Shown one piece after another: positions 1-36,786 of a stretch of DNA of 36,786 bases. Below the pieces are notes generated by a model, which ran no database searches, had not been told where the DNA came from, and saw only the letters and a program-made list of their open reading frames with translations. This DNA comes from Bacteroidota bacterium (GTDB lineage: Bacteria > Bacteroidota > Ignavibacteria > Palsa-1295). The stretch is taken from positions 86,612 through 123,397 of the forward strand of contig JAJPIO010000011.1 of NCBI GenBank assembly GCA_021324735.1, read 5' to 3'. Every line of letters begins with the position of its first letter. Position 1 is the stretch's first letter. Both the position numbers and the translations under genes were made by a program.

Positions 1-2063
1 TGCGCTTGAATAACTCGGTCGGGATGCAAAACGTAAAGGACAATATCGGAGTCGAGAATAAGACGATCTCCTCTGGAAAGGGCTCGCACTGGAATGTGCT
101 TCACACGTGTCAAACTGTCAAGCACCCTGGCTGTCAAGCTTGCCTCTCGTTCGCCACTCGTCAGCACACGACTTACCTCGCAATTTTCAATAGTTGACGG
201 CGCGCCTCCACAATGGTCCAGGTGCATGTGAGTAATGATCGCAGCGTCGAGAGAGCTAATATTCTCTGCCCTTAAAAATGGAATAAGCGTTCGCTCGGCC
301 TGAGAAGTACCGCTATGACTAAGAGATCCAAAGTCAACACAATAAGTCTTGTCGTTCGGTGTGTGAATGAGAATACAATCGCCTTCGCCAACATCGAAGA
401 AAAGGAGTTGCAATTTCCCTTGCTGCTTAGCAATAAGAGAGTCACCAAACGGTACACCGATAAGCTGAAGCACAAAGAAGAATGTTAAACACAGTATTAA
501 TCGGCCGATCATAAACCTTCTACCGTCTGCCCTGAGGATATATAATAACGCGCCGAGAAAAAAGAGTAGATAAAGCCAGTTCGGAGCGGAAGCGGAATGC
601 GCGCCGAAGGGTACGTGCGCAGAGACTCTTGTTGTCCATAGAAGTACTAGAGTCAACAAAGCCGTAGCATCACCATAGACTTGCCCGAGCCACGAGGAAA
701 TGAGTGTAATTGGAATTAGCAAAAATCCGAATGCTGTAATGAGCGCAGAAATTGGAATGAGTGGCAGATTGGCAATGACCCCTATATAGGACACGCGATA
801 GAAATGATAAGCAATGATCGGATAAGAAGCGAGAGATGCGCTGATCGAAAGTGCGATCGCATCCACTGACCAATGCCAGAAAGCTTTATCGATTACATTA
901 CGGAGAGGCTCGAAGAACCATCTAATTTTCGGCCCGATCAGGATCAGGCCGAGAACAGCGCCGTATGAAAGCTGAAATCCCACATCGAAGAGGTCCGCAG
1001 GACGCCCGATCAATTCTATTACAACGGCGCTTGCAATGATATTGAGTGGATCCGGTTTCCGTTCAATAAGCAGTGCCAATTGATAGAGCTCGATCATGAT
1101 GAGCGCTCGTACAACGCTTGGTTGAAAGCCGACCACCACACAGTAAAGAAAGACCATTACCATGGTAATGGAGATACGCCAGCGCTGCCAATAGACACCA
1201 AACAATCGAAGCAATTGCGCAACAACAAGCGCCACGATAGCGACATTGAAACCACTGACCGCAAGAATATGCGAAACACCAGCGGTCGTGAAATTACCGA
1301 GCGTTTCTTTATCCATTTCTTCGCGATCGCCAAGTACGACAGCGATCACGAATCCTCGTGCGGCCTCATCGCGTATGGATTCGCTTAAACAATTCGAAAT
1401 CGAAGTGTGGAGGTTTTCAATCCATTCATTAACTGATCGAATTATATTTGGCGGTGGCGGTGCAAGCACTTCGTAGTCAAATCGAGAATGAAGGATCGCC
1501 TCAGCTTCTGTGTGTGTGGATGTTTGCTCGTGAAGCGAACTTGCAAACTCATGCGGATTTGTCGGCCCGTGAAATGGCTGCAACGCACAAAAGACGCGAA
1601 TGCGACTGTCCTCTTGTGGGAGCGCAAGATGCCCTTTTGCATTCTTGGAAAGACGAAGGAGAACGGCACTGCTCGTTGTAATGGGACGTCCTCCGGCAAT
1701 AACGAGAGTATCTGCATAAAGCGTCCACAAATATTCCAATTTCGTTTCGCTGGCATTTTGTATACTCCCGACCATCACAACCTTTTCAGGCCTCGTCATC
1801 GTAAGCTGCTGCAACCAGGAATTCCGATACGTGGCTTCGTCGCTTGTAATAACTAAAGCCCCGAGAAGAACGAAGGATAAAAATAATAATGCGAGCTTAA
1901 AAGTAAACCTGGGACGAATGAATGGAATAGCACAAACAGAAATTACCAGAGCGTAAAAGTACACCGCCGGGCTATTATGCGTAAGATTGCCGGCAGCAAT
2001 ACCAATCCCTACACCGATTGCGGCAAATACCGCCGGACGTCCGCCGAGGACTTCGCGGATCAT
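1..2063 (-). CDS. comEC: ComEC/Rec2-type DNA uptake channel, partial (3' end outside window)
   Basis: Inner-membrane channel that carries single-stranded DNA into the cytoplasm during natural transformation. I translated the minus strand from ATG at 2063; the frame stays open for 687 codons and leaves the window without a stop. The order is as in ComEC: N-terminal hydrophobic helices (about residues 10-65), an OB-like DUF4131 region, then the Competence domain with AVSGFNVA (about 1259-1282) and GFQPSVVRALIM (about 1100-1135), many membrane helices, and a C-terminal metallo-beta-lactamase-like domain beginning FFDVGEGDC with the metal motif HMHLDH at 213-230. It starts 20 bp after the stop of the upstream IgGFc-type gene on the same strand, so cotranscription is likely. 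No clear Shine-Dalgarno is seen. The motifs make the family secure; activity in transformation is inferred. Confidence 0.93.
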   Translation of the reverse strand, partial: MIREVLGGRPAVFAAIGVGIGIAAGNLTHNSPAVYFYALVISVCAIPFIRPRFTFKLALLFLSFVLLGALVITSDEATYRNSWLQQLTMTRPEKVVMVGSIQNASETKLEYLWTLYADTLVIAGGRPITTSSAVLLRLSKNAKGHLALPQEDSRIRVFCALQPFHGPTNPHEFASSLHEQTSTHTEAEAILHSRFDYEVLAPPPPNIIRSVNEWIENLHTSISNCLSESIRDEAARGFVIAVVLGDREEMDKETLGNFTTAGVSHILAVSGFNVAIVALVVAQLLRLFGVYWQRWRISITMVMVFLYCVVVGFQPSVVRALIMIELYQLALLIERKPDPLNIIASAVVIELIGRPADLFDVGFQLSYGAVLGLILIGPKIRWFFEPLRNVIDKAFWHWSVDAIALSISASLASYPIIAYHFYRVSYIGVIANLPLIPISALITAFGFLLIPITLISSWLGQVYGDATALLTLVLLWTTRVSAHVPFGAHSASAPNWLYLLFFLGALLYILRADGRRFMIGRLILCLTFFFVLQLIGVPFGDSLIAKQQGKLQLLFFDVGEGDCILIHTPNDKTYCVDFGSLSHSGTSQAERTLIPFLRAENISSLDAAIITHMHLDHCGGAPSTIENCEVSRVLTSGEREASLTARVLDSLTRVKHIPVRALSRGDRLILDSDIVLYVLHPDRVIQA

Positions 2064-2083
2064 AATCTATTGACTTGTGAGGT

Positions 2084-5000
2084 TTACTTACCGAGGACCA
2101 CTCGTCGTGCACGGTGATAATCACCTGCATCCATCGTAACAAGATAAACACCGGATGGGAGTCCGGATCCCGCAAGAGAAGCAGAATAATATCCCGGCTT
2201 CTGTACCTCATCTACAAGCGTGCGAACGATCACACCGCTCGCGTCTACAACCTGAATTCGCACCGGCAATTCATCGGCAACGTCATACCCGACCGTAGCG
2301 ACTGAAGAGAACGGATTTGGCGTCGGTTGTTCGAGCGCAGTCATCGATGGTATAGCAGAGCGCGGTGAAAGGAACGGTGGTGAACAAACGGAGACTACCT
2401 GAACGTAACCTGTATCGAAAATACGATCGACACAAGCATCTGCTATTTGCGAGTTATTAAGTAATAACTTGAAAGCGATGTGAAAATCCTTTTGAAAGAG
2501 CTTCGCATCTGCTCCATTTAACTCTGGCCGGAATTTCAAGTACACCAATGGCAAGCTCCCTGCCCCACCACCGACAAGCGCCGCCCCCCCACCTCCATGT
2601 TCCGAACCTTGCTGATATATAATAGTATCGTGCCCCGGCGGCTTCGACGTAAAAATCGAAGGATATCCGGTGGGCGTAAGAGTCTTATTAGTAATAATAT
2701 CCAGCAATCGGAGATTCACCGTATCGTAGGTGAGGTATATGATATAACCGTCCGCCTTAAACGGAGTGATATCCGTCTTTGCATAGATCGGCACCAAAAA
2801 ATCATCCGTCGCATAGGAGTGGATATTGGTACCTGCGGAGAACTCGAGCAAACGCTTGCTTGCACTGCCAGAGAGTTGAATCGTATCCGGTGGGGCGTTC
2901 TTTGGTAAATCAAAATGAAGCACGATCTTCGCGGCCTTTACTCCGCTATCGATCGGTGAAAAGAATACTTGAAGATTTGCATTACCTCCTGCATCGATCT
3001 TCAGTGGTGTTTTGGTCGCAAGAGCAAAATCTCCGGCGTTCGTGCCAACGATCGTTGCATCGGTAAGTGTTACCGGCAATCCGTTTTGTGCGTTGGAAAT
3101 GGAGACCGTAAAGACGGAATCGTCGCACACCCTCGTCGGCCCGTAACTCACGCTGGTAACACTTGGCGAAAGCGGCGTTATTGTTTCCACTCGTGCTTTC
3201 AAAACTACGATCTTAACGGGTCCCGTTGAAGAGGTAATGGTAAGCGTCGCATAATGATAGCCATTCGGTTGGCCGGTCGGATCGAAACGTAAATTGATTC
3301 GTGCCGCGCCCGATGGCGGCTCTGGAATATTTAAGGTTGTCCCGACTACTGCGCCGTTATATAATACGACAGTTTTGGTAAACTCCGGCTCGCCGGTTAC
3401 CTGCATATTCGTGATTTGTAACAGCGCAGTACCAGCATTGCCGAGAAATACTTCGGAATCGGCAGGAGGGTCAGTCTTCGAGAATAAGCCAAAATCGAGT
3501 GTATCAATCGCTATAACTTTAGTAGTATCTGCGAAAACCCCCATCTCATCCTGCACACCGCGGCCATACACGTCGACAACATACGCACGAAGATGATCTG
3601 TCTTCGCGGTGATCTGCGTGTGCATTCGGCGGTTCACCTCATGCGGGTAAAATTGAATAGTCATCGAATCGAGCGCTCCTGGTCCGATGGTCCGAGGTGA
3701 TGACGTAGATACGACCGGCATGGTTACGAAGAACCGATCCGTGTCCTGAATGCGCTTGGGAAAATCGTAGATATTTACAACATCTTCCGAGACATTTTGA
3801 AGGTAGACTGTCGTATCGAACTGATTTACAGGACCGAAGAAATTTCCGCTCAATACCCGATCGCCAAAGTCGATCACTAACCCGACCGTCTTAAGCGGGG
3901 TGATCGTCTTTAGCAAAGTGCCACCAGTATAGGCATAACTGTCGACCGGCCCCATAGCATATATGGTAACACCGAACGGCTTGGCGCCTGCAATATTATG
4001 CGTTCCTTGTTTTAGGGGATGCTGAGCATACGCATAATGGCTACCCGGTATCGGTTTGAACTCGCTGACATTCATCGGAGCGCCATCGATGGTCATCGAG
4101 TTTACAGCGCTTTGGTCCGCAACAATATTTACAAAGTTGCCGGTAAACGCATCGGCATTGACCACGCTAATGACGGTATACGATGTAGTAAATTGCTCGA
4201 CCGGAAAGACCAGCGCCAGTGCCGGATCACCGTACGCCGGCGGAGGCGGTCGCCCATCGAGGCTACCGTAACTTGTATGCATATACTGTCCGACTTCGAT
4301 CGGCTTGCTCGCTTGTATCGACGTGACGCCCGGCAAACGTTTGATCTCGTAAAATTCACCGGCGTTAAATGTCCCGACCTTTGAACCGTTGACAGAAATA
4401 TCAGTCCCATCCTCTGCACAAACAACGCGCACGAGATCGGGAAGTGTTGATGTAGCGTACGGCACGACGAGTGCAGAATCTCCCCAGGCACTTACAGGTG
4501 GTAATTCCTCCACAAGATGATCGCGGCTTGGTGATCCACTCGTATTTACTGCTCCTTGTGGTATTTCTGTGCGCTTGTGCCCGCTAAAAACGGCGATCGG
4601 ATGGTCCGATTCAATATGGCTGCCAGTAAGGTCATTGCTAACATCGAAGGTACTTCCCTGTACAAGGAACGCATCGCCTTTATTGAGACGAACATTAAAT
4701 GGAATATTACCAGGTGTCCCGCGCGATGTCATCGCAGCCGGTGTGATCGTTACATTGGTTGAATCTTCGACCGCAACAAGCCAAAACTCTCCGGGTGTTA
4801 CATCACCGAACCCATCGGACGACGAATTGTAATTCATCGTTCGATATTCGGTACCGAGAACAGTATTCGGCAAGGCCATAAAGGCGTCGCTCGAATATTC
4901 CTTGTGGTTCATTCCGAACACAGCGATGGCGCTATCGCTCGTAATGTGCACCGCCATTCCATGGATCACTTGTTCGTCCTGGCCTTCATCAAGCTCTACC

Positions 5001-5317
5001 GTTTGAGCAAAATTATTACCGTTCGGCAAATGGATCGTCGTGATCTGTCCCGGAGTCGTAGAAAATGTTTTAAAAAAATTGAGAGCTGGGACTTCGACCG
5101 TTCCATTAGCTGGTACGCGGCTCGTGATGTAAAGGTCCATCACGTTGAGCGTCGTCGTGGGGTTACGGTCTTCGCCTCCAAGATTCGGACCGAAGGCGAC
5201 GTAAAAATCGGTACCGAAGTTATCGCGGTCTTTCGTCTGAGCAACAGCCTGACGCGTTACCGAAGCACTGAAGGTCAGCGCAACAGCAACGAACCACGCG
5301 ATGCTAAGAAACCGCAT
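2084..5317 (-). CDS. Secreted IgGFc-binding-type protein with ASH-like and cohesin-like modules and T9SS tail
   Basis: Large secreted surface protein, 1077 residues from ATG 5317; a GTG four codons earlier (5329) is the alternative start. ATG 5317 gives a compact signal peptide (MRFLSIAWFVAVALTF, ending AVAQ). Residues about 35-470 match the IgGFc-binding-protein N-terminal module: GTDFYVAF near the start, PIAVFSGHKRTEIP, and PSRDHLVEELPPVSAWG. Next come two or three Ig-like choice-of-anchor D/ASH-type repeats (LDFGLF, TNMQVTG and similar), then a cohesin-like beta-sandwich (about 860-985) with YLTYDTVNLRLLDI. The last 80 residues (PTPNPFSS to RRVVLGK) are a T9SS type A sorting domain. Second of three unequal paralogs in tandem with the two genes upstream. 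The binding target is unknown; the IgGFc name comes from a mucin-related animal protein and does not prove antibody binding. Confidence 0.9.
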   Translation of the reverse strand: MRFLSIAWFVAVALTFSASVTRQAVAQTKDRDNFGTDFYVAFGPNLGGEDRNPTTTLNVMDLYITSRVPANGTVEVPALNFFKTFSTTPGQITTIHLPNGNNFAQTVELDEGQDEQVIHGMAVHITSDSAIAVFGMNHKEYSSDAFMALPNTVLGTEYRTMNYNSSSDGFGDVTPGEFWLVAVEDSTNVTITPAAMTSRGTPGNIPFNVRLNKGDAFLVQGSTFDVSNDLTGSHIESDHPIAVFSGHKRTEIPQGAVNTSGSPSRDHLVEELPPVSAWGDSALVVPYATSTLPDLVRVVCAEDGTDISVNGSKVGTFNAGEFYEIKRLPGVTSIQASKPIEVGQYMHTSYGSLDGRPPPPAYGDPALALVFPVEQFTTSYTVISVVNADAFTGNFVNIVADQSAVNSMTIDGAPMNVSEFKPIPGSHYAYAQHPLKQGTHNIAGAKPFGVTIYAMGPVDSYAYTGGTLLKTITPLKTVGLVIDFGDRVLSGNFFGPVNQFDTTVYLQNVSEDVVNIYDFPKRIQDTDRFFVTMPVVSTSSPRTIGPGALDSMTIQFYPHEVNRRMHTQITAKTDHLRAYVVDVYGRGVQDEMGVFADTTKVIAIDTLDFGLFSKTDPPADSEVFLGNAGTALLQITNMQVTGEPEFTKTVVLYNGAVVGTTLNIPEPPSGAARINLRFDPTGQPNGYHYATLTITSSTGPVKIVVLKARVETITPLSPSVTSVSYGPTRVCDDSVFTVSISNAQNGLPVTLTDATIVGTNAGDFALATKTPLKIDAGGNANLQVFFSPIDSGVKAAKIVLHFDLPKNAPPDTIQLSGSASKRLLEFSAGTNIHSYATDDFLVPIYAKTDITPFKADGYIIYLTYDTVNLRLLDIITNKTLTPTGYPSIFTSKPPGHDTIIYQQGSEHGGGGAALVGGGAGSLPLVYLKFRPELNGADAKLFQKDFHIAFKLLLNNSQIADACVDRIFDTGYVQVVSVCSPPFLSPRSAIPSMTALEQPTPNPFSSVATVGYDVADELPVRIQVVDASGVIVRTLVDEVQKPGYYSASLAGSGLPSGVYLVTMDAGDYHRARRVVLGK

Positions 5318-5329
5318 TAGTGACCGCAC

Positions 5330-5519
5330 GAGAATATAAAAGACACGAGGCGCATTCTAAAAAAGACCGAAATTTTCTTATCGACCGATCGAATGAGCAG
5401 AAACAGAACAAATTATACAGTTATAAGAACCCGCAGAGGACGTTTAGTTACATGGAAATTTTGAAAAAGAATGAAAACTGGAAGGACCTACGCCCTAAGT
5501 CAACTTACGCAGTCAAATT
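5330..5519. other. Intergenic gap between two IgGFc-type genes; possible internal promoter
   Basis: AT-rich spacer of about 190 bp, unlike the 3-bp junction between the two upstream paralogs, so the 2084-5317 gene and comEC may have their own promoter here. On the minus strand a TATAAT-like hexamer lies near 5413-5418, but I see no convincing partner at -35. A plus-strand frame crosses it but has no protein-like features. Confidence 0.3.
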
Positions 5520-8500
5520 CTAATGAATTTGGTCGATTTTCACGGTTTGCACTTGGCGGAGTCCGGAGGAAGTTGCGGTCTCGATCCGAACGAATGCCGG
5601 CCCGGTCTTCGGCAATAAGTGCTGTGATAATGCGAACGAATTAGCTCCTTTTTCGAGATTTGAACTCCATTCACCGGTTTCTTCACCATCTTCCCGATAC
5701 ACACGGACGGTCGCGTATACCGGATCTGCAGCTTGATATCCAATAGATACTGTTTGTTCTGTAGCATTGACCGGGTTAGGCCACACGTCAGACACTCGAA
5801 ATGTGATCGCCTCGTGCCGCATCATAGCACGGATCGTCGGGTCGCCACATTCATCGGCATAAGGTATCGAAAGCTTAAAACTTTGCAAATTATAGGCGCA
5901 AGGATGCTGAGCCCAGGTGAAGGTCGGCGTAACGGTAACTTCTGTGTCTGTTGTAAGGTACGCTCGCATCAATAAGCTCAGGAGCAAGTTGTTTGCAACC
6001 TTCGAGGAATCAGCAACCGAAGACCCGGTTACGATGATGGTAAACGTTCGCGTCGCCTGGTCCCAATGCGTGGTAAAAGTAAATGTTGAATCGCCTTTTA
6101 CGGCGAGCGCTCCCGTCGTATCGACACCAATAGGTTCGAAAAGATCGTTCGAAAATTGAAGCGAAAGCGTCCAGCTATTAAGCTCGGTCACTCCGGCACG
6201 CGGCCCTTCAACGGTGATCGGCAATCGTAATGCTGAAATGTCGTTAGCACTCGAAGCGTAGCTCGGCAAATGTGCGTAGAGCTTAAAAACACGCTGTTTT
6301 CGTATGACGGTAGCGAACATCGTATCTATGATCGGCGCTTCGCTTTTTCCCCGATGTTGATAGAGCCCGATTATAACTCGTTGGGGTCCATTCAACGAAT
6401 CGGGAGGAAAGGCGTAGCGAATTGGCAGATTGTAGGTACTATCCCCTGCAATAACGATCGGAAAGAGAAAGGTCTTCGGAATACTAAAACCGCCGGTATC
6501 GGATAAAAATATTGCGGTGTCGATCTGTATCGTAACCGGATATGGATTATGGATCGAGATCAGGCTCGTATGAGGATCGCACGTTGTGATCGTACCAAAG
6601 TCAACACTATCCTGATTGATCGGTCCGGTGCGTACGCTCGCTCGCAAAATGACCATCGGAAGTGTATCGCCTAACCGTTGTGGATAAAATCGATAACGCG
6701 TATCATTACGGACGAATACCGTATCGATAAAATCTCCTTCTTCGAAGGCATTGAAAGTGGCTGTCCCAGTGAGTGTAACCGCGGTATCGATCGATTCCTG
6801 GAGTATTCGAGTGGGCTTGTTCAGCACAACGTGAAAGTGTGCAGTATCGGAACATACGAGCGAATCGAGTTCGCCGATCATTGTACCAGCATTCGTCACT
6901 GTGAACGATTGGCTCGGCACGAGCGGGATCGTCGTATTTACGACGATCGTGTCAAAGTCGATAACTTTTGGCTGGACAAGCACGAGCGGTTCTACACCAA
7001 CACCGGTGAATACGTCGTGCAGCACTTCTCCATCTGTCGTATGAATTCGAACGGCAAGTTGCTTCTTTCCTAACGAGAGCGGATGAAATTGTATGGTGAA
7101 CGTTCGAATAGTATCCGGTCCCTGATATTCTAACGAAACTGGAAAATTTTTCTTGTTGGCAGGCGGGAATGAGTCGAGAACAACGGTAAAATCGGCAAGA
7201 CCTGTTGATAATGACTGATCGATCGTAACGCTATCGATAGCAGTGCTATCGGTACCTCGGTTTACGATCGCGACGGTATCAATAGATGAAGCATTTAGTA
7301 CGCGCAACGACCCGAAATCATGACCCGACGATACAACGATCGGATTAACACCGGTACCAATAAGAGTTACCGTTGGCGGATTGCTAAGACCCTGGACTGG
7401 ATCATCGCTAAAGATCGGAATATGTTCTACAAACTGCCCGAGCTTTGTTGGCAGATAATGCACAGAATCCACCACCGCGGTACCCGGCTGAAGTACAAGT
7501 TGTGCATTTTTCGAACCAAGATTTTGGGCCGTAAACTGATCGCTAACGATCGAATTTTGGTAAACAAGGTCCTGCAGTGTAAGCGGCGAGTTACCGGTAT
7601 CCTGAATGACGAACGCGCTATCTCGTTTGATGCCGAGCCGTACTCTCCCGAAATCGATCGTTAGTGGAAATACTTTAATGCGGGGCAGAAGTCCGCTGCC
7701 ACGCACATGTACGAAGACCGGATTAACGGCGTTCGACCATACGCGAAAAGTTGCGGCATACGGTCGGGTTTCATTCGGGTGAAATGTGATGGGTACAGTG
7801 AGTGTCGCGCCAGGAACGATGGCTTGTGGCTGGAAAGGGCTCTGTGGCAGATCGAAATTAAGTGTATCACCACTTACCCACTCGTAACCGTACACCAGCA
7901 CGGTATCCTTCTCCATCGGAGCGATGGATGTTTTTAGTGTGCTCGAAAGATTTTTTGTAGATGCTACGGAAATCGCCTTAAAATCGAGATCAGCTGCATA
8001 TAGGCTATCGACATACGCATAATCACCGCCGCCTGCGAATGTATAGGAATCCTGGTATCCGAATGCAAACGACTCGGCATAGCATGGTAGCGGGCTTTCA
8101 ATGCGCTGCTCTTCTGTGCCACAATTGAATATTCCGTATACGTAATTGGTCCCGGCGATGGGCGTCCACGGTCCAGTAAGCGCAGCACCGCTCAGCAAAG
8201 TAGTCGTTATCGCCGAGGCATCACACACAACAAGTATGTGGGGTTCGGCAAATACCGGCGTTCCGTTGAACGGATCGATCTCATTATCCCATCCTGGAAG
8301 AGTATAGTAATTACTAAAGAGATCAATAGGGCGGACCAACGTCATATCCGGATCGCCTTGTTTGTCGGCCGGCAGGTTACAGCTCTGCATAAAATCGGCA
8401 ACAAGAACCGGGACATCACTTTGAATAAAGGAAGCGGCACCCGACATGAAATCGTAGTACCCTCCCTTCGGCAATGTTGCGACTACCGTACCATTTACAC

Positions 8501-9542
8501 GAATATGCGCTCCATCCGCAGATGAGAGCACACGAATAAGATTTCCTCCAGCCGCACGTTTATTGTTGGCATCCTGACCGGAAGCAACTACGACGAACCT
8601 TGTACCCCATTGAGAAACAGGGATCAGCTGCTCCGCTAAATGATCTCGCGAAGGATCTTGAAATGTAAATTCAAGGCTGCTCGGTGTAGCGGCACGTTCG
8701 TGCCCACTGAACACTGCAATCGGCTTATCCGATATTATAGATGTACCGGTAAGGTCACAAGAGGGCGCGTTTACAGATGCAACATAATGGCCGGAATTAG
8801 CCGGCATCTGAACGCCGGTATCGCGCGCCATCACCATATATGTTTGGCCGCGTTTAAGAGTGATATTATATGTAATATTTGGTAATAAACTGCCAGAATA
8901 CGATGTCGCTGTTAACCTGATCGAAACATTCGTATTATCCTGTGTAGCTACGACAGCGAATTCGCTTCGAGGATTGACGCTGAAATCTGTTGGGTCATAA
9001 TTAACAGCGTTAGGCAAACTCATCACCATATAAACGGTACCCAACGATTGCACCGGATAGATCAAAAATCCATCGGAGCTTAAATAGTTATGTGCTAAGC
9101 CATAAACAGTGATCGTCTCATTGGAATAGATATGGACGACGTTCGAACGAGCAACTTCATAATCATTGCGTCCTAATCCGGCATTAATAGGGAGATCGAT
9201 TCTGGTAACAGTACCCGGAGAAACGACCACTGTTCTCTTGTACGTATTATTAAAAGTCTCGATCGTAACCTTTGTTGGTGCACGAGAGGAAATGAACAGT
9301 GAGCGTTCGGAATATTGTGTGTTCGTATCTGAACTTCCCACCACCGGCAAAAATGTCGCGTAGAATTCGGTACCAGCGGCACACCAGGAAGGAGAAGAGG
9401 CCGCCGCTGTTAACGGACGAAGTGTAAGCGCAAGAGCAAACGTTACAACAAGTGAAAGTAAACGGAGAGAGTAAAACGGCTTAGTGTTGCCGTTCTTGTA
9501 CGATAATTCTCTCTCCGTTTCCCACTCTTGGTATGTTAGCAC
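5520..9542 (-). CDS. Secreted giant IgGFc-binding-type protein with multiple ASH-like repeats and T9SS-like tail
   Basis: Largest of the three paralogs, 1340 residues. The start codon is GTG at 9542, only 3 bp after the stop of the upstream paralog, which suggests translational coupling. The first 27 residues are polar, then a hydrophobic stretch (RLLSLVVTFALALTL) forms a signal peptide; no internal ATG offers a shorter start. Residues about 55-500 are the IgGFc-binding N-terminal module (GTEFYATF, PIAVFSGHERAATP, PSRDHLAEQLIPVSQWG). About residues 510-1090 hold four or five choice-of-anchor D/ASH-type Ig repeats, each with an IDFG or HDFG-like strand (for example PLTIDFGRVRLG, HDFGSLRVLN, VDFGTITTCD). 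A cohesin-like sandwich follows (about 1100-1240), then a divergent T9SS type A-like tail beginning VWPNPVN. Expected to be cell-surface attached or released. Ligand unknown. Confidence 0.9.
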   Translation of the reverse strand: MLTYQEWETERELSYKNGNTKPFYSLRLLSLVVTFALALTLRPLTAAASSPSWCAAGTEFYATFLPVVGSSDTNTQYSERSLFISSRAPTKVTIETFNNTYKRTVVVSPGTVTRIDLPINAGLGRNDYEVARSNVVHIYSNETITVYGLAHNYLSSDGFLIYPVQSLGTVYMVMSLPNAVNYDPTDFSVNPRSEFAVVATQDNTNVSIRLTATSYSGSLLPNITYNITLKRGQTYMVMARDTGVQMPANSGHYVASVNAPSCDLTGTSIISDKPIAVFSGHERAATPSSLEFTFQDPSRDHLAEQLIPVSQWGTRFVVVASGQDANNKRAAGGNLIRVLSSADGAHIRVNGTVVATLPKGGYYDFMSGAASFIQSDVPVLVADFMQSCNLPADKQGDPDMTLVRPIDLFSNYYTLPGWDNEIDPFNGTPVFAEPHILVVCDASAITTTLLSGAALTGPWTPIAGTNYVYGIFNCGTEEQRIESPLPCYAESFAFGYQDSYTFAGGGDYAYVDSLYAADLDFKAISVASTKNLSSTLKTSIAPMEKDTVLVYGYEWVSGDTLNFDLPQSPFQPQAIVPGATLTVPITFHPNETRPYAATFRVWSNAVNPVFVHVRGSGLLPRIKVFPLTIDFGRVRLGIKRDSAFVIQDTGNSPLTLQDLVYQNSIVSDQFTAQNLGSKNAQLVLQPGTAVVDSVHYLPTKLGQFVEHIPIFSDDPVQGLSNPPTVTLIGTGVNPIVVSSGHDFGSLRVLNASSIDTVAIVNRGTDSTAIDSVTIDQSLSTGLADFTVVLDSFPPANKKNFPVSLEYQGPDTIRTFTIQFHPLSLGKKQLAVRIHTTDGEVLHDVFTGVGVEPLVLVQPKVIDFDTIVVNTTIPLVPSQSFTVTNAGTMIGELDSLVCSDTAHFHVVLNKPTRILQESIDTAVTLTGTATFNAFEEGDFIDTVFVRNDTRYRFYPQRLGDTLPMVILRASVRTGPINQDSVDFGTITTCDPHTSLISIHNPYPVTIQIDTAIFLSDTGGFSIPKTFLFPIVIAGDSTYNLPIRYAFPPDSLNGPQRVIIGLYQHRGKSEAPIIDTMFATVIRKQRVFKLYAHLPSYASSANDISALRLPITVEGPRAGVTELNSWTLSLQFSNDLFEPIGVDTTGALAVKGDSTFTFTTHWDQATRTFTIIVTGSSVADSSKVANNLLLSLLMRAYLTTDTEVTVTPTFTWAQHPCAYNLQSFKLSIPYADECGDPTIRAMMRHEAITFRVSDVWPNPVNATEQTVSIGYQAADPVYATVRVYREDGEETGEWSSNLEKGANSFALSQHLLPKTGPAFVRIETATSSGLRQVQTVKIDQIH

Positions 9543-9545
9543 TGT

Positions 9546-11669
9546 TTACTCACCGGCCACAATAGCCACGCGCTCCTTAATATTAAGTTTCTCTGAAGAG
9601 AGGATGCAGGTATAAAAACCTCTTGGAAGTCCGAAGCGCTCGATACGGATGCTGTATGGCCCCATCGCGAACTGCGAATTTGCTATGTGTCGAACTTCAC
9701 GACCCAGTTCATCATACAAGACGATATCGAGATCGCCGGAAGCCGGCATCGAAAAACTGATCGTCGTGTAAAGCGAAAATGGATTCGGCGATGCAGTCAC
9801 CCCCAGCACCGTCGGTGCTCCGGGGGTCACACCGGCTGCTGCATCCGGATAGAACGTAAAGTCGCGTTCGGCCGGCTCGAGATTGAACTGTGCTGCGGTA
9901 TGACTATAAATTTTTACCGTGCCGCGTATCGGATCGGAAAGCGCGCGATCAGTCACGAGATGTATCTGGGCCGTGCCACCAATATCTAAGCGCCCAATAT
10001 CACTTGCAACATCTTCCCTGAAGTGAATACCGGTCGGAAGTGTGCTGTTCGTTACAAAGACGGCGCTATCAAGATAGACTGGTGCATAACAAGTATTGCG
10101 GAAGTCGATCGTATTTCCATGATGCCCATTTTTTGCTTCGGGCGGATACTCGATGAAAAGAGCACGCTTTGGTACGAGCAAAGCGCCCGCCGTATAACCA
10201 TACGAAATAACGGGCCCCATGCCATAGCTTAGGATCGTAAATCCCTGATCCGGAGTGGATGTGCTCGTGATAACATTTGCGCCAGGTTTAAGTCCGGACC
10301 AATCCACAAACGCATAAGAATTACCATTATAGGTACCAGGCACCGTGGTAAATGCGGCAGCCGGTATTGGCGAACCGTTAAGCGTAATCGTCCCTTTCGA
10401 ACGCGCCTCCGTTGCAATGGCTAAGTGTTGGACGGCAAAAGCTGGGTCAGTGCTTGCAAAGAATGTAAAGTTATTATAGGACTGATCGACCGGAGGAACG
10501 AGCGCAAGCGAAGGATCGCCATTACCGCCGCCAGTAAACGAGGTATGGAAATACTCTCCAACCTGAAGAGGATTCGTACCCTGAACCAGAACGGGCTTAT
10601 GAATAAGTGAATCTGCGAATTGATTGCGATTCAACGTTACCCAATTCACACCGTTAACCGTAACGGTAGTATTGTCATCCAGCGCAAGGACCCGCATGAG
10701 GTCACCGCCGGGGTTCTTTGAACCATCATCTAAAACATCGACTGCATTCAGAACGAACGCATGTCCCCATACGCTTGTCGGCAGCATTGCCTCGAGTAGC
10801 ATATCGCGGCTGGTGTTACCTTGCGTATTGATAAAGCCAGCAGGGATTTCTGTGCGAGCATGACTACCGTATACCGCTACGGGATGGTTTGCGGATACCA
10901 TTGAACCGGTCAGATCGAGACCCGGAATACGCTGATCGGTTTGAAGCTGGACGCATTGGCCGCTTTGGAGTGTAACCTGGAACGGTACACCTGCGGCATG
11001 ACCGCCCAGCGTAGGCGCCGATGGCGTGAGTGTAACGATCGTATTATCTTCAAAAGCCGCTACAGCAAATTGTGATGGCAACCACGTGCTTGTATCAATT
11101 ACGGGATTTGTCGAATTCTGATATGAAAGAATTCGATAATCGGTACCGGAGGATTGGTGTGGCAGGGCGAGGAATGCGTCTGCGGAAAAGACTTTATAAT
11201 TCATTCCGTAGCACGCGATCGGCGCTGAAGACTGCACGCGTACAACCCGGTTATCGGTATCGCCATGACTGGTGATCCAGAGATCCCACAACGCTGGGTC
11301 ATTCGTAATGCGATACGTTTGAGATCCATTCGGCTGCAGTACGAACACTTTTTTGAAATTCGGATAACGGCGCGACGTGATCGTTACCGTATCAACATCG
11401 CCAAGCGAAGCCATATAGATCTCGATATAGGAACTATCACCAAAGGTTTGAGTCGGATCGATATTTTGTTCGAAGCAAAGAAGAAAATCGGTACCGCTGC
11501 TTTTCGGTGTACTGTTGGAGGTGACATCGCAATCGACACAATCGCCATTGGCAAACGAGCGATGAGGTGCGATCGCCAGTAACGCAACTACAAAGAGGAT
11601 CGTGAGCGCGAGGCTTGTTAGAGAACGATTGAAATTACCGGACATCCGTATCGGGCTTTTTGAATTCAT
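9546..11669 (-). CDS. Secreted IgGFc-binding-type protein with T9SS tail (first gene of the tandem set)
   Basis: Shortest paralog, 707 residues from ATG 11669. The frame is open 123 bp further upstream, but ATG 11669 is preferred: an AGGA sits 9 bases before it and the protein then starts with a charged n-region and one strong hydrophobic segment (SLALTILFVVALLAI) ending SFA. The IgGFc-binding N-terminal module fills about residues 40-500 (SSGTDFLLCFEQ, PVAVYGSHARTEIPAG, TSRDMLLEAMLPTSVWG). A single short Ig-like region follows (TIDFRNTCYAPVYLDS), then a T9SS type A sorting domain (ASPNPFSLYTTISF to ERVAIVAGE). A CVDCD cysteine pair just after the signal is peculiar to this copy. It heads the minus-strand run that continues through the two larger paralogs to comEC. 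Confidence 0.9.
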   Translation of the reverse strand: MNSKSPIRMSGNFNRSLTSLALTILFVVALLAIAPHRSFANGDCVDCDVTSNSTPKSSGTDFLLCFEQNIDPTQTFGDSSYIEIYMASLGDVDTVTITSRRYPNFKKVFVLQPNGSQTYRITNDPALWDLWITSHGDTDNRVVRVQSSAPIACYGMNYKVFSADAFLALPHQSSGTDYRILSYQNSTNPVIDTSTWLPSQFAVAAFEDNTIVTLTPSAPTLGGHAAGVPFQVTLQSGQCVQLQTDQRIPGLDLTGSMVSANHPVAVYGSHARTEIPAGFINTQGNTSRDMLLEAMLPTSVWGHAFVLNAVDVLDDGSKNPGGDLMRVLALDDNTTVTVNGVNWVTLNRNQFADSLIHKPVLVQGTNPLQVGEYFHTSFTGGGNGDPSLALVPPVDQSYNNFTFFASTDPAFAVQHLAIATEARSKGTITLNGSPIPAAAFTTVPGTYNGNSYAFVDWSGLKPGANVITSTSTPDQGFTILSYGMGPVISYGYTAGALLVPKRALFIEYPPEAKNGHHGNTIDFRNTCYAPVYLDSAVFVTNSTLPTGIHFREDVASDIGRLDIGGTAQIHLVTDRALSDPIRGTVKIYSHTAAQFNLEPAERDFTFYPDAAAGVTPGAPTVLGVTASPNPFSLYTTISFSMPASGDLDIVLYDELGREVRHIANSQFAMGPYSIRIERFGLPRGFYTCILSSEKLNIKERVAIVAGE

Positions 11670-11901
11670 AGCGTAGGGTCCTATAAGAGTTAAAGATATC
11701 GCATGAATGAGGTTCGACCCAAAAGATCGACTTCCTTCATCCGTGCGGACCGACAGTCGCGAAAATACGACATTTGAAAGCAGAATCGCCAATGTGTGAT
11801 TGCCGATGAGCGACCAAATGAAATATCACTCGAACATGAGTCACTCGTACCTGACATATCAGGAAGACACATGAGGCTAAAAAAAGTAACTTTTCAAATA
11901 T

Positions 11902-12381
11902 TTATCCCGATTTGGCAGTCGATTCGCGCTCCAGCATGATCGTAACCGGGCCGTCATTCGTCAGTTCGACTACCATTTTTGCCCTGAATCGGCCTTCGGC
12001 TACCCGAGCCTCGCCTAACCGAGTCCGTAACTGACTGACGAACTGATTGTAAAGGTGTTCGGCCTTGCCTGGCTCAGCCGCTCGAATGAAGCTCGGTCTA
12101 TTACCTTTCGGAAGATCGCCATATAGCGTGAACTGACTTACTGCCAGTACGCTACCGCCGATATCCTCGACAGACAGGTTCATTTTGCCCAAATTGTCTT
12201 CGAAAATGCGAATTTGGGCTACTTTTTCGACCATCCATCGGACTTCCTCGAGCGTATCGCTTTCACGAATACCCACGAGCGCTAGCAGTCCATTCGCAAT
12301 GGTACCGGTCAATTCCCTGCTGCCATCTTCCAGCACGACCCTTACCGAGGCACGGCTAACCCGCTGTAAAAGAATTCGCAT
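11902..12381 (-). CDS. dtd: D-aminoacyl-tRNA deacylase
   Basis: Removes D-amino acids (and glycine wrongly loaded on tRNA-Ala) from tRNA in the cytoplasm, protecting translation. The 159-residue protein matches DTD along its whole length: MRILLQRVSRASV at the start, KMNLSVEDIGG, the active-site SQFTLYGD segment (from residue 82), GNRPSF, and the Gly-cisPro loop NDGPVT (142-147). It is about 10 residues longer than usual, from a small insertion near residue 17-22 and a C-terminal tail. ATG 12381 gives the canonical MR-start. It lies alone, divergent from the sigma-factor gene and 232 bp upstream of the IgGFc-type run. Confidence 0.97.
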   Translation of the reverse strand: MRILLQRVSRASVRVVLEDGSRELTGTIANGLLALVGIRESDTLEEVRWMVEKVAQIRIFEDNLGKMNLSVEDIGGSVLAVSQFTLYGDLPKGNRPSFIRAAEPGKAEHLYNQFVSQLRTRLGEARVAEGRFRAKMVVELTNDGPVTIMLERESTAKSG

Positions 12382-12751
12382 TATGAGCTTTTGTTACAGG
12401 TCGAAAGAAAAATGGCCTTCTTCCTTTCGTTTCCCATAGAAGATATATATCTAAAAATGACCCTATATCACTTGTAACTTCTCCCCTCGGGCCGTGTTTT
12501 TTCAGGGAATGGCATTACCGCGGACGCTCAACCGGCAGGCAACCGGACCGGACTTAGGAGTCCGGAGATCGTCGCCTGCTTCCCAGTCCGGAATCGTATC
12601 CACCGTTGCCGCAGGTGTGCCAGCCCCTTTGAACGACGCAGTGCAGCCCAACTCTCGTGAATCGAAGCTCGGTTCTCATAATCGTTCACATCGAACGGAG
12701 TCTTCGCTTCGCACCGAGCGCAAGGAGGCCTTCACTCGGTATGCGGCGGCA
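12382..12751 (+). other. Divergent control region and leader of the ECF sigma gene
   Basis: This 370-bp stretch separates dtd from the first residue of recognisable sigma-factor domain. From 12494 it is open in frame with the sigma gene, but the encoded residues are low-complexity (Ser/Arg/Pro-rich) and match no sigma region, so I treat it as probable leader. It contains the nested hairpin at 12535-12579 and a strong AAGGAGG at 12722-12728. That motif is 12 bases before a five-codon frame, ATGCGGCGGCAATGA (12741-12755), whose stop overlaps the sigma ATG at 12752. This resembles a translational-coupling leader, but that is inference. Near 12441-12460 the DNA is AT-rich (GATATATATCT) and may hold promoters for both directions. 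Confidence 0.4.
12535..12579 (+). promoter_or_regulatory. Nested perfect hairpin in sigma-gene leader
   Basis: Outer stem GCAGGC (12535-12540) pairs with GCCTGC (12574-12579); inner stem CCGGACT (12548-12554) pairs with AGTCCGG (12559-12565) around a TAGG loop. All 13 pairs are perfect. A third copy of AGTCCGG occurs at 12584-12590 and could compete for the inner stem, giving an alternative fold. No T-run follows, so it is not an intrinsic terminator. I do not recognise it as a known riboswitch class. Confidence 0.5.
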
Positions 12752-13321
12752 ATGAATGATGGCATTGCATCGCTATCGGATGCCGAACTGCTCGTGCGAT
12801 TTCGCGAACACGGTGACGAACGGGCATTTGCTGAGTTATATGAGCGGCATAAATCGGAGATCTATACCTATTGCCTCCGAATGATGGGAGGCGACCGGGA
12901 TAAAGCGAGCGACGTCTTTCAGGAAGTGTTTATTAAGGCCTTCGAAAAGGCCGAGCAATTTCGGAGCGGGACAAATGTCGTCGGGTGGATCTATATGATC
13001 GCTCGAAATATGTGCCTTAATGCGATCCGCAATGAGCGACCCTGCGAAAAATTAGAGGAACAAACGCGGTTGGAATCGTTCGACCGAAGCCTCGCTCCGG
13101 AGTATAATGAGGAGCAGCATTTTCTTCGCCGAAAATTAGAAGAGGCGCTTCAATCATTGCCGGTAGAATTTCGTGAACCGTTCATATTACGGGAATTCGA
13201 TGGCTTCAGTTATCGAGAGATCGCTACGATGACCGGCACAACACTGGGGATGACAAAAGTTAGGATTTATCGTGCAAAACAGCGCATGCGTGAATTACTC
13301 TCGAACGAACTTGCAATGTGA
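12752..13321 (+). CDS. ECF-type RNA polymerase sigma factor
   Basis: Directs RNA polymerase to an alternative promoter set, probably for envelope or surface stress given its partners. From ATG 12752 the protein has 189 residues, the normal ECF length; a start at 12494 would add 86 residues with no domain. Sigma region 2 runs from LLVRFREHGDERAFAELYERH to GWIYMIARNMCLNAIRN and includes DVFQEVFIKAFEKAEQF. Region 4 includes LEEALQSLPVEFREPFILRE and the helix-turn-helix FSYREIATMTGTTLGMTKVRIYRA. The regulator gene follows 37 bp downstream on the same strand. The family is certain; the start and the regulon are not. Confidence 0.9.
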   Translation: MNDGIASLSDAELLVRFREHGDERAFAELYERHKSEIYTYCLRMMGGDRDKASDVFQEVFIKAFEKAEQFRSGTNVVGWIYMIARNMCLNAIRNERPCEKLEEQTRLESFDRSLAPEYNEEQHFLRRKLEEALQSLPVEFREPFILREFDGFSYREIATMTGTTLGMTKVRIYRAKQRMRELLSNELAM

Positions 13322-13358
13322 CCACGACATACAATGATTTGCAATTGACGAGACGATT

Positions 13359-14654
13359 ATGATAGTGGAAGATAAAATACTCGCATATTTAGATGGTTCG
13401 CTGGGCGAACAGGAGAGCGAAGAGCTCCTGGAGACGCTTGCTGTGAGCCCGGAAAAGCGAGCATTGCTGGAAGAGCATTTACGCTTAAAAGATATTCTTG
13501 CGCTCGGCAAGAAAGCGTATAGCGTACCGCTCGAAACAGAGCGTGCCTTGGCGGAGCGGTTGCCAGCTCTTGCAGGACGCGGAAAACTGGCGCCACTCGC
13601 TCGAACGCCATTCTCCGGCCTTACTCGGTGGATGGCTACCCATCCGTTCCGAACGAGCATGGGAGTAGGCGCCTTCGCGCTTCTCGCCGGACTTACTTTC
13701 TTCGCTGTTCGATCGAACATTATTGAGAGTACAACTGCAAACACATCACGGAATTTCGCCGCAACTCGGAATAACTTACAGGTCACGCATCAATATGATG
13801 TAGCGCAAAGCCAGTTGCAGCAGCCAGATTTGCCTATAAATAATATTCACAGGAATTTAGCTGCTACTAATAGGCCTCAAAGCGTACAGCAGGCGCCTGC
13901 CAACCCTACGCTTAATTCGGGTAACGAGCCGATACAAAGCACATCTGTTAGTAACGATCACTCTGAAGAAGCTTCTCTCTCTTCCGTAAAGAGTTACGAT
14001 CAGGCTATCGCCATTCCTGGGACCGCGATAGCACATACACTACACGAGATCGCGCTCGGCGGACCGGCTGGCATTCATCCATTATCACTCGGCGTGAATG
14101 GTTTACTCGGCGCGGCGTACTTGCCTCAACTTTCTACACTACCATCCCCGGCTACACAATTTACGAGTCCGCTTGCACTTACTTTCGATTGGGACATCAC
14201 ACCCAATTTTGCAATTGGCCTCGAAGCCGGTGAGATCCTTCGCGCAACGATGGTACAACGTGTCGATTCATCGGCGCCCGTTGGCTACACCGATTATAGT
14301 CATATATTTTATTCGAGTTCGTTCACTCAGGATATAGCATATTACGGCTCGATCACGCTACACTATACGATTGCTCCAGAGAGTGACTGGCCGATTCGAA
14401 TTGGTGTTGCACCTGGCATGACGCTCAACGGAGAAGGAACGCTCATCGGTACTATCGGTGTGTCACGAGTTCTGACATCGAGCCTTGTATTCGATATGAA
14501 CCTGACAGCAGGACGTATATTCGGTACACCGGTGCAATCCACTTCCTCGACTTCCACCAATGGTATTGTTGGCACCGTTCACAACAATGGTTTTGCACCG
14601 ACCACGTATACCTCGCTCGTAGGTCTGCGCGCAGGCCTGCGCTACCGTATATGA
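13359..14654 (+). CDS. Anti-sigma-like membrane protein with C-terminal beta-barrel-like domain
   Basis: 431 residues directly after the ECF sigma gene. Residues 1-60 are an acidic helical cytoplasmic segment typical of anti-sigma N-termini (ILAYLDGSLGEQESEELLE), but lacking the HxxxCxxC zinc motif of the ZAS class. One transmembrane helix lies at about 99-117 (TSMGVGAFALLAGLTFFAV). A 125-residue Gln/Asn/Pro/Ser-rich linker follows, and then about 190 residues of alternating beta-strands (LALTFDWDITPNFAIGLEAG, SITLHYTIAP, VGLRAGLRYRI at the very end) that look like a small outer-membrane-barrel or similar antiparallel fold. A sensor half of this kind joined to an anti-sigma half is unusual. 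Its stop overlaps the next ATG by 4 bp. The anti-sigma role is inferred from position and topology. Confidence 0.72.
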   Translation: MIVEDKILAYLDGSLGEQESEELLETLAVSPEKRALLEEHLRLKDILALGKKAYSVPLETERALAERLPALAGRGKLAPLARTPFSGLTRWMATHPFRTSMGVGAFALLAGLTFFAVRSNIIESTTANTSRNFAATRNNLQVTHQYDVAQSQLQQPDLPINNIHRNLAATNRPQSVQQAPANPTLNSGNEPIQSTSVSNDHSEEASLSSVKSYDQAIAIPGTAIAHTLHEIALGGPAGIHPLSLGVNGLLGAAYLPQLSTLPSPATQFTSPLALTFDWDITPNFAIGLEAGEILRATMVQRVDSSAPVGYTDYSHIFYSSSFTQDIAYYGSITLHYTIAPESDWPIRIGVAPGMTLNGEGTLIGTIGVSRVLTSSLVFDMNLTAGRIFGTPVQSTSSTSTNGIVGTVHNNGFAPTTYTSLVGLRAGLRYRI

Positions 14655-15361
14655 CAGTAAAACTACCGGCTTTTCTTTCTGTCATCGTTCTTGGAGCGAT
14701 CATGTATAGTTGCTCGCAACCGATCGATCCGCCAAGTGCATCGATCGGCGCGCCGTTCCAGGCCCAGGATTTTTTCTGGCAAGGACCAAACCTTCAGCGA
14801 GGCATCGATTACAATGTCATTCGCAATGGCGCACCACAGGAACATATACTCACCTCGCAAGACAATATCCACGTTTACGATGCGGCTACCAATGGCGTGG
14901 CGCTAAAACGGACCGGCACCGCCGATTCTATTCTTATAGATAGTATGGGCGCAAATTCAATCTTTAGTTTGCCGGCAGGATATTTTTTTGGTAAAGATTC
15001 TGCACGAGGAAGCTTACTGCTTCTTTACCGACCACAAATGGATTCCGGCAAGACATGGAATGCCGGTACCTTATCCGGGCCGGGACTAACGAGCGGCGTA
15101 CCCATCATTGCGCGTGTGCTAGACCGTGATGATACGCTTCACATTCCGCCTGTTCGCGCCGGAGCAGATAGTGTTTTTGGCGACTCTTTCCGTATTGCTT
15201 ATACACCCATGATCGGTACTGATACACTACAGACCGCACCATTTTATTGGGTAGTTTATTTTGCAAAGAATGTCGGTCCGGTCCTGATCGAGCAGTTGTC
15301 CTACAAATATGACATGAGATATACCTTGGGCGACCAGGCCCAGCTTATTCGTCGCTTTTAG
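14651..15361 (+). CDS. Predicted lipoprotein, third gene of sigma-factor operon
   Basis: 236 residues with a type II signal: a hydrophobic segment (FLSVIVLGAIMYSC) ends in a lipobox with Cys21 as the modified residue, followed by Ser and Gln. The rest is mainly beta-rich with no family I recognise. Phrases such as FSLPAGYFFGKDS and FYWVVYFAKNVGPV recall generic periplasmic lipoprotein folds. ATG 14651 overlaps the anti-sigma stop (ATGA), so the two are translated together, and the product probably works in the same sensing path at the outer membrane. Function unknown. Confidence 0.8.
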   Translation: MTVKLPAFLSVIVLGAIMYSCSQPIDPPSASIGAPFQAQDFFWQGPNLQRGIDYNVIRNGAPQEHILTSQDNIHVYDAATNGVALKRTGTADSILIDSMGANSIFSLPAGYFFGKDSARGSLLLLYRPQMDSGKTWNAGTLSGPGLTSGVPIIARVLDRDDTLHIPPVRAGADSVFGDSFRIAYTPMIGTDTLQTAPFYWVVYFAKNVGPVLIEQLSYKYDMRYTLGDQAQLIRRF

Positions 15362-15423
15362 CTTCCCCTCGCCGTATTTTTGTACGATGGATTTTCGGCC
15401 ATCCGTTGCTCTCTTTTGTAATT

Positions 15424-16200
15424 ATGTTGCTCAATACACGTTTTTTGCCATGCGCTTCGAGCGCAGAACATCTTGTCGTATTACTTCACGCATTTCCGCT
15501 TTCCGGTACCATGTGGATGCGGATGGTTTCACATCTGGAATCGTTGCGAGATGACACTGCTTTTTTGATCGTAGATTTTCCCGGGTTTGGCGAGTCACAA
15601 ATAAGGAATAACTGGAGTCTGGCTGCTCTTCCGCTCGAGCTTCGTGCCGCGATCGAAGAGCATTCACGGAAGAAGGTAACCGTCGCGGGGCTCAGCCTCG
15701 GCGGATATCAGGCGTTCGAATTCTATCGGATGAATCCTGGCCTCGTTCGCGCATTAGCCCTTTCAAACACCAAAGCGGAAGCAGATACGAAGGTGGAAAA
15801 AGAGGACCGCATGAGTTTTGCGCAGGATACGAACGAGCGCGGATCCGAGGCAGCAATCGACCGGCTCTATTCCAAGTTTGTAACTGAAAATACCGATCCC
15901 GAAATTGCGATCGATATTCGCTCGTGGATCAGTGAAGCAAAACCGGAAGCGATCGTTGCAGCGCTCCATGCAATGGCCGCACGTCACGATTCGAACGATC
16001 TTTTACCACTGGTCACCGTCCCGTCCCTTGTTATCGCGGGCTCTCGGGACACGATCGCAAGGCCGGAGGTCATGCGAACGATGGCAAGTAAACTGGAAGA
16101 TTCTACGTTCGTCGAGATCAAAGGAGCAGCACACCTAACGGCCGTCGAACGACCCGAGGAATGGGCAGAAGCGCTCGCCAGTTTTTTAGACAGGGTTTAG
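15424..16200 (+). CDS. Alpha/beta-fold hydrolase
   Basis: Cytoplasmic hydrolase of the alpha/beta superfamily, 258 residues from ATG 15424; a TTG 18 bp upstream is the alternative start. The oxyanion segment is LLHAFPLSG (about 20-28), followed by DFPGFGES. The nucleophile elbow is GLSLGG with Ser91; Asp209 (SRDT) and His237 (AAHLTA) complete the triad at normal spacing. A cap domain lies between about 115 and 190. It resembles the MhpC/BioH/proline-iminopeptidase group, but the substrate cannot be read from sequence. It lies 62 bp after the lipoprotein gene and 64 bp before trmH. Confidence 0.88.
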   Translation: MLLNTRFLPCASSAEHLVVLLHAFPLSGTMWMRMVSHLESLRDDTAFLIVDFPGFGESQIRNNWSLAALPLELRAAIEEHSRKKVTVAGLSLGGYQAFEFYRMNPGLVRALALSNTKAEADTKVEKEDRMSFAQDTNERGSEAAIDRLYSKFVTENTDPEIAIDIRSWISEAKPEAIVAALHAMAARHDSNDLLPLVTVPSLVIAGSRDTIARPEVMRTMASKLEDSTFVEIKGAAHLTAVERPEEWAEALASFLDRV

Positions 16201-16264
16201 GATTCGTATACTTTTACCAAATCGTACCATTTCCTCGACCTTGCACACTTAAACCCTTCTTTGT

Positions 16265-16906
16265 ATGGGTAACGATTCTTTCAATTTTAAGTCAGCAGAA
16301 CGATCGGAGAAGATCGATCGCGCACTTGCCAACCGGCAACCGACTCTCACCGTCGTGCTCGAGAATATTCACGATCCTCATAACGTCAGCGCGATCCTTC
16401 GTTCGTGTGATGCCGTAGGTGTGCTCACAGTTCATCTGCTTTATTATATCGAAAGCTTTCCCAAAGTAGATAACGGACCTTCGCGCGGTGCCCATAAATG
16501 GTTAGAGTACGAACGGCATAGATCAGTACAGGAGTGCTTCGATAAACTCCACGGTGAAGGATATTCTATCATCGCCACACGTCTCGATCAAACCGCTCGC
16601 TCGCTCTTCGCCTGCGATTTTACTAAGCCGACCGCAATAGTCCTTGGCAATGAGCATCGCGGTATTTCGGATGAAGTGGTTCGTCTCGCGGACGAACTCG
16701 TCTATATACCAATGATGGGCATGGCAGAAAGCCTAAATGTCTCGGTAGCTTCTGCTGTGTGTTTGTTCGAGGCTTTACGTCAGCGTGCGGCAAAAGGAAT
16801 GTACTCGGAGCTTTCGACTGTAGGTATGAACGAACGCTCATCCAACACGCCGCAACTTTCGCCGGAAGCACTCCGTTCGAAAACACTCGAATGGCAACTA
16901 AAATAG
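16265..16906 (+). CDS. trmH: tRNA (guanosine-18) 2'-O-methyltransferase, TrmH/SpoU family
   Basis: Methylates the ribose of G18 in the D-loop of tRNA using S-adenosylmethionine. The 213-residue protein follows TrmH closely: RQPTLTVVLENIHDPHNVSAILRSCDAVGV (motif 1 with the conserved Asn and Arg), AIVLGNEHRGIS (motif 2), and IPMMGMAESLNVSVASAVCLFEALRQR (motif 3 of the SPOUT knot). After GMY the C-terminal extension is shorter than in E. coli TrmH. ATG 16265 is the natural start. The next gene begins 16 bp downstream, so the two are probably cotranscribed, although their functions look unrelated. Confidence 0.95.
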   Translation: MGNDSFNFKSAERSEKIDRALANRQPTLTVVLENIHDPHNVSAILRSCDAVGVLTVHLLYYIESFPKVDNGPSRGAHKWLEYERHRSVQECFDKLHGEGYSIIATRLDQTARSLFACDFTKPTAIVLGNEHRGISDEVVRLADELVYIPMMGMAESLNVSVASAVCLFEALRQRAAKGMYSELSTVGMNERSSNTPQLSPEALRSKTLEWQLK

Positions 16907-16922
16907 TTTCTCCACTCACTTG

Positions 16923-19160
16923 ATGGGTCGCCTCTCACTTAACCTGGTAGCTGGTCCGTGGTGGCTGTGCCTACTCATACTCTTAGCAAGCGTTGGTATC
17001 GCGATCTGGTCGTATCGTAACACGATCCCACGTACAACGCCCGGCAAACGAAATACGCTGATCGTTCTCCGATCGCTGGGTTTGGCTGCCCTGCTATTCG
17101 CGATCTTTCAACCGATCCTAAGCTCGACAACAAGCGAAAAAGTAACGCCTTCGCTTGCTCTCGTCCTGGATAACTCGCAGTCGATGGCGTTGCCAGAGCG
17201 AGGACATGCTCTCGCGCCGGGAGCAGTAACGCGCCGTGATGTAATGTTGCGAAGCGTACACGATGTCATTCCGCAGGCGATAATCGGCGACGAGAAGCAA
17301 GTTAGCTTATATACCGTCGGCGATCAAACTCGACCGTTCCCCAATCATACATCGGTCGATAGCATTCAGGCAACGACAGGGGCAACCGATCTTTCCAGTA
17401 TCTTCCGTACGATCCGTGATGCGCGAAAGACGGCAAACACCGAAGCGATCGTGCTGTATACTGACGGCGCGTTTACTGCCGGTGAAAATCCTGTCTTTCC
17501 GGCGCAAGATCTTGGTGTACCGGTATACGCAGTCGGTCTGGGCGATTCTACGGAGCCTCGGGATGTCGCATTGACCGAGCTTTTTACGAATGAAGTCGCT
17601 ACGGTCGGAGCCGCTCAGCCTGTTGATATTACACTTCACTATGGAGGCATTAAGCCGGGAGAACATGTGACCGTCGAGCTATTCGAGGAGTCACAAAAGA
17701 TCGGAGAAAAAACGATCGAGCTTTCTCGGCCCATGGGCGATGAAGCCGTTAGCTTTCAATATACGCCGCAATCTGAAGGTACAAAGAAGCTAACGGCGAG
17801 GCTCTCTGCCCTTTCCGGCGAAGCAACGGATAAGAATAACCTTCGTATTACGTATGTCAAGGTTTTAAAAAATAAATTTCACGTCGTTCTTTTTGCCGGA
17901 GCACCGTCGAGCGATGTTGGTTTTTTACGGCAGTTCTTTTCCGAGAACCCAACACTCTCTCTTTCGACGTACATTCAAAAGCAGGGACCTGAATTTTATG
18001 AAGGTACCCCAACCCGCGATAAATTAGGTCAGGTCGATCTGGTGGTACTCGCCGGTTTTCCGATCGCATCGAGTTCGGAAGAATCGATCGCACTCGTTCG
18101 AGAGCTACTCATGCGCGAAAACCGGTCGCTGCTTTTTATTCCGTCGCATCAATTGGACCTTGGGAAGCTGGCGGAGCTTGGCGATGCATTGCCCATTCGA
18201 ACAAATGCACGTATGGCATCGCCGAATGAGTATAAAGCCGGCTTTGCGATCAATCCGGCAAATGCAGAAAGTCCCATCTTTCATGTGCCGGCAGGAATGT
18301 CGAAGAACACATGGGAAGGACTCCCACCGCTCTATAAGACCGAAACCCATTTCGATGCTCGCCCCGAAAGTCAAATACTCGCCTGGGCAACACTTCAAGG
18401 GACGACGATGCCAGAACCTATGCTGGTAGCACGTTCGATCGCGAATGCACGGCAGCTCGCGCTTACTGGCTATGGCATTTGGCAATGGAAGCTCACTGCC
18501 TTTGGAAGAGAAAAATCGTATGAGGGTAAAGGGGATACCTCGATCAGCGCTCTCGATCTCTTCCTTGCCAACTCCATGCGATGGCTTACGACGCAGGAAG
18601 AGAACAAGCGTGTCCGCATCGAGCCCAGCCGGCGCGTTTATCAGGCTGGCGAGCGTATCGACTTTCTTGGTCAGGTTTATGATGAAAGCATGACGCCGGT
18701 CGAGCATGCGGAGGTAAGCGTGCATATTACTGGGCCGCAAAATTTTCGACCGATCGATCTTACTCTTGAAGCGACTGGCAATGGCCGGTACAGCGTAGCC
18801 ATCCCGCAAGGACTTCCGAAAGGCGATTACGAGTATAAAGGTACGGCCACCTCCGGTGGCAAACAACTGGGTACCGATGATGGGCGCTTTAACGTTGGCG
18901 ATTTCAACATTGAGCTTGCAGAGCCACGAATGAGAAGCGATATTCTTCGTGCGCTTGCCGAACGGACCGGCGGGAAGTTCTACACGCCTGAAACCGCAGC
19001 GAATCTACTCAGCGATATTTTACATAGTCCGCGGTTTCAACCCAAGGAGATCACGAATAAACATGACTATGAGGTGTGGAATAGCTGGCCGCTGCTCGTG
19101 CTTGCGATCGTCTTCTTTGGTGCCGAGTGGTTCATGCGGAAGCGGCTGGGAATGCTCTAA
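16923..19160 (+). CDS. VWA-domain inner-membrane protein
   Basis: 745 residues from ATG 16923; a TTG is the codon before it. Two N-terminal transmembrane helices (about 12-30 and 46-65) precede a von Willebrand A domain with an intact metal-dependent adhesion site: Asp83-Asn-Ser85-Gln-Ser87, Thr155 and Asp181 (YTDGAF). An Ig-like region follows, then a Rossmann-like segment (HVVLFAGAPSSDVGFLRQFF to DLVVLAGFPI) like the glutamine-amidotransferase-type domains found in such proteins, another Ig-like domain (RVYQAGERIDFLGQVYD), and a final helix (WPLLVLAIVFFGAEWFM) near the C-terminus. Proteins of this layout occur in Bacteroidota and Planctomycetota near BatA/MoxR systems, but no MoxR gene is here. 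Most of the protein should face the periplasm. Function unknown. Confidence 0.8.
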   Translation: MGRLSLNLVAGPWWLCLLILLASVGIAIWSYRNTIPRTTPGKRNTLIVLRSLGLAALLFAIFQPILSSTTSEKVTPSLALVLDNSQSMALPERGHALAPGAVTRRDVMLRSVHDVIPQAIIGDEKQVSLYTVGDQTRPFPNHTSVDSIQATTGATDLSSIFRTIRDARKTANTEAIVLYTDGAFTAGENPVFPAQDLGVPVYAVGLGDSTEPRDVALTELFTNEVATVGAAQPVDITLHYGGIKPGEHVTVELFEESQKIGEKTIELSRPMGDEAVSFQYTPQSEGTKKLTARLSALSGEATDKNNLRITYVKVLKNKFHVVLFAGAPSSDVGFLRQFFSENPTLSLSTYIQKQGPEFYEGTPTRDKLGQVDLVVLAGFPIASSSEESIALVRELLMRENRSLLFIPSHQLDLGKLAELGDALPIRTNARMASPNEYKAGFAINPANAESPIFHVPAGMSKNTWEGLPPLYKTETHFDARPESQILAWATLQGTTMPEPMLVARSIANARQLALTGYGIWQWKLTAFGREKSYEGKGDTSISALDLFLANSMRWLTTQEENKRVRIEPSRRVYQAGERIDFLGQVYDESMTPVEHAEVSVHITGPQNFRPIDLTLEATGNGRYSVAIPQGLPKGDYEYKGTATSGGKQLGTDDGRFNVGDFNIELAEPRMRSDILRALAERTGGKFYTPETAANLLSDILHSPRFQPKEITNKHDYEVWNSWPLLVLAIVFFGAEWFMRKRLGML

Positions 19161-19181
19161 TAATTAGCGATTAGCAAGAAC

Positions 19182-19246
19182 AATTAATAGAGGTGGGACA
19201 AGGCACTAATATCCTCTATTAATTATTAATTTTCTTAATTATTAAT
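19182..19246. promoter_or_regulatory. 12-bp inverted repeat followed by 12-bp direct repeats upstream of the outer-membrane-protein gene
   Basis: AATTAATAGAGG (19182-19193) is repeated exactly inverted as CCTCTATTAATT (19213-19224) around a 19-bp spacer. Overlapping its right end, TTAATTATTAAT occurs twice as direct copies (19219-19230 and 19235-19246), 16 bp apart. The set fills the 97-bp gap between the VWA gene and the next start codon (19258). It could be a terminator, an operator or both; no T-run directly follows the hairpin. Confidence 0.5.
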
Positions 19247-19257
19247 CGGCCCCGAGT

Positions 19258-19977
19258 ATGCGCAAAAGCCTTCTCGTACTCTCCTTCCTGGTTATCGCGA
19301 TGCGTGTCACGGCAGCTCCCCTCGATTCCGTTCGTGATGGTTATCGCCATTTTATCATGCCGACCGGCAAACCGATCGAGGGTGGATATTTCGGGTTCTG
19401 GGAATTAGCATTTATGCAGGCGGGATACGGCTTTGGAGATGTACTCTCCCTTAGCGGGGGATTTACTGTCATGCCGACCGTTGCATTTCGCTCTCAATTC
19501 GGATTCCTTCAAAGCAAAATAACACTGTACGACGATCAGGGGCTTTCGCTAGCCGGAGGACTCAATTTCCTTCGCCTGACCAGTGATAATACATTGTGGC
19601 ATCTCTTCGGCTCACTTACCTATGAAACGCCGACCCAATCGCGCTTTACTGGTCTTATCTTTTACAAGATCGCTTCTTCTACTCCCAACGGGGGAGACGA
19701 TCCGCTCATAACAGTGAATGTTGTGCCTTACGGCCAATTTACATTCCTCTATACCGGTGGTCTGGGAGCTGGCGTCGGATTCGATACCCCTCTTTTAGGT
19801 AATGACAATGTTCGGTTCGTCGCCGAAGCATGGGACCACGATGTAGCGGGCGGCGTGAAGCTTGGCGTTATCGGCGCCTTTCGTGTCGAGAGCAGCAATT
19901 TTTCGTCCGATTTCGGATTTATGTATTTCACTCTTCCAATGCTGGCACCAGTAGCAAATTTTGTGTGGCGCTTTTAA
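19258..19977 (+). CDS. Predicted outer-membrane beta-barrel-like protein
   Basis: 239 residues with a signal peptide (MRKSLLVLSFLVIAMRVTAA) and then Gly/Phe/Tyr-rich alternating strands throughout, ending in an aromatic VWRF, the usual mark of an outer-membrane barrel recognised by BamA. Length suggests 8-12 strands. I recognise no family; similar proteins are generally annotated as hypothetical. The gene is preceded by an elaborate repeat set (19182-19246), so expression may be controlled separately from the VWA gene. It converges on ptsI with a 45-bp gap. Confidence 0.72.
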   Translation: MRKSLLVLSFLVIAMRVTAAPLDSVRDGYRHFIMPTGKPIEGGYFGFWELAFMQAGYGFGDVLSLSGGFTVMPTVAFRSQFGFLQSKITLYDDQGLSLAGGLNFLRLTSDNTLWHLFGSLTYETPTQSRFTGLIFYKIASSTPNGGDDPLITVNVVPYGQFTFLYTGGLGAGVGFDTPLLGNDNVRFVAEAWDHDVAGGVKLGVIGAFRVESSNFSSDFGFMYFTLPMLAPVANFVWRF

Positions 19978-20022
19978 CCGTTCGAGATAAAACGCATATA
20001 ACCTCAAGCACTCCTCGTCCGG

Positions 20023-21891
20023 TTACCGTTTGATCAGTCTCGCTCCAAATCCGGACCGCAAGGTGGTTTCGCTGAAGGGATCGATGAGTTGTCGTGCAGA
20101 GAGGAATTCCAGAATTTGCCGCTTAACGTCTTCTGGAGAAAAGGAATTGGAAAGAATGCGCTTCGCGAGATCTTTACATTCTTGATAATTAAGCAGCTTT
20201 ATTCGTGCAGCTAATGCCCGCAAAGCCGACGGTGCAACCGAGATCTCTTCGATCCCCATGCCCACCAATAAAGGAGTTGCTAATGGATAACTTCCTAACT
20301 CGCCGCATATCGAGACCGGCTTTCCACCGTTGCGTCCCGCTTCAGCAGTCATCAGAATGAGTTTTAACACCGCTGGATGCAGCTCCTGGTAGAGCGTGGA
20401 AATTAGATCGTTGCCACGATCGACCGCAAGTGTATATTGCGTGAGGTCATTCGAACCGATCGAAAAGTAATCGACCATAGGCACGAACGACGCGGCCATG
20501 ATCGCTGCGCTCGGCACTTCGATCATAATTCCGACTGGCAACTTCTCATCGAACGCTTCCCCGGTCGATCGAAGCGATTCTTTTGCCTCACTCAAAAAAG
20601 CAAGTGCTCGGCTCAGCTCATCCACATTCGTGACCATTGGGAACATCAGTCGAACATTGTTACGAGCAGATGCGCGAAGGATCGCGCGAAGTTGTGCCAA
20701 AAAAAGATCGGGTTCGTCGAGCGAGATGCGAAGCCCACGCCAACCGAGAAAAGGATTATCTTCCCGGTAGGATCCACTTAGTACTTTATCACCACCAACG
20801 TCAAACGTACGAAGCGTCACTGGAGCAGGATAAAAGCGCTCTGCAAGATCACGATAGAGTGAGGTCTGATCTTCCTCGGTCGGGAAATCATCATGAAGCA
20901 AGAGGAAATGCTCGGTACGAACGAGACCAAGCCCAAGACGTTTGCCTCCGCCCGAAGCAGCCGTGGAATCTGACAATCGCTCCGCTTCAACGATCGCGAC
21001 CTCACTGCCAAATTCCAGATTCATCAGCAGTTTAATGGGATGACCATCTTCTGTACGCGAAGCCGGTGCATCCTCTTCCAAGAGGGGGCCAGTAAGATCG
21101 ACTCCACTGCCAAGTACATAGCTCTGTTCTTGTTCGTATCCTTTCAGTGTTTCGGCATCAGGAGAAACGATGAGTTCGCCTCGCTCACCATCGAGGATGA
21201 TAATATCGCCTGTCTCGATGTGTTCGGCGGCAGAATGCAGCGCCACAAGAGCTGGAAGCCCCAGTGAACGCGCAAGAATTGCAACGTGACTGGTAACGCC
21301 ACCTCCATCGATCGCAAAACCGAGCACGGATGAACGTGCGAACAGTATTGCATCGGCGGGCGTGATCATTTCGGCGACCAGAATCGATGGTACATCGATC
21401 TTCGAGAGCCACTTTTTCCGATCGAGCAAATAACGAAGCAACCGTTGCTTGATATCTTCAACATCATCCGCGCGTTCGCGCATCAGTGGATTATCGCCCG
21501 TCTCCAGCATGTGCTGATGGGCAGAGAATTCTATATCGACCGCATACGCAGCTGGTTTAAGATCATGCTTGATACGCTGTCGGATGGTGCTGAGAATAAA
21601 TTCGTCCGAGACCATCATCATCTGTGCCTCGAAGATGGAAGAGGCTGGCGTACCCACTTTTTGCTCCGCCACTCGGCGGACCTTCTCGATCTCCTGCCGA
21701 GCCTTTTGCACTGCCGTATCGAATCGTTCGATCTCATGCCCCACTTCATCCGGAGTCAGAGTGCGGTCTTCCGCATACAGGAGCGTCCGAAAGTATCGGT
21801 ATGCCGGACCAATAGCAATACCACGGCTCGCCGCGATCCCACTAAATCGCAGCGTTTCCTTCGGTTCTTTATTTTTTGGATGAACGATCAA
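20023..21891 (-). CDS. ptsI: Phosphoenolpyruvate-protein phosphotransferase (PTS enzyme I)
   Basis: Takes phosphate from phosphoenolpyruvate and passes it to the HPr encoded just upstream. 622 residues, somewhat longer than E. coli EI (575). The swivelling phospho-His domain contains GGGVTSHVAILARSLGLPALV with His202. The barrel domain shows LGLVRTEHFLLLHDDFPTEEDQ, GIMIEVPSAAIMA, SIGSNDLTQYTLAVDRGN and ICGELGSYPLATPLLVGMG with the catalytic Cys. The start is TTG 21891, 11 bp after the HPr stop; no in-frame ATG lies between, so coupled translation is likely. No N-terminal GAF domain, so it is not the nitrogen-type PtsP. No EII component is seen in this window. Confidence 0.95.
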   Translation of the reverse strand: MIVHPKNKEPKETLRFSGIAASRGIAIGPAYRYFRTLLYAEDRTLTPDEVGHEIERFDTAVQKARQEIEKVRRVAEQKVGTPASSIFEAQMMMVSDEFILSTIRQRIKHDLKPAAYAVDIEFSAHQHMLETGDNPLMRERADDVEDIKQRLLRYLLDRKKWLSKIDVPSILVAEMITPADAILFARSSVLGFAIDGGGVTSHVAILARSLGLPALVALHSAAEHIETGDIIILDGERGELIVSPDAETLKGYEQEQSYVLGSGVDLTGPLLEEDAPASRTEDGHPIKLLMNLEFGSEVAIVEAERLSDSTAASGGGKRLGLGLVRTEHFLLLHDDFPTEEDQTSLYRDLAERFYPAPVTLRTFDVGGDKVLSGSYREDNPFLGWRGLRISLDEPDLFLAQLRAILRASARNNVRLMFPMVTNVDELSRALAFLSEAKESLRSTGEAFDEKLPVGIMIEVPSAAIMAASFVPMVDYFSIGSNDLTQYTLAVDRGNDLISTLYQELHPAVLKLILMTAEAGRNGGKPVSICGELGSYPLATPLLVGMGIEEISVAPSALRALAARIKLLNYQECKDLAKRILSNSFSPEDVKRQILEFLSARQLIDPFSETTLRSGFGARLIKR

Positions 21892-21902
21892 GCGTAATGG
21901 GA

Positions 21903-22172
21903 TTAGATCTCTTCCTCAAATCCTTTTTCGAAATATTCGACCATCTCTTTCATCGCCTGCTCTTCGTCGGGGCCGTCGAATTCTAATTCGATGGGTGTGC
22001 CCTGAGCTGCTGCAAGCGTCATTACACCAATGATCGACTTGCCATTAATACGGAAGCCCTCTTTAATAATATAGAACTCCGATTGAAACTTGCTGGCAAG
22101 TTTAACAATAGCCGCAGCTGGCCGCGTATGCAAGCCCGCACGGTTCTTTATGGTCACGGTCCGATGGATCAC
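21903..22172 (-). CDS. ptsH: HPr phosphocarrier protein
   Basis: Small phosphocarrier of the PTS, 89 residues starting at GTG 22172. The active site is GLHTRPAA with the phospho-acceptor His15. The regulatory site NGKSIIGVMTLAA carries Ser46, the residue used by HPr kinase in organisms that have it. Like E. coli HPr in length, with an acidic C-terminal helix (EYFEKGFEEEI). It is first of the ptsH-ptsI pair and lies 78 bp downstream of the polyprenyl synthase gene on the same strand. Confidence 0.96.
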   Translation of the reverse strand: MIHRTVTIKNRAGLHTRPAAAIVKLASKFQSEFYIIKEGFRINGKSIIGVMTLAAAQGTPIELEFDGPDEEQAMKEMVEYFEKGFEEEI

Positions 22173-22250
22173 CTGGAATCGGCTGGCTCGAATACTAACA
22201 CACTACTATAACCCCAAAAATGCAGAAAAAAGTGAGCGGCTGCACCACGA

Positions 22251-23240
22251 TCAAATGGCTCGTCCCAAAAGCCACTGACCGAATGCCCGCAAATTGTCGC
22301 GCTGTGCGCCCGAGCGAACGTTCAACAGATGAGCTTCAGCGTCGTCTGTATACCGTTCTGCAATGGTGCGTGCTTCATTTAACACTCCCATTCGTTCAAA
22401 TAACGCGCGAATCGGCCTAATGTTATCTTCACTCGCTTTACGATCTCTCAGTCTGTCGAGCAAAATACGATCGCTCTCACCGCACGCGTTATATTTCTCC
22501 ATTGCCAAAACGAAGAGTATCGTTCTCTTGCCTTCCAGTACATCACCACCGATCGTTTTGCCAAATTTTTCGTCCCCGGTAAGATCCAGTATATCATCCT
22601 GAATTTGAAATGCAAGACCAATATTACGAGCGAAAAGGCGTATGGCTTCAAGGTCGTGAATAGGGCCGTCAAGTGCACCCAACACGGCTGCCAGTTCGAA
22701 CATACGCGACGTTTTTAGTTCGATCATAGCAATATATTCCTTTTGCGAGAGCGAACTTCTTACCTCATATTCTTTATCGAGCGCCTGCCCATCGCATACT
22801 GCCTGAAAGCCTTTCGCAAATTCTTCGAGCTTTTGCTGTATTGCCTGTGAACCGGATTCTGCCAATGCTTTTACTGCTAACGCGACAATCACATCCCCGG
22901 AAAGGATAGCAGCGTCACGCCCATATTGAACGTGCACGGTTGGTATTCCCCGCCTGGTGGCCGCATTATCCATAATGTCATCATGGACGAGCGTGAACGT
23001 GTGCAATAGCTCAACTGCGGCGGCACTTCCTAACCAGGATAAATCCCTTTCTTCTACACCTGCACAGAGCGCCGTAAGGATGGGACGTAATCGCTTACCT
23101 CCGCTTTTAATGCAGGTGCGAACGGGGTCGTATAAGCTTTCCGGCTCTTCCGGAATAGAACGCTCCAGATAGCTTTCGAAAGCGGCACGAAATGGATCAG
23201 GGTTCAATATCGTGATTTGAAAAGTAAGAAGCGATGCCAA
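22251..23240 (-). CDS. Polyprenyl diphosphate synthase, short-chain type
   Basis: Condenses isopentenyl diphosphate with allylic diphosphates. 329 residues. The start is TTG 23240: an in-frame stop lies two codons upstream, and GGAG sits 6 bases before the TTG. Substrate binding GGKRLRP (48-54), first Asp-rich motif DDIMD (87-91), second motif QDDILDLTGDEKFGKTIGGD (from 214), and the KT pair near 176 are all intact. Phe82, five residues before the first motif, with no two-residue insertion inside that motif, is the pattern known for geranylgeranyl (C20) synthases rather than octaprenyl enzymes. Chain length is therefore a guess. It shares strand with ptsH-ptsI. Confidence 0.93.
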   Translation of the reverse strand: MASLLTFQITILNPDPFRAAFESYLERSIPEEPESLYDPVRTCIKSGGKRLRPILTALCAGVEERDLSWLGSAAAVELLHTFTLVHDDIMDNAATRRGIPTVHVQYGRDAAILSGDVIVALAVKALAESGSQAIQQKLEEFAKGFQAVCDGQALDKEYEVRSSLSQKEYIAMIELKTSRMFELAAVLGALDGPIHDLEAIRLFARNIGLAFQIQDDILDLTGDEKFGKTIGGDVLEGKRTILFVLAMEKYNACGESDRILLDRLRDRKASEDNIRPIRALFERMGVLNEARTIAERYTDDAEAHLLNVRSGAQRDNLRAFGQWLLGRAI

Positions 23241-23587
23241 CGCTTACTCCATTTAAAAAATCCTACGCAACTTTAGTTAGGTTTTCATTAGAAGTCTGCT
23301 TTTCAGATGAGGAGCGCAAAAAATGGTTAATATTGTATAAACTGCGTCGTCTGTCATCATCCATTGGCGGAAGCCTTCCTGAAAGGCCGCCGTCAAAAAC
23401 TGACAACTACGAGCAATTTAGAGAACTTCCCTAAGTGCTCTAAATCGCTTAAAACCGGCTTTATGGTCATCTATGCTTCATTGAGCATAGATGTTGCATC
23501 ATTCATAAACAGACGAAAGCTGGCAATTAGAAACAATACTTTCACCCTTATCCGATTGCCGCTCTCGCCTACGAACATTAATTAGGT
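23241..23587. other. Non-coding region upstream of polyprenyl synthase and response regulator
   Basis: A 347-bp divergent intergenic region with no convincing gene. It holds two clear hairpins. One at 23366-23391 has GGCG and GCCTT pairing with AAGGC and CGCC around CCTGA, with a three-base bulge, and is followed by GTCA/TGAC flanking an A-tract. The other is the 10-bp perfect inverted repeat at 23468-23493. A small RNA or a structured leader of the response-regulator mRNA is possible; neither can be settled here. Confidence 0.4.
23468..23493. promoter_or_regulatory. 10-bp perfect inverted repeat, about 95 bp upstream of the response-regulator gene
   Basis: CATCTATGCT and AGCATAGATG form a perfect 10-bp repeat around TCATTG. 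No T-run follows. Position and symmetry suit a dimeric DNA-binding protein or an mRNA hairpin. Confidence 0.5.
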
Positions 23588-24280
23588 ATGCGCATACTCG
23601 TAATTGAGGATGAAAAAAAGGTAGCTCGATTTCTCGAACAAGGTCTCCGAGAAGAGAAATACGATGTTGACGTCGCATTGGACGGCGAAGAAGGACTCCA
23701 GCGAGCGCTCAACGAAGCTTACGACCTCATCATCACTGACATTATGATGCCCAAAAAATCGGGCATCGAGGTAATCAAAGAAATTCGTGCAGCCAAGCGT
23801 AATGTGCCGATCCTATGCCTGACCGCCAAAACCGAGATCGGAGAAAAGGTCGAGGGACTCGATGCCGGCGCAGATGATTACCTCACAAAACCGTTTTTAT
23901 TCGAAGAGCTTTCTGCTCGCGTACGATCGCTGTTACGCCGTTCCGATATTGAAAAGAAAACACAACTTCTTTCTCGAGATCTTGTGCTGGACACGGTCAC
24001 ACACACCGCTCGCCGCAAGAAAGCTGGCACGGATGAAGACCAGCATATTCCTCTTACTGTAAAAGAGTATGAATTGCTGGAGTACCTAATGAGAAATAAG
24101 GGCCGGATTCTTTCTCGTGCCGTAATAACACAACATGTCTGGGGATACTCGTTCACGATGGGCTCCAATGTGATCGATGTGTACATTAAGCGCCTACGTG
24201 AAAAGATCGATGCCGGCCGAGATGAAAAGGATCGCCTGATTATATCAGAGCGTGGCGTCGGGTACGGAATAAGGACCTAA
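23588..24280 (+). CDS. OmpR/PhoB-family response regulator (CusR-like)
   Basis: DNA-binding transcription regulator, 230 residues. The receiver domain (1-120) has the acidic pocket Glu7-Asp8, phospho-acceptor Asp51 (ITDIMMP), Thr79 and Lys101 (LTKPF). The C-terminal winged helix (about 130-230) shows LTVKEYELLEYLMRNKGRILSRAVITQHVWG and NVIDVYIKRLREKID. Closest in character to CusR/CopR/MprA regulators. No kinase gene is adjacent; the only one in the window, at 28609-30234 on the other strand, is a heavy-metal-type sensor of the class that usually pairs with such regulators. The gene is followed by an intrinsic terminator, so it is transcribed alone or as the last gene. Confidence 0.95.
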   Translation: MRILVIEDEKKVARFLEQGLREEKYDVDVALDGEEGLQRALNEAYDLIITDIMMPKKSGIEVIKEIRAAKRNVPILCLTAKTEIGEKVEGLDAGADDYLTKPFLFEELSARVRSLLRRSDIEKKTQLLSRDLVLDTVTHTARRKKAGTDEDQHIPLTVKEYELLEYLMRNKGRILSRAVITQHVWGYSFTMGSNVIDVYIKRLREKIDAGRDEKDRLIISERGVGYGIRT

Positions 24281-24304
24281 CTTTACAAACTTAAGAGCAT
24301 TTTT

Positions 24305-24331
24305 AAAGGCTGCGGTTGCAGCCTTTTTTAT
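24305..24331 (+). terminator. Intrinsic terminator after response regulator
   Basis: AAAGGCTGC (24305-24313) pairs perfectly with GCAGCCTTT (24318-24326) around GGTT, and the 3' arm runs into a run of T (24324-24329). It lies 25 bp after the response-regulator stop. Confidence 0.92.
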
Positions 24332-24414
24332 TCTTATTTCTTAGTCAGGCAAAGCATTTCAAGTCTTTGAAAAAGGCGCGAATGGGATGATCTTCGCTCT
24401 GTTTCCCCCGCATT

Positions 24415-24615
24415 ATGGGAATAGCACGAGAAGTTCTTTTTTTTCTGCTGGTATTTGCGGCAGGACTGCTGATAGCCGTTTTCGTCGGTATCATCTACAT
24501 GACAAAAGTATGGGAGAAAGCGGCGGCGCAGCTATTAGAGCGTCGAAAGAAACTGGATCGAAAGCTACCGGTCATTTTTGGACCTAAACGTATTGCCGGG
24601 ATTAAATCCGCTTAA
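24415..24615 (+). CDS. Small single-helix membrane protein
   Basis: 66 residues with one strong transmembrane helix (VLFFLLVFAAGLLIAVFVGIIY, about 7-28) followed by a basic, Lys/Arg-rich cytoplasmic tail (LLERRKKLDRKLP). The overlapping frame at 24387 has no such pattern. I know no family for it. It lies between the response-regulator terminator and the MNT-like gene, with 76 bp to the latter, and could be cotranscribed with it. Coding status rests on the coherent helix and tail. Confidence 0.6.
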   Translation: MGIAREVLFFLLVFAAGLLIAVFVGIIYMTKVWEKAAAQLLERRKKLDRKLPVIFGPKRIAGIKSA

Positions 24616-24691
24616 TTACGGAATGGTTATTGCTGATCTTTAGGGTCTATCCCCATTTGTTTTCATCTGTTTCTATAATCTTGTTTTGTAC

Positions 24692-24970
24692 ATGCATACA
24701 TTCGAGCTGTCACGCGAACATATTGAAGAGTTTTGCCGCCGTTGGAGAGTTGCCGAACTGTCGATCGACCGAAGCAATACTCCGGAACAGTCCCAAAATA
24801 TTGAAATGAGCGTGCGTTTCGATACCGAAGCGGAATGGTCCCTCGTGGACCGGATACGAATGCAATCCGAGTTACAACGGTTGTCGGGCCGGTCTGTTCG
24901 GTTACATCACCGTCGGGGAGTACAAAACTTCAAGCGCCGGCCTGCCATGCGCGTACTATTCGACGCATAA
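24692..24970 (+). CDS. MNT/nucleotidyltransferase-like protein with catalytic residues lost
   Basis: 92 residues from ATG 24692; a TTG two codons upstream is unlikely. The frame of the protein follows the minimal nucleotidyltransferase (MNT) antitoxin-type family: an N-terminal EEFCRRWRVAEL, then a core, then FDTEAEWSLVDRIRMQSELQRLSGRSV and a basic C-terminal helix. The chemistry is gone: the Gly-Ser of the usual FGS motif is Arg27-Ser28, the Asp-x-Asp pair is Asn36-Ile-Glu38, and the third Asp (normally VDLV) is Arg70 in VRLH. It is therefore probably not an enzyme but a binding or scaffold protein. No HEPN partner gene is adjacent. A TATAAT (24674-24679) is 12 bp before the ATG. Family assignment is from memory of the pattern, not a search. 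Confidence 0.68.
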   Translation: MHTFELSREHIEEFCRRWRVAELSIDRSNTPEQSQNIEMSVRFDTEAEWSLVDRIRMQSELQRLSGRSVRLHHRRGVQNFKRRPAMRVLFDA

Positions 24971-25004
24971 AAAACGCATTATATACTTAGAATTCGGCGT
25001 TTTT
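24970..25004. terminator. AT-rich stem after MNT-like gene, possible terminator
   Basis: AAAAACGC (24970-24977) pairs with GCGTTTTT (24997-25004) across a 19-base loop, starting at the last base of the stop codon. The T-run is within the 3' arm. A weak but well-placed terminator. Confidence 0.5.
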
Positions 25005-25039
25005 AAGAACTTCTACCACCGATAGGAACCGCATAAAAA

Positions 25040-25087
25040 ACACTGCGGCCTCACTGGATTGCTCCAATGAGGCCAACAGTGTCTTTT
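25040..25087 (-). terminator. Long hairpin with T-run on the minus strand
   Basis: ACACTG pairs with CAGTGT, GGCCTCA with TGAGGCC, and TGGA with TCCA around TTGC: 17 pairs with two small mismatched points. On the minus strand the hairpin is followed by six Ts; on the plus strand by CTTTTCTC. It lies between the convergent MNT-like and 25258-25629 genes, so it can stop transcription from both sides, more strongly on the minus strand. Confidence 0.85.
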
Positions 25088-25257
25088 CTCTCACCTTGAC
25101 TTTAGATACAAACGGCCTAAATGGAACCCGCCTACATCTATAAGTCTCACACTTTTTTTCTCTGATGCGTCTTTACAACTCCGGACCCTATGCCGAAGTT
25201 CCGAAGTATCAAATTACAATTTTTTAGCCAAAAGCCCTCTATTCTCTTCTAAGAACC

Positions 25258-25629
25258 TTATTCCTCATTATGAGGGGCGGTTTTTCGCTCCTGACGCAAT
25301 AGTGCGCGGCGCTGCTCGAGTTTTCGGCATAATTCATCTCGCTTTGCAGCATTCGCTCTATAAAAGTGCTCGCCACTATGGTGTTCAGCAACCTCTGCTT
25401 TCGGCTCTACCTTCGGACGTTCTGCCGAACGGGCCGGAGCGATCATCGACGGACGCTCTGCGGAGGGAAGAGGTGCTCGATGTTGATCAGGATTTTGCTG
25501 AGGCACCTGCATAGCATGCAGATGGGATGCGGCATTTGCCGACGAATTTGTTAACGAGTGAGAAGCCAGGAAGAGTACGCCGCCGATGGTGAAGGTAGAA
25601 GCGATAGCAACGAACGGCAAGTGTTTCAC
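25258..25629 (-). CDS. Small exported Pro/Ala-rich protein
   Basis: 123 residues starting at GTG 25629. One N-terminal hydrophobic segment (PFVAIASTFTIGGVLFLAS) acts as signal peptide or anchor. A Pro/Ala/Glu-rich middle (repeated SAERP at about 56-60 and 68-72) is followed by a charged helical C-terminus (AKRDELCRKLEQRRALLRQER). No family recognised; the profile suits a small periplasmic protein such as a metal-stress or Spy-like helical protein, but that is only an impression. It is followed by the strong minus-strand hairpin at 25040-25087. Confidence 0.6.
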   Translation of the reverse strand: MKHLPFVAIASTFTIGGVLFLASHSLTNSSANAASHLHAMQVPQQNPDQHRAPLPSAERPSMIAPARSAERPKVEPKAEVAEHHSGEHFYRANAAKRDELCRKLEQRRALLRQERKTAPHNEE

Positions 25630-25790
25630 GGTAATGCTGTAAAAAGGGTCATGCAGTCAGAGTTATCATCATTCGAGACCCGCGAGAGTAATGCTCTTTT
25701 AAGGCAGGCCGTCTTAATTTACGGAGCTAACTTCGCGAAATATTCAACAATTCCGGTTTTTGAGATTCTTAATTTCTATTAAGTATTTAT
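25630..25790. other. Spacer between GH172 gene and small exported-protein gene
   Basis: About 160 bp with no gene. Immediately before the GH172 stop, CTTAAT and ATTAAG (25769-25784) form a short six-pair hairpin that may be a weak terminator for that gene. The rest probably holds the promoter of the small exported-protein gene. Confidence 0.3.
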
Positions 25791-28523
25791 TTACTCACGC
25801 ACAAATCGTACTCGAGGAGTCTGTATTAAAAAGCCGTCAGAACGACGAATAGTAGCCCTAAGATAGTAAATTCCAGGAGGCAGTGTTCCAACCAATAAAT
25901 TTCCTTCCAATTGCCCACCATTAAAAACACCCCTAAAGTTAGGACTCCAACTTCGCCCGAGCTCGTCCTGCAACGTTAATGCTTCAATGCTGCCCTGAAA
26001 TTCGCTGCTACCCGGTGAACCAAATCCAACCTTAATTGAAGACCCTGTAACTGGATTTGGGTTTAATATTAGCGAAATGGCGGATGGAGTAGTATCGAAC
26101 GTCGGCTCAGTATCCAGTACGCTGCCCAATATCGTACCAGGTACTGGTGGCAATGTTGTAGTTGGGATGAGCACAAGTACGTCCGGTTCGATCCAATAAT
26201 TCTTAGCGCTATCCTCTTTTCCGGTACAGATAAATCGAATAGTGTGTATGCCAGAATCCAAGAAATGTGTGCCGCAACTGATCGGTCTCGATGGATAAGG
26301 ATCCCAGTCCAATCTGCGGCCGCTAAAACCATCAACATTACCTACGAGATCATTATCGATTGCGATCGAATAAATGCCAAGATCTTTCCCAACACTATTA
26401 TGAAACGCTATTGCAAACGTATCGGGGTGATCGGTATAAAATCTGAACGTTAAGTGGGCGCCTGTAAAAATCGTATCTGGTTTAAAGTACACAAACGTCT
26501 GCTTACTCCAGCACGCTTCCCAAAGGTAACTTACGTTTTCTGCCCAACAGCTCCCCGAGGTTTTATCGAGGGGCGGCATCATATCCTCAAATTCCAGCAA
26601 TAAGGATCTTGTTATCGTTATACGATCTTGCGCCGTAGCATTACCTGATTTGCTTCCTCGCGCAACAAGTAGATATGATCGATCAGGAAGATATGGGATT
26701 CGTAGCACCGTTTGAAAATCGCCTGCAGAATCGGTAATAATATATTGATCAAGCGGAATGCTATCAAGATAAAAGCTTACTCGTTCTCGAGCCCGGAAAC
26801 ATGTACCGCTTACTACAAGGCTATCTCTTGATCGTAGCGTTATCGGCAACGTATCGGTTATGGTACGAATGGCGGGAGTTCTAATTACATAATACTTTTG
26901 TGGAGACGTTTCACCGGCCACGGTAAGTCGATACACTCCGGCATCCCATGACAATGGTACGGTCACGTTCACCTGAAGCAGGCCATGTGAGTCGGTCATA
27001 GCCCACAGAGAATACGGTCCAAGCTCGATCTTAACATTGGAGTTTGGAGAATATCCTGCACCATTGATCATCCAGGACTTGCCGCCGATAATAGTGTCAC
27101 AACTTGCCCAAAATGGAGTCCAATGTTTGTAATAATACCCTACCGTCCTATAATGATCATATATATCGGCATTACCGCCAGGCTGCAGGACAAAGTCAAA
27201 TGAACTATTAAATTCTCCGCAATCAAGATATTGGAATCGGTAAAACTGATCTATAAAATCGGTATAACCGGAAAAAGGAAAAGTAAAAATGCCATTACTA
27301 AACCACCATGCTGCATCGAAGTAGTCTTCCCCTCCTGTATACCGAATATGGTAATCCGAGTTTGAATCAACATCGAAGATCGGGTCTCCTTCAAGAAATA
27401 CGGCATATGGATGATCCATAACTCCGAAGCTCATACCAATGTATCGGCCACGTCCAATGGTATGAACTACCGGATGATAGACGTGGTATTTAGTGGGATT
27501 CGATTCACTAAAGTCCGCATGGAAATATCCGTAGATTTTTCGGTCAATATTTTCTTTGCTATATTGAATTGTTGACGTCACAGTGAGCGGTGTTTCGCTA
27601 CTGTGAATAAGTTCAATCCTTGCCTGGTCGAAGAACGGCATGGGGAAATAGCAAATAAAGCCTGAATCCACATCCGCATGAATTTGGAATGCTCGAACCC
27701 GCGTAACATTAACTGGCGAGAGAAAAAAGTCCTTCAATGGCACATGTACCGAAGGGAGCGAAGCATGATCCCAATACAGATTTAACCACGTGCTGTCCAA
27801 CAGCTTCGTATCATACGACGAAAGTTGAAAGCGCAGCATTTGAATCATCCCGGGTCCTTTAATAATTTGAGAGCTTATTGTTCCGTTATGAAGCGTATCG
27901 CAACGACTTATAACTACTGCTGATGAGTCCCTCCAAGGCGATTCCTCAAGCTTTAACCTTTTTTCAGCCCCGCCCTGATTTGTAAATGTCGTAATCGTTG
28001 TTTTCAGTGGCATCCATGGCAATACATGTTCCTCCACATGATGCCACATTATGGCGAAGTACATATTTGGATCAGGCGTTTTCAGAGTCCACTTAAAGCC
28101 ATGATGATAAGGAATTTGTACATCCCAGGTATATGCTCCATTAGCAAACGTATCTAAAGGAGGTCGAAATGCATTTGGAAGCGTCGAAAAAAATTCTCTA
28201 TAATGATCGGATATAAGAAGCGTATCATCGATATACAACTTCATGGTAACGAGGCTATCGTCAACATTCGCCGTACTCCAGATATGAGTGATCACACCAG
28301 AACCCGTATCTTCGGCGACTATACCACTCATGTCGGTGCTATCAAGCTTCCATCTTGCATCACCATGAAAGCACACACTCCTCGTTGGACTTGAGTCTGG
28401 AACACTGAGTATTGCAATACCTCGCGGATCAGTGATTCGAGAGTATAAGTCGATAACCTGAGCGTTACCGTTAGCTACAAAAAAAAGAATCAAGAGTGCG
28501 GAGAAAATAAGGACTCGCTGCAT
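25791..28523 (-). CDS. Secreted GH172 (DUF2961) glycoside-hydrolase-like protein with T9SS tail
   Basis: 910 residues from ATG 28523; a TTG eight codons upstream is less likely. Signal peptide MQRVLIFSALLILFFVA, cleaved near NAQ. The first half matches DUF2961/GH172: GSGVITHIWSTA opens the first jelly roll, and GPGMIQMLRF with LYWDHASLPSVHVPLKDFF opens the second. The active-site region reads AVFLEGDP, then TGGEDYFDAAWW. In this numbering the two acidic residues are Glu378 and Glu399, 21 apart, the same spacing I recall for the catalytic pair of the bifidobacterial alpha-fructofuranosidase. Known GH172 enzymes act on alpha-fructofuranosides or arabinofuranosides. Ig-like repeats (about 480-640), a carbohydrate-binding-like region, and a T9SS sorting domain (LNPNPVTGSSIKVGF to VRFVRE) follow. 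Its base composition is more AT-rich than its neighbours. Confidence 0.85.
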   Translation of the reverse strand: MQRVLIFSALLILFFVANGNAQVIDLYSRITDPRGIAILSVPDSSPTRSVCFHGDARWKLDSTDMSGIVAEDTGSGVITHIWSTANVDDSLVTMKLYIDDTLLISDHYREFFSTLPNAFRPPLDTFANGAYTWDVQIPYHHGFKWTLKTPDPNMYFAIMWHHVEEHVLPWMPLKTTITTFTNQGGAEKRLKLEESPWRDSSAVVISRCDTLHNGTISSQIIKGPGMIQMLRFQLSSYDTKLLDSTWLNLYWDHASLPSVHVPLKDFFLSPVNVTRVRAFQIHADVDSGFICYFPMPFFDQARIELIHSSETPLTVTSTIQYSKENIDRKIYGYFHADFSESNPTKYHVYHPVVHTIGRGRYIGMSFGVMDHPYAVFLEGDPIFDVDSNSDYHIRYTGGEDYFDAAWWFSNGIFTFPFSGYTDFIDQFYRFQYLDCGEFNSSFDFVLQPGGNADIYDHYRTVGYYYKHWTPFWASCDTIIGGKSWMINGAGYSPNSNVKIELGPYSLWAMTDSHGLLQVNVTVPLSWDAGVYRLTVAGETSPQKYYVIRTPAIRTITDTLPITLRSRDSLVVSGTCFRARERVSFYLDSIPLDQYIITDSAGDFQTVLRIPYLPDRSYLLVARGSKSGNATAQDRITITRSLLLEFEDMMPPLDKTSGSCWAENVSYLWEACWSKQTFVYFKPDTIFTGAHLTFRFYTDHPDTFAIAFHNSVGKDLGIYSIAIDNDLVGNVDGFSGRRLDWDPYPSRPISCGTHFLDSGIHTIRFICTGKEDSAKNYWIEPDVLVLIPTTTLPPVPGTILGSVLDTEPTFDTTPSAISLILNPNPVTGSSIKVGFGSPGSSEFQGSIEALTLQDELGRSWSPNFRGVFNGGQLEGNLLVGTLPPGIYYLRATIRRSDGFLIQTPRVRFVRE

Positions 28524-28608
28524 GGGATCTATAACAAACAGAATCAATTACTGATTAACCGTTTGGTGACCATCTTTCTTCCGAGTATCTCGGTCAAAAA
28601 TACGGCCC

Positions 28609-30234
28609 CTAATTCACAGCAGGCATCGTGATAGTAAAGCGCGTACCTTTACCCAATTCGCTTTCGACGCCGATGGAGCCGCCGTGTGCTTCGACGATCG
28701 ACTTTACGATCGCGAGTCCCAACCCGAGCGAACGCTCTGCATCTCCGTGGGGGCCGGTACGCGCCTCGTCCGTGCGATAAAATCGGCGAAATACTTTCGG
28801 AAGATCTTCTTTAGAGATACCAATCCCGGTATCTGCTACACCAAATCGCACTTCATGGTCTGAGCTGTTAAGAAATAAGATGACACGTCCACCAGCCGGA
28901 GTATACTTTAGCGCATTATCGAGTAAGTTCATCACGACCTGATAGAGCCGCGTTGTATCTGCAAATACTTTTTTATGTCGTGCACGCTGATCGAGCTGAC
29001 CCGTAAGATCGAGGCCGCGCTCTTCGGCTAATATTGCCCCATCTTCGCAAAGCGATTCCAAATACTCATAGATACTTATCTCTTCCCGCTGCAATGGAAG
29101 TTTGCGATCGTCAGCGCGCGAAAGCAGGAGCAGGCCTTCGACAATGCGCTGCATGCGTTCTACTTCCTCCATCACACTACCTAGCACCTGATGCGCTTCG
29201 TCCGGACTGATCTCATGTGCAGAATCGAGGTGCCGTTCGGCCTGCTCGATCTCGCCCTTCATAATGGCAAGCGGAGTTTTGAGTTCGTGCGACGCATCCG
29301 AAGTAAATTGCGTCACTTGCTGGAATGAGCTTTCAAGGCGAGCGAACATCGAGTTCAATGTTTCGGTGAGTGTGACCAACTCATGATCGGTCTTTCCCGG
29401 AAGATCGATACGTTGCGAGAGGTTCTTTGCGCTAATATCTCGTGCTGTATCAGCTATCTGTTCGATCGGGCGCAATGCTTTACGAGCAAGCCATAACCCT
29501 CCTAAGATAGAGATTGCCAGTGCGAGCGGAATCCCAATATAAAACGATGAGCGTACACTCGCGAGGCTCTGCTCGATATCTGTTACTGGATATCCTACAT
29601 ATACATCGAATCGATCGTTGTGGGCCCGCGCTACCCGTACACGCTCATTGCGAATACGAACGGTGTGATAAGCAGAAGTCGTATCCGTTTGCGCCTTCAT
29701 TCGAGCAGCGCGAACCAGCCGCATCATCGTATCCTGGCCTAAATTAGGAGTACGGAAAAATTCATCGTCTCGGCGGCGACCGCTCGAGTCATGGACCACA
29801 GCATAGATCTCGACCAAATTATTTCTGCGACTCGAGACCGATCGTTCTACGATCGCATCCAGCGGATCGGCCATTTTGCCCGTCGAGTCTTCAAACGAAA
29901 GCTCCGTAAGGACCTGATCAATAATTTCGCTAACAACTTTATCGGCAAGTTCGGGACCTTTCAGGGTTGGCGGCACTTCGGTAAGCGCCCGGTCGATCAG
30001 TTCACGAAGCGAATTGGCGGAATGGACTTCTCCATGCAAATGCAACTGGCGAGTATTAGCATTGGGCGGCAAAGTAGAAATAAGCGTCAGTGTCGTCCGG
30101 GCATCGTCGATAAGCGAGGCATCCAGCGCTTGAAACAAGGACTGGCGAATGCTGAAATATTGAAATAGGCCTATGGCGCTAATGGTGAGAACCACCAGGA
30201 AGGAGTACCAGAGGATAAGCCGCAGACGAAGCAT
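28609..30234 (-). CDS. Sensor histidine kinase (HAMP-HisKA-HATPase, heavy-metal-sensor type)
   Basis: 541 residues from ATG 30234 (a TTG two codons earlier is also open). Transmembrane helices at about 7-26 and 230-250 bracket a 200-residue, mostly helical periplasmic sensor. The HAMP domain begins [19 protein letters not shown]. The phospho-acceptor is His316 in [12 protein letters not shown]. The ATP-binding part has [10 protein letters not shown] (N box), VADTGIGIS (G1), FRRFYR (F box) and [16 protein letters not shown] (G2). The architecture matches CusS/BaeS-like kinases. The likely target is the response regulator at 23588-24280, although the two genes are separated by four others and lie on opposite strands. 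The stimulus is unknown. Confidence 0.95.
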
Positions 30235-30463
30235 GTCCAATAAAAAACGGTCTTACATACTTTGGTTACATTTATACAACCTTTTTTAAAAGTCTGTTAT
30301 AAAAAGGGTTTAACCGGTGTCTTATTCAAAAGAAGCTTGCTTCTTGGTTTTCTGCTACCCCTTTGCAGGCGGAAACCTCTCTACAAGAAAAAATTCGCTA
30401 CAAGCGGATCGTTTGGTAACTAAGGGGTCTTGCCGTTAAAGGCTCCTGCTCAAATTTAACTAT
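30235..30463. other. Divergent intergenic region of histidine kinase and esterase
   Basis: About 230 bp without a gene. AAGAAG (30330-30335) and CTTCTT (30340-30345) make a six-pair hairpin with a CTTG loop, followed by GGTTTT. AT-rich tracts at 30241-30305 probably hold the kinase promoter. I see nothing else definite. Confidence 0.3.
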
Positions 30464-31654
30464 ATGGCAAGTCTGTTTGCCGTGCTTGTTCTCTCGACCG
30501 TACTTTCAGCCCCGAGTGACAAGGCAGGTATTGAAAAAACCGGGGCGTCTAATGTCAATGTTAGAAAGGTCGTTTCCGAACTATGGCATGAGGCAGGCGT
30601 TGCTTATGCGCAAAGGGATATTCGCCATGCGCGAGATCTTTTTCGTTCGATCGTCGAATTATGTCCAACACATAAGAGCCGCTCTTTAAAATGGTATGAA
30701 GGCGTAGCCCAGTATGGGTTGGCAAGCACCTCTGCTCGACTGAGTGATACAACGCAAACTCGCTCTGCCGTTCTGGCTGCTTTGCAGTTGGAGTTTTGGA
30801 ATTTCTCCGTTTTGCGAACAGACCCTGTGCTTTGTCAGATTGTCGGGGATCACTGGCTCGATTCCGTCATACATGAGTATGAGTTAGTGCAGGGAAAAAC
30901 GAAACAGCATTGGGAGAATCAATCACCGATCGTAATTCTTCCTTATTGCAAAAAAAATGATGGTCTCACTTCCAGTGGTAAACCGAGACGTTTTTTTGCG
31001 TTCGATTCCTTATCACCACGGCTCCTCGATTCTCTTCATATTCACCGCCCACTTATCATCGCATTACATGGAGGCAATGCCTCGTATCGTGAATTCGCGT
31101 CTCATTGGGTAGCCGTTGCAGATTCGCTGAATGTTGCTGTGCTTATTCCTCCCGGCTGCGTTCGACATTCTTCTCTTAACAACAGTTGGGATGACAATTT
31201 TAACAATTGCGAGCAATACATCTCCGGACTTATCGAGCGTTACGAGCAGCAGTGTGGCTACCATCCTAAACTATTTATCGCTGGCTTCTCGCAAGGGGCA
31301 CTTACAGCTATTAAGTATGGGATGGTACACTCAGATAGAGTCTCCGGTATCATTTCTGTTTCTGGCTATCTCGACCGCCCATTGCCGCAGGAATTAATAC
31401 GATCCTGTTCTGCAAACGGCTTACACATTTTCGCTATGAGCGGAGCGTTAGAGACGATCGGATTTCGGTCATCCATTGAACAGGCATCCCGGGCATGTCA
31501 GGCTGGTCATGTGCCGTTTGAATTGCAGATTGTCCCTGGAATGGTCCATGAGGTACCCGAGGAGCTTGCCACTCGATTAACAAGGGCATGGCCCCGACTT
31601 TCCTCGCCAAGTACGAAAAATACAGAGCACGCCGAGGACCAACACAGCGACTAA
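30464..31654 (+). CDS. Exported esterase-like alpha/beta hydrolase with helical N-terminal region
   Basis: 396 residues. A hydrophobic start (MASLFAVLVLSTVLSA) suggests export. Residues about 35-135 are helical and TPR-like (VSELWHEAGVAYAQRDIRHARDLFRSIVELCP). The hydrolase fold begins near 190 with the oxyanion segment ALHGGNASYREFAS, has the nucleophile Ser276 in GFSQGAL, and His362 in GMVHEVP. The family is phospholipase/carboxylesterase or feruloyl-esterase-like. The usual acid is Asp in a loop before the His; here the matching loop reads SGALETIG, so Glu330 may serve instead. The C-terminus is a polar tail (NTEHAEDQHSD). Substrate unknown; the neighbour on the other strand is the sensor kinase. 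Confidence 0.78.
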   Translation: MASLFAVLVLSTVLSAPSDKAGIEKTGASNVNVRKVVSELWHEAGVAYAQRDIRHARDLFRSIVELCPTHKSRSLKWYEGVAQYGLASTSARLSDTTQTRSAVLAALQLEFWNFSVLRTDPVLCQIVGDHWLDSVIHEYELVQGKTKQHWENQSPIVILPYCKKNDGLTSSGKPRRFFAFDSLSPRLLDSLHIHRPLIIALHGGNASYREFASHWVAVADSLNVAVLIPPGCVRHSSLNNSWDDNFNNCEQYISGLIERYEQQCGYHPKLFIAGFSQGALTAIKYGMVHSDRVSGIISVSGYLDRPLPQELIRSCSANGLHIFAMSGALETIGFRSSIEQASRACQAGHVPFELQIVPGMVHEVPEELATRLTRAWPRLSSPSTKNTEHAEDQHSD

Positions 31655-31798
31655 CTCGCAATTCCTCGCTATTTCGGCCATATTCCTGTCGCGTTTTAGT
31701 GAAGCTTTATTGCGGGGCGCAATGTTAACCGCCCCGAAGAATCGCTCGGGCCTCTCAAATCTGCCCGCGTACATTGGTTTTTTACTTGCCTCACACGG

Positions 31799-32875
31799 AT
31801 GGCTCGATTAGCAAAATTACAAAAGACCGTTAAAGATATCGGACTCGATGCGTTATTGATCACGCATTTACCTCATATCCAATACTTGATCGGCTATACA
31901 GGCTCCAATGGAATTTTGCTGGTGCCCTCGCAAGGAAAGCCTCATTTTTTTACTGATTTCCGCTATAAATCGCAGGTCAAGCAGGAGGTTGTCGGTGCAA
32001 AGATTTCGATCGTGGATCGAGATCGCACAATTCCTGATACGCTTGTCGAGAAGCAGCTTTTTGCCGATTACGATCATCTCGGCTTCGAAAAGAACCACAT
32101 TAGCTACGCGATGTATGACTTCCTCCGGACGAAATTCCGGCATGTGAAGCTCGACCCCCAGATCGATGTCGTCGAAAAGCTGGTCATGATCAAATCGGAA
32201 GATGAGATCGGTGCGATCCGCAAGGCTGCGGAAATTGGCGATAAGGTCTACGAAAAAGTTATACCGTGCATTAAGCCAGGCGTGACCGAGCGCGAAATAT
32301 CGGCGGAGATAGCATATCAAACCAGACTATGCGGCGGCGAAAAAGAAGCCTTCAACATTATTGTTGCCAGCGGTGAGCGGTCGGCACTGCCACACGGCGC
32401 GGCAAGCGATAAAAAGATCCGCAAAGGCGAGTTAGTCACCCTCGATTTTGGCTGCGTCTTTAAAGGGTTCAATTCCGATATGACGCGCACGGTTGCCGTT
32501 GGCAAGATCCCACAAGAACTGCAGAAGATCTACGAGATCGTGCGTGCAGCACAGCAGCGTGCGATCGACAAAGTGCAGGCTGGCATGAGCGCTCGCGAGT
32601 TAGATAGCGTTGCCCGTGATTATATCACGCTACACGGCTACGGTTCGAAGTTCGGTCATTCGACGGGTCATGGGCTTGGCATTGAAGTCCATGAATTGCC
32701 AAAAGTCTCACAGCGTGGTGAACGGTACAAACTCGAGCCGAACATGGTCGTTACGATCGAACCGGGCATTTATCTCGATGGTGTGGGCGGCGTTCGCATC
32801 GAAGATGACGTTGTTATCCGTCGGGAAGGCTGTGAAGTCCTGACGACTTCACCGAAAGACCTTCGGGTTCTCTAA
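31799..32875 (+). CDS. Xaa-Pro aminopeptidase-type M24B metallopeptidase
   Basis: Cleaves Xaa-Pro bonds of peptides in the cytoplasm. 358 residues, the normal length for PepQ/YpdF-type enzymes. The N-terminal creatinase-like domain (1-130: HIQYLIGYTGSNG, FFTDFRYKSQ) precedes a pita-bread catalytic domain with all metal ligands: Asp in TLDFG, Asp in FNSDMTRT, His in GHSTGHGLG, and Glu in TIEPGIY and VRIEDDV. ATG 31799 fits the family start. It converges on the comEA-like gene with only 9 bp between stops. Confidence 0.95.
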   Translation: MARLAKLQKTVKDIGLDALLITHLPHIQYLIGYTGSNGILLVPSQGKPHFFTDFRYKSQVKQEVVGAKISIVDRDRTIPDTLVEKQLFADYDHLGFEKNHISYAMYDFLRTKFRHVKLDPQIDVVEKLVMIKSEDEIGAIRKAAEIGDKVYEKVIPCIKPGVTEREISAEIAYQTRLCGGEKEAFNIIVASGERSALPHGAASDKKIRKGELVTLDFGCVFKGFNSDMTRTVAVGKIPQELQKIYEIVRAAQQRAIDKVQAGMSARELDSVARDYITLHGYGSKFGHSTGHGLGIEVHELPKVSQRGERYKLEPNMVVTIEPGIYLDGVGGVRIEDDVVIRREGCEVLTTSPKDLRVL

Positions 32876-32884
32876 AACTTAGGG

Positions 32885-33421
32885 TCAATCGAGCCTAAGA
32901 TACTGCTTCATTCGGTCGAAGCGGGCATCTCCAAATCCGTGGATATTTTTAAGCTCTTCTAACGAGCGAAATTTGCCGCGCTCCGAACGATATTCAAGAA
33001 TGCGCTCCGCTGTTGTCGGACCTACTCCCGGTAACCGTGTCAGCTCCTCTTTCGAACCCTTGTTTAACGATATGGAGTGCGGCAACAGCCCTTCTTCTTT
33101 CGAGTGATGCTGAGGGTGACGCTGCGAAGAGGGCAATAGGGAATCCTCCGGCAAAGAGAAGAATAACGAATCGCGTGCATTCGCGGCAGCGCTTAAAGCA
33201 AAGAATAGACTATCCTGCTGATGCTTCTGCGCTAATTCTTCTGTCGATACCGCAGAAGGAAACGCTGTTCCATAGATCTGCTTTCCAAAGCGGAACAACA
33301 ACACCGCGACGCCGGTAAGCAGGAATAATAGGAGAGCCCGCAATTCACGAGGAGTATAAAATTGCGATGCGAATTGTGTTATTCGCCGAATGAGACCGCC
33401 GAGTTTTTCTCGGACCTGCAT
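32885..33421 (-). CDS. ComEA-like membrane-anchored helix-hairpin-helix protein
   Basis: 178 residues. One transmembrane helix (about 28-45, RALLLFLLTGVAVLLFRF), a Ser/Gln-rich periplasmic spacer, and a C-terminal helix-hairpin-helix domain (about 118-178) with LNKGSKEELTRLPGVGPTTAERILEYRSERGKF and ELKNIHGFGDARFDRM. This is the layout of ComEA, the periplasmic DNA receptor that hands DNA to ComEC. The usual SLBB domain of Gram-positive ComEA is absent. ComEC is on the same strand about 31 kb to the left. It follows dnaJ on the same strand, 64 bp downstream with a hairpin between. Confidence 0.85.
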   Translation of the reverse strand: MQVREKLGGLIRRITQFASQFYTPRELRALLLFLLTGVAVLLFRFGKQIYGTAFPSAVSTEELAQKHQQDSLFFALSAAANARDSLFFSLPEDSLLPSSQRHPQHHSKEEGLLPHSISLNKGSKEELTRLPGVGPTTAERILEYRSERGKFRSLEELKNIHGFGDARFDRMKQYLRLD

Positions 33422-33438
33422 TTTTTATAATAAATGAC

Positions 33439-33459
33439 GAGGCTAATATAGTTAGCCTC
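33439..33459 (-). terminator. Hairpin after dnaJ, possible terminator
   Basis: GAGGCTAA (33439-33446) pairs perfectly with TTAGCCTC (33452-33459) around a five-base loop, in the gap between dnaJ and the comEA-like gene. On the minus strand only a broken T-rich tail follows, so termination may be partial. Confidence 0.55.
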
Positions 33460-33485
33460 TTTGGAAGACCCGTCGTCCGAACCTA

Positions 33486-34670
33486 TTACGTAAAGATCTC
33501 GCGGACGTTATGAAAGAAACCGGTTGCTTCGGCCTTCGATTCTTTGCCTTTCGTTTCAGGAGAACCCTCGGGAGCAGCAACCTTAAAATGTTCGAGTCGC
33601 GAAAGCTTCTCGAGCAATTCGCGCTCTTCTTTTGTCAGTTTACTCGGAGTAGCGATCTGAATTCGGACGAGTTCGTCACCTTTGCCACTCTGGCTTAAAT
33701 GCTGAATACCTTTTCCGCGCATGCGGAGCAATGTTCCAGCCGGAGTACCGGCTTGGATCTTCAGCAGCGAATGGCCGCTTAACGTTGGCACTTCCACTTC
33801 TGCGCCGAGCAGCGCCTGAGGTACGGTTATTTCGAGATCGAGCACAACATCGTCGCCATCGCGAATGAATAGCTCGTGCTCGAGCTCCTGGATCACAACC
33901 AATGCATTACCAGCATGGCCTCCACGCCGTCCCGCATGACCCTGGCCACCAAGCGTGAGGTAATTCCCTTCGCTTACTCCGGCCGGTACGTTAACCTTTA
34001 ATGTCGTTTCTTCCTGCAGTCGGCCTTCACCTCGGCAAACGTCACATACTTCGCGGATCGATTGTCCCGCGCCTCGACAGGTAGGACATACGGTCACATT
34101 GACAAATTGGCCGAAGCCCATCGAGCGTACTTGGCGTATTTGACCAGAACCGTGACATGTCTGACAGGTATCAACAGCCGTTCCATTTTTCGCTCCGGAG
34201 CCATGGCACGTCGAGCATGTTTTGAGATGGCGGACTTTGATGGTTTTTTCTACACCGGTGGCAATTTCTTCCAGCGTTAATGCGAGCGGTATCTGAATAT
34301 CGGCGCCGCGTTCTGGTGCATTCGGATTATGGCCACCGCCACCACCAAAGAACTGCTCGAAAATACCACCGCCTCCCATTCCGCCAAAAATATCGGCGAA
34401 GTGTGAGAAAATATCATTTGCGTTTTGGTATTGCCCAAAATCAGACGAACGAACGCCTTGATGTCCGAAGCGATCATAGCGAGCCCGCTTATCACCGTCG
34501 CTTAAAACTTCATACGCTTCGGTGGCTTCTTTGAATTTCTCCTCGGCTTCCTTATTATCCGGATTGCGATCCGGGTGATACTGAAGCGCAAGCCTACGGT
34601 ATGATTTCTTTACCTCTTCAACCGTTGCCGATCGTTCGACTCCTAAAACCTCATAATAATCACGCTTCAC
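33486..34670 (-). CDS. dnaJ: Chaperone protein DnaJ (type I Hsp40)
   Basis: Co-chaperone that loads substrates on DnaK and stimulates its ATPase. 394 residues starting at GTG 34670. The J domain (1-70) holds the HPD triad at 32-34 (YHPDRNPD), then a Gly/Phe-rich stretch, then four zinc-binding CxxCxGxG repeats: [24 protein letters not shown] and CDVCRGEG. The C-terminal peptide-binding domains follow, with [23 protein letters not shown]. It is last of hrcA-grpE-dnaJ, 21 bp after grpE, and ends in an extra polar tail ([16 protein letters not shown]). Confidence 0.98.
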
Positions 34671-34691
34671 GTACGTTGCTGCTCCTATAAT

Positions 34692-35234
34692 TTATTCCGG
34701 CGACTTTGAGACAAAGACTTTCGCATGCCGCAAAACCGTATCGTTTAACATATAGCCCCGCTGGATCTCGCGGGTAACAAGCCCTGGTGCCATATCAGTC
34801 CGAGGCTCTTCCATTAAGGCATCATGCTTCATCGGGTCGAATGGATCACCGACCGTTTGCATCGGTTTTACTCCATAACGCTCGAGCGTTTTTAAAAAAC
34901 TTTTATGTACTAGCTCGATCCCTTGTGTCATAGGGTCCTTCTCTTCGGAAGCATGTTCGAGCGTTCGCTCGAGATCGTCAACGACTCCCAGCAAATCGGA
35001 TATGAGCCGTTTGTTACCTTCAAAGATCAATTGTTCACGCTCCTGCAGGTGGCGCCGGCGCATATTGTCCAACTCTGCCGTTCGACGTAAGAGCTGATCG
35101 CGTGTCTCTTCGAGGGCGCGTTCGACCTCCGCGATCTTCTCGTCGAGCATTTGTGTGCGTTCTTCCGATGATTCTTCGTTATGTTTCACTTCAATATTGC
35201 TATCGTTTGTATTCTCACGATTGCTATTGCTCAT
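34692..35234 (-). CDS. grpE: Nucleotide exchange factor GrpE
   Basis: Releases ADP from DnaK during the chaperone cycle. 180 residues: an acidic disordered start, a long coiled coil (about 25-75, EKIAEVERALEETRDQLLRRTAELDN), and the beta-domain with VGDPFDPMKHDALMEEP and GYMLNDTVLRHAKVFVSKSPE, the family's C-terminal signature. It lies 20 bp after hrcA and 21 bp before dnaJ on the same strand. Confidence 0.97.
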   Translation of the reverse strand: MSNSNRENTNDSNIEVKHNEESSEERTQMLDEKIAEVERALEETRDQLLRRTAELDNMRRRHLQEREQLIFEGNKRLISDLLGVVDDLERTLEHASEEKDPMTQGIELVHKSFLKTLERYGVKPMQTVGDPFDPMKHDALMEEPRTDMAPGLVTREIQRGYMLNDTVLRHAKVFVSKSPE

Positions 35235-35254
35235 ACGGTGCTATAAGAGATAAG

Positions 35255-36355
35255 TTATTTATTGGCAAGAACACCGGACATAGCACGTGCCACATACTCG
35301 ACGAGCGGAGCAATGCGCCCGTAGTCCATGCGTTTTGGGCCAATAAGGCCAATAATGCCTTTTTCTCCACCAATTTGATATTTCGTGCAGATAAGGCTAT
35401 AGCCCGTCATGTTTCGCTCCTCGAGCTCACTTCCTATACGGATCGCTATTCCGCCATTCGTTATGTCGTCGGCATGGCCCCCGGACCGCTCCAATACATG
35501 GATAACGACCTCCTCGTTATCGATGAGTTCAATAATGCTCTGAAATTCTTCACCCTTGGTAACGTCGCGTCGTTGAAATTCAGGCTGTGAAAAGATATTT
35601 CGCGCACCACTGATCTTCACTCGTTCTGATCCGCTATCATCAAAGAGCTTTTCCGGCGCATCAATAAAGAGCCGTAATATTGATTTATCATGCTCTGAAA
35701 GGTCGCGCACTCGTTCGCGAAAGGTCGCTTTTACCTCTCGAAATGTCAGCCCTGCCAGGCGTTCATTCAGTAAGATCCGTAGCTCATCCAGTTTGGATTG
35801 CCTCAGCGCACTCTCCATTTCGAGGGTAACGGTACGTACGCGCCCGCTCGATGCCACGAGCACCACAAGAATCCGGTTCGATGATAACGGCGCTATCTCC
35901 ACGCGCTCCAGAACACCTTCGTCGAGCGCTGGCAAGAGCACCATGGAAAGCTGCCGGGAAAGGCTGGCTAATACGTCCGACGATGCTTCCAGCACGTCTT
36001 CTGCTGTCACAGCATTGGCAAGTGATTGCGCCACCGCCTTGCGCTCTGCCGCAGTAATTTGCTCGCGCGCCATCAGGTCATCCACGTATACGCGATAGCC
36101 CTTATCCGTTGGCATACGGCCGGCGCTCGTGTGTGGGTGTCCGACATAGCCCAGGTATTCCAGATCGGCCATGACATTACGTGTGGTCGCATCGCTCAGT
36201 CCGAGCGAACTTACCCGGGAAAGATACCGCGAGCCGACCGGATTAGCCGTAAGGACGTAATGCTGGACTATAAGACGTAAGATCTCACGCTGGCGCTCGC
36301 TCAGCTCTGCGCCAATACGCTGCGAAATCTCTTGCCGTTTTATACCGTCGTTCAT
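35255..36355 (-). CDS. hrcA: Heat-inducible transcription repressor HrcA
   Basis: Represses heat-shock operons and is inactivated on protein damage. 366 residues. The N-terminal winged helix (1-95) has ERQREILRLIVQHYVLTANPVGSRYLS and ATTRNVMADLEYLGYVGHPHTSAGRMPTDKGYRVYVD. The C-terminal GAF-like domain ends with KYQIGGEKGIIGLIGPKRMDYGRIAPLVEYVA, which is typical. ATG 36355 has AAGGA 5 bases upstream. First gene of the operon. I could not find the usual CIRCE operator upstream; instead a six-base inverted repeat lies at 36370-36392, which may be its binding site. Confidence 0.97.
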   Translation of the reverse strand: MNDGIKRQEISQRIGAELSERQREILRLIVQHYVLTANPVGSRYLSRVSSLGLSDATTRNVMADLEYLGYVGHPHTSAGRMPTDKGYRVYVDDLMAREQITAAERKAVAQSLANAVTAEDVLEASSDVLASLSRQLSMVLLPALDEGVLERVEIAPLSSNRILVVLVASSGRVRTVTLEMESALRQSKLDELRILLNERLAGLTFREVKATFRERVRDLSEHDKSILRLFIDAPEKLFDDSGSERVKISGARNIFSQPEFQRRDVTKGEEFQSIIELIDNEEVVIHVLERSGGHADDITNGGIAIRIGSELEERNMTGYSLICTKYQIGGEKGIIGLIGPKRMDYGRIAPLVEYVARAMSGVLANK

Positions 36356-36369
36356 TCTATCCTTTTACC

Positions 36370-36392
36370 AATTGGGGAGTTTTTAGCCAATT
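36370..36392. promoter_or_regulatory. 6-11-6 inverted repeat just upstream of hrcA, possible operator
   Basis: AATTGG and CCAATT are spaced by 11 bases, centred about 26 bp before the hrcA ATG. CIRCE is 9-9-9 with TTAGCACTC/GAGTGCTAA; this repeat differs in length and bases, though TTAG and GAGT occur within its spacer. It is a candidate operator only. Confidence 0.4.
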
Positions 36393-36487
36393 TTTTGTGA
36401 ATCTAATCGCTTGGGGAAGGCGAGAACATCCTCGTTTACGGCGCAAGTTTCATTAGCCGTGATTAACTGTACTCCCCACTATAAATG

Positions 36488-36520
36488 CAAACTGCCCGGC
36501 CAAAATGGCCAGGCAGTTTG
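36488..36520 (-). terminator. Strong hairpin downstream of T9SS cargo gene
   Basis: CAAACTGCC (36488-36496) pairs with GGCAGTTTG (36512-36520), and GGCCA with TGGCC inside, around AAA: 14 pairs with a single C-A mismatch. It lies 33 bp after the stop of the minus-strand cargo gene. A second short hairpin, CCTCT/AGAGG, sits at 36532-36545. No proper T-run follows, so termination may need another factor. Confidence 0.65.
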
Positions 36521-36552
36521 AGTTCTGAACCCCTCTTAAGAGAGGATTAGAC

Positions 36553-36786
36553 TTATTGTTTCTCCAGCGTGAGCTTTTTGGAGATAGTGGTGGCTTTGCC
36601 ATTGGCATCGACCGCCACGAGTTCGTAGACGTACGTGCCGCTCGCCAGGTTCGTGAGGTCCATGCGGACCGTCTGCGTACCCGCCGACATCTGCTCGTTC
36701 GTTACGCCATTCCACACCGGCTTACCCGTCACGTCGAGCACGCGAACCGTCACTTCGGACGCTACCGGAAGCGTGAACGACACTTC
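36553..36786 (-). CDS. C-terminal T9SS sorting domain of a secreted protein, partial
   Basis: The last 77 residues of a protein whose start lies beyond the right edge. The fragment, from EVSFTLPVASEVTVRVLD to GKATTISKKLTLEKQ, with VYDVTG-like LDVTGKPV, LTNLASGTYVYEL and a basic C-terminal end, is a T9SS type A sorting domain, which carries the cargo across the outer membrane and is then removed. No start codon is implied; the frame is open to the window edge. The nature of the cargo is unknown. Confidence 0.85.
   Translation of the reverse strand, partial: EVSFTLPVASEVTVRVLDVTGKPVWNGVTNEQMSAGTQTVRMDLTNLASGTYVYELVAVDANGKATTISKKLTLEKQ

Follow-up and report, generated by a model that had tools for sequence, protein, structure and literature searches.

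The window, meaning the whole 36,786-nt stretch analysed here, belongs to a genome of 3.55 Mb assembled in 19 contigs, and carries on the + strand three neighbouring genes encoding, in order, an ECF sigma factor, a 431-aa putative dual-membrane anti-sigma factor, and a candidate lipoprotein. The sigma gene (12509..13321, ~270 aa) matches Pfam Sigma70_r2 (2.3e-15) and r4_2 (9.9e-15), as well as TIGR02937 (2.9e-29), and its identification from these domains is certain. The central gene (13359..14654) has an ATG start and is joined to the downstream 236-aa ORF (14651..15361) by the ATGA overlap already reported in the initial annotation. The start of the sigma gene has been moved to the ATG at 12509 because a conserved promoter stands immediately before it. 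The deduced N-terminus (MALPRTL...) fits ortholog starts, while a GTG at 12494, sitting inside the conserved -10-like element, was discarded as initiator. Thus delimited, the sigma factor features an N-terminal extension of ~85 residues before region 2 (window 12509-12770), which is similar in length and poorly conserved in sequence in the closest orthologs.

No confident domain was found in the central protein by searching Pfam and NCBIfam. At the C-terminus NCBIfam gave a single match, a weak one (E 0.049) to PorG of the T9SS, and this kinship was set aside. The organization of the protein emerges rather from an AlphaFold2 model based on a 37-row alignment. The N-terminal region (residues 1-72, 13359..13574) is predicted to fold into four helices, spanning residues 3-11, 17-29, 31-51 and 58-67 (mean block pLDDT 79-97). 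RseA_N and zf-HC2 matches in the heads of several family members, along with the modelled helices, support the anti-sigma assignment made in the initial annotation; a match to RseA in PDB is weak (HMMER, E 0.72), and restricted to positions 20-48. Class I anti-sigma domains (ASDI) consist of three helices plus a fourth one, nearly half of them lack the zinc motif HxxxCxxC, and a conserved helix-1 residue, Asp11 in RseA, contacts sigma4 (PMC7406223). The same helix layout is seen in the model, and none of the 37 family members carries a Cys/His zinc motif in the head, which is thus predicted to be a zinc-less, RseA-like class I domain. The Asp12-Gly13 pair in helix 1 is invariant in 25 aligned heads, and Asp12 would be, in our reading, the counterpart of RseA Asp11. 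One hydrophobic helix follows (residues 96-118, 13644..13712, from hydrophobicity and the AlphaFold2 model), corresponding to the single inner-membrane helix previously proposed. It leads to a putative periplasmic tether (residues 119-241, 13713..14081), a low-complexity region made for 62% of P/S/T/A/G/N/Q residues and modelled as disordered (pLDDT <50 over 118-218 and 220-234), in line with the flexible linker earlier envisaged.

The remaining part of the chain (residues 242-431, 14082..14651) comprises the ~190 residues of alternating strands, ending in GLRYRI, which had been described as a possible barrel. In the AlphaFold2 model the strands (242-254, 265-279, 284-305, 313-338, 346-355, 360-371, 376-389, 416-430) close into an eight-stranded barrel, mostly in blocks with pLDDT 81-98, a weaker stretch (60-72) being confined to ~391-410. 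Foldseek and VIA-align, whose rows for the protein cover almost only residues 235-431, retrieved OmpA, NspA, OprF, PagL and OmpW at Z 15-17. The fold is the same as that of the OmpA, NspA, OprF and PagL barrels, although identity is as low as ~9-15%, and the barrel is joined here to a cytoplasmic anti-sigma domain. Hydrophobic faces alternate in most strands, the pattern being unclear in 360-371, and the even number of strands would place both barrel ends on the same side, as a periplasmic tether requires. The C-terminal part is therefore predicted to have the fold of a transmembrane barrel, plausibly inserted in the outer membrane. The initial annotation regarded a soluble periplasmic beta-sandwich as the simpler alternative, and the window protein itself has indeed no Pfam barrel match. 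Yet, the closed barrel modelled at high pLDDT, the outer-membrane barrels found as top fold matches, the weak OMP_b-brl and PagL Pfam matches of relatives, and the OMP-like terminal motifs (YRF, FHF, WHF) of many homologs make a soluble sandwich extremely improbable.

The product of the third gene is devoid of confident Pfam or NCBIfam domains as well, and is predicted to adopt a YmcC/RseB/LolA-like half-barrel fold (model pLDDT 86). The closest solved structures are BF2203 (3fzx, Z 10.4) and BDI_3050 (4fvs, Z 10.3), exported or lipoproteins with a YmcC-like fold. RseB (2v42) and YmcC follow at Z 7.4, and MucB (6in8, Z 6.8) and LolA (about 5-6) match more weakly; values of Z <8, including that of RseB, may reflect a mere shared arrangement. 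The gene is kept next to the four closest orthologs of the fusion, at 40-52% identity, which agrees with the suggestion that the lipoprotein is a third component of the system. A putative lipid-anchor residue, Cys21, is invariant in all the 14 sequences aligned. At 11 further loci the lipoprotein is longer (~500-650 aa), and hosts a beta-propeller, matching YCF48-like and designed propellers, inserted between its two halves. RseB and MucB are soluble periplasmic proteins, in which a LolA-like N-terminal domain is followed by a second C-terminal domain. The lipoprotein features in contrast one LolA/YmcC-like domain, in addition to the putative anchor. The rpoE-rseA-rseB gene order is well established. 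Since the succession of sigma, anti-sigma and RseB-like protein repeats it, an RseB-like role is proposed as the most likely one for the lipoprotein.

Matches to the fusion protein were found in all the same-genus and same-family genomes searched. Six places, itself included, were detected in its own genome at E ~1e-6 or better, and most of the other genomes host 4-7 places each; the two genomes with only 1 and 2 places are 67% complete. Of the twelve same-family genomes covered by the search, most contain multiple copies. As many as 37 aligned homologs share head, TM helix, tether and a C-terminal part of ~160-250 aa. They range in size from 394 to 604 aa, their most hydrophobic window begins at residues 92-134, and the tether spans 113-271 aa (median 145); a likeness of this extent among 37 sequences indicates that the fused architecture is not a product of chance. 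Comparing 40 neighbourhoods of homologous loci, an ECF sigma gene was found directly upstream at all those examined except L055, which begins at a contig end. The coupling to a sigma gene put forward in the initial annotation is hence conserved, and the complete order sigma, fusion, lipoprotein, sought in related genomes, recurs in the four closest orthologs. In the genome of origin there are 28 ECF-type sigma matches, six of which are followed by this fusion architecture. Six fusion proteins within one genome suggest that a whole layer of outer-membrane surveillance may operate in these bacteria.

Four sigma partners in the same genome (L149, L154, L159 and L164; 204-270 aa) lack the barrel and are still matched by the family profiles, three of the four by the head profile; they may serve as natural siblings to compare the role of the barrel. 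Other ECF partners in the genome (L167:377-1444, L169:2036-3046, L171:425-1414; 329-355 aa) have a shorter head, a TM helix at ~residue 43-53 and barrel-like ends. The sigmas of these three loci, together with those of L166 and L170, form a separate starred clade, and the three proteins may be dual-membrane factors of a second type encoded by this genome.

A promoter-like element (12473..12502, + strand) is located upstream of the sigma gene. It includes a -35-like TGTAACTT (12473-12480), a 13-nt spacer and a -10-like GTGTTTTTT (12494-12502), which ends 6 nt before the ATG, making the transcript near-leaderless. The element was recognised by reading orthologs side by side: TGTAACTT-N13-GTGTTTTT precedes, with identical spacing, the sigma gene in the window and in all the four closest orthologs, and variant forms precede several paralog sigmas. 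Searching the sequences upstream of the sigmas with a generic ECF promoter pattern (GGAAC/TGAAC/GTAAC...CGT/TCTG) gave hardly any match. The conserved pattern occurs once in the window, and in none of 100 shuffles; weak sites with 3 mismatches occur within the window at chance level. Allowing up to 1 mismatch, five genomes of the genus contain 50 sites, and the reversed control yields 4 (p 2e-11). A signal peptide or a lipobox is found at the start of 37 of the 41 readable target genes, and of 27-35% of background ORFs, as judged by a simple home-made hydrophobicity rule applied in the same way to targets and background. At readable exact-match sites the figure is 7 out of 7. The distance between the -10-like element and the ATG has a median of 20 nt at target genes. 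The conserved promoter, and the finding that related sites precede mostly genes for exported proteins or lipoproteins, are new to this work.

Putative targets include lipoproteins, T9SS-tail proteins, a META lipoprotein, IgGFc-binding-domain, kelch and BNR proteins, and an OmpA-domain protein. The latter recurs in three genomes (G001, G002, G005), an LVIVD lipoprotein in two (G001, G006), and so does a CarboxypepD_reg lipoprotein (G000, G005). In G003 and G004, two genomes with no close ortholog, 6 motif sites each occur at up to 1 mismatch. Paralogous sigmas must thus share the motif in part, and the regulon is not assignable to this sigma alone. Exact matches are rarer in the same two genomes (1 and 0, respectively), and sites with a GTGTTCT or GTGTTAT -10 are the likely ones of the window sigma. 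In the outgroups G013, G023 and G034 the 1-mismatch motif occurs at, or little above, the control level. In G041, a more distant member of the class, a TGTAACTTT...GTGTT[TAC]T motif was counted 8 times against 1 in the control, a hint that promoters of this kind predate the genus. On the (-) strand of the window, two neighbouring genes (5520-9542 and 9546-11792) encode large exported proteins with IgGFc_binding domains, and the genes located 3' of motif sites include IgGFc-related ones in G000 (L255) and in G002 (L263). Upstream of the two window genes there are only 3-mismatch sites, at chance level.

The system is real and well conserved, and quite probably works as an envelope-stress switch made of sigma factor, dual-membrane anti-sigma factor and lipoprotein. 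The sigma factors of related systems become active when the anti-sigma is lost (PMC13088901, PMC9308784). In the model proposed, the RseA-like head (residues 1-72) would hold the ECF sigma at the inner membrane, and the TM helix would be continued by the disordered tether, crossing the periplasm up to the OmpA-like eight-stranded barrel seated in the outer membrane. As long as the barrel is well seated and the envelope intact, the sigma would stay bound. Faults of the outer membrane or of the barrel, such as mis-assembly, damage or a ligand, may alter the tension or the exposure of the tether; a worm-like-chain estimate with assumed parameters, offered as an idea only, gives 4-10 pN for a 124-aa tether stretched over 15-25 nm. 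Tether or TM helix would then probably be cut by a periplasmic protease, and next by an RseP-type M50 protease, to release the sigma. Two M50 proteases are encoded in the genome, but such enzymes occur in all 14 control genomes too, and are hence uninformative. The freed sigma would transcribe its own operon from TGTAACTT-N13-GTGTTTTT, as well as genes for exported, lipoprotein and outer-membrane products. The lipoprotein, given its RseB/LolA-like fold and rseB position, may bind the tether and tune its cleavage.

Different functions may be imagined for the barrel. It could be a cell-surface receptor, the outer loops of which bind a ligand or partner (a glycan, a toxin, a surface or outer-membrane protein), the tether relaying the signal inward, as if a FecA/FecR pair had been fused in one chain. 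The length of strands 3-4 (284-305, 313-338), the 4-7 paralogs that most of the family's complete genomes carry, and the wide divergence of paralog sequences (mean column identity 19%), expected if ligands differ, speak for a receptor. An eight-stranded barrel has however neither transport lumen nor plug, no specific ligand is hinted at by the locus, and envelope damage is what the counterpart in Phocaeicola responds to (PMC9308784), so that a receptor function is unlikely, though not negligible. The fusion might alternatively be dissolved by proteolysis, the chain being cut during biogenesis into barrel and anti-sigma as two separate proteins, with nothing spanning both membranes. Some FecR-type anti-sigma factors are cleaved, and a disordered low-complexity tether is an easy protease target. 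Against this, the two halves are still fused in 37 homologs, and the tether shows no conserved cleavage motif; a split of this sort is distinctly improbable.

The initial annotation considered the anti-sigma/barrel fusion unusual for Bacteroidota. This has to be revised, as barrel-bearing anti-sigma factors spanning both membranes are already known from gut Bacteroides and from Phocaeicola (PMC13088901, PMC9308784). Similar proteins are common in Bacteroidia. Dma proteins, found only in Bacteroidota, combine an anti-sigma domain, a TM helix, a disordered tether and a C-terminal barrel, and are encoded with an ECF21 sigma; homology of the head is not among the defining criteria (PMC13088901). 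The same layout is seen in Phocaeicola, where loss of the anti-sigma sets off a protective response, envelope stress being its probable trigger (PMC9308784). The system in the window is a variant of this recently described kind. The protein shows the sigma-binding N-terminal region, TM helix, long disordered tether and C-terminal barrel of Dma architecture, the barrel being predicted by the AlphaFold2 model and the fold search, and the adjacent cognate sigma gene typical of Dma is kept at all the loci examined apart from the one at a contig end. As with Dma2, the genes are part of a three-gene operon. Differences are manifest as well. The head is RseA-like, four-helical and ~72 aa long in the window protein, short and unrelated-looking in the Dma-like proteins of Bacteroidia; the third gene encodes a lipoprotein with a predicted RseB/LolA-like fold, whereas BT_1557 has been described solely as a protein of unknown function; and the system comes from another class of the phylum, with its sigma located elsewhere in the tree. 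Compared with RpoE-RseA-RseB of E. coli and AlgU-MucA-MucB of Pseudomonas, the order sigma, anti-sigma, periplasmic modulator is the same, heads are zinc-less and of class I, and RseB and MucB are related in fold to the third protein. RseA and MucA have, unlike the fusion, short periplasmic tails without a barrel, and RseB is a soluble two-domain protein instead of a single-domain lipoprotein. The range of dual-membrane anti-sigma factors thereby grows beyond Bacteroidia to include a further class of the phylum, and the head is of a type whose sigma-binding mode is understood from RseA. The candidate third component and the readable promoter make signal, release step and regulon testable.

How the fusion arose is a separate question. 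Descent from a common ancestor with the Bacteroidia Dma proteins, the head having been replaced or having diverged beyond recognition, would make the window protein a member of the Dma ortholog group, and is compatible with the envelope-stress switch. Comparisons were made with 15 Bacteroidia proteins that are Dma-like by architecture, and are not Dma1 and Dma2 themselves. The barrels of the window family and of this set align by profile (E 9e-6), which favours common descent; the likeness could however be due to generic OMP_b-brl ancestry, and between the heads the alignment is limited to 11 residues of the TM helix (E 2.6e-3). In a tree of 88 sigmas, those of Bacteroidia Dma type make up one starred clade (100/99). 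All the window-type sigmas but one fall in another starred clade (98/86), beside sigmas of barrel-less anti-sigma factors, which again argues against straight descent. Holding both groups together is not significantly worse than the free tree by the AU test (p-AU 0.0723). On these alignments and trees an independent origin is favoured rather than demonstrated, and descent from an ancestor shared with Dma is less likely. A wider scenario, which we put forward tentatively and rate slightly short of an even chance, is that Bacteroidota evolved dual-membrane anti-sigma factors on more than one occasion. An rpoE-rseA-rseB-like operon would have captured an outer-membrane barrel independently of Dma/Das, and given rise to several envelope sensors working side by side in a genome, every one with a related promoter controlling exported proteins; the stretched tether may itself act as a sensor.

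One member of the Dma-like comparison set, found in a Bacteroidia genome (L135:1504-2718), has an ECF sigma gene upstream. Its head and TM helix are Dma-like, but the place of the barrel is taken by two PKD domains and a CHU_C T9SS sorting domain. By its domain composition, the product appears to be a membrane-anchored anti-sigma factor endowed with a T9SS signal.
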